In this document: positions 1 to 64,000 of the stretch, piece after piece | Layout of the letters: every line of letters begins with the position of its first letter | Position numbering within the stretch: the first letter of the stretch is position 1 | Assembly: GCF_000355695.1 (NCBI RefSeq) | Contig: NC_020891.1 | Span: 2,356,001 to 2,420,000, forward strand | Reading direction: 5' to 3' | Source: Clavibacter nebraskensis NCPPB 2581 | GTDB lineage: Bacteria; Actinomycetota; Actinomycetes; Actinomycetales; Microbacteriaceae | DNA length: 64,000 nt | The notes under the pieces: model-generated | Told to the model about the DNA's origin: nothing | What the model saw: only the letters and a program-made list of their open reading frames with translations | The model's database searches: none | Made by a program: the position numbers and the translations under genes

Positions 1-503
1 TGGCCCGGCTTGATGAGGCCCGCGGCGGTCGCGGCGGCGGAGAACGCGGCGTCGAGGTCGATCGCGGGACGCGCGACCTTCGCCGAGCCGAGCGCGGACC
101 GCAGGAACTTCACGTGGGCCTTCTCGTCCTGCGCGATCTCGCGGGCGTACTCGCGGATGGCGCGGTCCTTGAACTGCACCTGGCGGCCGCCCGTGACGCC
201 GCCGGCGGTGCCGACGCCGGAGATGTCGTTCGGGACGAGGCCCGCGCCCGTGGATGCGCGCAGGTAGAACTCGGCCTCGAGGTACTCGAGGTTGAGCGCG
301 AAGTTGAGGACGGCGGCGTCCGTGACGGCGCCCGCGTCGGCCTCGGCCTGGGCGTCCGCCGCCTGGGCGCCCGTCGCGGGGATGAGGGCCGCGGCGCCGA
401 CGCCGAGACCCGCGACGCCCGCGGCGCTGAAGAAGCGGCGACGGTCGAGCGGCGACTGCGCGCTCCGGTCGATGGCCTGGGTGATGAACTTCTTGTCGAA
501 CAT
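1..503 (-). CDS. Ferritin-like domain protein with Tat signal (3' end outside window)
   Basis: Partial gene reading leftward; the first 167 or so residues are visible. The N-terminus has a twin-arginine motif ([13 protein letters not shown], about residues 17-29) followed by a hydrophobic stretch and an AQA cleavage-like site, so export by Tat is likely. After it comes a ferritin-like helical region ([19 protein letters not shown], then an [13 protein letters not shown] helix carrying the E..H metal-ligand pattern), as in the PF13668-type ferritin-like family common in Actinobacteria. The start at 503 is preceded by AGGGAG at a good distance. Function in the family is unclear; di-iron binding is inferred from the ExxH helices, not shown. 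Confidence 0.8.
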
Positions 504-687
504 GGATGAGCTCCCTTGATCGGCGCGTCCGTATCCCAGATACCGAGCGCGAGGTGGTTCGAACGCTAAACGGGTGGTCGGCATCCGGATAGGGGCGCGA
601 TGCACTGTTTCGCCGGATGTCACGAACCCTTCGGAACGCGGCTCTCCACGGATTGGCCCGGAGGCGCGCGGATCCCCGGGACGCGGA
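504..687. promoter_or_regulatory. Promoter region of the ferritin-like gene with a small inverted repeat
   Basis: This 184-bp gap lies between two leftward genes. It holds a perfect 5-bp inverted repeat with a 3-nt spacer (GTATC-cca-GATAC, 531-543) about 28 nt upstream of the start, and a TTCGAA palindrome further upstream near 560. The repeat could be an operator or overlap a -10 element; this is inference from position only. I see no terminator for the gene ending at 688. Confidence 0.3.
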
Positions 688-3312
688 TCAGGTCGGGATG
701 ACCTTGAAGAGCACCTTGCGCGTCACCATGAACCAGATCGCCGCCAGCACGAGGGTGTGGACCACTGCTCCCTGCCAGGGATTCGCCCTGTCGAGGAACG
801 GCAGGCTGCCGACGATCAGCACGAAGAACACGTGGACGATGAAGACGTAGAGGCTCGCGGATCCGAGCGGCGTGTAGAACCAGCCGAACGCGCGGTCGAC
901 GGGCTTCCACATCCGGGTGAGGAACGTGTACGCGACCACGAGCATCAGCGCGAGGTCGATCAGGCGCCCGGGCTGCAGGAACGTGCGCTGGTACATCGAC
1001 TCGTACAGCGACGAGTAGAGGCCGTCGGGCACTCCCGGCAGCTGCACGCCGTACGTGTGCCCGGCCCAGAGCACGGCGAGCGAGCCGACGTACGCCACCA
1101 GCCCGATCGTCACGAGCACGCGGCCCACGCGGCCGGTGAGGGCGCGCGTGATCCGCTTCCGGTAGTAGCCGATGACCATGCCGTTGAGGAACGCGACCTG
1201 CCAGGTGAGCAGCGGGAACACGTCCTCGAACATCGACGGCAGCACGCGGATGTCGAACTGCGCGTTGAGCACGTACGCGGTCCAGCTGGCGATGAGCACG
1301 ACCCACCACATGCGGCGGCGGAGCAGCCACACGATCGCGGGGACGAGGAGGGTCAGCACCACGAAGAGGCCCATGATGTTGAACACCCACGGCCCCATGC
1401 GGAGCAGCAGCAGGTCGCGGATCGCGTACCAGGGCGGCGGGTAGTCGAGCAGGCGCGCGCCGTTCGGGTAGAGGTCGTAGACCTGCCCGGTGGTGACCTT
1501 GCCGTCGGCGCCCGTGCCGCGGTCGGTGAACGTGGTGATCACGTCGGTGTCGAGGAACGGCACGAACGTGAGCGCGAAGACGATGACGACCACCGCGATC
1601 GCCACGATGTACTGCTTGAACGCGCGGCGCAGGATGGAGACGAGCGCCTTCATCTCGCCGAACTTCTTCACGGCCAGCGGGTAGACCATGCCGAGCACGA
1701 GGCCCGACAGCAACACGAACATCTCGGCGCCCGTGATCGCGCCGATGGCGTTGATGGTGACGTACGAGTAGGGGCTCGCGACCTCGATGTGGGTGATGAC
1801 CACGGCGACGATGGTCCAGCCGCGGAAGAGGTCGAGGCGGCGGTCGCGGGGCGAGTTCTCGTCGGGGTAGCGCCAGCCGGGCTTGAGGCGGCCGATGGGA
1901 CCGGAGATCACGAAGAGCAGCAGGAGCACGACCGCGCAGAGCACGATCCAGCCCATCTGCTCGTCCTCGGGGGATCCCGGGTCGCGGTACTGTGCGGTGG
2001 CGACGTTGGCGCGCTCCTGGTCGAAGACCTGCGTGACGGGGCCGAGCGTGGCGGTCGCGGGATCCAGGTGCGTGAGGAGCGCGGACGCGACCGTCGGGTC
2101 CCCCGTCGCCCGCCAGTCGATGACGATGCCCTTCGCCTCGGCCTCGGTGCGCTGGAGCTCGCGCCACACGACCATGCCGATGCCGGGGTGGGCCGACCGG
2201 ATGTCGGCGGAGAGCACCTGGCCCCACCACGCGCTCTTGATGTCGATCTCGGAGGCCCCGTCGGTGCGGGCCGGGTCGTAGAGGGCGCCCGTCTCGATGA
2301 CGGCGGGCTTGCCGGTGCCCTCGATCCACTCGGCCGCGAAGTCGCGCCCCGCGCCGCCCCGGTCGGAGTAGCCGTACGCTCCCGCGAGCTCGCGGGCGAA
2401 CTTGTCCTGCTCGGGCACGACGTTCTTCCCGAACTCCTGCTGCGGGATCACCTCGGTGCCGAGGTAGTCCTCGGTCGGCTCCCCGACGGTGAAGTCCTGC
2501 TCGGCGCCGAAGTGGGAGGCGGAGAGGCCCACCCAATCGACGGCGTCGTCGCCCGGGTAGTACGGCCGGTACGCGTCGTCGTCCACGTCGACGCGGCCGT
2601 TGCCGTCGGTGTCGAGCTCCGCGATGGAGCGGGTGGCGGAGCCCTGCGTGAGGCCGTCGGCGGATCCGAACGGGTAGCCCGCCGCGTACGCGGGCGACCA
2701 CACGGTGACGGCGCCCGCGTCGGACGCGTGCACGGCGTCGGCGACCTGGCGGAACGCGGCGATGTACGCGGTCGGCTGCTGGCCCCAGGGGGTCCACGAG
2801 CCGTTCATCTCGGGCGCGAACCGGACGAGCGTGCGGGAGTCGTAGCGCTCGCGCAGCGCCTCGAGCCGGCCCGTGAGCGCGGTCGCGTCGGCCGCGGTCA
2901 GGTCGGCGAGCGGCTTCGTCGGCTCGAGGGTGAGGAAGAGGAGCGATCCCTGCTGGGCGGCCTGCTGCGCGAACTGGTCGAGGTAGGTGACGTCGTCGGA
3001 TCCGAGCGGGTAGCGCACCGACTGGCCGAGCACCGCGGGGGTCGCCCCGAGGCGGTCGGCGTAGCTCTGCGCGTCGTCGGCGGTCCAGTCGATGATGCCG
3101 CCGAACCAGGGCGCGGCGGGTGCCCGGGTGAGGTCGACCTCGTCCGCCGGCGCCGCCGGCGCTGCGGCCGTCGGCGCGGTCGCGGCCGGCACGGCGAGCG
3201 CCGCCGTCGCCGGCACGACCACGATGGCCAGTGCCACCATTGCCGCAGCCCAGCCGCCGATCCCCCTGTGCGTGCGCCCGCCCCCGCGTGCCCGCATCCC
3301 CCCGCCGCGCAT
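688..3312 (-). CDS. GH26-like domain fused to OpgC-type membrane acyltransferase
   Basis: A protein of 874 aa, last gene of a five-gene coupled operon. Residues about 21-45 form a signal or anchor segment. Residues about 60-415 look like a glycoside hydrolase family 26-type barrel: [10 protein letters not shown] places a candidate acid/base Glu at about 168 and AVIETGAL a candidate nucleophile at about 340. An EF-hand/dockerin-like loop ([13 protein letters not shown], about 234-246) is embedded in it. A transmembrane helix at about 454-470 leads into an OpgC acyltransferase domain from about 488 ([20 protein letters not shown]) with some ten membrane helices. The start is the ATG whose A overlaps the stop of the upstream kinase gene; an alternative ATG lies five codons on. 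Likely role: trimming and acylating an envelope polysaccharide outside the membrane. Substrate unknown. Confidence 0.8.
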
Positions 3313-3770
3313 CAGCCGCGCAGCCTGACCAGCCGCCAGCGGTTGCTGCCGTCGGTGCGCTCGTAGGTGAGGTCGTCGAGGACCGCCTGCGCGAGCGCCA
3401 GCCCGCGGCCGCTCTCGCTGAGGTCGTCGGGCATGGACACGCGCGTGAGGTCGACGACGGCGGGCTGGCCGTCGTCCTCGAACAGGGCGACGATGCGGTC
3501 GTGCTGGCAGATCACGGTCATGGTGAACGTCACCGGATAGCCCGCGCGCTCCCCCACCGCGACGCCGTGCTCGACGACGTTGCCCGCGATCTCCACCACG
3601 GCCGTCTCGAACAGCATCCGCTCGGTGTCGCTCACGTCGTGCGCCTGGTCCCACACCGCGGCGATCACGGCATGCACGGCGGCGAGGCTCTCGTCCACCG
3701 CCGGGAGCGTGACGTTCGCCCGCACCGGAGGCGCGTGGTGCGTCATGCCCTCATCGGTCACGGAACACAT
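3312..3770 (-). CDS. RsbW-like anti-sigma/serine kinase ATPase
   Basis: A 152-aa protein of the GHKL (HATPase_c) type used in partner switching. The N-box (VVEIAGNVVEH, E60 and N64), the G1 box (FEDDG, about 97-101) and the glycine-rich G2 box (ESGRGLALAQ, about 119-128) are all present, so ATP binding and kinase activity are likely. It follows the STAS gene, its expected phosphorylation partner, and overlaps it by 20 nt with the ATG at 3770; a GTG at 3761 or ATG at 3746 are possible starts. No sigma factor gene is next to it, so the switch output may be a protein of this operon rather than a sigma factor. Confidence 0.85.
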   Translation of the reverse strand: MCSVTDEGMTHHAPPVRANVTLPAVDESLAAVHAVIAAVWDQAHDVSDTERMLFETAVVEIAGNVVEHGVAVGERAGYPVTFTMTVICQHDRIVALFEDDGQPAVVDLTRVSMPDDLSESGRGLALAQAVLDDLTYERTDGSNRWRLVRLRG

Positions 3771-4089
3771 CCTCGGGCGACTCGTGCACCGTGAGCACGC
3801 GGTTGAGGTTGGTGAGCTCCAGAACGGCCTTCACCTGCGCGTTTGGGCGGGCCAGGCGGAGGTCGCCGCCCGCCTGCCGGGCGCGCTTGAGGCCCGAGAC
3901 GAGGGCGCCGAGCCCCGAGGAGTCCATGAAGTCGGTGCTGCCGAGGTCCACGACGACGAAGGGCCGTCCGCCGTCGATGACCCCGGTGATGATCGTGGTG
4001 AGCTGCCGCGCGGAGACCATGTTGAGGCGGCCGGTCGGCATGACGACGCTCACGTGCGTTCCCTGCTCGTTGACTGCGATGTCGATCAT
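3751..4089 (-). CDS. STAS-domain anti-anti-sigma-like protein
   Basis: A 112-aa single-domain STAS protein (SpoIIAA/RsbV type). The conserved loop DFMDSSGLGALVSG (about 53-66) carries the serine pair that a cognate kinase phosphorylates in this family (S57 or S58). Its ATG overlaps the stop of the glycosyltransferase gene as ATGA, so translation is probably coupled. Between a glycosyltransferase upstream and an RsbW-like kinase downstream, it is the expected target of both that kinase and the PP2C phosphatase encoded first in the operon. Confidence 0.88.
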   Translation of the reverse strand: MIDIAVNEQGTHVSVVMPTGRLNMVSARQLTTIITGVIDGGRPFVVVDLGSTDFMDSSGLGALVSGLKRARQAGGDLRLARPNAQVKAVLELTNLNRVLTVHESPEDVFRDR

Positions 4090-6077
4090 GCGTCCTCCTT
4101 GGCCGGCGTGAAGCCCCGGTAGCGGGCCGCACGGATGATGATGCTGAAGATCGCCAGGTCGAAGACGACCCAGGCGAGGTTGGTGAACGTGCCGAGCGGC
4201 GTCGCCTGCCCGATCGCGAGGCGCAGCAGGCCGATCGCGGACGCGACGATGAGCGCGCCGATCACGTAGAGCTGCGGCTTCACGAGGTCGTACCGCGGCT
4301 TCCCGCTCTCGGCGCGGACCTTCGGGGTCACGGCGAAGTCGAGGGGACGGCGGAAGAAGACGTTGCCGACCGCGGTGGTGACCGACGAGATCCACACGGG
4401 GAAGAGCGCGAGGGAGTACTGCTGCCCGCGCCAGGTGCGCTTGCCGCGGCCGACCACCGCGAACAGGAGCTGGTTCACGAGGAGGAACGGGATCAGGCGG
4501 CTGAAGAAGTCCGTCGAGAGCGCCTGCACCGGGAGCACGCCGAAGACGAGGTAGATGATGGGCGCCGCCACGTAGACGAGCGCCGTGAAGCCGGAGAAGT
4601 AGCTCCACATCGTGGCGAAGTACATGAGGCGCTGCGGGATCGAGAGCGCCTTCTGCAGCAGCGGGTTCTCGCGGAAGAACACCTGGATCGTGCCCTGCGC
4701 CCAGCGGAGCCGCTGGGTGAGCATGGTCGGCAGGTCCTCCGGCGCGAGCCCGAACGCGAGGACCTCGTCGTGGTACGCCGACTTCCAGCCGAGCCCGTGC
4801 AGGCGCATGCAGGTGGCCATGTCCTCGGTGACGGAGATGGTGGCCAGCGGCATGATCGACTGCGCGTCGTCGTCGCGGTGCACGTCGATGTCGCGGACGA
4901 TGGCGCGCACGGCGTCGAGCGCCCCGAGCGGCGACCAGTCGCGCTGCGCGAGGCGCGTCATGGCGCTCTCGTCGACGAGCGAGACCGCGTCGCGCTCGGC
5001 GGAGTGGCGGCCGGCCAGCGCGGCGATCTCGGCGAGGTCGGCGTGGAGGGCGGCCATGTCGTCCTGCACCATGCGGGCGGCGATGGAGTCGACGCGCTTC
5101 TGGAAGCGGTAGGTCACGTCCGCCAGCGCCTGGCCGCGGCGGAGCTCGGCACGGGCGCGGCGCACGTCGTAGGCGACGTCGTCGAGCGCCTTGCGGAGAT
5201 CCAGCTGGTCGGGCTCGAGCTCCTGGCGCGCTTTGTCGATCACGTCCCCCGCGGTGCGGAGCGCGCGGAACACGCTGATCTCGATGTCGGTCACGTACCG
5301 CGAGACGCCGAGGAGCATGAGGGCCTCGCGGCGGAGGATCGCGTTCGATCCGCAGAAGAACGCCGCGTTCCAGCCGTCCTTGCCCTGCTGGATGGGGCCG
5401 TAGAACAGCGGCGCCTGGCTGCCGAGCGGATCCGAGTCCGGCACGTTCACGAACACCTGCGGCGTCTGCACGATCGCCATGCGCCGGTCGTCGAAGTAGC
5501 CGAGCGTCTTGTCGAGGATCTCGGGCACGGGCACCTGGTCGGCGTCGAGGATGAGCATGAACTCGCCCTCGGTCGTGAGCAGCGCGTTGTTGAGGTTGCC
5601 GGCCTTCGCGTGGCGCGCGCGGCCCGACCAGTCGGCCGAGCGGGTGATCCAGCCGATGCCCTCCGCCTCGGCGAGGTCGCGGAGCTCGGTGCGGTTGCCG
5701 TCGTCGAGCACCCACGTCTTGTGCAGGTAGGTGATGCGCTGGGCGGCGCGCGCGGTCTCCATCACGAGGTCGAGGGGCTCGTTGTACGTCGCGATGAACA
5801 CGTCGACCGTGAGGCCCGGCTGCGGCGCCGGCGGCTTCGGACGGTCGCGGGCTTGCCACATCGTGAGCCCGAACAGGAGCGAGTCGATGAGGCTGTACGT
5901 CTCGGCGAGCACGAGCGGGATGGCGATCCAGAGCGCCTCGGGGTTCACCGAGAACAGCAGGCGCCAGACGATGTAGTTGAGGCCGAGGAGCGCCGTCACC
6001 ACGGCGAGCAGGCGGATGAACGCGAAGCGCAGCGGCGACCGGCCCGTGGTCGGCGCGCGGTGCGTCGAGCGGCTCAC
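4086..6077 (-). CDS. Cellulose-synthase-like family 2 glycosyltransferase with a large helical insertion
   Basis: A 663-aa integral membrane processive GT2. Two N-terminal helices (about 19-42 and 48-72) precede the catalytic domain with DDG (125-127), DAD (178-180), TED (417-419) and QRLRW (455-459), the set that defines BcsA-like enzymes; four or more helices follow (about 485-645). In BcsA the FCGS..LRR segment is followed almost directly by TED, but here about 148 charged, helix-prone residues (about 265-412) are inserted between them. No PilZ domain is visible at the C-terminus, so c-di-GMP control of the BcsA kind is not indicated. The GTG start overlaps the phosphatase stop (GTGA). Product polymer is unknown. 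Confidence 0.88.
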   Translation of the reverse strand: MSRSTHRAPTTGRSPLRFAFIRLLAVVTALLGLNYIVWRLLFSVNPEALWIAIPLVLAETYSLIDSLLFGLTMWQARDRPKPPAPQPGLTVDVFIATYNEPLDLVMETARAAQRITYLHKTWVLDDGNRTELRDLAEAEGIGWITRSADWSGRARHAKAGNLNNALLTTEGEFMLILDADQVPVPEILDKTLGYFDDRRMAIVQTPQVFVNVPDSDPLGSQAPLFYGPIQQGKDGWNAAFFCGSNAILRREALMLLGVSRYVTDIEISVFRALRTAGDVIDKARQELEPDQLDLRKALDDVAYDVRRARAELRRGQALADVTYRFQKRVDSIAARMVQDDMAALHADLAEIAALAGRHSAERDAVSLVDESAMTRLAQRDWSPLGALDAVRAIVRDIDVHRDDDAQSIMPLATISVTEDMATCMRLHGLGWKSAYHDEVLAFGLAPEDLPTMLTQRLRWAQGTIQVFFRENPLLQKALSIPQRLMYFATMWSYFSGFTALVYVAAPIIYLVFGVLPVQALSTDFFSRLIPFLLVNQLLFAVVGRGKRTWRGQQYSLALFPVWISSVTTAVGNVFFRRPLDFAVTPKVRAESGKPRYDLVKPQLYVIGALIVASAIGLLRLAIGQATPLGTFTNLAWVVFDLAIFSIIIRAARYRGFTPAKEDA

Positions 6078-7270
6078 GCGCGGCTCACGGCGAGGACGGT
6101 CACGTCGTCGAGCGGCGTGCCGGCGGACGCGAGGATGCGGACCCGCTCGATGAGCGCCTTCACGCCACCGGCCTCCGTCACGAGCCGGCCGATGGCCCCG
6201 AACGCGGGATCGCTGCCGCCGAACATGTCGAAGAGGCCGTCGCTGAAGGTCACGAGGGTGTCACCGTGCCCGAGCACCACGTGGCGCTCCTCCCAGCGGT
6301 GGTCGGCGTCGATGCCGACGGGGAGGTCGCTCGTGTCCAGGTGGGTGACGCGGCCGTCGGGGTGCACGATGATCGTCAGCCCGTGCCCGGCGTCGGCGTA
6401 GCGGAGGAGCCCGGTGGCCTGGTCGAGGTGCCCGTGCTGCAGGGTGACGAACGAGCCCGTGCGGTCGAGGTCGGCGTCGAGCGAGCGCGCCGCGTCGGTG
6501 ACCATGAGGCCCGTGTCCTCGAGGACGCCCGCGCCGTAGCGGTCGGCCGTGCTCGCGATGCCGCGGAGGACGGCGCGGACCGTGGCGGTGAGGATCGCGG
6601 CGCCGGTGCCCTTCCCCATCACGTCGGCGATGGAGAAGCGGAGGCCGGAGGCGGTGCGCTCGTAGTCGTAGAAGTCGCCGCCCACGACCTGCGCGGGCAC
6701 GCACACGGCGGCGATCTCGTAGCCGGGGATCTCGACCTCGGCGGCCGGCAGGAGCGCGGACTGCACGGCCTGGGCGCGGTCCATCTCGACGCTCGCGACG
6801 AGCTCGCGCTGCACCCACTCGGCGAGCTCGGCGAACAGCACGAGCTGGCCGGCGTCGAGGCCGCGCGGCTCCACGTCGTAGAGGCAGAACGTGCCGATGA
6901 CGAGGCCCTCGGGATCCCGCAGCGGATGCCCGGCGTAGAAGCGGATGTGCGGCTCGCCCGCGACGGTGGGCAGGTGGCGGAACACGGGATGGGCCCGCGC
7001 GTCCTCGACGATGAGCACGCGCTCCTCGCGTACGGTGGTGTCGCAGAAGACGCTGCTGATGGGCGTCTCCGACAGCTCGGCCCCCGCGCACGAGGCGAAC
7101 CACATGCGGTCGAGGTCGGCGAGGCCGATGGTCGACAGCGGCACGGCGAAGGCCGTGCGGGCGAGGCGCGTGACGCGGTCGAAGCGCTCCTCGGGCGGGC
7201 CGTCGAGCAGCCCCAGGGCCTCCACGGCGCGCTGCGCCGCGATCACCCGTGCGTCCTCGATCAGAGTCAT
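6074..7270 (-). CDS. GAF-domain SpoIIE-type PP2C serine phosphatase
   Basis: First gene of the leftward five-gene operon; 398 aa. Residues about 28-155 form a GAF sensor domain (VFCDTTV, FYAGHPLRDP, GTFCLYD). Residues about 165-395 form a SpoIIE/RsbU PP2C catalytic domain: GGDFYD (197-202) and DVMGKG (216-221) give metal-binding aspartates, and FSDGLFDMFGG lies near the C-terminus. Expected role is dephosphorylation of the STAS protein encoded two genes downstream in response to a GAF ligand. I chose the ATG at 7270, which follows GAGGGG; an open frame 14 codons longer lacks support. Confidence 0.88.
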   Translation of the reverse strand: MTLIEDARVIAAQRAVEALGLLDGPPEERFDRVTRLARTAFAVPLSTIGLADLDRMWFASCAGAELSETPISSVFCDTTVREERVLIVEDARAHPVFRHLPTVAGEPHIRFYAGHPLRDPEGLVIGTFCLYDVEPRGLDAGQLVLFAELAEWVQRELVASVEMDRAQAVQSALLPAAEVEIPGYEIAAVCVPAQVVGGDFYDYERTASGLRFSIADVMGKGTGAAILTATVRAVLRGIASTADRYGAGVLEDTGLMVTDAARSLDADLDRTGSFVTLQHGHLDQATGLLRYADAGHGLTIIVHPDGRVTHLDTSDLPVGIDADHRWEERHVVLGHGDTLVTFSDGLFDMFGGSDPAFGAIGRLVTEAGGVKALIERVRILASAGTPLDDVTVLAVSRA

Positions 7271-7444
7271 CCCCGCCCCTCGCCGACGTGGACCCCCGTC
7301 CACGGCACCCAAAACCTAGGGTGCGTTCAGCTTACGTGGCCGGATCCATAGGGGACGTACCAAGTAGCGCTACGCGGACGACACCGGTGGTCGTCCCAGT
7401 GGTCGCCGACCGGCTGCTAGCGTCGGGAGCCGATCGGGGGCCTC

Positions 7445-8599
7445 ATGGCATCAGCACGACGACCGGAGCTCCCCTACCTCGACGGCATGCGCGGCGCCGC
7501 CGCCCTCGCCGTGGTCGCGTTCCACGCGTTCCTCTACACGGGGATCACCGGGCAGGCCTGGCGCGACCTGCCTCTCCTCGGCTGGATCACCGGCTACGGC
7601 TACCTCGGCGTGCCCGTCTTCATCGTCCTGTCCGGCTACGTGCTCATGCTCCCCGTCGCCGGCCGCCCGGGGCTCGACCTCCGGCACGGCACCGCGACCT
7701 TCCTCCGACGGCGTGCCCGGCGGATCCTGCCGCCCTACTTCGCCGCCCTCGCGCTCAGCCTGCTGATGGCGCTCGCGATCCCCGTGATGCGCGACGGCGG
7801 CGGCACCGCGTGGGAGAGCGCCGCGCCCGCCACCCCCGCCGGCATCGTGTCCCACGTCCTCCTGCTCCAGGACCTCTCCCCGGAATGGGTCAGCCAGGTG
7901 AACGCGCCGCTCTGGAGCGTCGCCGTGGAGTGGCAGATCTACTTCCTCATGCCGCTGGTGCTGCTGCCGCTGTGGCGGCGCTGGGGCGGGCTGCCCGTCG
8001 TCTTCGCCGCCACGGTGGTCACGACCGGCGCGTCGCTCGCGGGCGTCGCGCCATGGGCGTGCCCGTGGCTCCTGGGCCTCTTCGCCGCCGGGATGCTCGC
8101 CGCCGAGCTCACCGTCGGCGCGCGCCCGCGCTGGGCGTCCGACCGGCTGCTGCTCGCGGTGGCCGTGGGCGCCGCGGCCGTGCTGCTCCTCGGGATCACA
8201 GAGCTGCAGGACAGCGTCTGGGCCGCCGAGCTCGTCGCCGGTGCGGGCTTCGCGGCGCTCCTCGCCTGGGCGGGCGCGCGCACCATGGCCGGGTCCCGCC
8301 CCCGCGCCCTCGGCGCCTTTGTCACCCGCCCGGCGCAGCGGATCGGCCTCGTCTCCTACAGCGTCTACCTCGTGCACAGCCCGTTCCTGGCGCTCGGCAA
8401 CCTCCTGCTGCTGCCGCTCGGCCTGCCGACGGGCGCGCACGCCGCGCTGATGCTGCTGGTCGTCGCGCCGCTGGCGGTCGCGGCCGGCTTCGGCTTCTTC
8501 CACCTCGTGGAGCGGCACTTCCTCAACACGCGCCAGGCGCACGTGACGGAGGCGGCGGATCCGGATGCGGCGCCCGTGGCGCCCAAGCCCGCGGCCTGA
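7445..8599 (+). CDS. Acyltransferase family 3 (OafA/YrhL-like) membrane protein
   Basis: A 384-aa polytopic protein of the acyltransferase-3 family. It opens with the typical LPYLDGMRGAAALAVVAFHAF segment (family motif R-G-x-A with a nearby catalytic-type His), followed by about ten hydrophobic helices and a late SYSVYLVHSP motif. Such enzymes transfer acetyl or other acyl groups to surface sugars. It is divergent from the phosphatase/glycosyltransferase operon, so it may modify the same envelope polymer. Upstream lies TAGCGT (7418-7423), a -10-like hexamer, and a short leader with a G-rich ribosome-binding site. Confidence 0.85.
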   Translation: MASARRPELPYLDGMRGAAALAVVAFHAFLYTGITGQAWRDLPLLGWITGYGYLGVPVFIVLSGYVLMLPVAGRPGLDLRHGTATFLRRRARRILPPYFAALALSLLMALAIPVMRDGGGTAWESAAPATPAGIVSHVLLLQDLSPEWVSQVNAPLWSVAVEWQIYFLMPLVLLPLWRRWGGLPVVFAATVVTTGASLAGVAPWACPWLLGLFAAGMLAAELTVGARPRWASDRLLLAVAVGAAAVLLLGITELQDSVWAAELVAGAGFAALLAWAGARTMAGSRPRALGAFVTRPAQRIGLVSYSVYLVHSPFLALGNLLLLPLGLPTGAHAALMLLVVAPLAVAAGFGFFHLVERHFLNTRQAHVTEAADPDAAPVAPKPAA

Positions 8600-8613
8600 G
8601 CGGCCCGCCGTAT

Positions 8614-8691
8614 TGGTGCCCCCGCAGGGACTCGAACCCTGACCTGTAGCGATTTTAAGTCGCCCGTCTCTGCCAATTGGACTACGGGGGC
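8614..8691 (-). tRNA. tRNA-Leu (anticodon UAA)
   Basis: A full cloverleaf reads leftward from 8691. It has a 7-bp acceptor stem GCCCCCG/CGGGGGC, a D arm containing TTGGCAGA, anticodon stem GGCGA/TCGCT with loop CTTAAAA (anticodon UAA), T arm CAGGG-TTCGAGT-CCCTG, discriminator A and an encoded CCA (8614-8616). The variable region is only about 6 nt (ACAGGT), which is class I geometry, although leucine tRNAs usually have a long class II variable arm. It would read the rare UUA codon. Confidence 0.9.
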
Positions 8692-8753
8692 GTGGCGCCG
8701 GGGCGCTCCCGACAGCCTACGGTCGCGGCGCGGGACCGATGTGCCCGGGCATG

Positions 8754-8789
8754 ACGACGGCCCGCACGCTGCGGCGTGCGGGCCGTCGT
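8754..8789 (-). terminator. Strong intrinsic terminator-type hairpin after ndh
   Basis: A perfect 16-bp stem (8754-8769 with 8774-8789) closes a 4-nt TGCG loop just downstream of the ndh stop. There is no clear T tract, which is common in high-GC actinobacteria. Confidence 0.8.
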
Positions 8790-8805
8790 CGGTGGTGCGG
8801 GTGGA

Positions 8806-10293
8806 TCAGGCCGAGGGCTTCTCGTCCGTGGTCTCCGCGCTGGGCGACGAGCTGTAGCTGCCCGCGAGCGCCGGGGACTTCTCGCCCTCGGCGGGCGCGT
8901 CGGCCTTGTCGTCCGCGGCCTTCTTGGCGGGCGCCTCCTCCTTCTTGACCGGGGCGGCCGGCGCGGCGTCCGCGGCGGGACGCGGGCGCGACGCGAACGT
9001 CTCGAACGCGGTGCGCGGGGTCTCGCGCGCCTCGAGCGAGACGATGTCGCGACCCCAGACCAGGTTGTTCACCCAGCCGGTGACGACGCGCGCCTTGCGC
9101 TCGAAGGACGGGATCGCGAGGCCGTGGTAGCCGCGGTGCATGACCCAGGCGGGGAAGCCGGTGATGCCGATCTTCCCGGACTGGAACGCGCCCTGGTAGA
9201 GGCCGAGGCCCGCGACGGCGCCGAGGTTCTTGTGGAAGTAGTCGGTGATGCCCTCGCCGCGGAGGCTCGCGGTGATGTTCTTCGCCATGAGCTTGCCCTG
9301 GCGGACGGCGTGCTGCGCGTTGGGCACGCAGAAGCCGCCGACGCCGCCGCCCGTGAGGTCGGGGGTGGCCGCCACGTCGCCGGCGCCCCAGGCGTCCGCC
9401 ACGATGCCGTCGTCGCCCTCGACGCGACCGTCGGCGCGCACGCGCAGGCGCCCGCGCTCCTCGATCGGGAGGTCGGTGTTCTTGAGCATGGGGCTGGCCA
9501 TGACGCCCGCGGTCCAGACGATGACGTCGGACTCGAACGACTCGCCGGTCGACAGCTCGACGACGCCGCCGACGGCGGACTTGAGCTGCGTGTCGAGGTG
9601 CACGTTCGCGCCGCGCTCGGCGAGGTTCTTGAGCACCCAGTGGCTGGTCTCGAGCGACACCTCGGGCATGATGCGGCCCATCGCCTCGACGAGGTGGAAG
9701 TGCGTGTCCTCGAAGTCGATCTCGGGGTACTTCTTGACGAGGTCGGTCGCGATGCTGCGCATCTCGGCGAAGACCTCGATGCCCGCGAAGCCGCCGCCGA
9801 CCACCACGAAGGTGAGGAGGCGGTCGCGCTCGGGGCCGGCCGGCAGCGTGGCCGCGCGGTCGAAGTTGGCGAAGATGCGGTCGCGGATGGCGACGGCCTC
9901 CTCGATCGTCTTCAGGCCGATGGCCTCGTCCGCGACGCCCGGGATCGGGAACGTGCGCGAGACGCTGCCCGCGGTGACGACGATGATGTCGTACGCGAAC
10001 TCGTACGGCTCGCCCACGGGCGGCGTGATCGTGGCGGTCTTCGACGCGTGATCGATGCCGGTGACCTTCGCCGTGACGACGTTGGTGGTGCGGAGGTGGC
10101 GGCGCTGCGAGACGACCGCGTGGCGGGGCTCGATGGATCCGGAGACCACCTCGGGCAGGAACGGCTGGTACGTCATGTACGGCAGCGGGTCGACCATGGT
10201 GACCTCGGCCTCGCCGGATCGGAGGTGCGACTCGAGCTTCCATGCCGTGTAGAAACCGGCGTAGCCGCCGCCGACGATCAGGATTTTGGGCAC
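8806..10293 (-). CDS. ndh: Type II NADH dehydrogenase
   Basis: A 495-aa single-subunit NADH:quinone oxidoreductase. The FAD-binding motif (ILIVGGGYAGF) is at the N-terminus, and the second nucleotide-binding motif (VVGGGFAGIEVFAE) sits near residue 160. PYMTYQPFLPEV and the later AWGAGDVA segment are typical of NDH-2. It passes electrons from NADH to the quinone pool at the membrane face without pumping protons. The C-terminal 65 or so residues are an Ala/Lys/Pro/Glu-rich low-complexity tail not needed for the fold. GTG start with AGGGAG upstream; a strong hairpin follows the gene. Confidence 0.92.
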   Translation of the reverse strand: MPKILIVGGGYAGFYTAWKLESHLRSGEAEVTMVDPLPYMTYQPFLPEVVSGSIEPRHAVVSQRRHLRTTNVVTAKVTGIDHASKTATITPPVGEPYEFAYDIIVVTAGSVSRTFPIPGVADEAIGLKTIEEAVAIRDRIFANFDRAATLPAGPERDRLLTFVVVGGGFAGIEVFAEMRSIATDLVKKYPEIDFEDTHFHLVEAMGRIMPEVSLETSHWVLKNLAERGANVHLDTQLKSAVGGVVELSTGESFESDVIVWTAGVMASPMLKNTDLPIEERGRLRVRADGRVEGDDGIVADAWGAGDVAATPDLTGGGVGGFCVPNAQHAVRQGKLMAKNITASLRGEGITDYFHKNLGAVAGLGLYQGAFQSGKIGITGFPAWVMHRGYHGLAIPSFERKARVVTGWVNNLVWGRDIVSLEARETPRTAFETFASRPRPAADAAPAAPVKKEEAPAKKAADDKADAPAEGEKSPALAGSYSSSPSAETTDEKPSA

Positions 10294-10330
10294 GATGGAT
10301 GACTCCCTGCAGGTTGTGGTCGAAATCAGG

Positions 10331-11614
10331 CTACCCCTTCCGGAGCAGCCGCCTGAAATGCCGCCACGCCACGACCGCCATGGCCGCCGCGAGCGCCGCG
10401 AAGACGGAGAGGACGAGGGCCGGGATCCCGACCTGGCGGAGCTCGCCCGCGGTGGGCAGGGCGTCGGCCGCCAGGTCGGCGGTGGGGGCGTCGGCGGGCA
10501 CCGCGGGCGCGGCGTCCGGGGTGGCGGAGGCGGACGGATCCGGCGTCGCGGCGGGCGCGCGGCGGTACAGCCGCACCCACTCCTCGAGGTCGCCCAGGGG
10601 CTTGCCGCTCGCGGGCGCGACGTCGGCCGTGACGGCGGCGGACGCGTCGACGAGCCCGCGGCCGTAGATCTCCGGCTTCCCCTTCTGCCGTGCGGTGGCG
10701 AGCACGCGCTCCACCACGTCGTCGGCCTTCAGCTCCGGATGCGCGGCCCGCACGAGCGCGACCACACCGGAGACGAGGGGCGCCGCGCCGCTCGTGCCGC
10801 TCCACTGCACGTACCGGCCGCCGGGCTCGACGCCCACGAGCTGCTCGCTGGGCGCGGCGACCGCGATCGTGATGCCCTGCGAGGACGCGTCGAAGCTCGC
10901 GGCCCCCGCGCGGTCGACGCCCGCGACCGCGAGCACGCCCGGGATGGTGGCGGGCGCGCCCACCTCGGTGGTGCCGCTCCCCCGGTTGCCCGCCGCCGCG
11001 ACGACCACGACGTCGTGCTGGTAGGCGTAGAGGAACGCGCGGTCCCAGCTCTCGGGCCAGTCGAGCGAGTTGCGGGTGAGGGACATGTTGATGACGCTCG
11101 CGCCGTTGTCGACGGCCCAGCGGACGGCGTCGGCGATCTGCGCGTCCTCGTCGCGCGCGCCGGGCGTCGGGCCGCCGAGCGCGGCCGAGACGCTGAGGAC
11201 GCTCGCGGCCGGGGCGACGCCGATGACGCCGGATCCCGTCCCCGTGCCGCGGCCCGCGAGCAGCGAGGCGACCATGGTGCCGTGCTCGCTGGAGGCGCCG
11301 ACGGGCTTGGTGCCGTCCGCGGATCCGACGCCCGAGACGTCCGTGCCGCCCACGACCGCGCCGCGCAGGTCCGCGACCGAGGCGTCGATGCCCGTGTCGA
11401 TGACGGCGATCTTCACGCCCTCGCCGCGCGTGGTCTGCCAGGCCTGCTCGACGCCGTAGTCGGCGAGCCAGTACTCGCGCTCGCGCACGGGATCCGCCTG
11501 GGCGGGCGTCGCCGCGGTGAGCGCGGCGACGAGGGCGAGGATCCCGACGGCGGCCGACCGCGCGAGGCGGCGCCCGGGCCGGGTCGACGCACGCGCGCCC
11601 GACTCGGGGATCAC
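10331..11614 (-). CDS. Mycosin-like membrane-anchored subtilisin family (S8) protease
   Basis: A 427-aa secreted protease with a signal peptide (about 15-40, ending AQA). The S8 triad is complete: D73 in VIDTG, H111 in SSEHGTM and S275 in SGTSGAAP, with the oxyanion Asn at about 210 (AAAGN). A Pro/Ala-rich linker leads to a single C-terminal transmembrane helix and a short basic tail, the arrangement of type VII secretion mycosins. No ESX genes are in the window, so that link is not supported here. The GTG start overlaps the stop of the DUF501 gene (GTGA). Confidence 0.88.
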   Translation of the reverse strand: MIPESGARASTRPGRRLARSAAVGILALVAALTAATPAQADPVREREYWLADYGVEQAWQTTRGEGVKIAVIDTGIDASVADLRGAVVGGTDVSGVGSADGTKPVGASSEHGTMVASLLAGRGTGTGSGVIGVAPAASVLSVSAALGGPTPGARDEDAQIADAVRWAVDNGASVINMSLTRNSLDWPESWDRAFLYAYQHDVVVVAAAGNRGSGTTEVGAPATIPGVLAVAGVDRAGAASFDASSQGITIAVAAPSEQLVGVEPGGRYVQWSGTSGAAPLVSGVVALVRAAHPELKADDVVERVLATARQKGKPEIYGRGLVDASAAVTADVAPASGKPLGDLEEWVRLYRRAPAATPDPSASATPDAAPAVPADAPTADLAADALPTAGELRQVGIPALVLSVFAALAAAMAVVAWRHFRRLLRKG

Positions 11615-12126
11615 GGCGCGTCGTGGTCGGCGCACTCGCAGACGTCCGGCGACCAGGAGGCCCGGGCCAGCGCGATGTCGCCGATGGGGTTCACACCCGG
11701 GCCCGCGGCGAGCGCGTGGCCCGCGAGGGCGTGCAGGCACTTGACGCGCACGGGCATGCCGCCCGCCGAGACACCGGCGAGCTCGGGCACCACGAGGATC
11801 GACTCGCGGTCGGCGAGGTAGGACGCGTGGGCGGCGGCGTACGCGTCGCGCAGCGCCTCGTCGTCCGCGAGGTCGTTCTGCAGCTCGGCCATCACGTGCT
11901 CGGCCTCGAGGTGCGAGATGGCGGCCGTGGCGGCAGGGTGGCACAGGTAGTAGAGCGTGGGGAACGGCGTGCCGTCGGTGAGGCGCGGGGCGGTGCTCAC
12001 GACGGTGGGGTTGCCGCAGACGCAGCGCGCGGCGATGCCGACCACGTCGCGCGCGGGGCGGCCGAGCTGGGCGGTGACCACGCGCACGTCGCGCTCGGAG
12101 GGCGGGTCGAAGGGGGGTCGGGTCAC
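11611..12126 (-). CDS. DUF501 family protein
   Basis: A 171-aa cytosolic protein of the DUF501 family, which occurs next to eno and ftsB in many actinobacteria. Visible features are a CVCG motif (about 35-38), LYYLCHP in the middle, and a C-terminal CECADH. These cysteines and histidines could bind metal, but no biochemical role is established for the family. It is coupled on both sides: its GTG overlaps the ftsB-like stop and its stop overlaps the protease start. Confidence 0.85.
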   Translation of the reverse strand: MTRPPFDPPSERDVRVVTAQLGRPARDVVGIAARCVCGNPTVVSTAPRLTDGTPFPTLYYLCHPAATAAISHLEAEHVMAELQNDLADDEALRDAYAAAHASYLADRESILVVPELAGVSAGGMPVRVKCLHALAGHALAAGPGVNPIGDIALARASWSPDVCECADHDAP

Positions 12127-12680
12127 TGGTCGCCTCCCTGGACGGATCCCTGGAGCTGGTCGGGCGGGGCGTCGCTGAGGGCGCTCGTGAGCGCGGATCC
12201 GACGAGGGCCTGCACCCAGTCCTGCTTCGTCTCCTGCAGGTCGGCGCTGATGGGCGCGCCGTCCGGCGTCGTGGCGGCGTCGCCGGTCGCGGCGGGCAGC
12301 CCGCGGACGAGGTAGCTCGTCTCGCCGGGCATCACGTAGAAGAGGCGGTCGCGCACCTGGGCCTTGAGGAAGGCGGGGTCGTCGTAGCGGGCGCGCTGGT
12401 CCTGGAGCTGGGCGATGGTGCCCTTCTGGGCGTCCACCGCGCTCTGCAGGCTGCTGAGCTGCTGCCGCTGCTCGAGGTAGATGCGCAGGCCCGGCGCGAG
12501 CACGACGACCGTGAGGACGAGGAGCACGAGCACCATCACGGAGAACCCGGAGAAGCGCATGCTGCGGAGCCAGTTGCCCGCGGGGGCGTCGCCGTCGGGC
12601 AGGGCTACGGGGACGCGCTCGGTGCGCGGGCGCGGGGCGCGGCGGGCGCGGAGGGTGTCGAGGCCGGGGAAGCGGGCCAT
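12123..12680 (-). CDS. FtsB/DivIC-like septum formation initiator
   Basis: A 185-aa bitopic protein: a basic cytosolic N-terminus of about 40 residues, one transmembrane helix (about 45-67, SVMVLVLLVLTVVVLAPG), then an extracytoplasmic coiled coil (about 68-105, LEQRQQLSSLQSAV) and a DPAFLKAQVRDRLFYVMPGE segment typical of the family. It should join the FtsQ-FtsL divisome subcomplex. Its place directly after eno is the usual actinobacterial arrangement. The Thr/Asp-rich C-terminal tail is variable. Confidence 0.88.
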   Translation of the reverse strand: MARFPGLDTLRARRAPRPRTERVPVALPDGDAPAGNWLRSMRFSGFSVMVLVLLVLTVVVLAPGLRIYLEQRQQLSSLQSAVDAQKGTIAQLQDQRARYDDPAFLKAQVRDRLFYVMPGETSYLVRGLPAATGDAATTPDGAPISADLQETKQDWVQALVGSALTSALSDAPPDQLQGSVQGGDQ

Positions 12681-12730
12681 CGGTCCTCCTTCGTCGTGTG
12701 CGGATCGGGTTGTGCGGGGGGGGACGGCGA

Positions 12731-12759
12731 TCCGCCCGCGCCGGGCGGGCGCGGGCGGA
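12731..12759 (-). terminator. GC-rich hairpin between eno and the ftsB-like gene
   Basis: A 12-bp perfect stem (12731-12742 with 12748-12759) around a 5-nt loop lies just after the eno stop. It may end or attenuate eno transcripts, so the downstream genes may be read partly by read-through. Confidence 0.6.
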
Positions 12760-12768
12760 CCGGCCGGG

Positions 12769-14097
<1,329 letters not shown>

Positions 14098-14164
14098 CTA
14101 GCCGCGGGGTCGTTCCGGGCCGGGGGCGGCGGGGCCTGCGCGCAGGTGTCGCGCAGGTGGCGGA

Positions 14165-15472
14165 TCAGCCGCGCGGGCCGCCGTCGAGCGGGCGCTCCTG
14201 CAGGGACGCGGCGTCGCCCGTGTCGGCGTCGACGGCCGCGAACGTGCGGAAGCCCTGCTGCTTGAGCGCCTCGAGGAGCGGCGCGACGTTCTTCGGCCGC
14301 AGCTCCAGGCGCACGCGCCGACCGGATGCGACCAGCTCGGCCTTGAGGCGCGCGAGCACGGCCACCGGGGTCCGCCTGTCGTGCACGAGCGCGATGGCGT
14401 CGGCGTCCTCCGCCGCGGGCAGGACGGCCAGGTCGACGATCCGCTCGAAGCCGATGGAGAAGCCGGCCGCCGGCACGTCCTGGCCGAGGAAGCGGCCGAT
14501 CATGCCGTCGTAGCGTCCGCCGCCGCCCACCGAGCTGCCGGACGCCGGGTGCGCGATCTCGAAGATCGTGCCCGTGTAGTAGCCCATGCCGCGCACGAGG
14601 GTCGGGTCGAAGCGGAGCGTGACGCCATCCGGCAGGCCGACGAGCGCGCCCGCGAGGGTCTCGAGGTCGGCGACCGCGTCGGGGTCGACGCCGTCGGGGA
14701 GGATCTCGGTGATCGCCTCGGCCGTGAGCGGCACGCCGCCGTCGGCGAGCGCGGGCTCGATGCGCTCGAGGATGCCGCCGAGCACCGCCGCCGCGTCCGC
14801 GCCGCCCTCGGCGAGCTCCGCCACCACGCCCGCCGCGCCGATCTTGTCGAGCTTGTCGATGCTGATGAGCGCCTGCGCCTGGCGGTCGGGTGCGAAGCCG
14901 CAGAAGCCGAGGATCCCGGCGAGGAGGCGCCGGTCGTTGACGCGGATGGTGCAGCCCGTGAGGCCGAGGGCCGCGAGCGTGGCGGCGGTGGCGGAGATCA
15001 GCTCGACCTCGGCCAGCTGGCCGGCCTCGCCGATGATGTCGATGTCGCACTGCATGAACTGGCGGTAGCGGCCCTTCTGCGGGCGCTCGGCCCGCCAGAC
15101 GGGCGCGGCCTGGATCGACCGGAAGACGCCCGGCAGCTCCGCGCGGTGCGAGGCGTAGAAGCGCGCGAGCGGCACCGTGAGGTCGAAGCGCAGCCCGAGG
15201 TCGGAGAGCGCGAGCACGTCACCGGCGTCGGCCGCCGCGTGCAGGTCGTCGCCCGAGAGGCCGCGCTTCAGCACCGAGTAGGCGAGCTTCTCGTTGTCGC
15301 CGCCGAGGCCCGCGTGCAGCCGACCGGACTCCTCGACCACGGGCGTCTCGATCTCGTCGAAGCCGTGGGCGCGGTAGGTGCGGCGGATGATCGCGAGCGC
15401 CTGCTCGCGACGGGCCTTCTCGGCGGGCAGGAAGTCGCGCATGCCGCGGGGCGGCGTGATCTGCTGGGGCAT
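14165..15472 (-). CDS. hisS: Histidyl-tRNA synthetase
   Basis: A 435-aa class II aminoacyl-tRNA synthetase charging tRNA-His. It starts with ITPPRGMRDFLPAE and has RFDLTVPLARFYA, the motif 2 region VWRAERPQKGRYRQF, the histidine-specific GMGYYTGTIFE and motif 3-like GGGGRYDGMIGRF, with an anticodon-binding domain in the last 90 or so residues. It lies 12 nt downstream of a TetR-family gene on the same strand and may be cotranscribed with it. Confidence 0.96.
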   Translation of the reverse strand: MPQQITPPRGMRDFLPAEKARREQALAIIRRTYRAHGFDEIETPVVEESGRLHAGLGGDNEKLAYSVLKRGLSGDDLHAAADAGDVLALSDLGLRFDLTVPLARFYASHRAELPGVFRSIQAAPVWRAERPQKGRYRQFMQCDIDIIGEAGQLAEVELISATAATLAALGLTGCTIRVNDRRLLAGILGFCGFAPDRQAQALISIDKLDKIGAAGVVAELAEGGADAAAVLGGILERIEPALADGGVPLTAEAITEILPDGVDPDAVADLETLAGALVGLPDGVTLRFDPTLVRGMGYYTGTIFEIAHPASGSSVGGGGRYDGMIGRFLGQDVPAAGFSIGFERIVDLAVLPAAEDADAIALVHDRRTPVAVLARLKAELVASGRRVRLELRPKNVAPLLEALKQQGFRTFAAVDADTGDAASLQERPLDGGPRG

Positions 15473-15484
15473 CCCCCGATTCTG

Positions 15485-16120
15485 TCAGTCGGCGCGGTGC
15501 CGGTCGGGCGACCCGGGCGGGCGCGGGCGGTCCGGCAGGTCGAGCCAGGGCCGGATCCGCGGGACGAACGCGTCGACGAGCGCCTCGAAGCCGCGCATGG
15601 CCCGCACGCGGTCGCCGGAGATCACGAAGTCGAGCTGCAGGCCGCAGGAGCCGGCCTGCAGGAGGTCGGCGGTGTCGATCGCGACGTCCTCGGGCACGCC
15701 GTGGGTGACCATCCACTCGAGCCCGAACCGCCGCCACGCCGCGACGCTCGCGATGGCGTGGGGGCGGACGACGCCGTCCCGGGTGCGCAGGAGCGCGGCC
15801 TCGAACTCGAGCCGCTGGAAGTCGCGGTTGACGTCGGTGAGGCGCCACCGCCACGCCTGCGTCGCCCACGCGCGGAGCTCCGTCGCGGGGATCGCGCGCG
15901 GATCGCCCGCCGCCATCTCCGCCTGCCGCTGGTCGATGGCGTCCATCGCGGCCTCGAGCAGCCGCTCCTTGGACCCGAAGTGGTAGACGAGCACGAAGGT
16001 GCTCTCGCCGAGCGCGTCGGCGAGCCCGCGGAAGGTGACCGACTGGAGCGGGTGCCCGCGCAGGTGGTCGAGGATGTGGGCCAGCAGGTCCTGGCGGCGA
16101 TGCGGATCCGGGGCTGCCAC
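15485..16120 (-). CDS. TetR-family transcriptional regulator
   Basis: A 211-aa regulator with an N-terminal helix-turn-helix (about 15-60: LAHILDHLRG, then FRGLADALGESTFVLVYHFGSKERLLEAA) and an all-helical ligand-binding part. The ligand is not predictable. The GTG start lies 6 nt after a TATGGT hexamer that sits inside an imperfect palindrome, so the mRNA is likely leaderless and autorepressed. It precedes hisS by 12 nt, an unusual partner for a TetR gene. Confidence 0.85.
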   Translation of the reverse strand: MAAPDPHRRQDLLAHILDHLRGHPLQSVTFRGLADALGESTFVLVYHFGSKERLLEAAMDAIDQRQAEMAAGDPRAIPATELRAWATQAWRWRLTDVNRDFQRLEFEAALLRTRDGVVRPHAIASVAAWRRFGLEWMVTHGVPEDVAIDTADLLQAGSCGLQLDFVISGDRVRAMRGFEALVDAFVPRIRPWLDLPDRPRPPGSPDRHRAD

Positions 16121-16145
16121 GCCCTCACCATAACAAGCGTGATGG
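16121..16145 (-). promoter_or_regulatory. Leaderless promoter and operator of the TetR gene
   Basis: The palindrome CCATAAC-aagc-GTGATGG (16128-16145; 7-bp arms, one mismatch) overlaps a minus-strand TATGGT -10-like hexamer (16127-16132) placed 6 nt before the GTG start. This is the geometry of an autoregulated, leaderless promoter. Confidence 0.5.
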
Positions 16146-16275
16146 ACCGAGGGCGAAGGCCGTTAGCGTGTGAGCGCCCAGAGCTGTCCGCCGTCTCCTT
16201 CGGGTGGAGGCGACGGACATGGCGCCCCGGGATCGGGTAAATCTCGGGCGACGCCCCCGCGGGCCGGACCTCGCC

Positions 16276-17058
16276 TCAGGCGCTCCGGCCCGCGCCGGGG
16301 GACGCGTCGCCACCGTCGGCCCCATCGTGGATGCCGCCGTCGCCGGGAGCCCGCCCCTCCGCCGGGATCTCCGCCGCCTGGATCTCCGCGGTCAGCGACC
16401 GCAGCGTCGTCCGCAGCGCGCGCTCCGCGTCGAGCCCGCGCGATCGCGCGGAGACCACGACCGCGAGCAGCAGCCGCCCGAGGTCGTCCTCGTCGTCGAC
16501 GGGGATCGCGGCCGGCGCGTCCGCCTCCAGCAAGCTGACGCGCTCCGCCCGGCCGAGCAGCTTGTCGGCGAGCGCGAGGGACGGCATGCCCATCGGGATC
16601 CCGTCGACGACGCTCGTGCGCGCGGACTTCTCCCGGTCCTTGGCGGCGCCCCAGACGCGCAGCACCTCCTCGACGGTGTCGGCGCGCTCGTCGCCGAAGA
16701 CGTGCGGGTGGCGGCGCACCATCTTGTCCGTCGCGGTGCGCGCCACGTCGGCGAGGTCGAAGCCCTCGCCCTCCGTGCGCGCGATGTCGGCGTGGAAGAC
16801 GACCTGGAGGAGCACGTCGGCGAGCTCCTCGCGCATGCCCGGCACGTCGTCGGTCTCGATGGCCTCGACGAGCTCGTGGCTCTCCTCGAGGAGGTACGGG
16901 ACGAGCGTCCGGTGCGTCATCCCCCGGTTCCAGACGCAGCCGTCGGGGGCCCGGAGGACGGCCATGGCGGCGGCCAGCTCCGCGACGGCGTCCCCGGCGG
17001 GTCCGGCCCCGAGGCCGGTGTCGTCGGCGAATGCGGACGGGGACGCGGGCTCGCTCAT
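16276..17058 (-). CDS. mazG: MazG-type nucleoside triphosphate pyrophosphohydrolase
   Basis: A 260-aa enzyme expected to hydrolyse NTPs to NMP and PPi, cleaning or signalling through the nucleotide pool. The MazG core is clear: CVWNRGMTHRTLVPYLLEESHEL, then EELADVLLQVVFHADIA with the EExxD-type metal ligands. Only one complete MazG domain is present, followed by a variable region ending in a Gly/Ala/Asp-rich tail, shorter than the two-domain E. coli protein. It is divergent from nhaA. A stem (16259-16268 with 16284-16293) spans the stop codon. Confidence 0.88.
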   Translation of the reverse strand: MSEPASPSAFADDTGLGAGPAGDAVAELAAAMAVLRAPDGCVWNRGMTHRTLVPYLLEESHELVEAIETDDVPGMREELADVLLQVVFHADIARTEGEGFDLADVARTATDKMVRRHPHVFGDERADTVEEVLRVWGAAKDREKSARTSVVDGIPMGMPSLALADKLLGRAERVSLLEADAPAAIPVDDEDDLGRLLLAVVVSARSRGLDAERALRTTLRSLTAEIQAAEIPAEGRAPGDGGIHDGADGGDASPGAGRSA

Positions 17059-17164
17059 CCCGCCATCCTCGCACCGGGCCGCCGGTAGGCTCGTCGTCGG
17101 TGTGCCGGGAAGTCTGGTCGGCGGCGGGTGACCGTCTCCCCCTCCCCCGACCCCGGAAGGCCCC

Positions 17165-18403
17165 ATGACCTCCCTCATCCGCTCCGAGCGCGTCGCCGCC
17201 GGGCTCCTCCTCCTCGCGGCCGTCGTCGGCCTCGTCGTCGCGAACACGCCCGCCGGGCCCGGCCTCCTCGCGTGGGCCGACGGGCACGTCGCCCTCCCCG
17301 CGATCGGCGTCGACCTGTCGCTCCGGCACTGGGTCAGCGACGGCCTGCTCGTGGTCTTCTTCTTCATCGTCGCCGTGGAGCTCAAGCACGAGTTCCTCGC
17401 GGGCGGGCTCAACAGCGTCTCGCGCGCCCTCGTGCCCGCCATCGCGGCGGTCGGCGGCGTGGTGGTGCCCGCGGGCGTCTACCTCGCGATCACGGCGGGC
17501 AGCGGTCTCGAGCGCGGCTGGCCCGTGCCGACCGCGACCGACATCGCCTTCGCGCTGGGCGTCCTCGCGGTGTTCGGCCGCGGGCTGCCCGCCGCCGTGC
17601 GCGTGTTCCTGCTCGCGCTGGCCGTGCTCGACGACCTCATCGCCATCGGGATCATCGCGGTCTTCTTCACGACTGACCTCGACCTGGGCGCGCTCGGCCT
17701 CGCCGTCGTGGGCGTCGTCCTGTTCGCGGTGGTCGGGCGCCTGGGCGTCGGGCGGACGGGTGCCGCGCGGATCGCCGTGGTCGCGCCGCTGGTGCTCATC
17801 GCGCTCGTCACGTGGTGGGCGACGCTCTCCTCGGGGGTCCACGCGACCATCGCGGGCGTCGCGCTCGGCTTCGCGCTCCCCCGCCTCTCCGGCCTGCGCG
17901 CGGCGCATGCGCTCGAGCCCGTCTCCAACGGCATCGTCCTGCCGCTGTTCGCGTTCTCCGCGGCGCTCGTCGCGATCCCCGCGATCGGCCTCGCGGAGCT
18001 CGCGCCGGCCTTCTGGGGCATCGCGCTCGCGCTGCCGCTCGGCAAGCTCGTGGGGATCACGGCGGGCGGGCTGCTCGGCGCGTGGATCGCGCGGCGTCGC
18101 GGATCCGCCGCGGGGCTCGCCGCGGGGCTCGCCGTGCCCGACCTCGTGACCGTGTCGCTCCTCGGCGGCATCGGCTTCACGGTGTCGCTGCTGATGAGCG
18201 AGCTCGCGTTCGCCGGCCTCGACGAGGTGCGCGACGAGGGCACGCTCGCGGTGCTGCTGGGATCCGGCGTCGCGATCGTCGCGGCGGCCGTCACGCTGTC
18301 GATCCGCAGCCGCCGCGCCCGCCGTGACGGCGCCGCCGATGACGACGACGCGACGCACGACGACTTCCCGGCGCACGCCGTCGGCGGACCGGCCCGCGCC
18401 TAG
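17165..18403 (+). CDS. nhaA: Na+/H+ antiporter NhaA
   Basis: A 412-aa membrane antiporter exporting Na+ in exchange for protons. Family motifs are intact: VELKHEFLAGGL, ATDIAFALGVLAVFG and LDDLIAIGIIAVFF, which carries the ion-binding Asp pair, plus GIGFTVSLLMSELAF late in the protein. About twelve hydrophobic helices can be seen. The C-terminal 40 residues are charged and cytosolic. A TAGGCT hexamer (17086-17091) lies 73 nt upstream of the start. Confidence 0.94.
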   Translation: MTSLIRSERVAAGLLLLAAVVGLVVANTPAGPGLLAWADGHVALPAIGVDLSLRHWVSDGLLVVFFFIVAVELKHEFLAGGLNSVSRALVPAIAAVGGVVVPAGVYLAITAGSGLERGWPVPTATDIAFALGVLAVFGRGLPAAVRVFLLALAVLDDLIAIGIIAVFFTTDLDLGALGLAVVGVVLFAVVGRLGVGRTGAARIAVVAPLVLIALVTWWATLSSGVHATIAGVALGFALPRLSGLRAAHALEPVSNGIVLPLFAFSAALVAIPAIGLAELAPAFWGIALALPLGKLVGITAGGLLGAWIARRRGSAAGLAAGLAVPDLVTVSLLGGIGFTVSLLMSELAFAGLDEVRDEGTLAVLLGSGVAIVAAAVTLSIRSRRARRDGAADDDDATHDDFPAHAVGGPARA

Positions 18404-18427
18404 GCGCCGACCGGCCCGCCACCGGGA

Positions 18428-21400
18428 TCAGGACTTCGGCGCGGACTCCTTCGCGGCCGGCGCCGGCTCCACCACAAAGACGGCGTCGAGCAGCTGCCGC
18501 ACCCAGTCGACCAGCTCGGCGTCGGGCAGCGGCTCGCCGTCGCGCTTGGGCAGCGGCACCGTGACCGCGTTGGTCTGCGCGAACAGCCGGCTGCCCGGGT
18601 ACATGCGCTGCAGGCGCACCTGCTTGCTGTCCGCGAGGTCGGCCGGCGCGATGCGCAGGTTCGGCCCCATCGCGACGACCTCGCTGAGCCCGGCCCGCTG
18701 CGCGACGCGACGCAGGCGCGAGACCCGCACCAGGTTGTCGACCTCCACGGGCGGCTCGCCGTAGCGGTCCGCCAGCTCCTCGATGACCCGGTCGATCTGG
18801 TCGTCCGTCGCCGTGGGCGAGGCCGCGGTGGAGAGCTTCTGGTACGCCTCGAGGCGCAGCCGCTCGCTGTCGACGTACTCCTCGGGGATGTGCGCGTCGA
18901 CCGGCAGCTCGAGCCGCAGCTCGGTCTGGCCCTCCGCGACGTCGCCGCGGAAGGTCGAGACGGCCTCGCCGATCATGCGCAGGTACAGGTCGAAGCCCAC
19001 GCCCTGGATGTGGCCGGACTGCTCGCCGCCCAGCAGGTTGCCCGCGCCGCGGATCTCGAGGTCCTTGAGCGCGACCTGCATGCCGGATCCCAGCTCGTTG
19101 TTCGCCGCGATGGTGGACAGGCGGTCGTGCGCCGTCTCAGACAGCGGCTTGTCGGCGTCGTAGAGGAAGTACGCGTACGCGCGCTCCCGCCCGCGGCCGA
19201 CGCGCCCGCGCAGCTGGTGCAGCTGGCTGAGGCCGTACTTGTCGGCCCGGTCGATGATGAGCGTGTTCGCGTTGGCGATGTCGAGGCCGGTCTCGATGAT
19301 GGTGGTCGACACGAGCACGTCGAACTTCCGCTCCCAGAAGTCGACGATGACCTGCTCGAGCATCGACTCGCTCATCTTGCCGTGGGCCACCGCGACGCGC
19401 GCCTCGGGCACCAGCTCGGCCAGCTCCGACGCGACCCGATTGATGCTCGACACGCGGTTGTGCACGAAGAACACCTGGCCCTCGCGCAGCAGCTCGCGGC
19501 GGATGGCGGCGGCGATCTGCTTCTCGCTGTTCGGGCCCACGAAGGTGAGGATCGGGTGCCGGTCCTCCGGCGGCGTCGCGAGCGTCGACATCTCGCGGAT
19601 GCCGGTGACCGCCATCTCGAGCGTGCGCGGGATCGGCGTGGCCGACATCGCGAGGATGTCGACGTTGGCCTTGAGCTTCTTCAGCGCGTCCTTGTGCTCG
19701 ACGCCGAAGCGCTGCTCCTCGTCGATGATGACGAGGCCGACGTCCTTGAACGCGATTCTGCCAGTGAGGAGGCGGTGGGTGCCGATGACGACGTCGACCG
19801 AGCCGTCCTCGAGGCCCTTGATGGTCTCGCGCGACTCCTTGTCGGTCTGGAACCGGCTGAGCTGGCGCAGGTGCACGGGGAACCCGGCGAAGCGCTCGGA
19901 GAAGGTCTCGAAGTGCTGCTTCACGAGCAGCGTCGTCGGCACGAGCATCACGACCTGCTTGCCGTCCTGCACGGCCTTGAACGCGGCGCGCACGGCGATC
20001 TCGGTCTTGCCGAAGCCGACGTCGCCCGAGACGAGGCGGTCCATGGGGATGGGGCTCTCCATGTCGCGCTTGACCTCGTCGATGACGGTGAGCTGGTCGG
20101 GCGTCTCCATGAAGGGGAACGCCTCCTCGAGCTCGCGCTGCCACGGGGTGTCCGGCGGGAAGGAGTGCCCGCGCGACGCCATGCGCGCGGAGTAGAGCTT
20201 CACGAGCTCGACCGCGATGTCGCGCACGGCCCGGCGGGCCTTGCCCTTCGCGGCGGCCCAGTCGCTGCCGCCCATCTTGCTGAGGGCGGGCTCCTCCCCG
20301 CCGACGTAGCGGCTGAGGAGGTCGAGCTGGTCGGTGGGCACGAAGAGCTTGTCGCCCGGGTAGCCGCGCTTCGAGGGCGCGTACTCGATGACGAGGTACT
20401 CGCGCCGGGTCTTCACCGCGTTGCGGCCGCCCGAGGAGACCTCGCGCTGCGTCAGCTCCACGAAGCGGCCGATGCCGTGCGTGGTGTGCACGACGTGGTC
20501 GCCGGGCTTGAGCTGCAGCGGATCCACCACGTTCTTGCGCCGGGTGGCGAGCTTCTTGACCTGGCGGCTGTCGTAGCCGGCGGCCCGGCCGTAGAACTCG
20601 CTCTCGGTGAGGAGCGCGAGCTTGACCTCGGGCATCTCGAAGCCCGCGTCGATGGCCGAGCGGAGGAGGTAGGCGATGCCGGGCTCGGGCTCGGCGGGGA
20701 ACTCCTCGACCACGCGCGCCGGGACGCCCGCCTCGCGGAGCACCGTGTCCGCGCGCTCGACGAGGCCGGATCCCTGGGCGACGACGCCCACGCTCCACCC
20801 GGCCGCGAGGCGCTCGCGCGCGTGCTCGATGGCGCCGTCGGCGTTGCCCGCGAAGCTCGGCACGGGATCCGCCTGGATGCGCACGGTCATGACCTCGTCG
20901 ATCCCGAGGTCCTCCGGCAGCACGTCATTGGCCTGGAAGCCCGAGAGGGTCCACCAGCGGCGCGGGCCGCGGGCGTCCCGAAGGCGGCCGAGCGAGAGGA
21001 AGTCGCCGGACGCGAGGTCGATGGGCGCCTGCGCGCCCGCCGTGGCGGCGTTCCACGCGGCGTCGAGGAACTCGCGGTTCGTGTCGGCGAGGCTCTGCGC
21101 ACGGGTGGACACGCGCTCGGGCGAGACGACGGCGATGGCCGCGTCCACCGGCAGGTAGTGCGTGACGGGGACGAGCTTGTCGACGAGCGCGGGCGCCAGC
21201 GACTCCATGCCCTCCACCGGGATGCCCTCGGCGATCTTCGCGAGCATCTGCTGCAGGTTCGGGAACTCGTGCTGCATCTCGCGGGCGCGCTGGCGCACGG
21301 GCGCGCTCAGCAGCAGCTCGCGGCTCGGCGGCAGCTCCACCGAGGTGATCTCCTCCTCGAGCGAGCGCTGGTCGGCGACCGCGAACGGCCGCATCTGGTC

Positions 21401-22060
21401 GACCTCGTCGCCGAAGAACTCGATGCGCACGGGGTGGTCGGAGACGGGCGGGAAGACGTCGAGGATGCCGCCGCGCACCGCGAACTCGCCGCGTCGTGTG
21501 ACCATGTCGACGCGCGAGTACGCGAGGTCGACCAGGCGCACGGCGAGCTCGGAGAGGTCGTGCCCGCGGCTGCCGGTGGCGAGCTGCACGGGCGCGAGCT
21601 CAGTGAGGTTGTCGGCGACGGGCTGCAGGGCCGCGCGCACCGAGGCGACGATCACGAGCGGGCGCACCTGGTCGGCCGGCACCTCGCGGGCCCCCTGGCC
21701 GAGCGCGGCGTGCCACTGCTCCATGCGGCGGAGCGCGTGGATCCGCTTGCCGACGATCTCCGCGCTCGGGCTGAGCCGCTCGTGCGGCAGCGTCTCCCAC
21801 GCGGGGAACTCGAGGATCTCGGCGTCCGGCAGCACGGCAGCGAGACTGCGGCGCATGCCCTCGGACTCGCGACCGGTGGCGGTGACGACGAAGAGGCACC
21901 CCGGGATGCCGCGCTGGATGCGCTGGCGCAGGAGCCCCGCGAGCAACGGCCCCTGGAGCCCCTCGGTGAGGGAGAAGTCGGCGTCGCGGGAGGCCGATGC
22001 GAGGGCGTCGTCGAACGTGGAGGCGCGCGAGAGCGCCGGGATCAAGCCCTGGAGGATCAC
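18428..22060 (-). CDS. mfd: Transcription-repair coupling factor
   Basis: A 1210-aa ATP-dependent translocase that removes stalled RNA polymerase and recruits UvrA. Order visible: UvrB-homology N-terminal region (GIPGCLFVVTATGRESEG, WETLPHERLSP), RNA polymerase-interacting CarD-like domain (LKPGDHVVHTTHGIGRFVEL), helicase domain with Walker A GDVGFGKTEIA and Walker B DEEQRFG, second RecA domain (RVGRGRERAYAY) and C-terminal TRCF domain. I chose the GTG at 22060 (VILQGLIPAL); a longer frame to an ATG at 22129 has a Gly/Pro/Asp-rich start that looks untranslated. No strong ribosome-binding site is seen. Confidence 0.95.
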   Translation of the reverse strand: MILQGLIPALSRASTFDDALASASRDADFSLTEGLQGPLLAGLLRQRIQRGIPGCLFVVTATGRESEGMRRSLAAVLPDAEILEFPAWETLPHERLSPSAEIVGKRIHALRRMEQWHAALGQGAREVPADQVRPLVIVASVRAALQPVADNLTELAPVQLATGSRGHDLSELAVRLVDLAYSRVDMVTRRGEFAVRGGILDVFPPVSDHPVRIEFFGDEVDQMRPFAVADQRSLEEEITSVELPPSRELLLSAPVRQRAREMQHEFPNLQQMLAKIAEGIPVEGMESLAPALVDKLVPVTHYLPVDAAIAVVSPERVSTRAQSLADTNREFLDAAWNAATAGAQAPIDLASGDFLSLGRLRDARGPRRWWTLSGFQANDVLPEDLGIDEVMTVRIQADPVPSFAGNADGAIEHARERLAAGWSVGVVAQGSGLVERADTVLREAGVPARVVEEFPAEPEPGIAYLLRSAIDAGFEMPEVKLALLTESEFYGRAAGYDSRQVKKLATRRKNVVDPLQLKPGDHVVHTTHGIGRFVELTQREVSSGGRNAVKTRREYLVIEYAPSKRGYPGDKLFVPTDQLDLLSRYVGGEEPALSKMGGSDWAAAKGKARRAVRDIAVELVKLYSARMASRGHSFPPDTPWQRELEEAFPFMETPDQLTVIDEVKRDMESPIPMDRLVSGDVGFGKTEIAVRAAFKAVQDGKQVVMLVPTTLLVKQHFETFSERFAGFPVHLRQLSRFQTDKESRETIKGLEDGSVDVVIGTHRLLTGRIAFKDVGLVIIDEEQRFGVEHKDALKKLKANVDILAMSATPIPRTLEMAVTGIREMSTLATPPEDRHPILTFVGPNSEKQIAAAIRRELLREGQVFFVHNRVSSINRVASELAELVPEARVAVAHGKMSESMLEQVIVDFWERKFDVLVSTTIIETGLDIANANTLIIDRADKYGLSQLHQLRGRVGRGRERAYAYFLYDADKPLSETAHDRLSTIAANNELGSGMQVALKDLEIRGAGNLLGGEQSGHIQGVGFDLYLRMIGEAVSTFRGDVAEGQTELRLELPVDAHIPEEYVDSERLRLEAYQKLSTAASPTATDDQIDRVIEELADRYGEPPVEVDNLVRVSRLRRVAQRAGLSEVVAMGPNLRIAPADLADSKQVRLQRMYPGSRLFAQTNAVTVPLPKRDGEPLPDAELVDWVRQLLDAVFVVEPAPAAKESAPKS

Positions 22061-22148
22061 CAGATGATCGTACGCGCCGCCACCGACGCGCTCGCCGTCG
22101 TCCGCCGTGGGCGGACGCGCGGGCCGCACGCCGGACCCGCCCCGCGGT

Positions 22149-22736
22149 TCAGGACGCGGCGGTGTGGAAGCGCAGCTGCGCGGCGATGAGGCCGTCGGAG
22201 GCGATCATCTCCACGGCGTCGGCCGCGTCCTCCAGCACGTTGGGCAGCACCTGCCGCTCGGTGGAGGAGAAGGGCTTGAGCACGAAGTCGGCCGCGTCCT
22301 GACGGCCGGGCGGGCGGCCGATGCCGATGCGCACGCGCGTGAAGTCGCCCGTGCCCGCGGAGGAGATGATATCGCGGATCCCGTTGTGCCCGCCGTGCCC
22401 GCCGCCCTGCTTGAGCTTCATGGAGTCGAACGGGATGTCGAGCTCGTCGTGCGCGACCACGAGCTGCGCGGGCTCGAGCGAGAAGTACTTGAGGAGGTTC
22501 GCGACCGGGCCGCCGGACAGGTTCATGAACGAGCTCGGCTTCGCGAGGATGAGCTTCGGCCCGCCGGGGACCGCCCGCCCCTCCGCGACCTGCGCGTTGG
22601 CGCGGTGCGACCGGAAGGTGGCGCGCATCCGGTCGGCGAGCACGTCGAGCGCCATCTGGCCGACGTTGTGCCGCGTGCCCGCGTACTGCGGGCCGGGGTT
22701 GCCGAGGCCGACCACGAGCAGGGTCCGGTCGTCCAC
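22149..22736 (-). CDS. pth: Peptidyl-tRNA hydrolase
   Basis: A 195-aa enzyme recycling peptidyl-tRNA by cleaving the ester bond. The N-terminus has VVGLGNPGPQYAGTRHNVG with the catalytic His of the family, then KPSSFMNLSGG and VVAHDELDIPFDSMKLKQGG with the conserved Asp, and GGHGGHNGIRDI. GTG start. It lies between rplY upstream and mfd downstream, a common actinobacterial order. Confidence 0.95.
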   Translation of the reverse strand: MDDRTLLVVGLGNPGPQYAGTRHNVGQMALDVLADRMRATFRSHRANAQVAEGRAVPGGPKLILAKPSSFMNLSGGPVANLLKYFSLEPAQLVVAHDELDIPFDSMKLKQGGGHGGHNGIRDIISSAGTGDFTRVRIGIGRPPGRQDAADFVLKPFSSTERQVLPNVLEDAADAVEMIASDGLIAAQLRFHTAAS

Positions 22737-22779
22737 GTGCGCTCTCCTCGGTAGGTCGATCGCATCCGGGACGGATGCG

Positions 22780-22831
22780 CGGAGCCCGCCGGCCGCGGCC
22801 GGTGATCCCGGACGGCGGCCGACGGGCTCCG
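22780..22831 (-). terminator. Long hairpin between rplY and pth
   Basis: Outer 9-bp stem (22780-22788 with 22823-22831), then one mismatch and a further 7-bp stem (22790-22796 with 22815-22821). It lies about 55 nt downstream of the rplY stop and probably terminates or attenuates it. Confidence 0.65.
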
Positions 22832-22886
22832 TGGTGCTGGTCGTGCTGTGGTGCTGGTCGTGCGTGCGGCCGGGGCCGCGGGGATG

Positions 22887-23531
22887 CTACTTGTCGTCGC
22901 CCGACTGGTCGCCGGTGGCGCCCTCGTCGGTGACCGCGACGTCCGCGTCGCCCTCGGCCACGACGTCCTCGTCGACCGCGTCGGTCGTGAGGTCGAGCTG
23001 GGGCACGGAGATCGCGACCACGAGGGTCTCGGGGTCGGTGACGAGGTTGGCGCCGGCGGGGAGGTCGACCTGGCCGGCCGTGACCTGGGTGCCCTCCTCG
23101 AAGCCCTCGATGGAGACGGTGAAGCGCTCCGGGATGTGGGTGGCCTCGACGTCGACGGTGATGGACGTGTTCTCGAGGTTGTGGATCGTACCGGGGTAGG
23201 ACTCGCCCTCGACGTGGATCGGGACCTCGACCTCGACGCGCTCGCCCTGGCGGACGACGATGAGGTCGACGTGCTCGATGATCTGGCGCACGGGGTCCTT
23301 CTGGACGTCCTTCACGAGCACCAGCTGGGGCGTGCCCGCGATGTCGAGCGTGATGATCTGGTTGGCCTTGCGGATGATGAGCATGAGCTCGTGGCCCGGC
23401 AGCGTGACGTGCTGCGGGTCGGTGCCGTGGCCGTAGATGACCGCGGGGATCTTGCCGATCGCGCGGATCTTGCGGGCCGCGCCCTTGCCGAACTGCGTGC
23501 GCAGCTCCGCGGTGAGGTTGTTGTCAACCAT
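22887..23531 (-). CDS. rplY: 50S ribosomal protein L25/general stress protein Ctc
   Basis: A 214-aa long form of L25 (Ctc family) that binds 5S rRNA. The N-terminal L25 domain (ELRTQFGKGAARKIRAIGKIPAVIYGHG) is followed by the TL5/CTC beta domain (VEVEVPIHVEGESYPG, VEATHIPERFTVSIEG). The last 35 residues are strongly acidic (Asp/Glu/Gly/Ala), as in other actinobacterial homologues. I chose the ATG giving MVDNNLTAELRTQFG, the usual family start; about 170 nt upstream are non-coding. Confidence 0.95.
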   Translation of the reverse strand: MVDNNLTAELRTQFGKGAARKIRAIGKIPAVIYGHGTDPQHVTLPGHELMLIIRKANQIITLDIAGTPQLVLVKDVQKDPVRQIIEHVDLIVVRQGERVEVEVPIHVEGESYPGTIHNLENTSITVDVEATHIPERFTVSIEGFEEGTQVTAGQVDLPAGANLVTDPETLVVAISVPQLDLTTDAVDEDVVAEGDADVAVTDEGATGDQSGDDK

Positions 23532-23700
23532 GGTGTCGCTCCAATTGCGGCCCGTGAGGGCTCGCGTCGTGTGCCTGTGTCTGCTCGAACGCTTGCGCGT
23601 GAGGAATGAGGTGCGAGCCCCGTCCACCGCGTCGATAACGGACCGCCGCCGCGCTCGCGCGCGGCCCCTGCGATCCCTCGCCGAAGTTCAACCCCCGATC

Positions 23701-25626
23701 CTACCGGACGGAGGGCTCCCCGGTCGACGCGTCCCCGGCGGCCGCGGGCGACGGGGATCCCGGCGCGGGCGGCGTGGACTGCCCGACCCGCAGCCGCAGG
23801 CCGTCGTGGACGCCGTCGACGACGTCCTCGAACGCGACCGGCGTGCCGAGCGTGGCCGACACATAGACGCTCACGACGGTCGCGAGCGACAGGAACGCGT
23901 CGTCGACCGTGACCCCGGCCGGGCGACCGGTACGCAGCGCGTCGGCGATGTCGTTGTACTGGCGGTAGTGGCCCTCCAGGTACGTGTTGTCGAGGCGCGG
24001 CGAGCGCGGCAGGTCGGCGGCGTGGATCTCCAGCTCGGCGTCGTTGCGCACGTCCGCCTGCGCGGGCACGCCCGACTCGGGCGCGGCGTGGAAGTAGGTG
24101 AGGGATCCCGCCTCGATGACGGCGGATCCGCGCGTGCCCTGCACCTGCACGCGGGTGTCGAGGCCCGGGTAGCCGGCGGTGGTCGCCTGCAGCGTCGCGA
24201 GGGCGCCGGAGGCGAACCTGATCACGGCGACCGCGACGTCCTCGACCTCGATGCCGTCGTGCGCGAGCAGCGCGGTCTGCGCGTAGACCTCGACCGGCCG
24301 GCCGAGGTAGGAGACGAGCAGGTCGAGCGTGTGGACGCCCTGGTTCATCAGGGCGCCGCCGCCGTCGAGGTCCCACGTGCCGCGCCAGTGGCCGGAGTCG
24401 TAGAAGCCCTGGCTGCGCCACCACGGCGCGCTGGCGACCGCGGTGGTGAGGCGGCCGAGGCGACCGGAGCGCACAGCGCGGTCGACGATCACGCTCGACG
24501 GGTTGAAGCGGTGCTGGCTGATGACGGTCGAGAGGATCCCGCGCCCGGCGGCCTCGCGCGCGAGCTCGGCGATGCGGCGGCCGCGCGCCAGGTCGACGTC
24601 GAGCGGCTTCTCGATGACCACGTGGAGGCCGGCGGCGAGCGCCTCCTCGGCGAGGCCGATGTGCAGGCCGCTGGGGGTGCAGATGACGACGAGCTCGGCG
24701 GCGTCCGCGCGGATCATGTCGCCGAGGTGCGCGAAGACGCGCGGGCGGTCGGCGCGCAGCTCCTCGACCACCACGTCGGCGAGCTCGTCGGCCGTGGCGG
24801 CCGAGACGTCCACGAGCGCGGCGACGCGGAACTCGGGGTGCTCGGCGAGGACGCGCGCGTGGTGCGTGCCGATGACGCCGCAGCCGACGATCGCGACGCG
24901 GATGGGCTCGTGGATGGCGGCCGCGGGCGCCCCCTCCGCGCCGGCGGCCGGGGCCGCGTCGGCGCGGTGCACGTCCGCACGGGGCGCATCGGCGTCAGAC
25001 CGCGCCTCGCGGACGACCGCGGGGACGTCCGCCTCGGGCACCGCGGCGGCGGGCTCGGTCGAGGTGGCGGGCGCGTCGTCGACCCGGCCCGGAGACGCCG
25101 TGCGCCCGCCCGGCAGCAGCTCGCGGACGGCCGCGTCGGCGAGCGCGACGGGATCGTCGGTGATGTCGAGCGTGATGCCCTGCTCGTCGTCGCCGAGCGG
25201 CTCGAGCGTGCGCAGCTGCGACGCGAGGAGGCTCGACGGCATGAAGTGGCCCTCGCGGGAGCCGAGGCGCTCGGCGAGCAGCTCGTGGTCGCCGGCCAGG
25301 TGCACGAAGACGGCGTCGGGCGCGGCGGCGCGGAGGGCGTCGCGGTAGGAGCGCTTGAGCGCGCTGCACGCGACGACGGGCCCGCCCTCAGGGCGGCCGG
25401 CGAGTTCCCGGCCCACCCGCTCGAGCCAGGGGCGGCGGTCGTCGTCGTCGAGCGCGTGGCCCGCGGCCATCTTGCGGCGGTTGGCCTCGGGGTGCAGGTC
25501 GTCGCCGTCGATGAAGGGGACGCCTGCGTCCTGGGCGAGGATCTCGCCCACCGTCGACTTGCCGGATCCGGAGACCCCCATCACGATCACGGGCGGGAAC
25601 GGGCGGACGGCGTCGATGCGGATCAC
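23701..25626 (-). CDS. Gluconokinase fused to a Gfo/Idh/MocA-family oxidoreductase
   Basis: A single 641-aa reading frame. Residues 1-172 are a complete gluconokinase (GntK type): Walker A GVSGSGKST (17-25), DGDDLHPEANRRKMAAGHALDDDDR and CSALKRSYRD. Residues about 173-238 are an Ala/Pro/Asp-rich linker. Residues about 241-600 are a Gfo/Idh/MocA dehydrogenase: Rossmann IVGCGVIGTHHA (247-258), EKP (339-341) and a GGGALMNQGVHTLDLL catalytic-region segment with the conserved His. The kinase makes 6-phosphogluconate, the substrate of the divergent gnd product 139 bp away. The oxidoreductase may feed gluconate or a related sugar acid to the kinase; its substrate cannot be told from sequence. Nothing suggests a frameshift at the junction. 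Confidence 0.85.
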   Translation of the reverse strand: MIRIDAVRPFPPVIVMGVSGSGKSTVGEILAQDAGVPFIDGDDLHPEANRRKMAAGHALDDDDRRPWLERVGRELAGRPEGGPVVACSALKRSYRDALRAAAPDAVFVHLAGDHELLAERLGSREGHFMPSSLLASQLRTLEPLGDDEQGITLDITDDPVALADAAVRELLPGGRTASPGRVDDAPATSTEPAAAVPEADVPAVVREARSDADAPRADVHRADAAPAAGAEGAPAAAIHEPIRVAIVGCGVIGTHHARVLAEHPEFRVAALVDVSAATADELADVVVEELRADRPRVFAHLGDMIRADAAELVVICTPSGLHIGLAEEALAAGLHVVIEKPLDVDLARGRRIAELAREAAGRGILSTVISQHRFNPSSVIVDRAVRSGRLGRLTTAVASAPWWRSQGFYDSGHWRGTWDLDGGGALMNQGVHTLDLLVSYLGRPVEVYAQTALLAHDGIEVEDVAVAVIRFASGALATLQATTAGYPGLDTRVQVQGTRGSAVIEAGSLTYFHAAPESGVPAQADVRNDAELEIHAADLPRSPRLDNTYLEGHYRQYNDIADALRTGRPAGVTVDDAFLSLATVVSVYVSATLGTPVAFEDVVDGVHDGLRLRVGQSTPPAPGSPSPAAAGDASTGEPSVR

Positions 25627-25708
25627 TCCCTGCGGTTCGGTGAGGAACTCGTGCGGCGCTCCGTGTGGGTGCGCTCGTCCATCCTACGAGACGCTCCCCG
25701 CCGCCCCG

Positions 25709-25736
25709 CTGACGGTCGGGAGCCCGGGCGTAGCCT
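25709..25736 (+). promoter_or_regulatory. Candidate promoter of gnd
   Basis: CTGACG (25709-25714), a 16-bp spacer and TAGCCT (25731-25736) resemble -35 and -10 boxes. A leader of roughly 25 nt follows, with AAGGAGG ahead of the gnd ATG. Confidence 0.45.
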
Positions 25737-25765
25737 GATGGCGACTGTCGACAAGGAGGCATCAG

Positions 25766-27220
25766 ATGTCAGATGACCAGCAGGCCACGGCGAACATCGG
25801 GGTGGTGGGGCTCGCGGTGATGGGGTCGAACCTCGCCCGCAATCTCGCCAGCCGCGAGGGCAACACGGTCGCGGTGTACAACCGCACGACCCAGAAGACC
25901 ACCGACCTCGTCGAGGAGCACCCCGAGGCGGGCTTCGTCGCCGCCACCACGATCGAGGAGTTCGCCGCCTCGCTGCAGCGTCCCCGCACCGCGATCATCA
26001 TGGTCAAGGCCGGGCGCGGCACGGACGCCGTCATCGAGCAGCTGACCGAGGCGTTCGAGGAGGGCGACATCATCGTCGACGGCGGCAACGCGCTGTTCAC
26101 CGACACGATCCGCCGCGAGAAGGAGGTCCGCGCGAAGGGCCTCCACTTCGTCGGCGCCGGCATCTCCGGCGGCGAGGAGGGCGCGCTCAAGGGCCCGAGC
26201 ATCATGCCCGGCGGCACCGCGGAGGCGTACGAGACGCTCGGCCCCATCCTCGAGTCGATCGCCGCGGTCGCGGAGGGCAAGCCCTGCGTGACCCACATCG
26301 GCACAGACGGCGCCGGCCACTTCGTAAAGATGATCCACAACGGCATCGAGTACGCCGACATGCAGCTCATCGCCGAGTCGTTCGACCTGCTGCGCCGCGT
26401 CGGCGGCCACGAGCCGGACGCCATCGCGGACGTGTTCGAGGAGTGGAACGGGGGCGACCTCGAGTCGTACCTCATCGCGATCACGGCCGAGGTGCTCCGC
26501 CAGACGGACGCCGCCACGGGCAAGCCGCTCGTCGACGTCATCGTCGACCAGGCCGGGTCCAAGGGCACGGGTGTCTGGACCGTCCAGAACTCGGTGGGCC
26601 TCGGCGTGCCGGTGGGCGGGATCGCGGAGGCCGTGTTCGCGCGCGCCGTGTCCTCGAAGCCCGAGCAGCGGAAGGCCGTGCAGGCCACCATCACGAGCCG
26701 GCCGGAGATCCAGCCCGGCGGCGACACCTTCGAGGACGACGTGCGCGCCGCGCTCTACGCGAGCAAGGTCGTCGCGTACGCGCAGGGCTTCGACGCGATC
26801 ATCGCCGGCGCGAAGGAGTACGGCTGGCACATCGACAAGGGCAAGGTCGCGGAGATCTGGCGCGGCGGCTGCATCATCCGCGCCCAGTTCCTCAACCGCA
26901 TCGTCGGGGCGTACGAGAAGGACTCCGGCCTCGCGACGCTCCTCGAGGACCCGTACTTCGCCAAGGCCGTCGCCGACGGCGAGCAGGCCTGGCGCCGGGT
27001 CGTCTCAGTCGCCGCGCTGTCGGGGATCCCGGTGCCCGGCTTCGCGTCGGCGCTGAGCTACTACGACTCGCTCGCCTCCGAGCGCCTGCCCGCCGCCCTC
27101 GTGCAGGGCCAGCGCGACTTCTTCGGCGCGCACACGTATCACCGCACCGACAAGGAGGGCACCTTCCACACGCTGTGGTCCGGCGACCGCTCCGAGGTAG
27201 AGGCGGAGGACACGCACTAG
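25766..27220 (+). CDS. gnd: 6-phosphogluconate dehydrogenase, decarboxylating
   Basis: A 484-aa pentose phosphate pathway enzyme making ribulose 5-phosphate, CO2 and NADPH. The Rossmann start (VVGLAVMGSNLARNLAS), the substrate loop GAGISGGEEGALKGPSIMPGG (cited here only in part: SGGEEGALKGPS), KMIHNGIEYADMQ with the catalytic Lys, and the C-terminal ALSYYDSLASERLPAALVQ and QRDFFGAHTYHR segments are all present. Full family length. Strong AAGGAGG ribosome-binding site. Divergent from the gluconokinase fusion; a 15-bp hairpin follows. Confidence 0.96.
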   Translation: MSDDQQATANIGVVGLAVMGSNLARNLASREGNTVAVYNRTTQKTTDLVEEHPEAGFVAATTIEEFAASLQRPRTAIIMVKAGRGTDAVIEQLTEAFEEGDIIVDGGNALFTDTIRREKEVRAKGLHFVGAGISGGEEGALKGPSIMPGGTAEAYETLGPILESIAAVAEGKPCVTHIGTDGAGHFVKMIHNGIEYADMQLIAESFDLLRRVGGHEPDAIADVFEEWNGGDLESYLIAITAEVLRQTDAATGKPLVDVIVDQAGSKGTGVWTVQNSVGLGVPVGGIAEAVFARAVSSKPEQRKAVQATITSRPEIQPGGDTFEDDVRAALYASKVVAYAQGFDAIIAGAKEYGWHIDKGKVAEIWRGGCIIRAQFLNRIVGAYEKDSGLATLLEDPYFAKAVADGEQAWRRVVSVAALSGIPVPGFASALSYYDSLASERLPAALVQGQRDFFGAHTYHRTDKEGTFHTLWSGDRSEVEAEDTH

Positions 27221-27240
27221 CCCGTCCGCTGACCGTCGCC

Positions 27241-27275
27241 GACGCCCCGCCGCCCCTCGCGGGCGGCGGGGCGTC
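27241..27275 (+). terminator. Terminator hairpin after gnd
   Basis: A perfect 15-bp stem (27241-27255 with 27261-27275) with a 5-nt CTCGC loop lies 21 nt after the gnd stop. Confidence 0.8.
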
Positions 27276-27291
27276 TGTCACACTGGGGCGG

Positions 27292-27666
27292 ATGGACGAG
27301 GACGAGCACCCCGAGCTCGCGGGCTACGAGCCGCACCGCCCGCGGAGCCTGCGCAGCAAGCGCACGCTGCTCGTGATGCGGGTCGTGGTCGTGGTCGGGA
27401 TCGTGAGCCTGCTGCTCCCCGGCGTCGTCACCATGGTGCGCGTGGGCGCGAGCACGGCCGACATGGCGTGCGCCGACTTCGTGGCGTACGAGCGGCCCGA
27501 CTCCCCCTCCTACGAGGTGCGGTTCCAGCTGTTCGGCCCCGGCGTCGTGGGCTACGAGTGCTACACGAAGTACGCGTTCGGCGGCGACGAGCACATCACG
27601 TCGCTCGGGCTCATCCCCTCGGGGCGGGTCGCGCGCGAGGTCGTCGAGCGGAACTCCCGGGACTGA
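27292..27666 (+). CDS. Small single-pass membrane protein of unknown function
   Basis: A 124-aa protein I do not recognise. A basic cytosolic N-terminus (HRPRSLRSKRT) precedes one transmembrane helix (about 30-50, LVMRVVVVVGIVSLLLPG). An external domain of about 70 residues follows, with two cysteines (MACADF and YECYTKY) that could form a disulfide. The ATG lies 7 nt after CACACT, a weak -10-like hexamer, and directly behind the gnd terminator, so it probably has its own leaderless transcript. It converges on prs with a 21-bp gap. Confidence 0.65.
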   Translation: MDEDEHPELAGYEPHRPRSLRSKRTLLVMRVVVVVGIVSLLLPGVVTMVRVGASTADMACADFVAYERPDSPSYEVRFQLFGPGVVGYECYTKYAFGGDEHITSLGLIPSGRVAREVVERNSRD

Positions 27667-27687
27667 TCCCGCGACCGGCGCTGGGGC

Positions 27688-28665
27688 CTAGGCCGCGCCG
27701 TCGAACATGCTCGTGACGGATCCGTCGTCGAAGACCTCGTGGATCGCGCGGGCCAGCAGCGGCGCGATGGGCAGCACCGTGAGCTTGTCCCAGCGCTTCT
27801 CCTCGGGGATCGGGAGCGTGTCCGTGACCACGACCGAGTCGATGTGGGGGCTGTTCAGGATCTGCGTGGCCGGGTCCGAGAAGACCGCGTGCGTGGCCGC
27901 GACGACGACGCCCGTGGCGCCGTTCTTCTTCAGCGCCTCGGCGGCGGACACGATGGTGCGGCCGGTGTCGATGAGGTCGTCCACCAGGAGGCACACGCGG
28001 CCGGAGACGTCGCCGACGATCTCGTGCACGGTGACCTGGTTGTGCACCTTCGGGTCGCGGCGCTTGTGGATGATGGCGAGCGGGGCGCCGAGCTTGTCGC
28101 TCCAGATGTCGGCGACGCGCACGCGGCCCATGTCGGGCGAGACGACCGTGAGGGTCGTGGAGTCGAGCACCGAGCGCATGTGCTCGAGGAGCACGGGCAT
28201 CGCGAAGAGGTGGTCGACGGGGCCGTCGAAGAAGCCCTGGATCTGCGCGGCGTGCAGGTCGACCGACATGATGCGGTCGGCGCCGGCGGCCTTGAAGAGG
28301 TCGGCGACGAGGCGGGCGGAGATCGGCTCGCGGCCGCGGCCCTTCTTGTCCTGCCGGGCGTACGGGTAGAACGGGGCGACCACGGTGATGCGCTTGGCCG
28401 AGGCCCGCTTCATCGCGTCGACCATGATGAGCTGCTCCATGAGCCACTCGTTGATGGGCGCCGTGTGCGACTGGATGACGAACGCGTCGCTGCCGCGCAC
28501 GCTCTCGTCGTACCGGATGTAGAGCTCGCCGTTGGCGAAGGTCCGCGCGTCCGTGTGCACGAGGCTCGTCTCGAGCTCCTGGGCGATCTGCTCGGCGAGC
28601 TCGGGGTGCGCGCGACCCGTGACGATCACGAGACGCTTCTCTCCGGCGGTCTTGATTGCGGACAT
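27688..28665 (-). CDS. prs: Ribose-phosphate pyrophosphokinase
   Basis: A 325-aa PRPP synthase transferring pyrophosphate from ATP to ribose 5-phosphate. Motifs: RTFANGELYIRYDESVRG, FYPYARQDKK in the catalytic flexible region, DLHAAQIQGFF for divalent metal and ATP binding, and the PRPP loop LLVDDLIDTGRT. It lies 14 nt after glmU, so prs and glmU form an operon, the usual arrangement. It supplies PRPP for nucleotides and, in actinobacteria, decaprenyl-phosphoryl arabinose-type precursors. Confidence 0.96.
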   Translation of the reverse strand: MSAIKTAGEKRLVIVTGRAHPELAEQIAQELETSLVHTDARTFANGELYIRYDESVRGSDAFVIQSHTAPINEWLMEQLIMVDAMKRASAKRITVVAPFYPYARQDKKGRGREPISARLVADLFKAAGADRIMSVDLHAAQIQGFFDGPVDHLFAMPVLLEHMRSVLDSTTLTVVSPDMGRVRVADIWSDKLGAPLAIIHKRRDPKVHNQVTVHEIVGDVSGRVCLLVDDLIDTGRTIVSAAEALKKNGATGVVVAATHAVFSDPATQILNSPHIDSVVVTDTLPIPEEKRWDKLTVLPIAPLLARAIHEVFDDGSVTSMFDGAA

Positions 28666-28679
28666 GGGACTCCGTCTCG

Positions 28680-30224
28680 TCAGTGCTGCTCGGTGTGCTC
28701 GGTCCCGGACGGAACGTCCTGGTGCCCTTCGGCGGCCTCGACGGCGGCCCGAGCCTCGGGGGTGCCCGGTCGTTTCGCCTCGGTCCAGCCGACCATGTTG
28801 CGTTGCGGCGCCACCGAGATGCCGAGTGCGCCGGGCGGGACGTCCTTGCGGATGACGGCACCGGCACCCGTGTAGGAGCCGGTACCGATCCTAACCGGTG
28901 CGACGAGCACGTTCCGCGAGCCGATGTGCACGTGGTCGCCCACCTCGCTGCGGTGCTTCGTGTGCCCGTCGTAGTTCGCGAAGACCGCTCCCGCGCCGAT
29001 GTTCGTGTGCGCGCCGATCGTCGCGTCGCCGACGTAGCTGAGGTGCGGGACCTTGCTGTGCTCGCCGATCTCCGCGTTCTTCGTCTCGACGTACGCGCCG
29101 ATCTTGCCGTCGTCGCCGAGGCGCGTGCCGGGCCGCAGGTACGAGAACGGGCCGACCGTCGCGCGGGCGCCGATGACGGCCAGCTCGGCGTCGGTGCGGC
29201 GGACCACGGCGTCCTCGCCGACCTCGGTGTCGCGGAGGGTCGTGTCGGGGCCGACCGTGGCGCCGGCGGCGACCGTGGAGGCGCCGAGGATCTGGGTGCC
29301 CGGGAGGACGGTGACGTCGGTGGCGAGCGTGGCCTTGACGTCGATCCAGGTGGTGCGCGGATCCTGGATCGTCACGCCCGCGAGCTGCCAGCGCCGGATG
29401 ATGCGCGCGTTGAGCTCGGTCGCCGCGGCCGTGAGCTGGACGCGGTCGTTGATGCCGGCGACGAGCCAGCTGTCGCGCACCGGCAGGCCCTCGATGGCGC
29501 CGCCCGCGCGACGGATCACGTCGGCCGCGTCGGTGAGGTACTTCTCGCGCTGCGCGTTGTCAGTGCCGATCGCGCCGAGGGTCTGCCGGAGCGCCTCGGC
29601 GTCGAAGACGTAGACGCCCGCGTTGACCTCGTCGATGCGGAGCTGGTCGCCGGTCGCGTCCTTCTGCTCGACGATCGCCTCGAACGCGCCGTCCTGGCCG
29701 CGGATGATGCGGCCGTTGCCGGTCGGGTCGTCGAGGCGGGCGGTGAGGAGGGTGAGGTCGTTGCGCGCCTGGCGGTGCGCGGAGACGAGCGAGCGGAGGG
29801 TCGCGGCGTCGAGCAGGGGCACGTCGCCCGAGAGCACGACGACCTGGCCCGTGAAGCCCTCGGGCAGGGCCGTGATGCCCACCTCGACCGCGCGGCCGGT
29901 GCCGGGGATCTCGTCCTGGTCGACCACGAGGGCCTCGGGCGACAGCGCGCGCACGACCTCGACCACCTGGTCACGGTCGTGGCGGACGACCGTGACGATG
30001 TGGCGCGCGCCGAGCTCCTCCGCTGTCGCGAGCACGTGGCCGACGAGCGGCAGGCCGGCGAGCGGGTGCAGGACCTTGGGGAGGCGCGAGCGCATGCGGG
30101 TGCCCTGGCCGGCGGCGAGGATCACGACCGCGATGGAGGGGCTGCGCGGCTCGCCGTCGACGTCGAGCTCGCCCGTCACGATGGGGATCTCGCGGGTCGT
30201 CGGCGTGATGTCTGAGTCGGTCAT
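28680..30224 (-). CDS. glmU: Bifunctional UDP-GlcNAc pyrophosphorylase/GlcN-1-P acetyltransferase
   Basis: A 514-aa enzyme making UDP-N-acetylglucosamine for peptidoglycan. The N-terminal nucleotidyltransferase has VILAAGQGTRMRSRLPKVLHP and the VLSGDVPLLD metal site. The C-terminal half is a left-handed beta-helix (LSYVGDATIGAHTNIGAG, ANYDGHTKHRSEVGD) with the acetyltransferase residues. The N- and C-termini are somewhat longer than in E. coli GlmU; the C-terminal 30 residues are hydrophilic. ATG start behind AGGGAG. tRNA-Gln lies just upstream on the same strand. Confidence 0.96.
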   Translation of the reverse strand: MTDSDITPTTREIPIVTGELDVDGEPRSPSIAVVILAAGQGTRMRSRLPKVLHPLAGLPLVGHVLATAEELGARHIVTVVRHDRDQVVEVVRALSPEALVVDQDEIPGTGRAVEVGITALPEGFTGQVVVLSGDVPLLDAATLRSLVSAHRQARNDLTLLTARLDDPTGNGRIIRGQDGAFEAIVEQKDATGDQLRIDEVNAGVYVFDAEALRQTLGAIGTDNAQREKYLTDAADVIRRAGGAIEGLPVRDSWLVAGINDRVQLTAAATELNARIIRRWQLAGVTIQDPRTTWIDVKATLATDVTVLPGTQILGASTVAAGATVGPDTTLRDTEVGEDAVVRRTDAELAVIGARATVGPFSYLRPGTRLGDDGKIGAYVETKNAEIGEHSKVPHLSYVGDATIGAHTNIGAGAVFANYDGHTKHRSEVGDHVHIGSRNVLVAPVRIGTGSYTGAGAVIRKDVPPGALGISVAPQRNMVGWTEAKRPGTPEARAAVEAAEGHQDVPSGTEHTEQH

Positions 30225-30272
30225 GGCGATCTCCCTGATCCTCGTACGTCTGTCCGGCGCGGCCGGCGGGCG

Positions 30273-30347
30273 TGGCTCCGCCCCCAGGATTCGAACCTGG
30301 ACCTCACAGCTCCAAAGGCTGAAGTGCTGCCGTTACACCAAGGCGGA
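30273..30347 (-). tRNA. tRNA-Gln (anticodon UUG)
   Basis: The cloverleaf reads leftward from 30347: acceptor TCCGCC/GGCGGA, D arm TTGGTGTAACGGCAGCA, anticodon loop CTTTGGA (UUG), T arm CCAGG-TTCGAAT-CCTGG, discriminator G and encoded CCA. It lies just upstream of glmU. Confidence 0.95.
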
Positions 30348-30423
30348 CCGCTCACGGTCCGGCCGTGCGCACGACGAGTCTGCCAGAGGTGCCCGGACGC
30401 GGAGACCGGGACGCGGTGGGCGC

Positions 30424-30816
30424 TCAGGCCCCGCGCGCGCGGCGCCGGCGGAGGACGCCGCGGATCCGCAGCACCAGGAGGAGCGCGCCGCCGACCGCGA
30501 GCCCCATGGCCCCGCCGACGAGGACGCGCGCGTCGAACGCGCCCTGCTGGAACGGCCAGACCTGGCTGGCGAGGGCGGCGATCCCGAGCAGGAGCGGGGT
30601 GAGCACCGCCGCGACGACGGCCTCCTGCCACGGGACCCTGCGCTCGGCCCCGTGCCGTCGGTCGTGGATCGTGGTGCCGACGAGGGCGCCCCACATCGGC
30701 AGCACGAGACCCAGGTTCGCGACCGGGACGAGGAGGAGGGCGACGAGGAGGGCCAGCGCGGCCCCGCCCACGTACCACCACGGCATGACGGAGCGGACGG
30801 AGGGGAGGTCGGCCAT
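30424..30816 (-). CDS. Small polytopic membrane protein
   Basis: A 130-aa protein I do not recognise. It shows about four hydrophobic segments (about residues 12-35, 36-45, 60-82 and 95-118) and a basic C-terminal tail (RIRGVLRRRRARG). I chose the ATG at 30816 because a TAGCGT hexamer ends 7 nt before it, which implies a leaderless transcript; GAGG also lies within that gap. It is divergent from the MarR gene, whose start is only 51 bp away, so the regulator may control it. Confidence 0.7.
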   Translation of the reverse strand: MADLPSVRSVMPWWYVGGAALALLVALLLVPVANLGLVLPMWGALVGTTIHDRRHGAERRVPWQEAVVAAVLTPLLLGIAALASQVWPFQQGAFDARVLVGGAMGLAVGGALLLVLRIRGVLRRRRARGA

Positions 30817-30829
30817 GGTCCTCACGCTA
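30817..30829 (-). promoter_or_regulatory. Leaderless-type -10 element
   Basis: Minus-strand TAGCGT (30824-30829) is followed by 7 nt and then the ATG of the membrane protein gene. Confidence 0.45.
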
Positions 30830-30867
30830 GCGACCGGGCGGACGCCCCGGACCGGCATGATGGGGGG

Positions 30868-31368
30868 ATGCCCAGCCGCGACGAGGTCGACCGCATCGTC
30901 CACGCATGGCGGCGCGAGCGGCCCGACCTCGACTTCTCCCCGCTCGAGGTGCTGTCACGCGTCGGCCGCCTGGCGCGGCTGCTGGAGCGTGCGCGGCGGT
31001 CGGCGTTCCAGGAGTCGGAGCTGGAGTCGTGGGAGTTCGACGTGCTGTCGGCGCTGCGGCGGGCGGGCGATCCGTATCAGCTCAGCCCCAAGGCCCTGCT
31101 GCAGCAGACGCTCGTCTCCTCGGGCACCATGACGAACCGCATCGACCGGCTCGTGGCGCGCGGGCTCGTGGAGCGGCGGACGGATCCGCACGACGGACGC
31201 GGCATCCTCGTGGTCATGTCGGACCCGGGGCGCACGCGCGTCGACACCGCGATCACGCGGCTCGTCGCCGAGGAGGCGACGCTCCTCGACACGATGCCGG
31301 GCACCGACCGCGACGTGCTCGCGGGGCTGCTGCGGCAGCTGATCCTCGACCTCGACGACGGGGCCTGA
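30868..31368 (+). CDS. MarR-family transcriptional regulator
   Basis: A 166-aa winged-helix regulator. Helix-turn-helix and wing are clear: LSPKALLQQTLVSSGTMTNRIDRLVARGLVERRTDPHDGR, about residues 70-110 (only key parts given: SSGTMTNRIDRL and the DPHDGR wing). The N-terminal 60 residues are helical (dimerisation) and include an LESWEFDVLSALRRAG segment. The ATG follows CATGAT and six Gs, again close to leaderless geometry. The nearest divergent gene encodes a small membrane protein; ligand unknown. Confidence 0.88.
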   Translation: MPSRDEVDRIVHAWRRERPDLDFSPLEVLSRVGRLARLLERARRSAFQESELESWEFDVLSALRRAGDPYQLSPKALLQQTLVSSGTMTNRIDRLVARGLVERRTDPHDGRGILVVMSDPGRTRVDTAITRLVAEEATLLDTMPGTDRDVLAGLLRQLILDLDDGA

Positions 31369-31375
31369 CGCCCGC

Positions 31376-31732
31376 TCAGGCGTGCGCGACGCAGCGGCGC
31401 GCAGCCGGGCGGATCTCGAGCCGGCCCGCGGGGATCGCCTCGCCGCAGACCTCGCAGCGGCCGTAGGTCCCCGCGTCGAGGCGCGCGACGGCCGCGTCGA
31501 CGTCCGCGAGGCGCTCGCGGGCCTCGCGGATCATCGCGTCGGACTGCGAGCGCTCGAACGCGAGGGTCGCGCCCTCGGGGTCGTGCTCGTCGTCGGAGTT
31601 GGCGTCTTGCCGGGCCTCGACGATCGCCGCCACGTCGCGGTCGAGGCCGCGGATGAGCGCGAGCGTGTCGGCCCGCAGCGCGGCGAGGGCCGCGCGCGGG
31701 TCCGCCGGAGCGGCCGCGGCGTCGTCGGCCAC
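31376..31732 (-). CDS. TraR/DksA-type zinc-finger protein
   Basis: A 118-aa protein with a helical N-terminal half and a C-terminal zinc finger CEVCGEAIPAGRLEIRPAARRC ending VAHA (about 95-118). The usual fourth cysteine is replaced, leaving a CxxC...CxxH pattern that could still hold zinc. Family members bind RNA polymerase through the secondary channel or act as small regulators. It converges on the MarR gene with 7 bp between the stops and precedes no obvious partner downstream. Confidence 0.8.
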   Translation of the reverse strand: MADDAAAAPADPRAALAALRADTLALIRGLDRDVAAIVEARQDANSDDEHDPEGATLAFERSQSDAMIREARERLADVDAAVARLDAGTYGRCEVCGEAIPAGRLEIRPAARRCVAHA

Positions 31733-31739
31733 CGGCCGG

Positions 31740-32759
31740 CTACGCGGCGACGCGGACGAGCGCGTGCGCGTCCGCCATCAGCTCGACCGAGCGGAGGCGC
31801 TCGGGCGTCCGCTGCGACGCGTGGCCGACGATGACCTCGTCGACGCCCGCCTGCTCCGCGAACCGGTTCGCGTAGTCGGAGACCTCGGCGCCCGTGCCGA
31901 TGCCCGTGTAGGTCATCATGCTGGCGACGTGCGCGCCGACGGGCGCCTCGAGGAGCCGGTCGAGCTCATCGTCGGTGAACGTCTGCGTGGCCGGGATCTG
32001 GCCGCTCTGGCGCAGCAGCATCAGGAGGCGGGCACGGCGGACGTCGGCGAACTGGCGCTCGGCGTCGGCCCGGTCGTCGGCCGCGATGGCGTTGATGCCG
32101 GCGATCGCGTAGGGCGCGTCGAGCTGCTCCGACGGGCGGAAGTCGCGGCGGTAGATGGCGATCGCGTCGAGCAGCATGTCGGGTGCGAAGTGCGACGCGA
32201 ACGCGAACGGCAGTCCGAGGGCGGCCGCAAGCTGGGCGCCGAAGGTCGAGGATCCGAGGATGTAGAGGGGCACGCGCGTGCCGACGCCCGGCGTCGCGGA
32301 CACGCCGGGCACCTGGCTCTCGCCGGCGAGGAACGCCTGCAGCTCGACGACGTCCTCGGGGAAGCGGTCGGAGGATCCGGGGTCGCGGCGGAGCGCGCGG
32401 AACGTGGCCTGGTCGCTGCCGGGGGCGCGGCCGAGGCCGAGGTCGATGCGTCCCGGGTGCAGCGTCTCGAGCGTGCCGAACTGCTCCGCGATGGTGAGCG
32501 GCGAGTGGTTCGGCAGCATGACGCCGCCAGATCCGAGCCGGATGGTCGACGTCTGGCTCGCGACGTGGGCGATGAGGACGCTCGTGGCGCTGGACGCGAT
32601 CGAGGCCATGTTGTGGTGCTCGGCGTACCAGACGCGGCGGTAGCCGCTGCGCTCGGCCTGCTGGGCGAGGGCGACGGAGGCGGCGAAGCTGTCGCGGGCG
32701 GTCTCCCCGGGGGCGATGGGGGCGAGGTCGAGGATGGAGAGCGGGACGGTCATGCTCAT
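31740..32759 (-). CDS. LLM-class flavin-dependent oxidoreductase
   Basis: A 339-aa luciferase-like monooxygenase (PF00296 type), expected to use reduced flavin. Typical segments: [14 protein letters not shown] at the N-terminus, [50 protein letters not shown] and [11 protein letters not shown]. Substrate cannot be inferred; the subgroup is widespread in actinobacteria as an uncharacterised alkanal monooxygenase-like class. The ATG at 32759 overlaps the lysE stop (ATGA), so the two are coupled although their functions do not obviously match. Confidence 0.88.
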
Positions 32760-33559
32760 CCCAACAGCGCGGATGCCTCGGGTGTTCCGAGCCCGGCGGA
32801 GGCGGAGGCGGGGGCGGCGGGCGCGTCCGCGGCGCTCACCGTCGCCGTGCGACGCCGACGCGCGACCGACCACGCGGCCACGACACCGGCGAGCAGCGCG
32901 CACACGACGGTGGCGACGGCGATCCGCGTCCCCTCCCCCAGCCCGGCCGGCACGAGCGGCAGCAGGATCTGCACGGCGAGCACGAGCATCACGCCGGCGA
33001 TCACGGTGTCGAGCACGCGCCAGGCGGCCGGCCGGGCGAGCACGGGCGCGAAGACCCGGGCGGCGGTCGCGAGCAGCGTGAACCAGACGCAGCTCGCGAC
33101 CATCGCGCCGACGCCGAAGGCCCAGCGGCCGTCGCCGTGGCCGGCCGCGACGGATCCGACGAGGAGGACGGTGTCGAGGTAGACGTGCGGGTTCAGCCAG
33201 GTGAGCGCGAGGCACGCGGCGACCACGGTGCCGAGCGCACGCGGCGCGGACACGGCGACCGCGAGACCCTGCGGCGCGACGGCCCGGAGGAGCGACAGCG
33301 CCGCGTAGCCGGCGAGGAAGCAGGCGCCGAGGATGCGGATGACGACGATCGCGACGGGCGCCGCCTCGATCAGCGCGCCGACTCCGGCCACGCCGAGGCC
33401 GATGAGGATCACGTCCGAGACCGCGCAGATGAGCACCACGACGAGCACGTGCTCGCGCCGCGTGCCCTGCCGGAGGAGGAACGCGTTCTGCGCGCCGATC
33501 GCGGCGATGAGCGAGAAGCCGAGGCCGAAGCCGGAGAGCGCGTGCGCGAGCGGGTGCAT
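32756..33559 (-). CDS. lysE: LysE/ArgO-family amino acid exporter
   Basis: A 267-aa membrane exporter for basic amino acids. It starts with the family signature [23 protein letters not shown] and has six hydrophobic segments, including [20 protein letters not shown]. An extra C-terminal tail of about 30 Ala/Pro residues is present. I chose the ATG at 33559: TAGCGT ends 7 nt upstream, and GGAGG lies between. It is divergent from a LysR-type gene of the LysG/ArgP group, the classic regulator-exporter pair in which intracellular lysine or arginine induces export. Confidence 0.9.
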
Positions 33560-33628
33560 GGCCTCCACGCTAGGCACCGGGCGCGCATCAGACCCGCTCA
33601 TCTTCCTGCGGCACCATTAGCATCGCTG
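33560..33628. promoter_or_regulatory. lysE-lysG intergenic control region
   Basis: Only 69 bp separate the divergent starts. The minus strand carries TAGCGT (33567-33572) 7 nt before the lysE ATG. AT-richer DNA (ATTAGCATCGCTGATG) next to the regulator start would be the natural LysR-type binding site. Confidence 0.45.
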
Positions 33629-34525
33629 ATGATGGACATCCGCACCGAGCACCTGCGCACCCTGGCCGCCGTCATCGACACGGGCACGCTGGACGCGGCC
33701 GCCCGCGCGCTCCGGCTCACGCCCTCCGCGGTGAGCCAGCGGATCACGGCGCTCGAGCGCAGCGCCGGCCGGGTGCTCCTCCGCCGCACCCGCCCCGCGA
33801 CCACGACCGAGGCGGGCGACGCCGTGCTGCGGCACGCGCGCCAGGTGCTCCTGCTCGAGCGCGACCTCGACGGGCTGCTCGGCGTGGGCGAGGGCGACGC
33901 TCCCCGCGCGGGGACGGCCGCCGTGCCCGTCGTCGTCAACGGCGACTCGCTCGCGTCCTGGCTGCTGCCCGCGTTCGCGGCGCTGGCCGCCGAGACCGGC
34001 CAGGCGATCGAGGTGCTGCGCGAGGACGAGCACCACTCCCTCGACCTGCTGCGCGACGGATCCGCGATGGCCGCCGTCACGAGCGTGAAGGACCCGGTCC
34101 AGGGCTGCACCTCCGAGCGGCTCGGCCGGATGCGGTACCGCGCGCTCGCGACGCCCGCCTACGTCGCCGCGCACCTGCCCGACGGGCCCACCCCGAGCGC
34201 GCTGGCGGTGGCGCCGCTCGTGATGTTCGACCGCAAGGACGCCATGCAGGACCGCTGGCTGCGCGGCCGGCGCGCGCCCGCCGGGCAGCCGCGGCACTAC
34301 GTGCCGTCGTCGGCGGAGTTCGTCACGGCGGTCACGCTCGGCATGGGCTGGGGCATGCTGCCCGACCTGCAGAGCGAGGAGCTCGTCGCGTCGGGCGCGC
34401 TCGTGCCGCTGGACGCGGGATCCCACGTGGACGTGGCCCTGCACTGGCAGCGCTGGAGCGTCGACTCCCCCGTGCTCGGCGACCTCACCCGGCACGTGCG
34501 CGCCGCGGCCGCCTCGCTCCGGTGA
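33629..34525 (+). CDS. lysG: LysR-family regulator of the LysG/ArgP group
   Basis: A 298-aa LysR-type regulator. The helix-turn-helix lies at about 15-45 (GTLDAAARALRLTPSAVSQRI, given here in part as TPSAVSQRI), followed by the effector domain with VVVNGDSLASWLLPAFAAL and LGMGWGMLPDLQ, both typical of ArgP/LysG. Two adjacent ATGs (33629, 33632) are possible starts. Divergent from lysE, which it most likely activates when bound to a basic amino acid. Confidence 0.9.
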   Translation: MMDIRTEHLRTLAAVIDTGTLDAAARALRLTPSAVSQRITALERSAGRVLLRRTRPATTTEAGDAVLRHARQVLLLERDLDGLLGVGEGDAPRAGTAAVPVVVNGDSLASWLLPAFAALAAETGQAIEVLREDEHHSLDLLRDGSAMAAVTSVKDPVQGCTSERLGRMRYRALATPAYVAAHLPDGPTPSALAVAPLVMFDRKDAMQDRWLRGRRAPAGQPRHYVPSSAEFVTAVTLGMGWGMLPDLQSEELVASGALVPLDAGSHVDVALHWQRWSVDSPVLGDLTRHVRAAAASLR

Positions 34526-34565
34526 GGAGCGGGCGGCCACGGCTGGCAGCGGACGCGCAGACGGA

Positions 34566-35225
34566 TCAGCGCCGGAGCGCCACCCGGGCCATCCGGTTGC
34601 CGGCGAACTGCACCACCTGCACGAGCACGATGATGATGAGCACCGCCGCCCACGTGACGACCGGCTCGAACTGCCGGTAGCCGTAGACGATCGCGAAGTT
34701 GCCGAGGCCGCCGGCGCCGATCGCGCCCGCGACCGCCGTCATGTCGACGATGCCGACGAAGACGAACGTGTAGCCGAGGATCAGCGGCCCGAGCGCCTCC
34801 GGGATCAGCAGCGTGAAGATGATCCGCACGGGGCTCGCGCCCACGGACCGGGCCGCCTCGATCACGCCCGGCTGCACCGTGAGCAGGTTCTGCTCGACGA
34901 TGCGGCTGATCGCGAAGGACGCCCCGAGCGACAGCGTGAAGATGATCGCCGGCTGCCCGATGCCGTTGCCCGTGACCAGGCGGGCGAGGGGCTGGGCGGC
35001 GACCAGGAAGATGATGAACGGGATCGGCCGGAAGGTGTTGACGACCAGGTTCAGCACCGCGAGCACGGGCCGGTTCGGGAGCAGGCTGCTCGGGCGCGTC
35101 AGGTACAGCCCGAGGCCCATGATGAGGCCGCCGAGCCCGCCGAACAGCAGCGTGAGCAGCACCATCACGAGCGTCTCGACCGCCGACTGGCCGAGGAGCG
35201 GGAGGAGCGGGTTCAGCGCGTCCAT
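34566..35225 (-). CDS. metI: Methionine ABC transporter permease
   Basis: A 219-aa MetI-type permease with five hydrophobic helices. The EAA-type loop (EAARSVGASPVRIIFTLLIPEALGPLI, about 130-157; core EAARSVGASP) couples to the ATPase, and the N-terminal LLGQSAVETLVMVLLTLLFGG and TNSFRPIPFIIFLV-like region (NTFRPIPFIIFLV here) are family-typical. One nucleotide after the metN stop; last gene of metQNI. Confidence 0.93.
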   Translation of the reverse strand: MDALNPLLPLLGQSAVETLVMVLLTLLFGGLGGLIMGLGLYLTRPSSLLPNRPVLAVLNLVVNTFRPIPFIIFLVAAQPLARLVTGNGIGQPAIIFTLSLGASFAISRIVEQNLLTVQPGVIEAARSVGASPVRIIFTLLIPEALGPLILGYTFVFVGIVDMTAVAGAIGAGGLGNFAIVYGYRQFEPVVTWAAVLIIIVLVQVVQFAGNRMARVALRR

Positions 35226-35226
35226 C

Positions 35227-36264
35227 TCAGACCACCTCCGTCACGGTGACGCCGGCGCGGTCGGCCGCGAGCACCTCGTCGATGCGCGCGGGGTCGCCCC
35301 CGAGCGCGAGGGTCAGGTTGCCGAAGGTGCGGCCCTGGATGTCGGTGATCCCGCCGTGCACGACCTCGAACGCGATGCCCGCGGCGGCGAGCGCCTGGAA
35401 CACCTCGGCCTGCGTGGCGCCGCCGTCCGCGAAGGACAGCGTGACGAGGCGCCCCGGGTGCCGGCGGCGGAGGCGCTGGACCTCCTCGGTCTCGGGGACG
35501 CCCGCGACCACGGTCGACACGAAGCGGCGCGCGGCGTCGCTCGTCGGCCGGGAGAACACGTCGAAGACCGCGCCCTGCTCGATGACGCGACCGGAGTCCA
35601 TGACGGCCACGCGGTGGGCGATGGACTTGATGACCTCCATCTCGTGCGTGATGACGACGATGGTGACGCCGAGCTCCTCGTTGACCCGGCGCAGGAGCGC
35701 GAGGACCTCGCTCGTGGTCTCGGGATCCAGCGCGCTCGTGGCCTCGTCGGCCAGGAGGATCGCGGGGCTCGTCGCGAGCGCGCGGGCGATGCCGACGCGC
35801 TGCTTCTGCCCGCCGGACAGCTCGTCGGTGCGGGCGTGCGCCTTGTCGGCGAGGCCGACGAAGTGCAGGAGGTCGCTGATCCGCCGCTGCTGCTGGTCCT
35901 TCGGCATGCCCGCGACCGTGAGCGGGTACGCGACGTTGCCCCACACGGTCTTCGAGGTGAAGAGGTTGAACTGCTGGAAGACCATGCCGATGCCGAGGCG
36001 CAGCTTCCGGAGCTCCCGCTCGGGTAGGCCTTGGATCTCCCGGCCGTCGACCGAGACGGTGCCGACGGTCGGCCGCTCGAGCGCGTTCACGAGCCGCACG
36101 AGCGTGCTCTTGCCTGCGCCCGAGTAGCCGATGATCCCGAACACCTCGCCGCGGCGGATGTCGAGGTCGACGTCGGCGAGCGCCTCGAGGGCCGGCTCGC
36201 CCTTCGCGCGCGGCGGATACTGCTTGCCGACGCCGCGCAGGGAGACGTGAGGGGCGTCCGTCAT
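35227..36264 (-). CDS. metN: Methionine ABC transporter ATP-binding protein
   Basis: A 345-aa ATPase with Walker A GYSGAGKST, signature LSGGQKQRVGIARALA, Walker B ILLADEATSALD and an H-loop ITHEM. The C-terminal 90 residues form the NIL-type methionine-sensing domain, which in MetN gives trans-inhibition. The ATG overlaps the stop of the binding-protein gene (ATGA), showing coupled translation with metQ. Confidence 0.94.
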   Translation of the reverse strand: MTDAPHVSLRGVGKQYPPRAKGEPALEALADVDLDIRRGEVFGIIGYSGAGKSTLVRLVNALERPTVGTVSVDGREIQGLPERELRKLRLGIGMVFQQFNLFTSKTVWGNVAYPLTVAGMPKDQQQRRISDLLHFVGLADKAHARTDELSGGQKQRVGIARALATSPAILLADEATSALDPETTSEVLALLRRVNEELGVTIVVITHEMEVIKSIAHRVAVMDSGRVIEQGAVFDVFSRPTSDAARRFVSTVVAGVPETEEVQRLRRRHPGRLVTLSFADGGATQAEVFQALAAAGIAFEVVHGGITDIQGRTFGNLTLALGGDPARIDEVLAADRAGVTVTEVV

Positions 36265-37193
36265 CGAGCCGCCTTCTTCTCGGCGACGGCCTTCTCCGTG
36301 GTGGTGAGGAGGGTCTGCAGCTCGTCGGCCGGCGTCTGCAGCGGGATGGCGGTGCCGCCCGAGTTCTCGACGACCGCGTCGACCACGGCGGGGGTGTCGC
36401 GGAAGATCTGCGCGAGCTTCAGGTAGGTCTCGTTCTGGGCGTCGGCAGCGCGGGCCGCGAAGACGTTGACGTAGGCGAGCGCCTTCGGGTCGCTGGGGTC
36501 GTCATGCGCGATCGCGTCGTCGGCGGTGAGGCCCGCGTCGGTGACGAAGTCGTTGTTGATGATGACGGCGTCCGCGTCCGGCAGCGACGTGGCGGTGAGC
36601 GCGGCGTCCACCGTGGTGACGCGGACCTTCGAGGCGGCCTGGTCGATGTCGTCGAGCGTGGAGACGCTGGATCCGCCGCCCTTCAGCGCCAGGAGGCCCT
36701 CGCGCTGGAGCAGGAGGAGGCCGCGGGCGAGGTTCGACTCGTCGTTCGGCAGGATCACGGTGCCGCCCTGCGGGATGTCGGCGACCGACCCGTGCTTCGA
36801 CGAGTACAGCCCGAGCGGGTAGATCGCCGTGGCGCCGATGGGCGCGAGGTCCTCGCCCGCGCCCTCGTTGTACTGCGCGAGGTAGACGAGGTGCTGGAAC
36901 TGGTCGAGGTCGATCTCGCCCTCGCTGAGGGCCGGGTTCACCTGCGGGTACTCGGTGAAGTCGACGATCTCCACGTCGATGCCCTGCTCCTTCGCCGCCT
37001 CGACGAAGAGGGGCCACTGCGGGTCGCTCGCGCCGACGACGCCGATCTTGACGGCCTTGCCGCCGCCCGAGAACGCGCCGACGGCGAAGAGGACGGCTCC
37101 GACGACCGCGAGGACGACGACGACCGCGCCGATGATGAGGCCGAGGCGGTTCCTCCGCTTCGGGGCGTCGATCAGGGGTGCCTGGGTGGTCAT
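36261..37193 (-). CDS. metQ: MetQ/NlpA-family methionine-binding protein, membrane anchored
   Basis: A 310-aa substrate-binding protein of the NlpA family: VKIGVVGASDPQWPLFVEAA, FTEYPQVNPALSEGEIDLDQFQHLVYL (core DLDQFQH) and a C-terminal PAVVDAVVENSGGTAIPL. It should deliver methionine or a close analogue to the MetN-MetI complex. Unlike most family members it has no lipobox cysteine: after the N-terminal helix (about 17-40, LGLIIGAVVVVLAVVGAVLF) comes GAFSGGGK, so it is probably held by an uncleaved helix. First gene of the operon with a long 5' region. Confidence 0.88.
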   Translation of the reverse strand: MTTQAPLIDAPKRRNRLGLIIGAVVVVLAVVGAVLFAVGAFSGGGKAVKIGVVGASDPQWPLFVEAAKEQGIDVEIVDFTEYPQVNPALSEGEIDLDQFQHLVYLAQYNEGAGEDLAPIGATAIYPLGLYSSKHGSVADIPQGGTVILPNDESNLARGLLLLQREGLLALKGGGSSVSTLDDIDQAASKVRVTTVDAALTATSLPDADAVIINNDFVTDAGLTADDAIAHDDPSDPKALAYVNVFAARAADAQNETYLKLAQIFRDTPAVVDAVVENSGGTAIPLQTPADELQTLLTTTEKAVAEKKAAR

Positions 37194-37533
37194 GGTGGTC
37201 CTCTCGGTGGTGCGGGTGCCGGTGCTGTCCGGTGGTGGTGCGGATGCGTTCGTGCGGGGAGTCGGGGATGCGGTGCCCGGCGGATGACGCGCGGGTGCGC
37301 GCGCCGACCCGGTCGAGCGGACGCGCCAGGGCCTCCGGACGGGATGCCTCACGGGAGGCGTGCACGGGACGACGTCCCCGCGTGCAGTGCGGGACGCCGA
37401 CGACGGCCGATGGCCGCGTCCCTGCAGCACCTCGACGCTAGGCGGCCGGGCCGGGGCGTGTCGAACCGGGCCGTAACACGGGGACACCCCGCACCGGCCG
37501 TGCGATGTGGCAGGGTCGGCCACGGAGGTGCCC
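37194..37533. promoter_or_regulatory. metQ upstream region with candidate promoter and long leader
   Basis: This 340-bp gap separates divergent genes. On the minus strand TTCGAC (37460-37465) and TAGCGT (37435-37440), 19 nt apart, resemble a promoter and would give a leader of about 240 nt before metQ. I cannot recognise a SAM riboswitch, a T-box or a convincing leader peptide in it. Toward the right end the plus strand has a GGAGG ribosome-binding site for the gene at 37534. Confidence 0.4.
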
Positions 37534-38397
37534 ATGCACGAGGAGGACGACGACCTCTCCGCGCTCCCCGTCGAGGAGCTCCGGCGGCGTGTCTACGCGC
37601 AGGGGGCCGACGGGGGCGACTAGCGGTGGATCCGCGCGGCCGCCGAGCTCGCCCGCCGCGAGCGCGCGTCCCGGCCGGCCGCGGACGACGGCGCTCGGGG
37701 ATCCGACGACGACGACCGGACGGACGCCTCGGCGTCGCCGGCGGCCGCAGCGGGCGACACGACCCCAGACGACGCCGACGCGCCTTCCGCGCCGCCCCGC
37801 CGATCCCGTCGCGTCCTCCTCGGGGTCGCCGCCGCTCTCGCGGTCGGCCTCGCCGCGGGAGGCGCGGTCGGCGCGTCGCTCGGCAGCGGATCCGCCGACA
37901 CGACCTCCGCCGACGGCACGCCGCGCCCCGGCGCCGACGCGCCCCCGGCCGCAGCCGGATCCTCCCCCGCCCCCGCGGCGAGCGCCGACGGCACCGCGCT
38001 CCTCGGCCCCGACTCCACGTCCGACCAGCGCAGCCGCCCGGTCGGCACGATCTTCGACGGCCCGCAGGAGGACGGCGACCGGCCGCCCAAGGCGGTCCGC
38101 GCGGACGTCGACGCCACCTCGACCCGCGCGGTGCAGACGAGCGTCGGCCTGTACGCCGGGCTCTCCGTCACCGGCGACCTGTGCCTGCTCGTCTTCCCGA
38201 GCGGCGGCGCGGGCGTCGTCACGTGCGCGTCGCCCGACCGGGTCGCGTCCGACGGCCTCCGCATCGCGTGGACGACCGAGTTCCCGTCGCGCAACCGCGA
38301 CGGCTCGACCGGCATGATCACGGGCGACGTCACGGCGACCTGGTCGGGCGACGACCTCATCACGCTCACCACGCCGGACCGCATCCTCGCGTACTGA
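37534..38397 (+). pseudogene. Membrane-anchored secreted protein interrupted by an amber codon
   Basis: An intact 288-codon frame except for one TAG at codon 30 (37621-37623). The frame would encode an N-terminal cytosolic part (SALPVEELRRRVYAQGAD), then RWIRAAAELARRERAS. A transmembrane helix follows at about 91-113 (VLLGVAAALAVGLAAGGAVG), then a Pro/Ala/Ser-rich linker and a C-terminal domain of about 90 residues with two cysteines (GDLCLLVF, VVTCASP). The paralogue at 38460 has GAG where this copy has TAG (NDERWIRAAAEL), so a single G-to-T change explains the stop. Start ATG behind GGAGG. Either a recent pseudogene, a base-call error or read-through. Function unknown. Confidence 0.75.
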
Positions 38398-38459
38398 GTC
38401 TGCCGCGCCGGACCGCGCGGGCGGTGTGGGAGGGTCGACGCGGCGAAGGGGACACCGCC

Positions 38460-38681
38460 ATGGACGCACGCATGCCGGGATCCGGCGACGGCCTCACCGC
38501 GCTCCCGCTCGACGCGCTCCGGCAGCTCGTCTACGCGCAGGGCGCCGACGAGAACGACGAGCGGTGGATCCGCGCAGCGGCCGAGCTGACCCGCCGCGAG
38601 CGCGCGTCCTCCCCCGCGGAGGGGGGACAGCCCGGCTCCGGCGTCGCGTCGTGCGCCCCGCCCGCGCAGCTCGCCTGCTGA
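38460..38681 (+). CDS. Truncated paralogue of the preceding gene
   Basis: A 73-aa frame. Residues about 12-49 closely match the N-terminus of the preceding gene (LTALPLDALRQLVYAQGAD, then DERWIRAAAELTRRERAS). It then ends in an unrelated short tail with two cysteines, lacking the transmembrane and external domains. The sequence just upstream (GTGGGAGGGTCG before the start) also resembles that of the first copy, so the duplication included the promoter region. AAGGGG lies ahead of the ATG. It could be a remnant or a small cytosolic protein in its own right. Confidence 0.55.
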   Translation: MDARMPGSGDGLTALPLDALRQLVYAQGADENDERWIRAAAELTRRERASSPAEGGQPGSGVASCAPPAQLAC

Positions 38682-38693
38682 CCGCCCGGCGGA

Positions 38694-40511
<1,818 letters not shown>

Positions 40512-40523
40512 CGCACGAGCCTA
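40512..40523 (-). promoter_or_regulatory. Leaderless-type -10 element of the ABC-F gene
   Basis: Minus-strand TAGGCT (40518-40523), then CGTGCG, then the GTG start; no ribosome-binding site can fit. Confidence 0.5.
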
Positions 40524-40657
40524 GGTGACCCCCGCCCGGGGAATACCTGCGGGGTGCCCGCCGTTGGTCCCCATCGTGACCCGTGAGGGCCGCGCGCTCG
40601 ACGGGGAGCGACCCGCCCCGCCGCCGCGCGGGGACCAGCCCACCGCGAGGAGCGCGC

Positions 40658-41953
40658 ATGACGACCACCGGCACCGACACCGCATCGACCCCCGTCGCGT
40701 CCGCGAGCACCGCACCTGCCGCCTCGCCGGTCCGCCGCGAGTCCGCCGCCGGCCTCCTCGTCTACGCGCTGACGCTGCTCGTGCTCGTCGCATCCGGCGC
40801 CGCGCCCTCGCCGCTCTACCCCGTGTACCAGGAGGAGTGGGCGCTGCCGCCCGTGGTGCTCACGATCGTGTTCGCCGTCTACGTCGCCGGCCTCCTCGCG
40901 ACGCTGCTCACGGCCGGCCGGCTCTCCGACCACATCGGGCGTCGCCCCGTGATCCTCGGCGCCCTCGCCGTCTCCACCGCCGCGATGCTCGTGTTCGCCT
41001 TCGCGCACGACGGGTTCGCGCTCGTGATCGCCCGCATCCTCCAGGGGCTCGCCATCGGCCTGGCGACGGGCGCGCTCGGCGCGGGCATGATCGACCACCA
41101 GCCCACCCGCCGCTCCGGCCTCGCCGCGTTCCTCAACGGCGTCGTGCCGCCCGCGGCACTCACGGTGGGCGCGCTCGGCAGCGGCTTCCTCGTGGCCTAC
41201 GGACCCGCGCCGGAGGAGACCGTGTTCGTCGTGCTCGCCGCGCTCATGGTCGTCGCGGGCGTCGCCGTCGCGTTCGTGCCCGAGCGCCAGCCGCGCCGCG
41301 CGGGCGCGCTCCGCTCGCTCGTGCCGTCGGTCGCCGTGCCGCGCGCGGCGCGCGCCGTGTTCACCGCGGTCGTCGGCGGCATGATCGCGAGCTGGGCGCT
41401 CGGCGGCATGTTCCTCGCCTTCATCGGATCCGTGCTCGGCACCACGTTCGGCCTGCACAGCGCCGCGCTCACGGGCACGGCGATCGCCCTGTTCACCGGC
41501 ACGGGCGCGATCACCGGCATCGTGATCCGCACCCGCGACGCCCGCCGCAGCCTCATCGTCGGCGTGGTGGCGCTCGTGCTCGGGCCGGTCGGCCTCGGCG
41601 CCGCGATCTGGACCGCGTCGCTCCCCCTCTTCGGCGTCGCCGCGGTGATCGGCGGCGTCGGCTTCGGCGCGGGCTTCCAGGCCGGTCTCCGGCTCGTGCT
41701 CGCCGAGGCGCCCGTCGACCAGCGCGCGAGCCTCCTCTCCTCCGTCTACGTCGCGAGCTACCTCGCCTTCGGCGTGCCGAGCATCGTCGCGGGCGTGTTC
41801 GTCGAGGCGGACGGGCTGCCGATCGTGCTCACGGTCTACGGCGCGTTCGTCGCGGCGAGCGCCCTCGTCGCCCTCGTGCTGCAGCTCACCGGGCGCCGCA
41901 CGCGCCGGGCGGAGCGCATCGCCGACGCCCTCGACGCCGCTGCCGTGTCCTGA
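40658..41953 (+). CDS. Major facilitator superfamily transporter
   Basis: A 431-aa transporter with twelve hydrophobic helices. The loop 2-3 motif is present as GRLSDHIGRRPVILG, and helix 4 carries ARILQGLAIGLATG, typical of drug/H+ antiporter-like MFS members. The N-terminal 35 residues are Thr/Ala/Ser-rich and cytosolic. GAGGAG lies ahead of the ATG. The substrate cannot be told; it may be an efflux pump. Divergent from the ABC-F gene. Confidence 0.88.
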   Translation: MTTTGTDTASTPVASASTAPAASPVRRESAAGLLVYALTLLVLVASGAAPSPLYPVYQEEWALPPVVLTIVFAVYVAGLLATLLTAGRLSDHIGRRPVILGALAVSTAAMLVFAFAHDGFALVIARILQGLAIGLATGALGAGMIDHQPTRRSGLAAFLNGVVPPAALTVGALGSGFLVAYGPAPEETVFVVLAALMVVAGVAVAFVPERQPRRAGALRSLVPSVAVPRAARAVFTAVVGGMIASWALGGMFLAFIGSVLGTTFGLHSAALTGTAIALFTGTGAITGIVIRTRDARRSLIVGVVALVLGPVGLGAAIWTASLPLFGVAAVIGGVGFGAGFQAGLRLVLAEAPVDQRASLLSSVYVASYLAFGVPSIVAGVFVEADGLPIVLTVYGAFVAASALVALVLQLTGRRTRRAERIADALDAAAVS

Positions 41954-42118
41954 CGGCCACCCCGGGCAGGGGGCCGAACGGCGCCGCCGGGCGGGTCCGC
42001 GGGCGGGCCGGTCCGGGGTAGCATCGGGGCGCCGAGCGGCCCACTCCACCTCGTCCGCCGCCCGTGCCCTCCTGGCTGACGCCCCGTCCGGCCGCCCGCG
42101 AATCGAAGGAAGACCCTC

Positions 42119-42289
42119 ATGGCATTCATCGTCGTCCTGCTCGTCCTCTGGCTGATCCTCACGGTGGTCGGCTTCGCCATCAAGGGCCTCATCTGGCTCG
42201 GCATCATCGGCATCATCCTGATCCTCGGCACCATCGTGCTCGGCAGCCTCCGCCGCCGCTACAACTCCGCGAAGACCCCGAAGGCGTAG
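42119..42289 (+). CDS. Very small membrane protein (56 aa)
   Basis: The frame from ATG 42119 encodes 56 residues: two hydrophobic helices (about 3-19, FIVVLLVLWLILTVVGF, and about 24-43) and a basic tail (LRRRYNSAKTPKA). A TAGCAT hexamer lies about 95 nt upstream and GAAGGA ahead of the start. Such short double-helix proteins with a basic end are common in Microbacteriaceae as hypothetical proteins. Not recognised; possibly a membrane-stress or phage-shock-like peptide, but that is speculation. Confidence 0.65.
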   Translation: MAFIVVLLVLWLILTVVGFAIKGLIWLGIIGIILILGTIVLGSLRRRYNSAKTPKA

Positions 42290-42426
42290 CACCCGCCCGC
42301 TCCGGGGCCCCGGACGACGACGGGCTATCCTCGTCTCGGACCGCGGGACCGCCACGTGCAGGTCGCCGTCCGCAGGGGGCCCGCCGGCCGCTCCTGTCCG
42401 CACGCGCTGCACGTCCCGGAGAGACC

Positions 42427-44148
42427 ATGATGCGAACGCCCCCGCACGCCCGCGCCCCGCGCACCGACGGCCGGCCGGACAGGGCGTCGCTCCTCGTGTT
42501 CCTCGCGGCCCTCATCGGGATCGGCGTGCTCAGCGCGCTGTGGGCGGTCACGACGCCGCTCGGCGCGAGCCCGGACGAGCCGGCGCACATGAACAAGGCG
42601 GCCTCCGTGGTCCGCGGCCAGTTCCTCGGCGACGTGACCGACGACCCGCAGGTGCGCACGGTCCAGGTGCCCGCGGGTGTCGCGTACTCGGACCCCTCGG
42701 CGTGCGCACGGCACGACGGCGACAGGACGGCGGACTGCGCGCCCGGATTCCCCGCCGGCGACGCGGCCGACCGCATCGTCTCCACCGAGACGAGCGCCGG
42801 CCTCTACGACCCCGTCTACTACCTCCTCGTCGGCTGGCCGACGCTCATCTGGGGCGGCAGCACCACGGCAGTCTTCGGGATGCGCCTCGTGAGCGCGCTC
42901 CTCTGCACCCTGCTCGCCGCGGGAGCGCTGGCGTACCTCGCGCGCCTGCCGCGCCCTGTCCTCCCCGTGCTCGCCACCTTCGCGGCGCTCACGCCCATGA
43001 CGCACTCGCTGTTCGGATCCGTGAACCCCAACGCCTTCGAGATCGCGGCGACCGCGGCGTTCGCGGCCGCCTACGTCTCGGGCCTCGTGCGCGGCGGGCC
43101 CGTGGGCTGGCGCACCGCGGCCTTCCTGGCGGTCACCGGCGGGCTGCTCGTGCACGCGCGCGGCCTCTCGCCCATGTGGCTCGGCGTCGTCGTGGTGGCG
43201 GGAGCCTGCCTCGTCGGGTGGTCCCGCTCCTGGGCGTACCTCCGCCGGCCGCAGGTGCTCACGGCGGTGGGCGTCGTGGCGGCATCGACCGTGCTCGCGA
43301 TCGTCTGGATCCTGCGCACCGGCTCGCTCGCGGCCGTCGGCGTCTACGAGCGCGCGGGCACCAGCTTCGGCGAGGGCCTCGTGATCATGCTCGAGCGCAC
43401 CTTCGACTACGCCCGCGACATGGTCGGCAACTTCGGCTGGCTCGACACCGCCATCCCGTCGTACGCGGTCTTCCCCTACTTCGTGGGCTGGGGCGTCATC
43501 GTCGCGGCGGCCCTCATGATCCCGTCCGCGAAGGGTGGGCGACGCGCGGTCGTCGTCGCCCTCGTCGGCTTCGTGCTCCTGCCGGCGCTCGTGCAGGCGT
43601 CGTCGGTGACGAAGTCCGGGTTCGTGTGGCAGGGCCGCTACGACCTGCCCGCGTACCTGCTGCTGATCATGGTCGCGGCCGTGGTCGCCGCGCCCGCGTT
43701 CGACCGGGTCCCCGCCCTCGTGCGCCGGCGGATCCTGGTGCTCGTCGCGGTCGTCCACGCCGCGGCCGCGTTCGTGGGCCTCATGACCTTCCTGCGCCGC
43801 AACTCCGTGGGCCTCAGCGCGTCGTGGTCCGACCTGGTGCTGCGGCCCCGCTGGTCGCCGCCCGTCGTGGGCGTCGAGCCGTGGATCCTCGCCATCGCCG
43901 CGGGGTCCGTGGTCGCGGGCGCCGCGCTGCTCCTCGCCGTGCTGGCCGCCCGACGCGACGCCCCGGCCGAGGCCGCGCTCGACGCCGGACCCCGCGGGCT
44001 CCCGGGCGTGGGCCTGCCGACCGCCCCCGACCCGGGCCGCGGAATCGTGTCCGCGTCCGCCGAGGCGCGCGCCGACGCCGATCCCGTCCCGGTCCCGGAG
44101 GCGCACGCGACGACCCGCACGACCGCCGACGGGACGCGCGACGCATGA
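42427..44148 (+). CDS. DUF2142 family polytopic membrane protein
   Basis: A 573-aa membrane protein of the DUF2142 family, related in layout to GT-C glycosyltransferases. After the first helix it has the signature TPLGASPDEPAHMNKAASVVRGQ, whose acidic DEP motif is positioned like a GT-C catalytic Asp. About eleven helices follow, with FGSVNPNAFEIAA and KSGFVWQGRYDLPAYLL. The C-terminal 60 residues are a Pro/Ala/Asp-rich tail. Its stop overlaps the GtrA start (ATGA), pointing to a joint role in lipid-linked sugar transfer to the envelope. Confidence 0.85.
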   Translation: MMRTPPHARAPRTDGRPDRASLLVFLAALIGIGVLSALWAVTTPLGASPDEPAHMNKAASVVRGQFLGDVTDDPQVRTVQVPAGVAYSDPSACARHDGDRTADCAPGFPAGDAADRIVSTETSAGLYDPVYYLLVGWPTLIWGGSTTAVFGMRLVSALLCTLLAAGALAYLARLPRPVLPVLATFAALTPMTHSLFGSVNPNAFEIAATAAFAAAYVSGLVRGGPVGWRTAAFLAVTGGLLVHARGLSPMWLGVVVVAGACLVGWSRSWAYLRRPQVLTAVGVVAASTVLAIVWILRTGSLAAVGVYERAGTSFGEGLVIMLERTFDYARDMVGNFGWLDTAIPSYAVFPYFVGWGVIVAAALMIPSAKGGRRAVVVALVGFVLLPALVQASSVTKSGFVWQGRYDLPAYLLLIMVAAVVAAPAFDRVPALVRRRILVLVAVVHAAAAFVGLMTFLRRNSVGLSASWSDLVLRPRWSPPVVGVEPWILAIAAGSVVAGAALLLAVLAARRDAPAEAALDAGPRGLPGVGLPTAPDPGRGIVSASAEARADADPVPVPEAHATTRTTADGTRDA

Positions 44149-44642
44149 GCACCGGGATCCCCGGCCGCCTCGCGCGCTTCCGCTCCGGTCGCCTCTACGG
44201 GCCGTTCGTCTACCTCGCGGTGGGCGGAGCGGCCTTCGTCGTCGACCTCGGCCTGCTCATCGTCGGCCGCGACCTCCTCGGCTGGCCGCTGGCCGCCGCG
44301 AGCGCGACCTCGTTCTGGGCGGGCCTCGTCGTCAGCTACGTGATGCAGCGCTTCCTGACGTTCCGCGACCAGCGCTCGGACTGGCACAGCCTCTGGAAGT
44401 ACGGGGTGCTCGTGGCGGTGAACTCGCTCGCGACCGTGCTGGTCATCGAGCTGTTCGACCGCATCGGCCTCGGCTACATCGTCGGCAAGTTCGTGTCGAC
44501 GGCGCTCACGACCCTCTGGAACTACGCGGCCTACAGGTTCTGGGTGTTCGCGGACCGCTCGGGGGACGCGGCGGGGGTCGGCGCGTCGGGCGACGCCGGC
44601 GATGCGGACGACCCGCGCCCCTCGGATCCCGCCGCCGGCTGA
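44145..44642 (+). CDS. GtrA-family membrane protein
   Basis: A 165-aa protein with four helices of the GtrA family, proposed to flip or handle polyprenyl-phosphate-linked sugars. Motifs: FVYLAVGGAAFVVDLGLL at the start, FWAGLVVSYVMQRFLTFRD, and the conserved end TTLWNYAAYRFWVF. The final 30 residues are Gly/Ala/Asp-rich and overlap, on the other strand, the tail of the DUF2304 gene by 112 bp. Coupled to the DUF2142 gene by an ATGA overlap. Confidence 0.88.
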   Translation: MSTGIPGRLARFRSGRLYGPFVYLAVGGAAFVVDLGLLIVGRDLLGWPLAAASATSFWAGLVVSYVMQRFLTFRDQRSDWHSLWKYGVLVAVNSLATVLVIELFDRIGLGYIVGKFVSTALTTLWNYAAYRFWVFADRSGDAAGVGASGDAGDADDPRPSDPAAG

Positions 44643-45040
44643 TCCCGCTCGGCGGGCGACGCGGGCGTCGCGTCCGCGCGGCCGGCCCGCGCCTCCTGCT
44701 CGAGGTCGCGCAGGCGCAGGTCCGTCATGGCGCTCTCCTCCGCGAGGCGGCGCACCTTGTCCTCCAGGTCCGTCAGCTCGGCGCTGAACTGCACGCAGAC
44801 CAGGAAGATCACGACGATGCTCGCGAAGAACGCGAGGTTGAGCGGCTCCTGCACGCCGAGGAACCGGGCGGCGCCCGAGAGCAGCGGCGGGAAGACGCTG
44901 ATGACGAGCGCGACGATGCCCGCGACCAGCCACCACACGGCATGGCGCTCCCGGAGGCGGCGCCGACGGAGGCGCTCGATCACGACGCCCACGGCGAGGA
45001 GCGCCGCGACGAGGGTGAAGACGTAGCTGGTGGGGTTCAC
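44531..45040 (-). CDS. DUF2304 domain protein
   Basis: A 169-aa membrane protein of the DUF2304 family: three hydrophobic helices (about 4-20, 36-55 and 66-88), then a coiled-coil stretch (AELTDLEDKVRRLAEE) and a low-complexity Ala/Ser/Pro tail of about 50 residues. The family is typically next to a GT2 dolichyl/polyprenyl-phosphate mannosyltransferase-like gene, as here, and may serve as its membrane partner. The GTG start overlaps the GT2 stop (GTGA). The tail is encoded opposite the GtrA 3' end. Confidence 0.85.
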   Translation of the reverse strand: MNPTSYVFTLVAALLAVGVVIERLRRRRLRERHAVWWLVAGIVALVISVFPPLLSGAARFLGVQEPLNLAFFASIVVIFLVCVQFSAELTDLEDKVRRLAEESAMTDLRLRDLEQEARAGRADATPASPAERDQPAAGSEGRGSSASPASPDAPTPAASPERSANTQNL

Positions 45041-45771
45041 GCGGTGACCGCCTTGACGGGTCGGCTGATGGGACGGATGAGGGCGATCACGAGCGCCATG
45101 CCCGCGCGCGCCAGGTAGATGGCGGCCTTCGCCGGGTTGTGCGAGGCGACGCCGCCGGCGCGGGGCCGCATGGAGACGGGGACCTGCTCGATGGTGAGGC
45201 CGTGACGGGCCGCGATGACCAGCGACTCGACGGTGTCGCCGAGGTACTCGGCCGGGTAGTTCTCCGCGAACAGCGCCACGGCGCGGGGGCCGGATCCGCG
45301 GTAGCCGGAGGTCGTGTCGGTGAGCGGCGTGCGCGCGATGCGGCTGAGGGTGAAGCTCAGGAACCTCATCGCCCACTTGCGCGGACCGGAGACCTCGTAG
45401 TCGCCCTCCCCGGCGAAACGCGCGCCGATGACGACGTCCTTGCGCTCGAGCGCGGCGAGCAGCTGCGGCACGCTCTCCGGGTTGTGCTGGCCGTCCGAGT
45501 CGATCTGGATGACGTTGTCGAAGCCGTGGCGCTGCGCGTAGCGGAACCCGGCGCGCATCGCGCCGCCGACGCCGAGGTTGAACGGCAGCTCGAGGACGCG
45601 GGCCCCCGCGGCCTGGGCGACCTCGACCGTGCGGTCCTTGGATCCGTCGCTCACCACCAGGCAGGCGATGCCGGGGAGCGTGTCGAGGACCTCCCGCACC
45701 ACCTGGCCCACCGCCTCCTCCTCGTTGTACGCGGGCATGACGATGAGGGTCGTGCTCAGGCTGGCGGGCAT
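45037..45771 (-). CDS. GT2 polyprenyl-phosphate sugar transferase (DPM1-like)
   Basis: A 244-aa glycosyltransferase. The N-terminus has the family-2 start TLIVMPAYNEEEAVGQVV, VVSDGSKDRT, and the metal-binding IDSDGQHNPES. LTDTTSGYRGSGPRAV and GDTVESLVIAARHGL follow. No strong membrane helix except a hydrophobic stretch near the end. It probably makes polyprenyl-phosphate-linked mannose or glucose that the DUF2142-type GT-C protein could use. Coupled to the DUF2304 gene. Confidence 0.9.
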   Translation of the reverse strand: MPASLSTTLIVMPAYNEEEAVGQVVREVLDTLPGIACLVVSDGSKDRTVEVAQAAGARVLELPFNLGVGGAMRAGFRYAQRHGFDNVIQIDSDGQHNPESVPQLLAALERKDVVIGARFAGEGDYEVSGPRKWAMRFLSFTLSRIARTPLTDTTSGYRGSGPRAVALFAENYPAEYLGDTVESLVIAARHGLTIEQVPVSMRPRAGGVASHNPAKAAIYLARAGMALVIALIRPISRPVKAVTA

Positions 45772-45820
45772 GCTGAGAGGGTAGCAAGCCGCCGCCGAGC
45801 GCCGGCGCGGGATCGCCGGG

Positions 45821-46252
45821 TCAGCCGAGGGACGCCACCCACTCGCTCGTGCCGTCGTCGAAGGCCTGCTGCTTCCAGATGGGGACGCGCTGCTTGACCT
45901 CGTCCACCAGCAGGCCGCACGCGGCGAAGGCGTCGGCGCGGTGCGCGGAGGAGACGGCGCAGGTGAGCGCGACGTCGCCGATGCCGAGCCGGCCGATGCG
46001 GTGCTCGACCGCGATCCGCACGCCGGGGTGGCGCGCCGACACGTCGAGCGCGACCTGGCGGATCGCCTGGCGGGCGGCCGGATGCGCGGAGTAGTCGAGC
46101 CAGAGGACGCCGCGGCCGTCGTCGTGGTCGCGCACGACGCCCTCGAAGGTCACGACGGCGCCCGCGTCGTCGGCGCGCACGGCGTCGGCGCAGTCCTCGA
46201 CGCGGATCGCGCCGCCCGCGATGCGCGCGAAGAGCACGCGGTCGGCGGTCAC
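45821..46252 (-). CDS. moaE: Molybdopterin synthase catalytic subunit
   Basis: A 143-aa MoaE. It has TFEGVVRDHDDGRGVLWLDYSAH, IAVEHRIGRLGIGDVAL and the conserved C-terminal LVDEVKQRVPIWKQQAFDDG with the catalytic lysines. With MoaD it inserts sulfur into precursor Z; moaD is not in the window. GTG start overlapping the stop of the MogA-like gene. Last gene of the moeA-moaC-mogA-moaE operon. Confidence 0.94.
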   Translation of the reverse strand: MTADRVLFARIAGGAIRVEDCADAVRADDAGAVVTFEGVVRDHDDGRGVLWLDYSAHPAARQAIRQVALDVSARHPGVRIAVEHRIGRLGIGDVALTCAVSSAHRADAFAACGLLVDEVKQRVPIWKQQAFDDGTSEWVASLG

Positions 46253-46788
46253 GACGCGCTCCCGGCGGCGGGTGCCGCGTCGGCGTCCGGGTCGGTCGCG
46301 GGGTGCACGGCTCCGCGGGCCTGCTCGAGCACGTGGTCGAGGATCCCGTCGAGGAGGCCGAGGCCGTCGCGCACGCCGCCCGGCGAGCCCGGGAGGTTCA
46401 TGACGAAGGCGCCGCCCGCGAGCCCGGCGTGCCCGCGCGTGAGCACCGCGGTGGGCGTGTGCGCGACGCCGATGCGGCGGGCCTCCTCGATGATCCCGGG
46501 GATCTCGAGGTCGAGCAGCGGCGCCGTCGCCTCCGGCGTGCGGTCGGTGGGGGTGATGCCCGTGCCGCCCGTGGTGAGGATCACGCGCGCGCCGCCCGCG
46601 ACGGCCTCGGCGAGCGCGGCCGCGACCCCGGACCCGTCGGCGCGCACGACCGGCGCGCCCACCACGAACCCGCGCTCGGCGAGCCACGCGGCGATGACGG
46701 GACCCGTGCGATCCTCGTACTCCCCCGCCGCGGCGCGCGTGGAGGCGACGATCACGACCGCCCGGCCGCGCGGATCCGCCGCGGTCAT
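46249..46788 (-). CDS. MogA/MoaB-type molybdopterin adenylyltransferase
   Basis: A 179-aa protein of the MoCF_biosynth family: VIVASTRAAAGEYEDRTGPVI, then LTTGGTGITPTDRTPEAT, the nucleotide/molybdopterin-binding core, and NLPGSPGGVRDGL. It should adenylylate molybdopterin before metal insertion. The C-terminal 25 residues are a variable tail. ATG overlaps the moaC stop (ATGA) and its stop overlaps moaE. Confidence 0.92.
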   Translation of the reverse strand: MTAADPRGRAVVIVASTRAAAGEYEDRTGPVIAAWLAERGFVVGAPVVRADGSGVAAALAEAVAGGARVILTTGGTGITPTDRTPEATAPLLDLEIPGIIEEARRIGVAHTPTAVLTRGHAGLAGGAFVMNLPGSPGGVRDGLGLLDGILDHVLEQARGAVHPATDPDADAAPAAGSAS

Positions 46789-47282
46789 GCCCGCTCCCAG
46801 TCGCCGGACTTGCCGCCCTGCTTCTCGCGCACGAGCACGTCGGTGATCACGGCCCGCGCGTCCACCGCCTTGACCATGTCGTAGAGCGTGAGCGCGGCGA
46901 CCGAGGCCGCGGTGAGCGCCTCCATCTCGACGCCCGTGACGCCCGTGGTGCTCACGTCCGCGACCACGGTGAGCCGGTCGTCGGCCCCCGTGATGTCGAT
47001 CTCGATGCGGCCGAGCGGCAGCGGGTGGCACAGCGGGATGAGATCCGACGTCCGCTTCGCCGCCATGATCCCCGCGATGCGGGCCGTGCCGACCGCCTCG
47101 CCCTTGGGGAGGTCGCCCGCGATGACGGACGCGACCACGTCGGGCCGGGTCACGAGCACGGCCTGCGCGACGGCGCGGCGCTTCGTGACGGCCTTGTCGG
47201 TGACGTCGACCATGTGCGCGGATCCGTCCTGCCGCAGGTGGGTGAGGGACGGCGCGGCGGCGCTCGTGGCGGGATCAGTCAT
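46785..47282 (-). CDS. moaC: Cyclic pyranopterin monophosphate synthase
   Basis: A 165-aa MoaC catalysing the second half of precursor Z formation. Motifs: HMVDVTDKAVTKRRAVA, GTARIAGIMAAKRTSDLIPLCHPLPL (core LIPLCHPLPL) and GVEMEALTAASVAALTLYDM with the catalytic residues. It overlaps the end of moeA by 8 nt. No moaA is visible nearby, so the first enzyme is encoded elsewhere. Confidence 0.95.
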   Translation of the reverse strand: MTDPATSAAAPSLTHLRQDGSAHMVDVTDKAVTKRRAVAQAVLVTRPDVVASVIAGDLPKGEAVGTARIAGIMAAKRTSDLIPLCHPLPLGRIEIDITGADDRLTVVADVSTTGVTGVEMEALTAASVAALTLYDMVKAVDARAVITDVLVREKQGGKSGDWERA

Positions 47283-48570
47283 CGATGCTCCAGACGGTGA
47301 CGAGCTCGCCGGCCTCGAGCCGGTCGAGACCTGCGGGGATGTGGACGAGGTGGGTGGCGGTCGCGTACGCGTGCAGGAGGTGGGATCCGGGTCCGCCGAC
47401 CGCGACGACCCGGCCGTCGGCGTCGAGGCGCCCGCGCCGCACCTGGTGCTTGCCGGCGGGCGAGTCGAGCGGGGCGGCGAGCGGCGCCTCGCGCGACGGG
47501 CGGCCGGGACGCGCGTGCCCGGCGAGGGCACGCAGCACGGGACGCAGGAACAGCTCGAAGGAGACCAGCGCGCTCACGGGGTTGCCGGGGAAGGCGACCA
47601 CGGGGATCCGCGCACCGCCGACCTCCGCCGTCCCGAGCCCCTGCGGCCCGCCTGGCTGCACCGCGACCGAGACGAACTCCACGCCGCCGCCCTCCAGGAC
47701 GTCGCGCACGACCTCGTAGGCGCCGGCGCTGACGCCGCCCGTCGTGAGGAGGAGGTCGATCCCGGCGGCCGCGTCGCGCAGGGCGTCGCGCACCCGGTCG
47801 GCATCGTCGGAGGCGACCCGCATCGTCCGGACGTCGGCTCCGGCGGCCGTGAGGGCCGCGGCGAGCGCGTCCGAGTTGGCGTCGTGGATCTGCCCGGGCG
47901 CCAGCTCCTCGCCGGGCCCCCGCAGCTCGAGTCCGGTGGAGAGGAGGAGGGCGACCGGTCGGCGGCGCACGGCGACGGTCGCGACGCCGGCCGAGGCGAG
48001 GACGCCCCAGTGGGCCGGCAGGAGGCGCGTGCCCGCGGCGACGAGCACGGCGCCCGCGGCGAGGTCGCTGCCCTGCACCCGGACGAAGGCGCCCGGATCC
48101 ACGGGGACGGCGAAGGAGACGGTCACGTCGGTCGTGGTCTCGTCGACGAAGCGGTCGGGGATCGCGGCCTCGATGGGCACGATCGCGTCGGCGCCGGGCG
48201 GGACGGGCGCGCCGGTCATGCAGGGGGCGGCGGTGCCGGGCGCGAGGGGTGCCGGGGCGACGCCGGCGGGGATCCGGGGAGCGATGCGGAGGGCGGCGGG
48301 GCGCGCGTCGGTGGCGCCGGCGAGGTCGGCTGCGCGCACCGCGTAGCCGTCCATCTGCGAGTTGCGGAAGGGCGGCAGGTCGAGGGGGCTCACGACGTCG
48401 CGGGCGAGGACGCGGTCGGCGTACCGGTGCGGATCCGCCGCCAGCGCCTCGGCGGAGACGGGCAGCTCCTCCGCGGGCAGGTCGGCGAGCGGGGCGAGGA
48501 GCGCAGACACGGCCGCGCGGTGCTCGTCGACCGTGCGTCGTCGGCGGCCAGCGGGGCGGTCGGGGGTCAT
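47275..48570 (-). CDS. moeA: Molybdopterin molybdenumtransferase
   Basis: A 431-aa MoeA, first gene of the cofactor operon. Domain order is standard: N-terminal SPLDLPPFRNSQMDGYAVRA, PGTAAPCMTGAPVPPGADAIVP, the MogA-like middle with LLSTGLELRGPGEELAPGQIHDANSDAL (core GQIHDANSDA) and LLTTGGVSAGAYEVVRD, VAFPGNPVSALVSFELF, and a C-terminal beta domain. It inserts molybdate into adenylylated molybdopterin. I chose the ATG at 48570, giving MTPDRPAGRRRR; a longer frame has a low-complexity start. Confidence 0.94.
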   Translation of the reverse strand: MTPDRPAGRRRRTVDEHRAAVSALLAPLADLPAEELPVSAEALAADPHRYADRVLARDVVSPLDLPPFRNSQMDGYAVRAADLAGATDARPAALRIAPRIPAGVAPAPLAPGTAAPCMTGAPVPPGADAIVPIEAAIPDRFVDETTTDVTVSFAVPVDPGAFVRVQGSDLAAGAVLVAAGTRLLPAHWGVLASAGVATVAVRRRPVALLLSTGLELRGPGEELAPGQIHDANSDALAAALTAAGADVRTMRVASDDADRVRDALRDAAAGIDLLLTTGGVSAGAYEVVRDVLEGGGVEFVSVAVQPGGPQGLGTAEVGGARIPVVAFPGNPVSALVSFELFLRPVLRALAGHARPGRPSREAPLAAPLDSPAGKHQVRRGRLDADGRVVAVGGPGSHLLHAYATATHLVHIPAGLDRLEAGELVTVWSIDD

Positions 48571-48878
48571 CGCCCCATCATCCCCGACTCGGCCGTGTCG
48601 TCTCCGGTCGCCGCCGGATCCCGACGCTCGGTCGTCCACCGCCCCGGACGCTGGGCGTCGCCGGGGTCATCGTGTACACGGACGGTCCCGACCTCGGCCT
48701 CCTGCTGCTCGTCGCGGCGCTCGCGCTCCTCACGGCGGGCGCGGGCCTGGCCGTCTCGGCCGTGCGATCCGCCGCGGCCCGCGCGCGCTGATCCCACCGC
48801 TGCTCCTCCCCAGGCCTCGTCGACGGAGACGTGTCCGCCTCCCCGAAGCCGCCCCTGCCGCGCGGCGCCCGGCCGTCC
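48571..48878. other. Intergenic region between moeA and the PEP-mutase-like gene
   Basis: Apart from a possible 39-codon frame (listed separately) I see no hairpin, repeat or recognised RNA here. It is a divergent promoter region; no Moco riboswitch could be recognised upstream of moeA. Confidence 0.4.
48672..48791 (+). CDS. Possible tiny membrane peptide (39 aa)
   Basis: A GTG-initiated frame encodes a short acidic start (YTDGPDLG), one hydrophobic helix (about 8-31, LLLLVAALALLTAGAGLAV) and a basic end (RSAAARAR), the charge pattern of a genuine single-pass membrane peptide. There is no convincing ribosome-binding site, and high-GC DNA readily produces such frames, so this is tentative. 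Confidence 0.3.
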   Translation: MYTDGPDLGLLLLVAALALLTAGAGLAVSAVRSAAARAR

Positions 48879-48890
48879 TAGGGTCGGGTC
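48879..48890 (+). promoter_or_regulatory. Leaderless-type -10 element
   Basis: TAGGGT (48879-48884), CGGGTC, then the ATG at 48891 of the PEP-mutase-like gene; too short a gap for a leader with a ribosome-binding site. Confidence 0.5.
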
Positions 48891-49664
48891 ATGACCATCG
48901 CCGCCCGCGGGCAGACCCTCATCGACCTCCACACCGCACCCGAGCTCCTGAGGGTGGTGAACGTGTGGGATGCCATCACCGCCGCCGCCATCGGGTCGCT
49001 CCCCGAGACGAAGGCGCTCGCCACCGCGAGCCATTCCATCGCCGCCACCTTCGGCTACGAGGACGGCGAGAAGATCCCGCTCGACCTCCACCTCGACATG
49101 ATCGGCCGCATCGTCGCCGCCGTCGAGCAGCCCGTCTCCGCCGACCTCGAGTCGGGCTACGGGAACGCGGGCGAGACCGTGCGCCGCGCCATCGGCATGG
49201 GCGTCGTCGGCGCGAACCTGGAGGACGGCATGCGCCCCCTCGACGACTCGATCCGCGCGGTCGAGGCCGCCGTCGCCGCCGCGCATGCCGAGGGCGTGCC
49301 GTTCGCGCTGAACGCCCGCACCGACGCGTACGTGCTGGGCGGCGACCGGGACCGGTCCGACATCCTGGCCGACGCCGTCGAGCGCACGCGCGCCTACATG
49401 GCCGCCGGGGCCACGAGCGTCTTCGTGCCGGGCCCGCTCACGGAGGACGAGGTGCGCACCCTCGTCGACGCCGTCGGCCCGCAGCGCCTCACCGTCATCG
49501 GCGTCCCCGGATCGCTCTCCCCCGCGCGCTTCGAGGAGCTCGGCGTCGGGCGCATCTCCTACGGCCCGTGGACCCAGCGCGTCGCGCTCACCGCGCTGCA
49601 GGACACGGCGAAGGACCTCTACGCGGGCGGCACGCTGCCCGAGGGGACGCGGCCGCTCAACTGA
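48891..49664 (+). CDS. Isocitrate lyase/PEP mutase family enzyme
   Basis: A 257-aa alpha/beta-barrel enzyme. VVNVWDAITAAAIGSLPETKALATAS at the N-terminus, QPVSADLESGYGN for metal binding, GANLEDGM and LNARTDAYVLGG match the small carboxyvinyl-carboxyphosphonate phosphorylmutase/oxaloacetate decarboxylase-like branch. The KKCGH-type catalytic loop of isocitrate lyase is not present. True substrate unknown; C-C or P-C bond chemistry on a 2-oxo acid or phosphoenolpyruvate-like compound is inferred from the family. Single gene with its own leaderless-type promoter. Confidence 0.85.
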   Translation: MTIAARGQTLIDLHTAPELLRVVNVWDAITAAAIGSLPETKALATASHSIAATFGYEDGEKIPLDLHLDMIGRIVAAVEQPVSADLESGYGNAGETVRRAIGMGVVGANLEDGMRPLDDSIRAVEAAVAAAHAEGVPFALNARTDAYVLGGDRDRSDILADAVERTRAYMAAGATSVFVPGPLTEDEVRTLVDAVGPQRLTVIGVPGSLSPARFEELGVGRISYGPWTQRVALTALQDTAKDLYAGGTLPEGTRPLN

Positions 49665-49761
49665 CCCCGTCCCGTCGACGCCGACCGGGGCGCGGTGGGC
49701 ACGGTCGAGCCCGCGTCCACCGCGCCCTGGTTGACTGGGCACCCACCGAAAGGAGCACGAA

Positions 49762-50673
49762 GTGACCGACACCCCCGCCGCGGCGACCGCCGCATCCGCC
49801 CCGCGCGCCGACATCGGCGTCATCGGCGGATCCGGCCTGTACTCCCTGCTCGACCCCGCGACGAGCACGTCGCACCGCATCGAGACGCCGTTCGGCCCGA
49901 CCTCGAGCGAGGTGACGGTCGGCGAGCTGGCCGGGCGCCGCGTCGCGTTCCTCACCCGGCACGGCGCCGACCACTCCGTGGCGCCGCACCTCATCGGCTA
50001 CCGCGCCAACATCTGGGCGCTCGCGTCGCTCGGCGTCTCCGCCATCGTGTCGTCGTCGGCCGTGGGCGGCGTCTCGCCGGACTACCCGCCGGGATCGCTC
50101 GTCCTCACCGACCAGCTGCTCGACCGCACGTGGGGCCGACCCGACACGTTCTTCGACGCCGGCGTCGTCCAGCACCTCTCGGCGGCGGATCCCTTCGACC
50201 CCGACCTGCACGCGCTCGCGGCCGCCGCGCTGGTCGAGCTCGAGGGCGGCGACCGCGCCGATCCCGCCGGCCCGCTGCGCACCTCGGGCACCGTCGTCGT
50301 GATCCAGGGCCCGCGCTTCTCCACCCGCGCCGAGTCGCTCTGGTTCCGCCAGGCGGGCGCGCACATCGTGAACATGACGCAGTACCCGGAGGTGGTGCTC
50401 GCGTCGGAGCTCAACATCGGCACGGTGAACCTGTCGTTCGTCACCGACGCCGACGCCGGCCTCGCGCCGCTGCCCGGCGAGCAGGGCGACGCCGTCACCG
50501 CCGACCTGGTGTTCACGCGCCTGAAGGAGGCGCAGCCGCGCATCGTGCGGGCGATCGAGGCGGTCGTCCGGTCGATCCCCGACGACTACCGCGGGCGTCC
50601 GCTCATCGACCCGGACGCCGTGGCGTCCGTGCTCGCGCGGCCCGTCACCGGCACGACCGGCGCGCGCTCGTGA
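49762..50673 (+). CDS. S-methyl-5'-thioadenosine phosphorylase
   Basis: A 303-aa purine phosphorylase of the MTAP branch, phosphorolysing methylthioadenosine to adenine and methylthioribose 1-phosphate. Features: IGVIGGSGLYSLLD, FLTRHGADHSVAPHLIGYRANIWAL with the phosphate-binding RHG, IVSSSAVGGVSPDYPPG, QGPRFSTRAES and NMTQYPEVVLASELNI. MTAP versus other nucleoside phosphorylase preference cannot be fixed by eye. GTG start behind AAAGGAG. Its stop overlaps the next gene (GTGA). Confidence 0.88.
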   Translation: MTDTPAAATAASAPRADIGVIGGSGLYSLLDPATSTSHRIETPFGPTSSEVTVGELAGRRVAFLTRHGADHSVAPHLIGYRANIWALASLGVSAIVSSSAVGGVSPDYPPGSLVLTDQLLDRTWGRPDTFFDAGVVQHLSAADPFDPDLHALAAAALVELEGGDRADPAGPLRTSGTVVVIQGPRFSTRAESLWFRQAGAHIVNMTQYPEVVLASELNIGTVNLSFVTDADAGLAPLPGEQGDAVTADLVFTRLKEAQPRIVRAIEAVVRSIPDDYRGRPLIDPDAVASVLARPVTGTTGARS

Positions 50674-51737
50674 GCGACGGGATCCTCCTCGTCACGGGAG
50701 GCGCCGGGTTCATCGGCGGCGCCATCGTGCAGGCGGCGCTGGAGGAGGGCCGCCGCGTGCGCGTGCTCGACTCGCTGCGGGCCGACGTGCACGGCGGCGA
50801 GCCGGAGCTCGACCCGCGCGTGGAGCTCGTGCGCGGCGACGTCACGGATCCCGACGCCGTCGCCGGCGCGCTCGACGGCGTGGACGTCGTCTGCCACCAG
50901 GCCGCGAAGGTCGGTCTGGGCGTCGACTTCCTCGACGCGCCCGACTACGTGATGACCAACGACGGCGGCACCGCGATCCTGCTCGCCGCGATGACCCGCG
51001 CCGGCATCGACCGCCTCGTGCTCGCGAGCTCGATGGTCGTCTACGGCGAGGGCGCCTATCAGGGCGCCGACGGCCCGGTTCGCCCGCCGGCGCGCCGCGT
51101 CGCCGACCTCGACGCGGGGATGTTCGACCCGGTGGATCCCGCGACGGGCGAGCCGCTCGTCCCCACCCTCATCGGCGAGGACGTGCCGCTGGATCCGCGC
51201 AACGTCTACGCGACCACCAAGCTCGCGCAGGAGAACCTCGCGAGCTCCTGGACCCGCGCCACCGGCGGCCGGGCCGCCGCGCTGCGCTACCACAACGTCT
51301 ACGGGCCGGGCATGCCGCAGAACACGCCGTACGCGGGCGTCGCGTCGCTGTTCCGCTCGGCCCTCGCGCGCGGCGAGGCGCCGCGCGTCTTCGAGGACGG
51401 TCGGCAGCGCCGCGACTTCGTGCACGTGCGCGACGTCGCCGGCGCGAACCTCGCCGCGCTCGCCTGGACCGGGACCCACGAGGCCGGGTCCTTCCGCGCC
51501 TTCAACGTCGGCAGCGGCACGGTGCACACCATCGGCGAGATGGCGGAGGCGCTCGCGCGCGAGGCCGGCGGATCCGCGCCCGTCACCACGGGCGAGTACC
51601 GGCTCGGCGATGTCCGTCACATCACGGCGTCGTCCGAGCGGCTGCGCACCGAGCTCGGCTGGGAGCCGCGGATGACCTTCGAGGAGGGCATGCGCGAGTT
51701 CGCGACGGCGCCGCTGCGGAGCGCGGCGGTGGCCTGA
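50670..51737 (+). CDS. NAD-dependent epimerase/dehydratase
   Basis: A 355-aa extended short-chain dehydrogenase of the nucleotide-sugar epimerase type. The Rossmann motif VTGGAGFIGG opens the protein; VCHQAAKVGLG, LVLASSMVVYGEG and YATTKLAQEN give the Ser/Tyr/Lys catalytic set; RRDFVHVRDVAGAN is family-typical. Likely substrate is an NDP-sugar. It is coupled to the MTA phosphorylase gene by a GTGA overlap, a pairing without an obvious metabolic reason. Confidence 0.88.
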   Translation: MSDGILLVTGGAGFIGGAIVQAALEEGRRVRVLDSLRADVHGGEPELDPRVELVRGDVTDPDAVAGALDGVDVVCHQAAKVGLGVDFLDAPDYVMTNDGGTAILLAAMTRAGIDRLVLASSMVVYGEGAYQGADGPVRPPARRVADLDAGMFDPVDPATGEPLVPTLIGEDVPLDPRNVYATTKLAQENLASSWTRATGGRAAALRYHNVYGPGMPQNTPYAGVASLFRSALARGEAPRVFEDGRQRRDFVHVRDVAGANLAALAWTGTHEAGSFRAFNVGSGTVHTIGEMAEALAREAGGSAPVTTGEYRLGDVRHITASSERLRTELGWEPRMTFEEGMREFATAPLRSAAVA

Positions 51738-51859
51738 CCCGCGGGCGGCCCGGCGGGCGATGCGGGCATCCCGCGCGCGGTACCCGGGTGCTGGTCGCGC
51801 TCCGACCCCGGCACCTGCGATGGATGAGATCCGCACGGCCCGCTCGCCACACTGGGAGC

Positions 51860-52309
51860 ATGACCTCCGCATCGCCCCGCAACGTGAGCCGCCGCTCCGG
51901 CATCGCGCTGGCCGTCGCCGCCGCGTCGCTCGCCCTCGCGGGCTGCTCGGGAATCGCCGACGATCTCGCCGACATCTACGCGATCACCTACGAGGTGACC
52001 ACAACCGGCCCGGCCGACAGCGGCCTCACCGACGTGTCGTACGCCGAGGCGTCGCACCGCGGGCGCCCGTCGATCGTCAAGGAGGTCGGCCAGGCGGCCC
52101 TCGCGCCCGGCGACGACTCGGCGACCTCGATCTGGTCGGTCGAGTCCGTCGTCACCGCCGAGGACTGGGCGTTCGTGCAGGCCACCCCGGTGGACGGGGA
52201 GGCGCTGACCTGCCGGATCCTCGTCGACGGCGTGAAGGAGATCGCGGCCTCGACCGCCGCGCCGGGCCAGCCGGTGACCTGCCAGGTCCCGACGGCGCCG
52301 TTCGGCTGA
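51860..52309 (+). CDS. Small putative lipoprotein
   Basis: A 149-aa secreted protein with a lipoprotein signal: basic start (RRSGIA), hydrophobic core and lipobox LALAGC (C about 29). The mature part of 120 residues has two further cysteines (LTCRI, VTCQV) near the C-terminus that may pair. No family recognised. The ATG lies 6 nt after CACACT, similar to the start of the gene at 27292, and GGGAG is too close to act as a normal ribosome-binding site, so a leaderless mRNA is possible. Confidence 0.75.
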   Translation: MTSASPRNVSRRSGIALAVAAASLALAGCSGIADDLADIYAITYEVTTTGPADSGLTDVSYAEASHRGRPSIVKEVGQAALAPGDDSATSIWSVESVVTAEDWAFVQATPVDGEALTCRILVDGVKEIAASTAAPGQPVTCQVPTAPFG

Positions 52310-52367
52310 CCGCGCCGACAGCGGGGACCGCGCCGACCGCCCTCGGGGCCGATGCGATCCGCACCGG

Positions 52368-53156
52368 TCAGTACTTCGCGGACTGCCCGCCGTCGATCGG
52401 CAGCACGGCCGCGTTCACGTACGCCGCGTCGTCCGACAGCAGGAACGCGACGACCGACGCGATCTCCTCCGCCTCGCCGTAGCGCTTCGTCGGGTTGCCC
52501 TGGATGAACTCCTCGGCGGCACCGCGCGGGTCGTCGGCGCTGATCTGCTTCATCGACTCCTCGACCATGGGGGTCCAGACGGCACCGGGCGCGATGGCGT
52601 TGACGCGGATGCCGAACTCGCCGTACTCGACGGCCTAGTTGCGCGTGAGGCCGACGACGCCGTGCTTCGCGGCCGCGTAGCCGGACTGGTTGCCGACGCC
52701 GCGGATCCCGCCGACGCTCGCCGTGTTGACGACCATGCCGGAGCCCTGCCCGCGCATGACGGCGAGCACCTTCTCGAGGCCGAGGAAGACGCCCCGGAGG
52801 TTGATCGCGACGACCCTGTCGAACTCGGCGGCCGTGAAGTCCTCGGAGAGGTTCTGGCGGCCCTCGATGCCCGCGTTGTTGAAGAAGCCGTCGATGCGGC
52901 CGAAGCGCTCGACGGTCTGGCCGACGTACACGTCGACGTCGGACTCCTGCGACACGTCGGCGAGCACGGTGAGGATCTCGGCGTCGGGCGAGGCGGCGCG
53001 GACAGCCTCGGCGGTCGCGGCGAGGCCGCCCTCGGAGATGTCGACGAGCGCGAGGCGCGCGCCCTCGGCGGCGAGGCGGACGGCGGCGGCGCGGCCGAGG
53101 CCGGATCCTCCGCCGGTGATGAGGACGACCTTGTCGGTGAAGCGGGTGGTCGTCAT
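52368..53156 (-). pseudogene. Short-chain dehydrogenase (SDR) broken by one amber codon
   Basis: An open frame of 263 codons except for TAG at codon 174 (52635-52637). Upstream part: TGGGSGLGRAAA cofactor motif, NNAG, and the SxnYxxxK active site (TASVGG, SGYAAAKHG). After the stop the same frame continues with AVEYGEFGIRVNAIAPG and ends PIDGGQSAKY, the normal SDR C-terminus. The family residue at the stop is usually Ser in this context (LTRN-S-AAxEYG), so TCG to TAG by one base is the simplest history. The truncated product would lack the substrate-binding half. Start ATG behind AGGAGA. Confidence 0.85.
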
Positions 53157-53233
53157 GGGGTCTCCTGACGAGTGGGGCGGTGGCCCGCGTCTCGTGGGCG
53201 GAGCCACCGATCCATGCGATTGCATTGACATTC
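53157..53233. promoter_or_regulatory. SDR upstream region with small inverted repeats
   Basis: It contains ATGC-gatt-GCAT (53214-53225) and, just beyond, the palindrome CCTACCGTAGG (53233-53243) at the end of the neighbouring gene. Either could be an operator for the SDR gene. Confidence 0.3.
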
Positions 53234-53722
53234 CTACCGTAGGTCGGTTTTCTGGACGCGGGCTCCGCGCGGGATCCGCAGCTCGGGCGACCGCCACTCC
53301 CGTCGCCAGCGCACCCCGACGAAGACGACGCCGGCGAGCGCGAGGTGGACGAGCACCAGCGCGATCGGGCCGGGCTCCACGAACGCGACGTCCCAGCCCG
53401 ACGACACCCAGCGCTGGCCGCCCAGCAGCATCCGGGTCACCGTCAGCTGCGTCCCGTGGAACGCCATCGCGATGAGGAGGGCGCCCTCCATCGGGATCCG
53501 CCGCGCGGCGACGAGCGCGAGGCCGAACAACCCGAGCTGGAGCACGTACACGATCGGGTCGTTCCCGTCGGGAATCGGCGTGAACGCGCCGGTGTCCGCC
53601 CCCGCGATCGTCAGCGCGATCCAGCGGCCGGACTCGATCACGACGCCGATCGCCGGGAAGAGGGCGGTGGTCACGAGCGTGGCGACGACGAGGCCGGTGC
53701 CGTCGCGGAGGTTCGTCCACAT
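53234..53722 (-). CDS. Polytopic membrane protein of unknown function
   Basis: A 162-aa protein I do not recognise, with four hydrophobic segments (about 9-40, 55-75, 80-100 and 118-138) and a basic hydrophilic tail (RWRREWRSPELRIPRG). Small four-helix proteins of this type are frequent in actinobacteria; nothing suggests a transport or enzymatic motif. ATG at 53722. It is upstream of the broken SDR gene on the same strand, with 77 bp between. Confidence 0.65.
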   Translation of the reverse strand: MWTNLRDGTGLVVATLVTTALFPAIGVVIESGRWIALTIAGADTGAFTPIPDGNDPIVYVLQLGLFGLALVAARRIPMEGALLIAMAFHGTQLTVTRMLLGGQRWVSSGWDVAFVEPGPIALVLVHLALAGVVFVGVRWRREWRSPELRIPRGARVQKTDLR

Positions 53723-53752
53723 GTATCCGCGGCCGGCATCTGGGGCGCGGGA

Positions 53753-54220
53753 TCAGGCCGTGGGCGCCCCCGCGGGCTCGGCCCCCGTCTCCGCCTCCGG
53801 CTCCGTGAAGTCGAACACCAGCACCCCGTGCGGGTCCGGCGCGAGCAGCGGCCCCACGAGCTCCGTGAAGGCGGCGTGCTGCGCGTCGATGCGCGACGGA
53901 TCCGCGACCAGCGGCTCGCCGAGGTACAGGTTGCGGTCGCCCTCGGAGGAGAAGGTCAGCACGAAGCCGAGCTCGAAGCCGCGGCCGACGCCCTCGGGGC
54001 TCGACTGGCGGCCGGCGTGCAGCGAGCGGATGTACGGCCCCGAGCCGTCCGGGTGCGGCGAGTCGGCGAGCGCCCGGAACCGCCGCTCCACCTCGTCGCG
54101 GTCGGCGGGCGTCGCGTCGTCGCGGAGACGGAAGAGCACGACGTGGTGCACGAGCCCGGGGACGTGGTCGCGGGCCGTGAGCTGGGCGTCGGTGAGGGCG
54201 GGGCGGTCGTCGATGGTCAT
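53753..54220 (-). CDS. Dabb (stress-responsive A/B barrel) domain protein
   Basis: A 155-aa protein. The Dabb pattern is clear: VHHVVLFRLRDDATPADRDEVERRFRAL, about residues 24-51 (core HHVVLFRL), then a beta strand GFELGFVLTFSSEGDRNLYLGEPL and HAAFTEL near the end. Such small ferredoxin-like barrels dimerise and occur in stress proteins and polyketide cyclases. The last 20 residues are Glu/Pro/Ala-rich. Function in this organism not predictable. Confidence 0.8.
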   Translation of the reverse strand: MTIDDRPALTDAQLTARDHVPGLVHHVVLFRLRDDATPADRDEVERRFRALADSPHPDGSGPYIRSLHAGRQSSPEGVGRGFELGFVLTFSSEGDRNLYLGEPLVADPSRIDAQHAAFTELVGPLLAPDPHGVLVFDFTEPEAETGAEPAGAPTA

Positions 54221-54275
54221 GTCCGGATCCTGGCCCGATCCGGCCCCGACGGCGCGGTCAGGACGTACGGCGCGG

Positions 54276-54458
54276 TCAGGACGTGACGAGGAGCGGGACC
54301 CCGAGCGCGAGGCCGGCGATGCCGATCGCGAGCTGCAGCCATGTGCGGCGGGCGGTCCGGCGGCCGGCGCGGCGCGCGACGACCACCACGGCCAGCGCGT
54401 CGAGGGAGACGAGGGCACCGGCGACGGTCATGATCCAGGCGATGACGGTGGTGGCCAC
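54276..54458 (-). CDS. Small two-helix membrane protein (60 aa)
   Basis: Two hydrophobic helices (about 4-27 and 40-58) separated by a strongly basic loop (ARRAGRRTARRTW) follow the positive-inside rule, which supports a real protein. The GTG start lies 6 nt after minus-strand TACCCT (54465-54470), again a leaderless layout. No family recognised. Confidence 0.55.
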   Translation of the reverse strand: MATTVIAWIMTVAGALVSLDALAVVVVARRAGRRTARRTWLQLAIGIAGLALGVPLLVTS

Positions 54459-54470
54459 CGGCCCAGGGTA
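54459..54470 (-). promoter_or_regulatory. Leaderless-type -10 element
   Basis: Minus-strand TACCCT (54465-54470) followed by GGGCCG and the GTG start of the 60-aa membrane protein. Confidence 0.4.
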
Positions 54471-54586
54471 CGGGGCGTCCCGCCGTGACCCGGACGGGGC
54501 CTCGCCGTGACGGATCCGTCGCCGTAGCCTGGCGACACGCGACCACCGCCCCGGCCGCGACTGCCGGCCCTCGACGAGGAGGCCTC

Positions 54587-55666
54587 ATGACCGACCCGCT
54601 CGACGACCCCGCTCCCGTCGCCGCGCTCGCCCGGCGCCTCCGCGACGATCCCGGGGCCGCGCGCCGCCTCGAGGAGCTGCGCCGCACCGCCTACGGCCGC
54701 GACGGATCCACCGCGCCGCTCGTCGAGGTCCCCGCCGACCTCCGCGCGCGCACCGGCTACGACGAGGCTGAGCTGCCAGCGCCGCTCGTGGCCCTGCTCG
54801 CGGAGGAGGCGCGGCTCGTCGACGAGGGCCAGGCGCTTCTCGCGGCCGAGCGGCACGCAGACGAGGCCGCGGATCCGTCGGACCACGACCGCACGACGGA
54901 CGGCCTCCTCCCGGCGCCCTCCCGTCGCCGTGCGCTCCGGCCGGGTCCTCTCGCCGCGCTCGCTGCAGGCCTCCTCGTGCTCGCCGGCGTCGGCGTCGCC
55001 TCCGCCGCGGGCGTCCTCGACGTCGGCCGTCCCACCACGTCGCCCCCGTCCTCGGACGACGTCGGCTCCGCGGCGACCGCGCCCTCCACCCCGCGCGGGC
55101 AGGCGATGGGCACGCCCGATGGTCGACGCGGATCCGTCCTCCCCGACTTCACGGCCGATCCGCCCGTCCGGGTCCCGCAGACCGACGCGGAGCTCGTCGA
55201 GGGCCTGCGGGTCCGTGCCGATCGGGCCTGGGACATGGTGCTCGAGCAGCAGCCCGACGCGGTGCGGCCGGACGTGGGGACGGAGCGGGTGGTCGGCGAG
55301 GAGGACTACGTCGAGCAGCAGGTGGCCTGCCTGCGGGATGCGGGGATCACGGCGTCGGTGATCGGCCAGGACAGCTACAGCCTCACCGACGCGGATCCGG
55401 TCACCGTGTACACCTGCCAGGTGCGCTTCCCCCCGCGCGAAGCCGGCCCGCGCACCGACGCCGAGCTCGCCTACATCCACGACTACTACCTCTCCTACCT
55501 GATCCCCTGCTACGCCGCCGAGGGGAGGCCCTACGAGGGCGCCGTCCCCGCCGTCGACGACTTCATCGCCGACGTGCGCGCCGAGCGACCCTGGACCCCC
55601 TTCCCCGACGCCATGGACGAGCAGCTGGCCGCGGCGTGCCCGGTGCTCCCCGCGGCGTACCGGTGA
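54587..55666 (+). CDS. Membrane-anchored protein, first of a tandem paralogous pair
   Basis: A 359-aa protein of no recognised family. The cytosolic N-terminal 110 residues are helical and charged (ALARRLRDDPGAARRLEEL, LPAPLVALLAEEARLV). A transmembrane helix lies at about 124-146 (LAALAAGLLVLAGVGVASAAG), then a Ser/Pro/Thr linker and an external domain of about 170 residues with four cysteines (VACLRDAGI, YTCQVRFP, LIPCYAAEG, AACPVLP). The layout resembles a cytosolic sensor or binding part joined to a disulfide-bonded external domain. GAGGAGG precedes the ATG. Its stop overlaps the start of its paralogue. Confidence 0.75.
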   Translation: MTDPLDDPAPVAALARRLRDDPGAARRLEELRRTAYGRDGSTAPLVEVPADLRARTGYDEAELPAPLVALLAEEARLVDEGQALLAAERHADEAADPSDHDRTTDGLLPAPSRRRALRPGPLAALAAGLLVLAGVGVASAAGVLDVGRPTTSPPSSDDVGSAATAPSTPRGQAMGTPDGRRGSVLPDFTADPPVRVPQTDAELVEGLRVRADRAWDMVLEQQPDAVRPDVGTERVVGEEDYVEQQVACLRDAGITASVIGQDSYSLTDADPVTVYTCQVRFPPREAGPRTDAELAYIHDYYLSYLIPCYAAEGRPYEGAVPAVDDFIADVRAERPWTPFPDAMDEQLAAACPVLPAAYR

Positions 55667-56727
55667 CGACTCCGGGCTCCCCCGCCGACGCCCTCCGTCG
55701 ACGGCTGCGAGACGACCCGGACGCGGCCCGCAGCCTCGGCGCCCTCCGGCGCGCCGCCTACGGTCGCGAGGACGGCGACGCCCCGCACGTGGCGGTGCCC
55801 GACGGGATCCGACGGGACTCCGGGATCGAGGTCGACGCGCTCCCGGCACCGCTCGTCGCGCTACTGGTCGCAGAGCACCGCCTCGTCGGCGAGGGCCGGG
55901 AGCTGCTCTCCGCCGATGCGCGGGCGACCCCGCGCGCATCGGACGACGTCCCGACCGCGGCCGGGGACACCGTGCCTCCCGGAGCGCACCCGCTCGCCCC
56001 GCGCCGTCGCCGGATCCTCCGCCCCGGCCCGCTCGCCGCCGTGCTCGCGGGCGCGCTGCTCGTCGCCGGGCTCGGCACCGCATCCGCGTCCGGGCTCCTC
56101 ACCGACGACGACAGCCGGCGCTCCCAGGAGCCGACCTCGATGCCGGGCCCGCCGAGCACGCCGGATCCCCGCGTCGGCACGCCGGTGCCCGCGTTCACGG
56201 CGGAGCCGCCGGGCGCGATGCACGCGGACCTCACCGACGTCGAGACCGTCGCGGCGCTCCGGGAGGACGCGGACGGCGAGTGGCAGCGGGTCGTCCAGGA
56301 GCGGCCGGACGCGGTGCGCCCCGACGTGCCGGTGGAGCGGGTCCTCGCGGGCGAGGAGTGGGTGCGGCAGCAGGCGGTGTGCCTCGGCGAGTCCGGCGTG
56401 CGCGTGCAGGTGATCGGGACGGGCGACGACGTGCGGCTCGGCACCGAATCCGCGGATCCGGTCGTGCGCTACGTCTGCCAGGTCCGCTTCCCGGTCGCGC
56501 CGCAGGGCCCCCTCACGGATGCCGCGCTCGGCTGGCTGCACGACCACTACGTCGAGTTCCTCCTCCCCTGCTCCGCGTCGGCGGGCGAGCCGTACGAGGG
56601 CGAGTTCCCCGACCGCGATGCGTTCATCGCCGGCATCCGCGCAGGCGGTGCAGTGCTGCCGATGGCGCCCGAGACCGTCGCGTCGCGGGAGTCCCGCTGC
56701 CCCAGCGCCCCCGCCGGCCTTCGCTGA
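55663..56727 (+). CDS. Membrane-anchored protein, second of a tandem paralogous pair
   Basis: A 354-aa paralogue of the preceding protein with the same order of parts: DALRRRLRDDPDAARSLGAL, LPAPLVALLVAEHRLVGEG, a transmembrane helix at about 117-140 (LAAVLAGALLVAGLGTASASG), linker, and a four-cysteine external domain (AVCLGESGV, YVCQVRFP, LLPCSASAG, SRCPSAP). The match across the whole length points to gene duplication. GTG start coupled to the upstream stop (GTGA). The two products could form a heteromer. Function unknown. Confidence 0.75.
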   Translation: MTTPGSPADALRRRLRDDPDAARSLGALRRAAYGREDGDAPHVAVPDGIRRDSGIEVDALPAPLVALLVAEHRLVGEGRELLSADARATPRASDDVPTAAGDTVPPGAHPLAPRRRRILRPGPLAAVLAGALLVAGLGTASASGLLTDDDSRRSQEPTSMPGPPSTPDPRVGTPVPAFTAEPPGAMHADLTDVETVAALREDADGEWQRVVQERPDAVRPDVPVERVLAGEEWVRQQAVCLGESGVRVQVIGTGDDVRLGTESADPVVRYVCQVRFPVAPQGPLTDAALGWLHDHYVEFLLPCSASAGEPYEGEFPDRDAFIAGIRAGGAVLPMAPETVASRESRCPSAPAGLR

Positions 56728-56823
56728 CCCGCTGCCGCGCCTGCTGAGGACGCTTCTCAGCGCGGTTAGGGTGGAGGCCGTGCGCGCCCCTCTCGGACCC
56801 CGGCCCCCGGCCACCGGTCCGCG

Positions 56824-58050
56824 ATGACGGACCAGCCAAGCCCCTTCGGCCCGGACGACGACGGCGCATCGCCCTTCGACCGGCCCGCGCGACCGCCGCG
56901 TCCTCGCCGGGAGCGGACCCGCGTCCGGCGCGCGGAGCACGACGCGGCCGGATCCGCGCCCGCGACCGCCCCCGGCACGACGACCACGACCCTCGCCGCA
57001 TCGCCGCCGCCGGCCGCACCCGCCCACGACCACCCGCACGACCACGGCACCCCGCGCCCCTCCCCCGCCGGGATCCGCACCGGCCTCGCGACGGGCCTCG
57101 CCCTCGTCCTCCTGCTCCTCGCCCTCCGCGCCGTCTCCCCGGCGCTCGGCGACAGCGTCCTGCCCGACCGGCTCCAGGACCTCGTCACCCTGAGCGTCAG
57201 CGTGATCGTCGAGTCGCTGCCGTTCGTGATCCTCGGCATCGTCCTGTCGATCGTCGTCCAGGTGTGGGTGCCGCCCGGCGTCATCGAGCGACGCCTCCCG
57301 CGGAACCCGTTCGCGCGCCGCGCCTGCATCTCGTTCCTCGGCATGGCGCTGCCCGTGTGCGAGTGCGGCAACGTGCCGCTCGCGCGCGGCCTCGTGGTGC
57401 GCGGCTTCACGGTGCCGGAGTCGATCACGTTCCTCTTGGCGGCGCCGATCCTCAACCCGATCACCATCATCACGACGCACGCCGCGTTCGGGTGGGACGG
57501 CTGGATCCTCGTGGCCCGCCTCGTCGGCGGCTTCCTCATCGCGAACGTCGTCGGCTGGCTGTTCAGCCTCCACCCCGAGCCCGACCGCCTCCTCACCGAC
57601 GAGTTCCGCGCCGAGTGCGCCCTGCCCGACCCGCATGCCCACGGCGGCGCACGCGTCCGCAAGTCGGTCTCACTGTTCGGCCGCGAGGCGACCACGATCA
57701 TGCCGGCGCTCGTCATCGGATCCCTGCTGGCCGGCCTCATCCAGGTCGCCGTGCCCCGCGAGGTGCTCGTCACGCTCGGCGGCAGCCCGATCCTCTCGGT
57801 GCTCGCGCTCATGCTCCTGGCGTTCGTCGTCTCCGTCTGCTCCAACGTCGACGCGTTCTTCGTGCTCTCGTTCGGATCCGTGTTCCTGCCCGGCGGCATC
57901 GTCGCCTTCCTCGTGTTCGGGCCCGTCATCGACGTGAAGATGCTCGCGCTCATGCGCACCACGTACTCGACCCGCACGCTCGTGATGATCACCTCGGTCG
58001 TCGCGCTGATCAGCCTCGCGCTGGGATGGGGTGTCAATGCCATCGCCTGA
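56824..58050 (+). CDS. PF03773-type (YraQ-like) permease
   Basis: A 408-aa membrane protein. The first 85 residues are a disordered, Pro/Arg/Ala-rich cytosolic part with a histidine cluster (HDHPHDHG, about 73-80). About eight helices follow in two halves, with the signature ALPVCECGNVPLARGLVVRG, LAAPILNPITI and, in the second half, VVSVCSNVDAFFVLSF. The family is thought to move ions or small solutes, and cysteines in the motif suggest metal or metalloid links. The next gene overlaps its end by 14-20 nt and encodes its usual partner. Confidence 0.85.
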   Translation: MTDQPSPFGPDDDGASPFDRPARPPRPRRERTRVRRAEHDAAGSAPATAPGTTTTTLAASPPPAAPAHDHPHDHGTPRPSPAGIRTGLATGLALVLLLLALRAVSPALGDSVLPDRLQDLVTLSVSVIVESLPFVILGIVLSIVVQVWVPPGVIERRLPRNPFARRACISFLGMALPVCECGNVPLARGLVVRGFTVPESITFLLAAPILNPITIITTHAAFGWDGWILVARLVGGFLIANVVGWLFSLHPEPDRLLTDEFRAECALPDPHAHGGARVRKSVSLFGREATTIMPALVIGSLLAGLIQVAVPREVLVTLGGSPILSVLALMLLAFVVSVCSNVDAFFVLSFGSVFLPGGIVAFLVFGPVIDVKMLALMRTTYSTRTLVMITSVVALISLALGWGVNAIA

Positions 58051-58891
58051 CGACCGGATGCCGTCCCGCAGCCGCCGCGCCCGCCGCCGCCGCGCCGCGG
58101 GCGGCCGCGCCTCCTCAACGGTGGGCCTCGTGCTCCTCGCGGCCTGCATCGTCTCGACGCTGTGGCTCACGATCACGGGCCGGCTCGGCCTCTACATCCA
58201 CCCGCGCTACTTCGTCTTCACCGGGATCATGGCGGTCATCGGCCTCGTCGCCACGGTCGCCGGCTTCGCGCTCCGCCCCGCCGAGGCCGCGGAGGAGCAC
58301 GACCACGACCACGGATCCGCCGCCCTCGACGACACCGCCGCCGTGCCCGCCCGCGCCTCCGCCCGCGCCCGCGTCTCCCGCGTGGCCGTCGCCGCCGTCG
58401 TCACGATCACGGTCGTCGCCGTCCTCGTGCTCCCGCCGCGCACGCTCACCCAGAGCACCGTCACGCAGCGCGCCCTCAACTCGAGCACGGTCGCCTCCGA
58501 CGCCGCGCCCGACCAGGAGCTCCTCGGCACCAGCGACTTCTCGACGCTGGGCGTGAAGGACTGGTCGCAGCTGCTCGCCCAGACCACCGATCCGACCTTC
58601 TTCACCTCCAAGTCCGTCGATATCACGGGCTTCGTGAGCGCCGACCCCGACGATCCCGACGACGTCTTCTACGTGACCCGCTTCGTCGTCACCTGCTGCG
58701 CGGTCGACGCCCAGCCCGTCGGCGTCCCCGTCTACCAGCCCGGCTGGAGGTCGACGCTCCAGACCGACGAGTGGGTGCGCGTCACCGGCCCCTTCGCGTC
58801 GAACCCGAGCGCGAAGAGCCGTCAGCCGCTCGCGGTCATGCCGCAGGGCGTCGAGCAGGTCGACCAGCCCGCCGACCCGTACGTCTACTGA
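58037..58891 (+). CDS. TIGR03943 family membrane protein
   Basis: A 284-aa protein commonly paired with the permease upstream. Two N-terminal helices (about 28-45 and 55-75) are followed by a histidine-rich loop (EEHDHDHGS), a third helix (about 113-135), and an external domain with DITGFVSADPDDPDDVFYVTRFVVTCCAVDAQP (core VVTCCAVDAQP) and GVPVYQPGW. The CC pair is conserved in the family and may bind metal. ATG at 58037 chosen; GTG at 58031 is equally possible. Overlap with the permease gene implies coupled translation. Confidence 0.85.
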   Translation: MPSPDDRMPSRSRRARRRRAAGGRASSTVGLVLLAACIVSTLWLTITGRLGLYIHPRYFVFTGIMAVIGLVATVAGFALRPAEAAEEHDHDHGSAALDDTAAVPARASARARVSRVAVAAVVTITVVAVLVLPPRTLTQSTVTQRALNSSTVASDAAPDQELLGTSDFSTLGVKDWSQLLAQTTDPTFFTSKSVDITGFVSADPDDPDDVFYVTRFVVTCCAVDAQPVGVPVYQPGWRSTLQTDEWVRVTGPFASNPSAKSRQPLAVMPQGVEQVDQPADPYVY

Positions 58892-58898
58892 GCCGCCC

Positions 58899-60290
58899 GT
58901 GACCGACGCCCCCGCCTCCCCGCGCGCCTTCCGCCGAGCGTTCACCGCGGTGATCCTCGTGCTCGTGCTCGCGTGCGGCGGCCTGCTCGCGGTCGCCGGC
59001 AGCCAGGGGCCGCGGCTGGTGCGCACCGACGTGGATCCGCTCGCCGTCGTGCAGCAGTCCCGGCAACGACTCGTGCTCGCCGCGAACCGGCCGATCCAGC
59101 CGGTCGACGCGTCGCGCATCCGGATGGAGCCGGGAGCCGACTTCACCGTCGACACGCAGGCCGACCGCATCATCATCGACTTCGCCCGGCCGCTGGCCTA
59201 CGACGCCGACTACACGGTGTCCGTCGACGGCGTCCAGGGCGTCGGCGGCGGCCCCGCGTCGGACCTCCGCACGGCGTTCCGCACGGGCGACCCGGGCATG
59301 TACGTGCTCGTCCGCGGCGGCGAGCAGCAGGCCGACCGCATCGTGCGGCAGAGCGTCGCCGGCAGCGGCGAGGGCGCGAGCGACGTGGTCTTCCAGGCGA
59401 CGAAGATCCAGGAGTACGCGGTCGTCGGGAACTCGCTCGTGGTCGCGACCCTCCAGGACGACGGCACGAACGGCCTCGTGATCGCGGCCCTCGACGGATC
59501 CGGCCAGGTCGACCTGCCGCTCCCCGGTCGCGGCACGCTCCAGGACCTCCACGCGGAGGACACCGGCACCACGATCGGCTTCCGCTTCACGAGCGCGGAC
59601 GGCGGGCCGTACGCCGACACCCTCATGGTCGACGACGTCGGGGCCGGCGCCGCGCCGACGCCGGTGCTGGGGCTCGACGGGCAGCCGATCAGCGCGCAGG
59701 CCTGGGGCTTCGTGCCCGGCCGCCCGCAGCTCGTCGCGCGCGGGCAGGACGGCGACCTCTACCTCGTGACGGTCGACGGATCCTCGCCCATCGTCCCGCT
59801 CGGCCGCCACGGCACGCTCGGGCCGTTCTCCGCGGACGGCACCCGGCTCGCCGTGACGGATCCCGGCTCGACGACGGAGATCGACCTGCGCACGGCCCAG
59901 CAGACGACGCTGCCCACCGAGACCGGCGGCGCCGACCTCCAGTACGACGGCGCGATCTCGTTCGTGCCCGGCGACGACGGCGCGGTGCTCCGCGTGCGCA
60001 CGGCGTTGGATCCCGCCACGGGCACCGCCACGCAGCGCCTCGTCGTGGTGCGCGACGGGACGGCGAGCGACGTCTACGTGCCCGCGAACCCGGCGACCCG
60101 CATCACTGGCCTGGCCGTCACCCCGAACGGCCGGTTCGCCCTGCTCGAGACGGTGCCGGATCCCGCCCGCGGCGCCAGCGACCGGTACCCCCGCGAGCCC
60201 CGCGACACGACCGTGATCACCCTCCTCGTCGAGCTCGCCACGGGCACGGTGACCCGCAGCGTCGCCGGCTTCGAGGTCACGATCGGCTAG
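58899..60290 (+). CDS. Secreted or membrane-anchored beta-propeller-like protein
   Basis: A 463-aa protein of no recognised family. A single N-terminal helix (about 15-35, VILVLVLACGGLLAVAG) serves as anchor or signal. An Ig-like segment follows (about 60-130: PIQPVDASRIRMEPG, YDADYTVSVDG), then about 300 residues of repeating beta strands with GTLxxx and DGxxL turns, consistent with a propeller. It starts by GTG 7 nt after the TIGR03943 gene, so it is the third gene of this operon. It may act as an external partner of the transport pair, by position only. Confidence 0.75.
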   Translation: MTDAPASPRAFRRAFTAVILVLVLACGGLLAVAGSQGPRLVRTDVDPLAVVQQSRQRLVLAANRPIQPVDASRIRMEPGADFTVDTQADRIIIDFARPLAYDADYTVSVDGVQGVGGGPASDLRTAFRTGDPGMYVLVRGGEQQADRIVRQSVAGSGEGASDVVFQATKIQEYAVVGNSLVVATLQDDGTNGLVIAALDGSGQVDLPLPGRGTLQDLHAEDTGTTIGFRFTSADGGPYADTLMVDDVGAGAAPTPVLGLDGQPISAQAWGFVPGRPQLVARGQDGDLYLVTVDGSSPIVPLGRHGTLGPFSADGTRLAVTDPGSTTEIDLRTAQQTTLPTETGGADLQYDGAISFVPGDDGAVLRVRTALDPATGTATQRLVVVRDGTASDVYVPANPATRITGLAVTPNGRFALLETVPDPARGASDRYPREPRDTTVITLLVELATGTVTRSVAGFEVTIG

Positions 60291-60388
60291 CGCCGACGCG
60301 CGCAGGACGGATGAACCTGTACAGGGCGACGCACGGCCGCCTCGGCGCATCCCTCCCCTTCACATCGCGGCGCGAATTCCAGCGTGCG

Positions 60389-61603
60389 TCACTGCTTGCG
60401 CCAGGTCCCGCATGAGGTGGAGGTGAAGGAGTAGTCACCCGATCGGATGACCACCTCAGCACGGAGGCCGCTGCTGATGAAGTTGTTGTCGATGATCTCC
60501 CCCGCAGCGTCCGTCCGCTCCCAGTAGCAGCCGTCGAGTTCCCCCTCGGTGACGTAGGTGCCCGGCTGGACGTCCTGGCCGATGCGCTTGACTCCTGCGC
60601 CGAACGCCCTCCCCTCAGCGAGAGCGGCTTCCTCAGCAAGGGAGCTGTCGACTCGCGCTCGGACGTCTGCCGCGTTGGGGTGGTCCGGGCAGATGGTGAG
60701 GGCTCCCATGAGCTCCTTGGCCTGGCTCGCGCTGTAAGTCGCCATGTTCGCGTAGCTCCCGAAACCGAGCGAGGCGCAAATGCTCTGCAGCGTGCCGTTG
60801 CCGTCGAGACTGGTGATGGCTCCTGACGAGAGGACGGCCCTCTGCGCCTCGGTGTAGAAGGTGCCGCTCTTCGTCCCGGCCTCGCAGCGGCTCAAGGGCA
60901 GCGTGGACGCCCACACCGTCCTGAAGTCGGCGAACTCATGTGACTTGTACGCCGCGTCCGTGCAGGACATCGACCATGTGTACGGCTTCCCCACGTTCGT
61001 CATGCCGTTCTTCACGCGCATCACGGCCGAGTTGATGGCGTCGGTGTTGGTGACAGAGACGTCCTCGAGCTCCTTGACGGCCTTCGCCAGATCGGCGGTC
61101 GTGTCTTCCGGGGCATAGCTGAGATCCGTGAGGAGGAACTCACGGGCCGTAGTCAACGTCTCGTCGCGAGAGACGAGCGCGTCGGACCGTGCGTCATTCG
61201 CCAGACGGGCAGCGCGCGCCTGTTCCTCCCGAGCTATCGCCTGCTCCCTCTGCTGAGTCTCGATTCCTCCGACGACCAGGGGGATGCCCACCGCGACGGA
61301 GATCAGCAGGAAGGCGATGCCGCCGCTGATCCACTTCCCCCGGACGGAGCGGACGAACGCCAAGGCAGAGGGCAAGAAAACCCGAGCTCCAGTGGACGGG
61401 CGCGCCGGTGCGGGGTCGTGCACGGCCTCGCGCTGCCCCTCGGGCGGCAGGAGGGCGTCCGCGTCATGTGCGATGGGGACAGCGCTCGACGTCGTCCCTC
61501 GCTGCACACTGCGACGTTCGCCCGTCCACTTCGAGCCATCCCAGTAGGCCTCGAGGTCGGGATCGCTTTGATCGGGGAACCATGCAGGCGCAGTCGCGGT
61601 CAC
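60389..61603 (-). CDS. DUF2510 domain membrane protein with a cysteine-rich external domain
   Basis: A 404-aa protein. The N-terminal DUF2510 segment (APAWFPDQSDPDLEAYWDGSKWTGERR; core YWDGSKWTGERR) is followed by a cytosolic linker and a transmembrane helix (about 113-135). A coiled-coil stretch comes next (QREQAIAREEQARAARLAND), then an external domain ending in the actinobacterial IGQDVQPGTYVTEGELDGCYWERTD and SFTSTSCGTWRKQ motifs (core GCYWERTD). I chose the GTG at 61603; a frame from an ATG at 61675 is less likely. Base composition is lower in GC than its neighbours (37 of 60 in 61081-61140), hinting at different ancestry. Function unknown. Confidence 0.75.
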   Translation of the reverse strand: MTATAPAWFPDQSDPDLEAYWDGSKWTGERRSVQRGTTSSAVPIAHDADALLPPEGQREAVHDPAPARPSTGARVFLPSALAFVRSVRGKWISGGIAFLLISVAVGIPLVVGGIETQQREQAIAREEQARAARLANDARSDALVSRDETLTTAREFLLTDLSYAPEDTTADLAKAVKELEDVSVTNTDAINSAVMRVKNGMTNVGKPYTWSMSCTDAAYKSHEFADFRTVWASTLPLSRCEAGTKSGTFYTEAQRAVLSSGAITSLDGNGTLQSICASLGFGSYANMATYSASQAKELMGALTICPDHPNAADVRARVDSSLAEEAALAEGRAFGAGVKRIGQDVQPGTYVTEGELDGCYWERTDAAGEIIDNNFISSGLRAEVVIRSGDYSFTSTSCGTWRKQ

Positions 61604-61709
61604 CTTGTCAGCCTGGCCGCCGTGTAAGCCTGCGCACAGACCCCGTCTGGGGGCACTTGGGACTCCGGGCGTCACGGAGGACGCCGCCGCAACCAGCCCC
61701 CGGACGCGC

Positions 61710-61748
61710 CGACGGCCCCGACTCCCGGAGAGGGAGACGAGGCCGTCG
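61710..61748 (-). terminator. Hairpin after the lipoprotein gene
   Basis: An 8-bp stem (61710-61717 with 61741-61748) encloses a second short stem (CTCCC/GGGAG). It lies within the 200-bp gap between the lipoprotein stop and the DUF2510 gene start. A second small hairpin (61781-61787 with 61791-61797) lies closer to the stop. Confidence 0.5.
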
Positions 61749-61804
61749 ATGCGTTCCGCTGTGATCGCGAGGTGGTGCGTCCCGGACGTGGTCCGGGGTG
61801 GGTG

Positions 61805-62497
61805 CTACTTGGTGTTGACGGTGATCTTGGCGATGCCGACGACGAGCTGGTCCGTGACCGCGGTCGTGCCGAAGGTGCTGTTCAGGAGCGCGGCGGCGTC
61901 GGGGCTGACCTTGACGGTGGTGCCCTCGAGGACGGCGTTGTCGCCCTCCATCTGGAGCGGCTTCAGGGTCGTGCCGTCGAGGTTGAAGATGTAGACGTCC
62001 TTCATGACCTCGCCGTCGCCGACCTGGACCGATCCGGTGAGGCGGCTGGTGCCGGGGTCGATGACGAAGTCGGTGAGCTTCACGACCGTGGAGCCGGCGG
62101 TGAGGCTGATGCCGGAGCCGGAGTGGTCGATCTCGCCCTGGACGTAGGGGCGGTAGGACTGCTCGGGGTCGAAGTACTTCACGTTGCCGCCGGTGATGGG
62201 GAACGCGAGGGTGCCGGTGGAGCCGTCGAGGGTGGCGGTGCCGATGACGCCGGGGGTCAGGCCCAGGGTCGTGAGGGCGCCGGTGAAGCCGGAGTCGAGG
62301 GTGACCTTGGTGTCGACGCCGGTGAGGGTCGGGATGGTCGCCAGCGGCGTGGGGTTGGCCTCGGTGGTGGCGGTCGCGGCGGGCTTGGAGGAGCTCGAGG
62401 ACGACGGCGTCTCGGCGGGGGTCGAGCAGGCCGCGAGGCCGACGACGAGGAAGCCCGCGGTGGCGAGGCCGAAGACGGACTTGGTGAGGTTGCGCAT
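61805..62497 (-). CDS. Putative surface lipoprotein
   Basis: A 230-aa protein with a typical lipoprotein signal: short basic start, hydrophobic core and lipobox VGLAAC (C24). A Ser/Thr/Pro linker (TPSSSSSSKPAATAT-like, about 28-50) leads to a beta-rich domain with DSGFTGALTTLGLTPGVIGTATL and FPITGGNVKYFDP (core ITGGNVKYFDPE), repeats of a kind seen in secreted actinobacterial beta-sandwich proteins such as the HtaA group, though that match is by eye. AAGGAA lies ahead of the ATG. Divergent from the PadR gene, 264 bp away, which may regulate it. Confidence 0.75.
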   Translation of the reverse strand: MRNLTKSVFGLATAGFLVVGLAACSTPAETPSSSSSSKPAATATTEANPTPLATIPTLTGVDTKVTLDSGFTGALTTLGLTPGVIGTATLDGSTGTLAFPITGGNVKYFDPEQSYRPYVQGEIDHSGSGISLTAGSTVVKLTDFVIDPGTSRLTGSVQVGDGEVMKDVYIFNLDGTTLKPLQMEGDNAVLEGTTVKVSPDAAALLNSTFGTTAVTDQLVVGIAKITVNTK

Positions 62498-62673
62498 GGG
62501 TTTTCCTTCGCTGCGTGGACTGGGGATCCGCCCGTTCTCCCGGGCGACACAGGGACTTCGGCGCGGTCGCCGAACGGGTTGGGGCGGGTTCTCCTTTCCC
62601 AGGTGAACGCCAGGTTCGGGCGCCGATCCCCGGGTTGACGGGGATCGGCAGTTCGGACGATCGCACCCGCCTA

Positions 62674-62718
62674 TTGACACCCGACTGTCGCCGATATATC
62701 GTCGCTACATCGCGACAG
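62674..62718 (+). promoter_or_regulatory. padR-type gene promoter and palindromic operator
   Basis: TTGACA (62674-62679), a 17-bp spacer and TATCGT (62697-62702) form a good promoter, the clearest in the window. The palindrome CGATATATCG (62692-62701) covers the -10 region, and a wider inverted repeat CTGTCGC...GCGACAG (62685-62691 with 62712-62718) brackets it. This fits autorepression by the PadR protein. This AT-rich patch stands out from the surrounding DNA. Confidence 0.7.
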
Positions 62719-62761
62719 CACGCCGCGATCCCCGACATCACCTGACCGGAAGGAGCGCTCC

Positions 62762-63442
62762 ATGCGCACCCACGACCACGACGACCACCTCTCGTCCTCC
62801 TCCACGGAGGTCCCCGCCGACCGCCACGAGCCCCGCATGCAGCACCACCGCGGCGGGCGCCCGCGCATCATGCCGGGCCACCCCCTCGCCCGCGGCTTCC
62901 GCCCCGGCGACGGCCCGGGCTTCCCCGGGTTCCCGGGCTTCCCCGGCATGGGCGGCTTCGGCGGACCCGGCTTCGGCCCGGGTCGCGGACGCGGCGGACG
63001 GGGTCGCGCCCGCCGCGGCGACGTCCGCCTCGCCATCCTCTCCCTGCTCGCCGACGCGCCCTCGAACGGCTACGGCCTCATCACCGGCATCGCGACGAAG
63101 ACCGAGGGCGCCTGGCGGCCGAGCCCCGGATCCGTCTACCCGACGCTCCAGCAGCTCGTCGACGAGGACCTCATCGTCGCCGACGAGACGGGCGCGAAGA
63201 GCGTCTACTCCCTCACCGACCAGGGCCGCGCCCACGTCGAGGAGCACCAGGCGGAGATCGACGCCGCCTGGGCCGCCACCACCGACAAGTCCGAGGGCGA
63301 GGACGCGTTCCAGACGAGCCTCATGAAGCTCATGGGCGTGGTGAAGCCCCTCATGCACGACGCGACCGACGCCCAGCGCCAGGCCGCGGCGGCGAAGCTC
63401 GACGAGACGCGACGCGCGCTCTACGCGATCCTCGCCGACTGA
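62762..63442 (+). CDS. PadR-family transcriptional regulator with Gly-rich N-terminal extension
   Basis: A 226-aa regulator. The winged helix-turn-helix is clear (about 85-165): RRGDVRLAILSLLADAPSNGYGLI, PSPGSVYPTLQQLVDEDLI and KSVYSLTDQGRAHVEEH. The C-terminal 60 residues are helical, for dimerisation. Before it is an unusual 85-residue extension: His/Asp-rich at the start (THDHDDH), then Gly/Phe/Pro repeats (GFPGFPGFPGMGGFGG) and an RG-rich part (GRGRGGRGRARRG). AAGGAG precedes the ATG. A palindrome overlaps its promoter, suggesting autoregulation. Confidence 0.9.
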   Translation: MRTHDHDDHLSSSSTEVPADRHEPRMQHHRGGRPRIMPGHPLARGFRPGDGPGFPGFPGFPGMGGFGGPGFGPGRGRGGRGRARRGDVRLAILSLLADAPSNGYGLITGIATKTEGAWRPSPGSVYPTLQQLVDEDLIVADETGAKSVYSLTDQGRAHVEEHQAEIDAAWAATTDKSEGEDAFQTSLMKLMGVVKPLMHDATDAQRQAAAAKLDETRRALYAILAD

Positions 63443-63470
63443 TCCGCGCGGCCTCGAGCCCCGCACGCAC

Positions 63471-63503
63471 GACGACGGCCCCCGCCGATGCGGGGCCGTC
63501 GTC
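63471..63503. terminator. Bidirectional terminator hairpin
   Basis: A 12-bp perfect stem (63471-63482 with 63492-63503) with a 9-nt loop lies between the convergent PadR gene and acidic-protein gene. Confidence 0.75.
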
Positions 63504-63520
63504 ATGCGCGGGCGGATGGA

Positions 63521-63778
63521 TCAGCGGATCGCCGCTCCCGTGTCGAGGTCGTCGCCGGCCTCGAGGTCGGGGCCGTCCGACTCGGTGATGTCGATGCCGA
63601 GGCCGCCGTCGGCGTCCTCGTCGTCGGCGACCGGGTCGTCGTCGAGCGGCACGACGCGCTCGGCGTCGATGGCCTCCGACGCGTCGCGGGCGTCGGCCCC
63701 GACGAGCTCCTCCTCGTCGACGTCGGTGTCGTCCAGGTCGCGGTCGGCGGGGTCGCGGGGGTTCTCGATGTCGCTCAC
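63521..63778 (-). CDS. Small acidic hypothetical protein
   Basis: An 85-aa, highly acidic protein (Asp/Glu about a third of residues) without hydrophobic segments, probably disordered. I chose the GTG at 63778, giving VSDIENPRDPADRDL, because AAGGAG lies at the right distance upstream; the frame continues 15 codons further to an ATG. No family recognised, though short acidic proteins like this are common in Microbacteriaceae. Confidence 0.65.
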   Translation of the reverse strand: MSDIENPRDPADRDLDDTDVDEEELVGADARDASEAIDAERVVPLDDDPVADDEDADGGLGIDITESDGPDLEAGDDLDTGAAIR

Positions 63779-63894
63779 GGTGCTCTCCTTCGCTCGTCGA
63801 TGCGGCGCGGACGCGCCGTGCATCGACGGTACGCGCTCGGGCTCCGCGCGTGCTGGCCGGCTGCCCGCGGACGGCGGCGGGACTCCTGCCCGGC

Positions 63895-64000
63895 TCAGCC
63901 GACGCCGACGCTGATGCGGTGCCAGCCCGTCGCGCCGTCGGGCGCGGGCGGCGCCTCGTCGGAGGTCTGCGTCGCGCCCGTCGTGTCGGTGGCGCGCACC
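63895..64000 (-). CDS. 3' end of a probable molybdopterin-dependent oxidoreductase
   Basis: Only the last 34 codons lie in the window: VRATDTTGATQT, then PPAPDGATGWHRISVGVG before the stop. The pattern RATDxxGxxQT...PDGATGWHxI matches the C-terminal end of sulfite oxidase-type molybdoenzymes (dimerisation domain). It is on the minus strand with the start beyond the window. The moeA-moaC-mogA-moaE operon in this window would supply its cofactor. Confidence 0.65.
   Translation of the reverse strand, partial: VRATDTTGATQTSDEAPPAPDGATGWHRISVGVG

Follow-up and report, generated by a model that had tools for sequence, protein, structure and literature searches.

Partner switches have a sigma factor as their canonical output. 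The Bacillus systems RsbU-RsbV-RsbW and SpoIIE-SpoIIAA-SpoIIAB bring together a PP2C phosphatase, a STAS protein with a D-S-[ST]-G motif and an HATPase_c_2 kinase in clustered genes, and the locus of Clavibacter nebraskensis described here has the same components. It differs from the Bacillus switches in that the operon carries no sigma gene, the core order is glycosyltransferase (GT)-STAS-kinase, and a strong SigB/F/G match is missing from 22 genomes that have the complete module. Non-canonical STAS proteins with a link to polysaccharide are also known from Vibrio fischeri (SypA/SypE) and Nostoc (HmpU/V/W), where they are active in the unphosphorylated form, and a 2021 review calls the molecular targets of SypA and HmpV unknown (PMC8256260; sources with PMC numbers are cited here from excerpts). 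Unlike these two systems, the present one has a candidate target, the synthase, adjoining the STAS gene and once fused to it. The excerpted review also describes Anabaena all4160, which joins STAS and glycosyltransferase in one protein, as in our locus L063, although STAS is N-terminal in all4160 and C-terminal in L063 and the two are likened by description (PMC8256260). In HsbA-HsbD and SiaC-SiaD of Pseudomonas, the switch protein binds an enzyme directly (PMC6482189, PMC8457831), as is proposed here; their enzyme is a diguanylate cyclase, whereas the one proposed here is a synthase.

On the synthase side, the closest described enzyme is the c-di-GMP-gated cellulose synthase BcsA, with which the GT shares the catalytic motifs, the gating loop and the latch glutamate (PMC10374906). 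Unlike BcsA, the GT lacks PilZ, carries an insert before the TED motif, and has STAS (or a fused STAS) in the place of PilZ. Sinorhizobium meliloti BgsA is likewise BcsA-like, contains FxVTxK and lacks PilZ; it has its own c-di-GMP-binding C-terminus (PMC5567048), whereas C. nebraskensis has no GGDEF match. A partner switch for the S. meliloti mixed-linkage glucan works with c-di-GMP, going by the title of Baena 2019 (cited in PMC8546604). No description of such a synthase-linked switch was found in open-licence PMC papers. From the comparisons below, we propose that the switch in Clavibacter and relatives probably turns a cellulose-synthase-like enzyme on and off directly.

Operon organization in C. 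nebraskensis

The window is the whole analysed stretch of 64,000 nucleotides from C. nebraskensis NCPPB 2581. Direct reading of its open reading frames confirmed a minus-strand operon at positions 688-7270, in agreement with the preliminary description of five fused leftward genes with overlaps of 1-20 nt. The genes are as follows.

7270-6074, minus strand: GAF + SpoIIE/PP2C-type serine phosphatase (PP2C), 398 aa, ATG start (possible upstream TTG at 7312), presumed input
6077-4086, minus strand: BcsA-like family-2 processive glycosyltransferase (GT), 663 aa, GTG start, presumed output
4089-3751, minus strand: single-domain STAS protein, 112 aa, ATG start
3770-3312, minus strand: RsbW-like serine kinase (HATPase_c_2), 152 aa, ATG start (alternatives GTG 3761, ATG 3746)
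3312-688, minus strand: GH26-like + OpgC-type acyltransferase fusion, 874 aa, ATG start

The overlaps in this order are 4, 4, 20 and 1 nt, and the 20 nt between STAS and kinase shrink to 11 or none with the alternative kinase starts. Pfam assigned SpoIIE (101 bits) and GAF (53 bits) to the phosphatase, Cellulose_synt (69 bits) to the GT, STAS (62.5 bits) to the third gene, and HATPase_c_2 (46 bits) to the kinase. Because the C. nebraskensis genome has just 3 STAS matches in 3.06 Mb, the presence of one beside the GT exceeds chance. Neither the reading frames nor Pfam placed a sigma gene within the operon. The earlier statement that no sigma factor gene is present holds for the operon; elsewhere, the genome encodes a SigB-like sigma ∼0.39 Mb away (225.5 bits, below the NCBIfam cut-off of 234); the 15.5 kb around that gene contained no STAS or RsbW match.

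Conservation of the synthase-switch linkage

At least 545 relatives were found, of which 80 were kept, and 136 loci were reduced to 133 distinct GTs (L093 and L094 duplicate L088 and L087). STAS and then kinase lie just downstream in 105 of these, STAS only in 10 (the fusion L063 being counted here), kinase only in 12, and neither in 6, one of which (L163) is uninformative as the contig ends there. STAS is therefore beside the GT in 115/133 (fusion included), kinase in 117/133, and either or both in 127/133. The refuting condition set by the preliminary description, frequent absence of the switch genes from homologous operons, thus did not overturn its proposal. Among other GT2 paralogues of the same genome set, 0/11 had STAS or kinase within 1.5 kb (11 of 15 non-family matches examined). 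The GT is present in 18/18 genomes of the genus Clavibacter, where 10 new loci (flanks of 1.5 kb) repeat the identical order of PP2C, GT, STAS, kinase and start of the GH26-like gene, and the adjacency of switch and GT occurs across many actinomycete genera. Three Arthrobacter GTs keep the insert described below and have neither STAS nor kinase adjacent. Spread by plasmids was set aside, there being no plasmid match at 1e-60.

Such co-localisation may mean co-expression only. When GT, STAS and kinase were analysed for coupling (106 rows, effective number 65), GT-STAS was no stronger than the other pairs: among the 2000 strongest pairs, the rate per 1000 possible was 7.3 for GT-STAS, 7.5 for STAS-kinase and 9.1 for GT-kinase. 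Since STAS and kinase, which are expected to touch, did not stand out, this test was without power and supports no interface.

The synthase: BcsA-type gate and insert

A clade of seven GTs, with no kinase seen beside the GT and STAS still adjoining, is referred to as class II and the other 126 as class I. Three features of the GT could be placed against BcsA.

5306-4830, minus strand: insert, GT residues ∼258-416, between the CGSNAxxRR motif and TED, where the BcsA alignments split
4739-4737, minus strand: Glu447 of the GT, aligned (to 4hg6) with Glu371 of BcsA, the gate-latch glutamate
4337-4320, minus strand: FAVTPK, GT residues 581-586, matching by pattern the FxVTxK gating-loop motif of BcsA

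The GT matched BcsA structures with a best phmmer E of 1.9e-62, and by patterns the 126 class I GTs have DxD in 126, TED in 126 and QxxRW in 124. FxVTxK, the gating-loop motif of BcsA (PMC10374906, PMC5567048), was found in 126/126 class I and 7/7 class II GTs (133/133) and in 0/4 other GT2 proteins. The residue corresponding to Glu447, which in BcsA has the gate-latch role (PMC10374906), is conserved at ≥90% across 56 GTs. The distance from FxVTxK to the stop has a median of 84 residues, and Pfam gave no match to a C-terminal PilZ domain in the 4 GTs scanned. As judged from motifs and alignments, the GT is an enzyme that keeps the BcsA gating loop and latch glutamate without PilZ. The insert before TED measures 91-172 residues in all 133 GTs (median 158 in the 126 of class I, 116 in the 7 of class II) as against 7 residues in four other GT2 proteins. 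Its sequence reads as helical, and it may be the place where STAS or kinase docks. The earlier reading of the GT as BcsA-like stands; it had overlooked the insert, the clade that lacks the kinase, and the occurrence of FxVTxK in an enzyme devoid of PilZ.

Switch proteins

The phospho-acceptor of STAS, which by the precedent of SpoIIAA and RsbV we take to be the first serine after Asp, lies in a D-S-S-G motif.

3921-3919, minus strand: codon of Ser57 in STAS, the residue expected to accept the phosphate

The phospho-motif DS[ST]GL is present in 106/106 loci having STAS and kinase, and loose patterns recovered the N box in 117, D-x-G in 117 and GRG in 118 of 118 GT-adjacent kinases. A PP2C gene lies within 4.5 kb in 69/71 complete loci with enough flank, in 0/9 kinase-only loci and in 0/5 switch-less loci; the phosphatase thus seems to travel with STAS, and is presumed to dephosphorylate the STAS protein. 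Among 10 phosphatases scanned for their input domain, 5 have a response-regulator receiver, 4 have GAF and 1 has none that was recognised, so the earlier claim of a GAF ligand as input fits this locus and is too narrow for the family. In the STAS and kinase trees, which have few columns and poor resolution, stand-alone copies fall among GT-linked ones and no separate GT-linked clade is visible. As the trees leave the two kinds of copies unseparated, the GT-linked STAS shows no visible specialisation.

One could also read STAS as a subunit that gives the GT structure or binds nucleotides for it, with kinase and phosphatase serving some other purpose and no on/off control. SpoIIAA binds GTP/ATP according to the excerpted STAS review (PMC8256260), and class II retains its STAS without any phospho-site. 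Phospho-motif, kinase motifs and nearby PP2C, however, are kept together in the complete loci at the frequencies given above, and we consider this reading very improbable.

Kinase-less clade, STAS fusion and Curtobacterium loci

By alignment, the phospho-acceptor serine is missing in 7/7 class II STAS proteins; in L064, for example, the aligned acceptor motif is VTAAG and a DSAGL lies at another site. The flanks searched were wide for 2/7 class II loci and 1.5 kb for the remaining ones. In L063, also of class II, STAS is fused to the C-terminus of the GT in a single 830-aa frame (STAS at 26.3 bits vs the Pfam cut-off of 22.6) and occupies the place that PilZ has in BcsA. Inspection of 2/2 PF13581 matches in the fusion genome gave no convincing RsbW-like kinase. 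The association of STAS and GT persists without phosphorylation, and STAS therefore looks like the direct partner of the GT. With a distant outgroup, the two clades have SH-like supports of 93 and 92, below the 95 mark, so the kinase may have been either gained or lost.

These loci bear on a rather unlikely alternative that keeps the classical geometry and substitutes the GT for the sigma: the kinase would bind and block the GT, and unphosphorylated STAS would draw the kinase off and free it. RsbW-type anti-sigmas act in this manner (PMC8256260, excerpt), and 12 kinase-only loci, forming one Curtobacterium clade, keep the kinase rather than STAS by the GT, with a STAS-RsbW pair elsewhere in 5/5 genomes searched. 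Class II is difficult to accommodate in such a geometry, since there it is STAS that adjoins the GT, once as a fusion, with neither an adjacent kinase nor a phospho-serine.

Sigma factors and c-di-GMP as possible outputs

Among 49 GT-bearing genomes, 30 gave no match to SigB/F/G stronger than 1e-50, and 22 of these 30 carry the complete module; the best sigma match was, by eye, the primary sigma in 8/8 sampled. Many of the 49 contain weaker sigma-70 relatives, with scores of ∼80-136 bits. A GGDEF match at 1e-10 is present in 32/49 and absent in 17/49, C. nebraskensis and both other Clavibacter in the set included, and 7 of the 22 complete-module genomes without strong SigB/F/G lack this match as well. 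With 30/49 genomes devoid of strong SigB/F/G and 17/49 devoid of GGDEF, neither usual output can be general.

A switch that governs a sigma encoded elsewhere, with an operon merely shared with the synthase, would have the canonical output, and the SigB-like sigma of C. nebraskensis could obey this switch or a second one (L065); the weaker sigma-70 relatives could also be counted in its favour. We regard it as quite improbable in view of the 30 genomes and the primary-sigma matches above, and it leaves the STAS-GT fusion and the kinase-less clade unexplained. Action through a diguanylate cyclase and c-di-GMP, for which HsbA-HsbD of Pseudomonas (PMC6482189, excerpt) and the Sinorhizobium switch (Baena 2019, cited in PMC8546604) are precedents and the 32 genomes with GGDEF leave room, is scarcely credible given the 17 without and the 4 GTs scanned without PilZ. 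In C. nebraskensis, this route would be excluded unless a GGDEF protein is too divergent for the model.

Proposed mechanism

We favour, with rather better than even confidence, a partner switch that has an enzyme, the synthase, as its output and keeps it active through unphosphorylated STAS. The preliminary description had named the synthase or the acyltransferase as output, and comparison (linkage in 127/133, natural fusion) sides with the synthase. Unphosphorylated STAS would bind the GT, probably via the insert that adjoins the active site, and hold it productive; the RsbW-like kinase would phosphorylate Ser57, by which STAS is stripped off and the GT closed; and the GAF-PP2C (small-molecule input in Clavibacter, receiver in other genera) would remove the phosphate and reopen the GT. 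In the kinase-less clade, STAS minus its phospho-site would remain attached to the GT. Binding, phosphorylation, docking site and direction of control are all inferred, and we can only guess that the polymer is a beta-glucan, for instance cellulose or mixed-linkage glucan. The wider view, whose chances we consider evenly balanced, is of a family of processive beta-glycan synthases in which a STAS subunit, reversibly phosphorylated, replaces c-di-GMP/PilZ in operating a gate of the BcsA type. A helical insert would serve for docking, the inputs (GAF or receiver) would be swappable, and one branch, either derived or ancestral, would be 'locked', its STAS being without phospho-site and once fused.

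If true, this would add to c-di-GMP/PilZ and BgsA-type control a third mode of gating for BcsA-like synthases. Partner switches would act on a membrane enzyme in genomes without a strong SigB-type sigma or a diguanylate cyclase match, revealing what they can do when the target is no transcription factor. As the likely target adjoins the switch in many actinomycete genera, the question is testable with few purified proteins.

Accessory enzyme encoded by the last gene

The preliminary description of the last gene as a GH26-like/OpgC fusion was borne out for the OpgC half (OpgC_C, PF10129; 176.8 bits vs the cut-off of 21.4). For the GH26-like N-terminal half of this protein, no Pfam model matched even at E 10; it has a weak phmmer match, at E 1.7e-4, to Endoglucanase H of C. 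thermocellum, a protein of solved structure, and is akin to neighbours at other loci, one of which matches PF02156 at 48 bits. Within 4.5 kb, OpgC was found in 23/71 and a GH26-like domain in 30/71 complete loci with enough flank. The acyltransferase was set aside as target of the switch, OpgC being near the GT in so few complete loci, and the GH26-like/OpgC protein appears to be an accessory polymer-modifying enzyme outside the conserved core.

Operon organization and spread of the synthase

As proposed in the preliminary description, the operon consists of five minus-strand genes, which overlap by 4, 4, up to 20, and 1 nt. Their products matched, by Pfam, GAF with SpoIIE phosphatase (PP2C), a cellulose-synthase-like family-2 glycosyltransferase (GT), STAS, HATPase_c_2 (the RsbW-like kinase), and OpgC_C. 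The reading of the last gene as a GH26-like/OpgC fusion held for OpgC_C; the N-terminal half, which has no Pfam match, is no more than GH26-like, with C. thermocellum Endoglucanase H as a phmmer match (E 1.7e-4).

7270 to 688, minus strand: five-gene operon
7445-8599, plus strand: Acyl_transf_3 gene (123 bits), divergent from and adjoining the operon, possibly a further polymer-modifying enzyme
8614-8691, minus strand: tRNA-Leu (anticodon taa), right past the Acyl_transf_3 gene

All 18 Clavibacter genomes carry the GT, and the nearest named relatives among the matches listed are Clavibacter (GT identity 97% and 95%). Relatives were found in 25/150 genomes of the family (E 1e-40) and, at E 1e-60 with the own genome counted, in 24/396 of the order and 2/396 of the phylum. 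A GTDB genome scan found at least 545, and of the best 80, which were kept, 77 belong to 14 named families.

Conservation of the switch genes

Using profile HMMs made from the loci themselves, we scored 136 GT loci before merging repeats: 106 had STAS and kinase downstream, 12 kinase only, 11 STAS only, and 7 neither. With repeats dropped and a fusion scored as STAS, the 133 distinct GTs gave 105, 12, 10, and 6, respectively. The distance from the GT stop to the first aligned STAS residue was 1 to 218 nt (median 32). As a control, other GT2 proteins of the same 49 genomes were retrieved with an insert-less paralogue (15 hits, 11 with DNA); STAS, kinase, PP2C, GH26-like, or OpgC matches lay within 1.5 kb of 0/11. 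GT-STAS-kinase is the core gene order, and the GH26-like (30/71 loci) and OpgC (23/71) parts are optional.

A retained gating motif in the synthase

The alignment of GT with BcsA falls into two blocks, split between residue 257 and TED (417-419). The stretch from CGSNxxxRR to TED measured 91 to 172 residues (median 158) in the 126 class I GTs, 116 to 123 in the seven class II GTs (the kinase-less clade), and 7 in four other GT2 proteins. The motif FxVTxK occurs in 133/133 GTs and 0/4 of those other proteins. Passages of two papers place it in the BcsA gating loop, which c-di-GMP frees by breaking the PilZ Arg580-Glu371 link (PMC10374906, PMC5567048). By alignment, GT Glu447 corresponds to BcsA Glu371, with conservation of at least 90%. 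The gating motif is thus common to BcsA and the GT family, and PilZ, present in BcsA, was found in none of 4 GTs scanned; the gate appears retained, and its usual hand gone. A median of 84 residues follows FxVTxK, and in class II locus L063 a fused STAS occupies the place of PilZ in BcsA.

STAS without a neighbouring kinase

Class II (L063, L064, L087, L088, L090, L091, and L092) is the sister clade to all other GTs, with local SH-like supports of 93 and 92 and a distant outgroup. STAS lies behind or is fused to the GT in 7/7, and a kinase occurs in 0/7 within the flanks covered, which extend about 8 kb to either side in L063 and L064 and 1.5 kb in the remaining five. In L063, STAS, above the Pfam cut-off, shares one 830-aa frame with the GT; genomes G469 and G352 have it in the GT frame past a single TGA. 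The Asp and phospho-acceptor Ser of D-S-S-G are replaced in 7/7 class II STAS (VTPAG, VTAAG, VSPSG, VGASG), and DS[ST]GL is kept in 106/106 STAS from kinase-bearing loci. The L063 and L064 genomes (G133 and G118) each have two weak PF13581 matches, none resembling the operon kinase; G375 and G416 have more, of which 4/15 were inspected.

The STAS-GT link hence holds where phosphorylation cannot act, as one would expect of a STAS that is itself the partner of the GT; a STAS serving only to hold an anti-sigma factor would hardly account for it. A STAS locked as an inhibitor would serve no purpose, so the locked form is more probably the active one, and unphosphorylated STAS should activate the GT. 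The comparisons establish the gene order and how widely it is kept, the insert before TED, the motifs, and the pattern of gene losses. From these we infer that STAS binds and activates the GT and that kinase and phosphatase would set its state; the identity of the polymer made we infer likewise. Coupling analysis lacked power, and STAS and kinase trees did not separate GT-linked from stand-alone copies.

Partner switching is reportedly known for the mixed-linkage glucan of S. meliloti. We found no comparable system in the open-licence PMC literature searched. A STAS review names a STAS-glycosyltransferase fusion in Anabaena (PMC8256260), like L063 in having both domains in one protein.

Alternative outputs and input domains

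Less probable outputs of the switch are a SigB-type sigma factor and a cyclase. In the genome of the window there is a SigB-like sigma (225.5 bits), along with a further STAS-kinase-PP2C-PP2C locus; GGDEF proteins occur in 32/49 GT-bearing genomes, and weaker sigma-70 relatives remain candidate outputs. Nevertheless, a SigB/F/G match better than 1e-50 was found in 19/49 genomes and none in 30/49, where the best hit was the primary sigma in 8/8 sampled (judged by eye), and 17/49, including the genome of the window, had no GGDEF match at 1e-10. Both were missing from 13/49, of which 7 have a complete module (G035, G042, G137, G243, G234, G341, and G370). SigB-type sigma and cyclase are each thereby ruled out as the general output.

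L065 (G000:C1:2815000-2831000), 5016-8719: second partner-switch locus of the window's genome, with a STAS protein, an RsbW-like kinase, and a pair of SpoIIE phosphatases, one of them carrying GAF; no GT match in the 16 kb
L214 (G000:C1:2748500-2764000), about 7045-8031: the SigB-like sigma, in which regions 2, 3, and 4 are present; no STAS or RsbW match in the surrounding 15.5 kb, and a regulator is not evident there

Of 10 PP2Cs scanned, 4 have GAF as the N-terminal input domain (one of these within a kinase-GAF-PP2C fusion) and 5 have a response-regulator receiver; in the tenth, no input domain was recognised.

Departures from the core order

Loci departing from GT-STAS-kinase follow an ordered pattern. 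The 12 kinase-only loci form a single clade (100% support) whose 10 named members are all Curtobacterium; PP2C was present in 0/9 with enough flank, and a STAS-RsbW pair lies elsewhere in 5/5 genomes searched. Three of the six loci with neither gene form one Arthrobacter clade, and both searchable genomes of the three have a PP2C-STAS-RsbW set elsewhere. Two more are extra copies whose genomes also contain a complete one (L089 with L082, L128 with L144), and L163 is truncated by the contig end. Three class I loci (L049, L053, and L083) have STAS with no kinase behind it, and all retain DS[ST]GL; the genome of L049 (G026) has another STAS-kinase-PP2C set, and in L053 the region upstream of the GT has another STAS together with a fusion of kinase and PP2C.

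This upstream arrangement, with a further STAS downstream and hence two per locus, is common to L053 (G074) and L062 (G137), and the L062 fusion has GAF in between. In Arthrobacter sp. ISL-30, L144 is a tandem pair of GT-STAS-kinase units separated by a GH26-like gene; a further GT of the same strain, the orphan L128, has a GH26 neighbour. The GT of L115 (Kitasatospora arboriphila NRRL B-24581) clusters tightly with Williamsia, far from what its label leads one to expect; this would reflect either transfer or a record that is contaminated or wrongly labelled.
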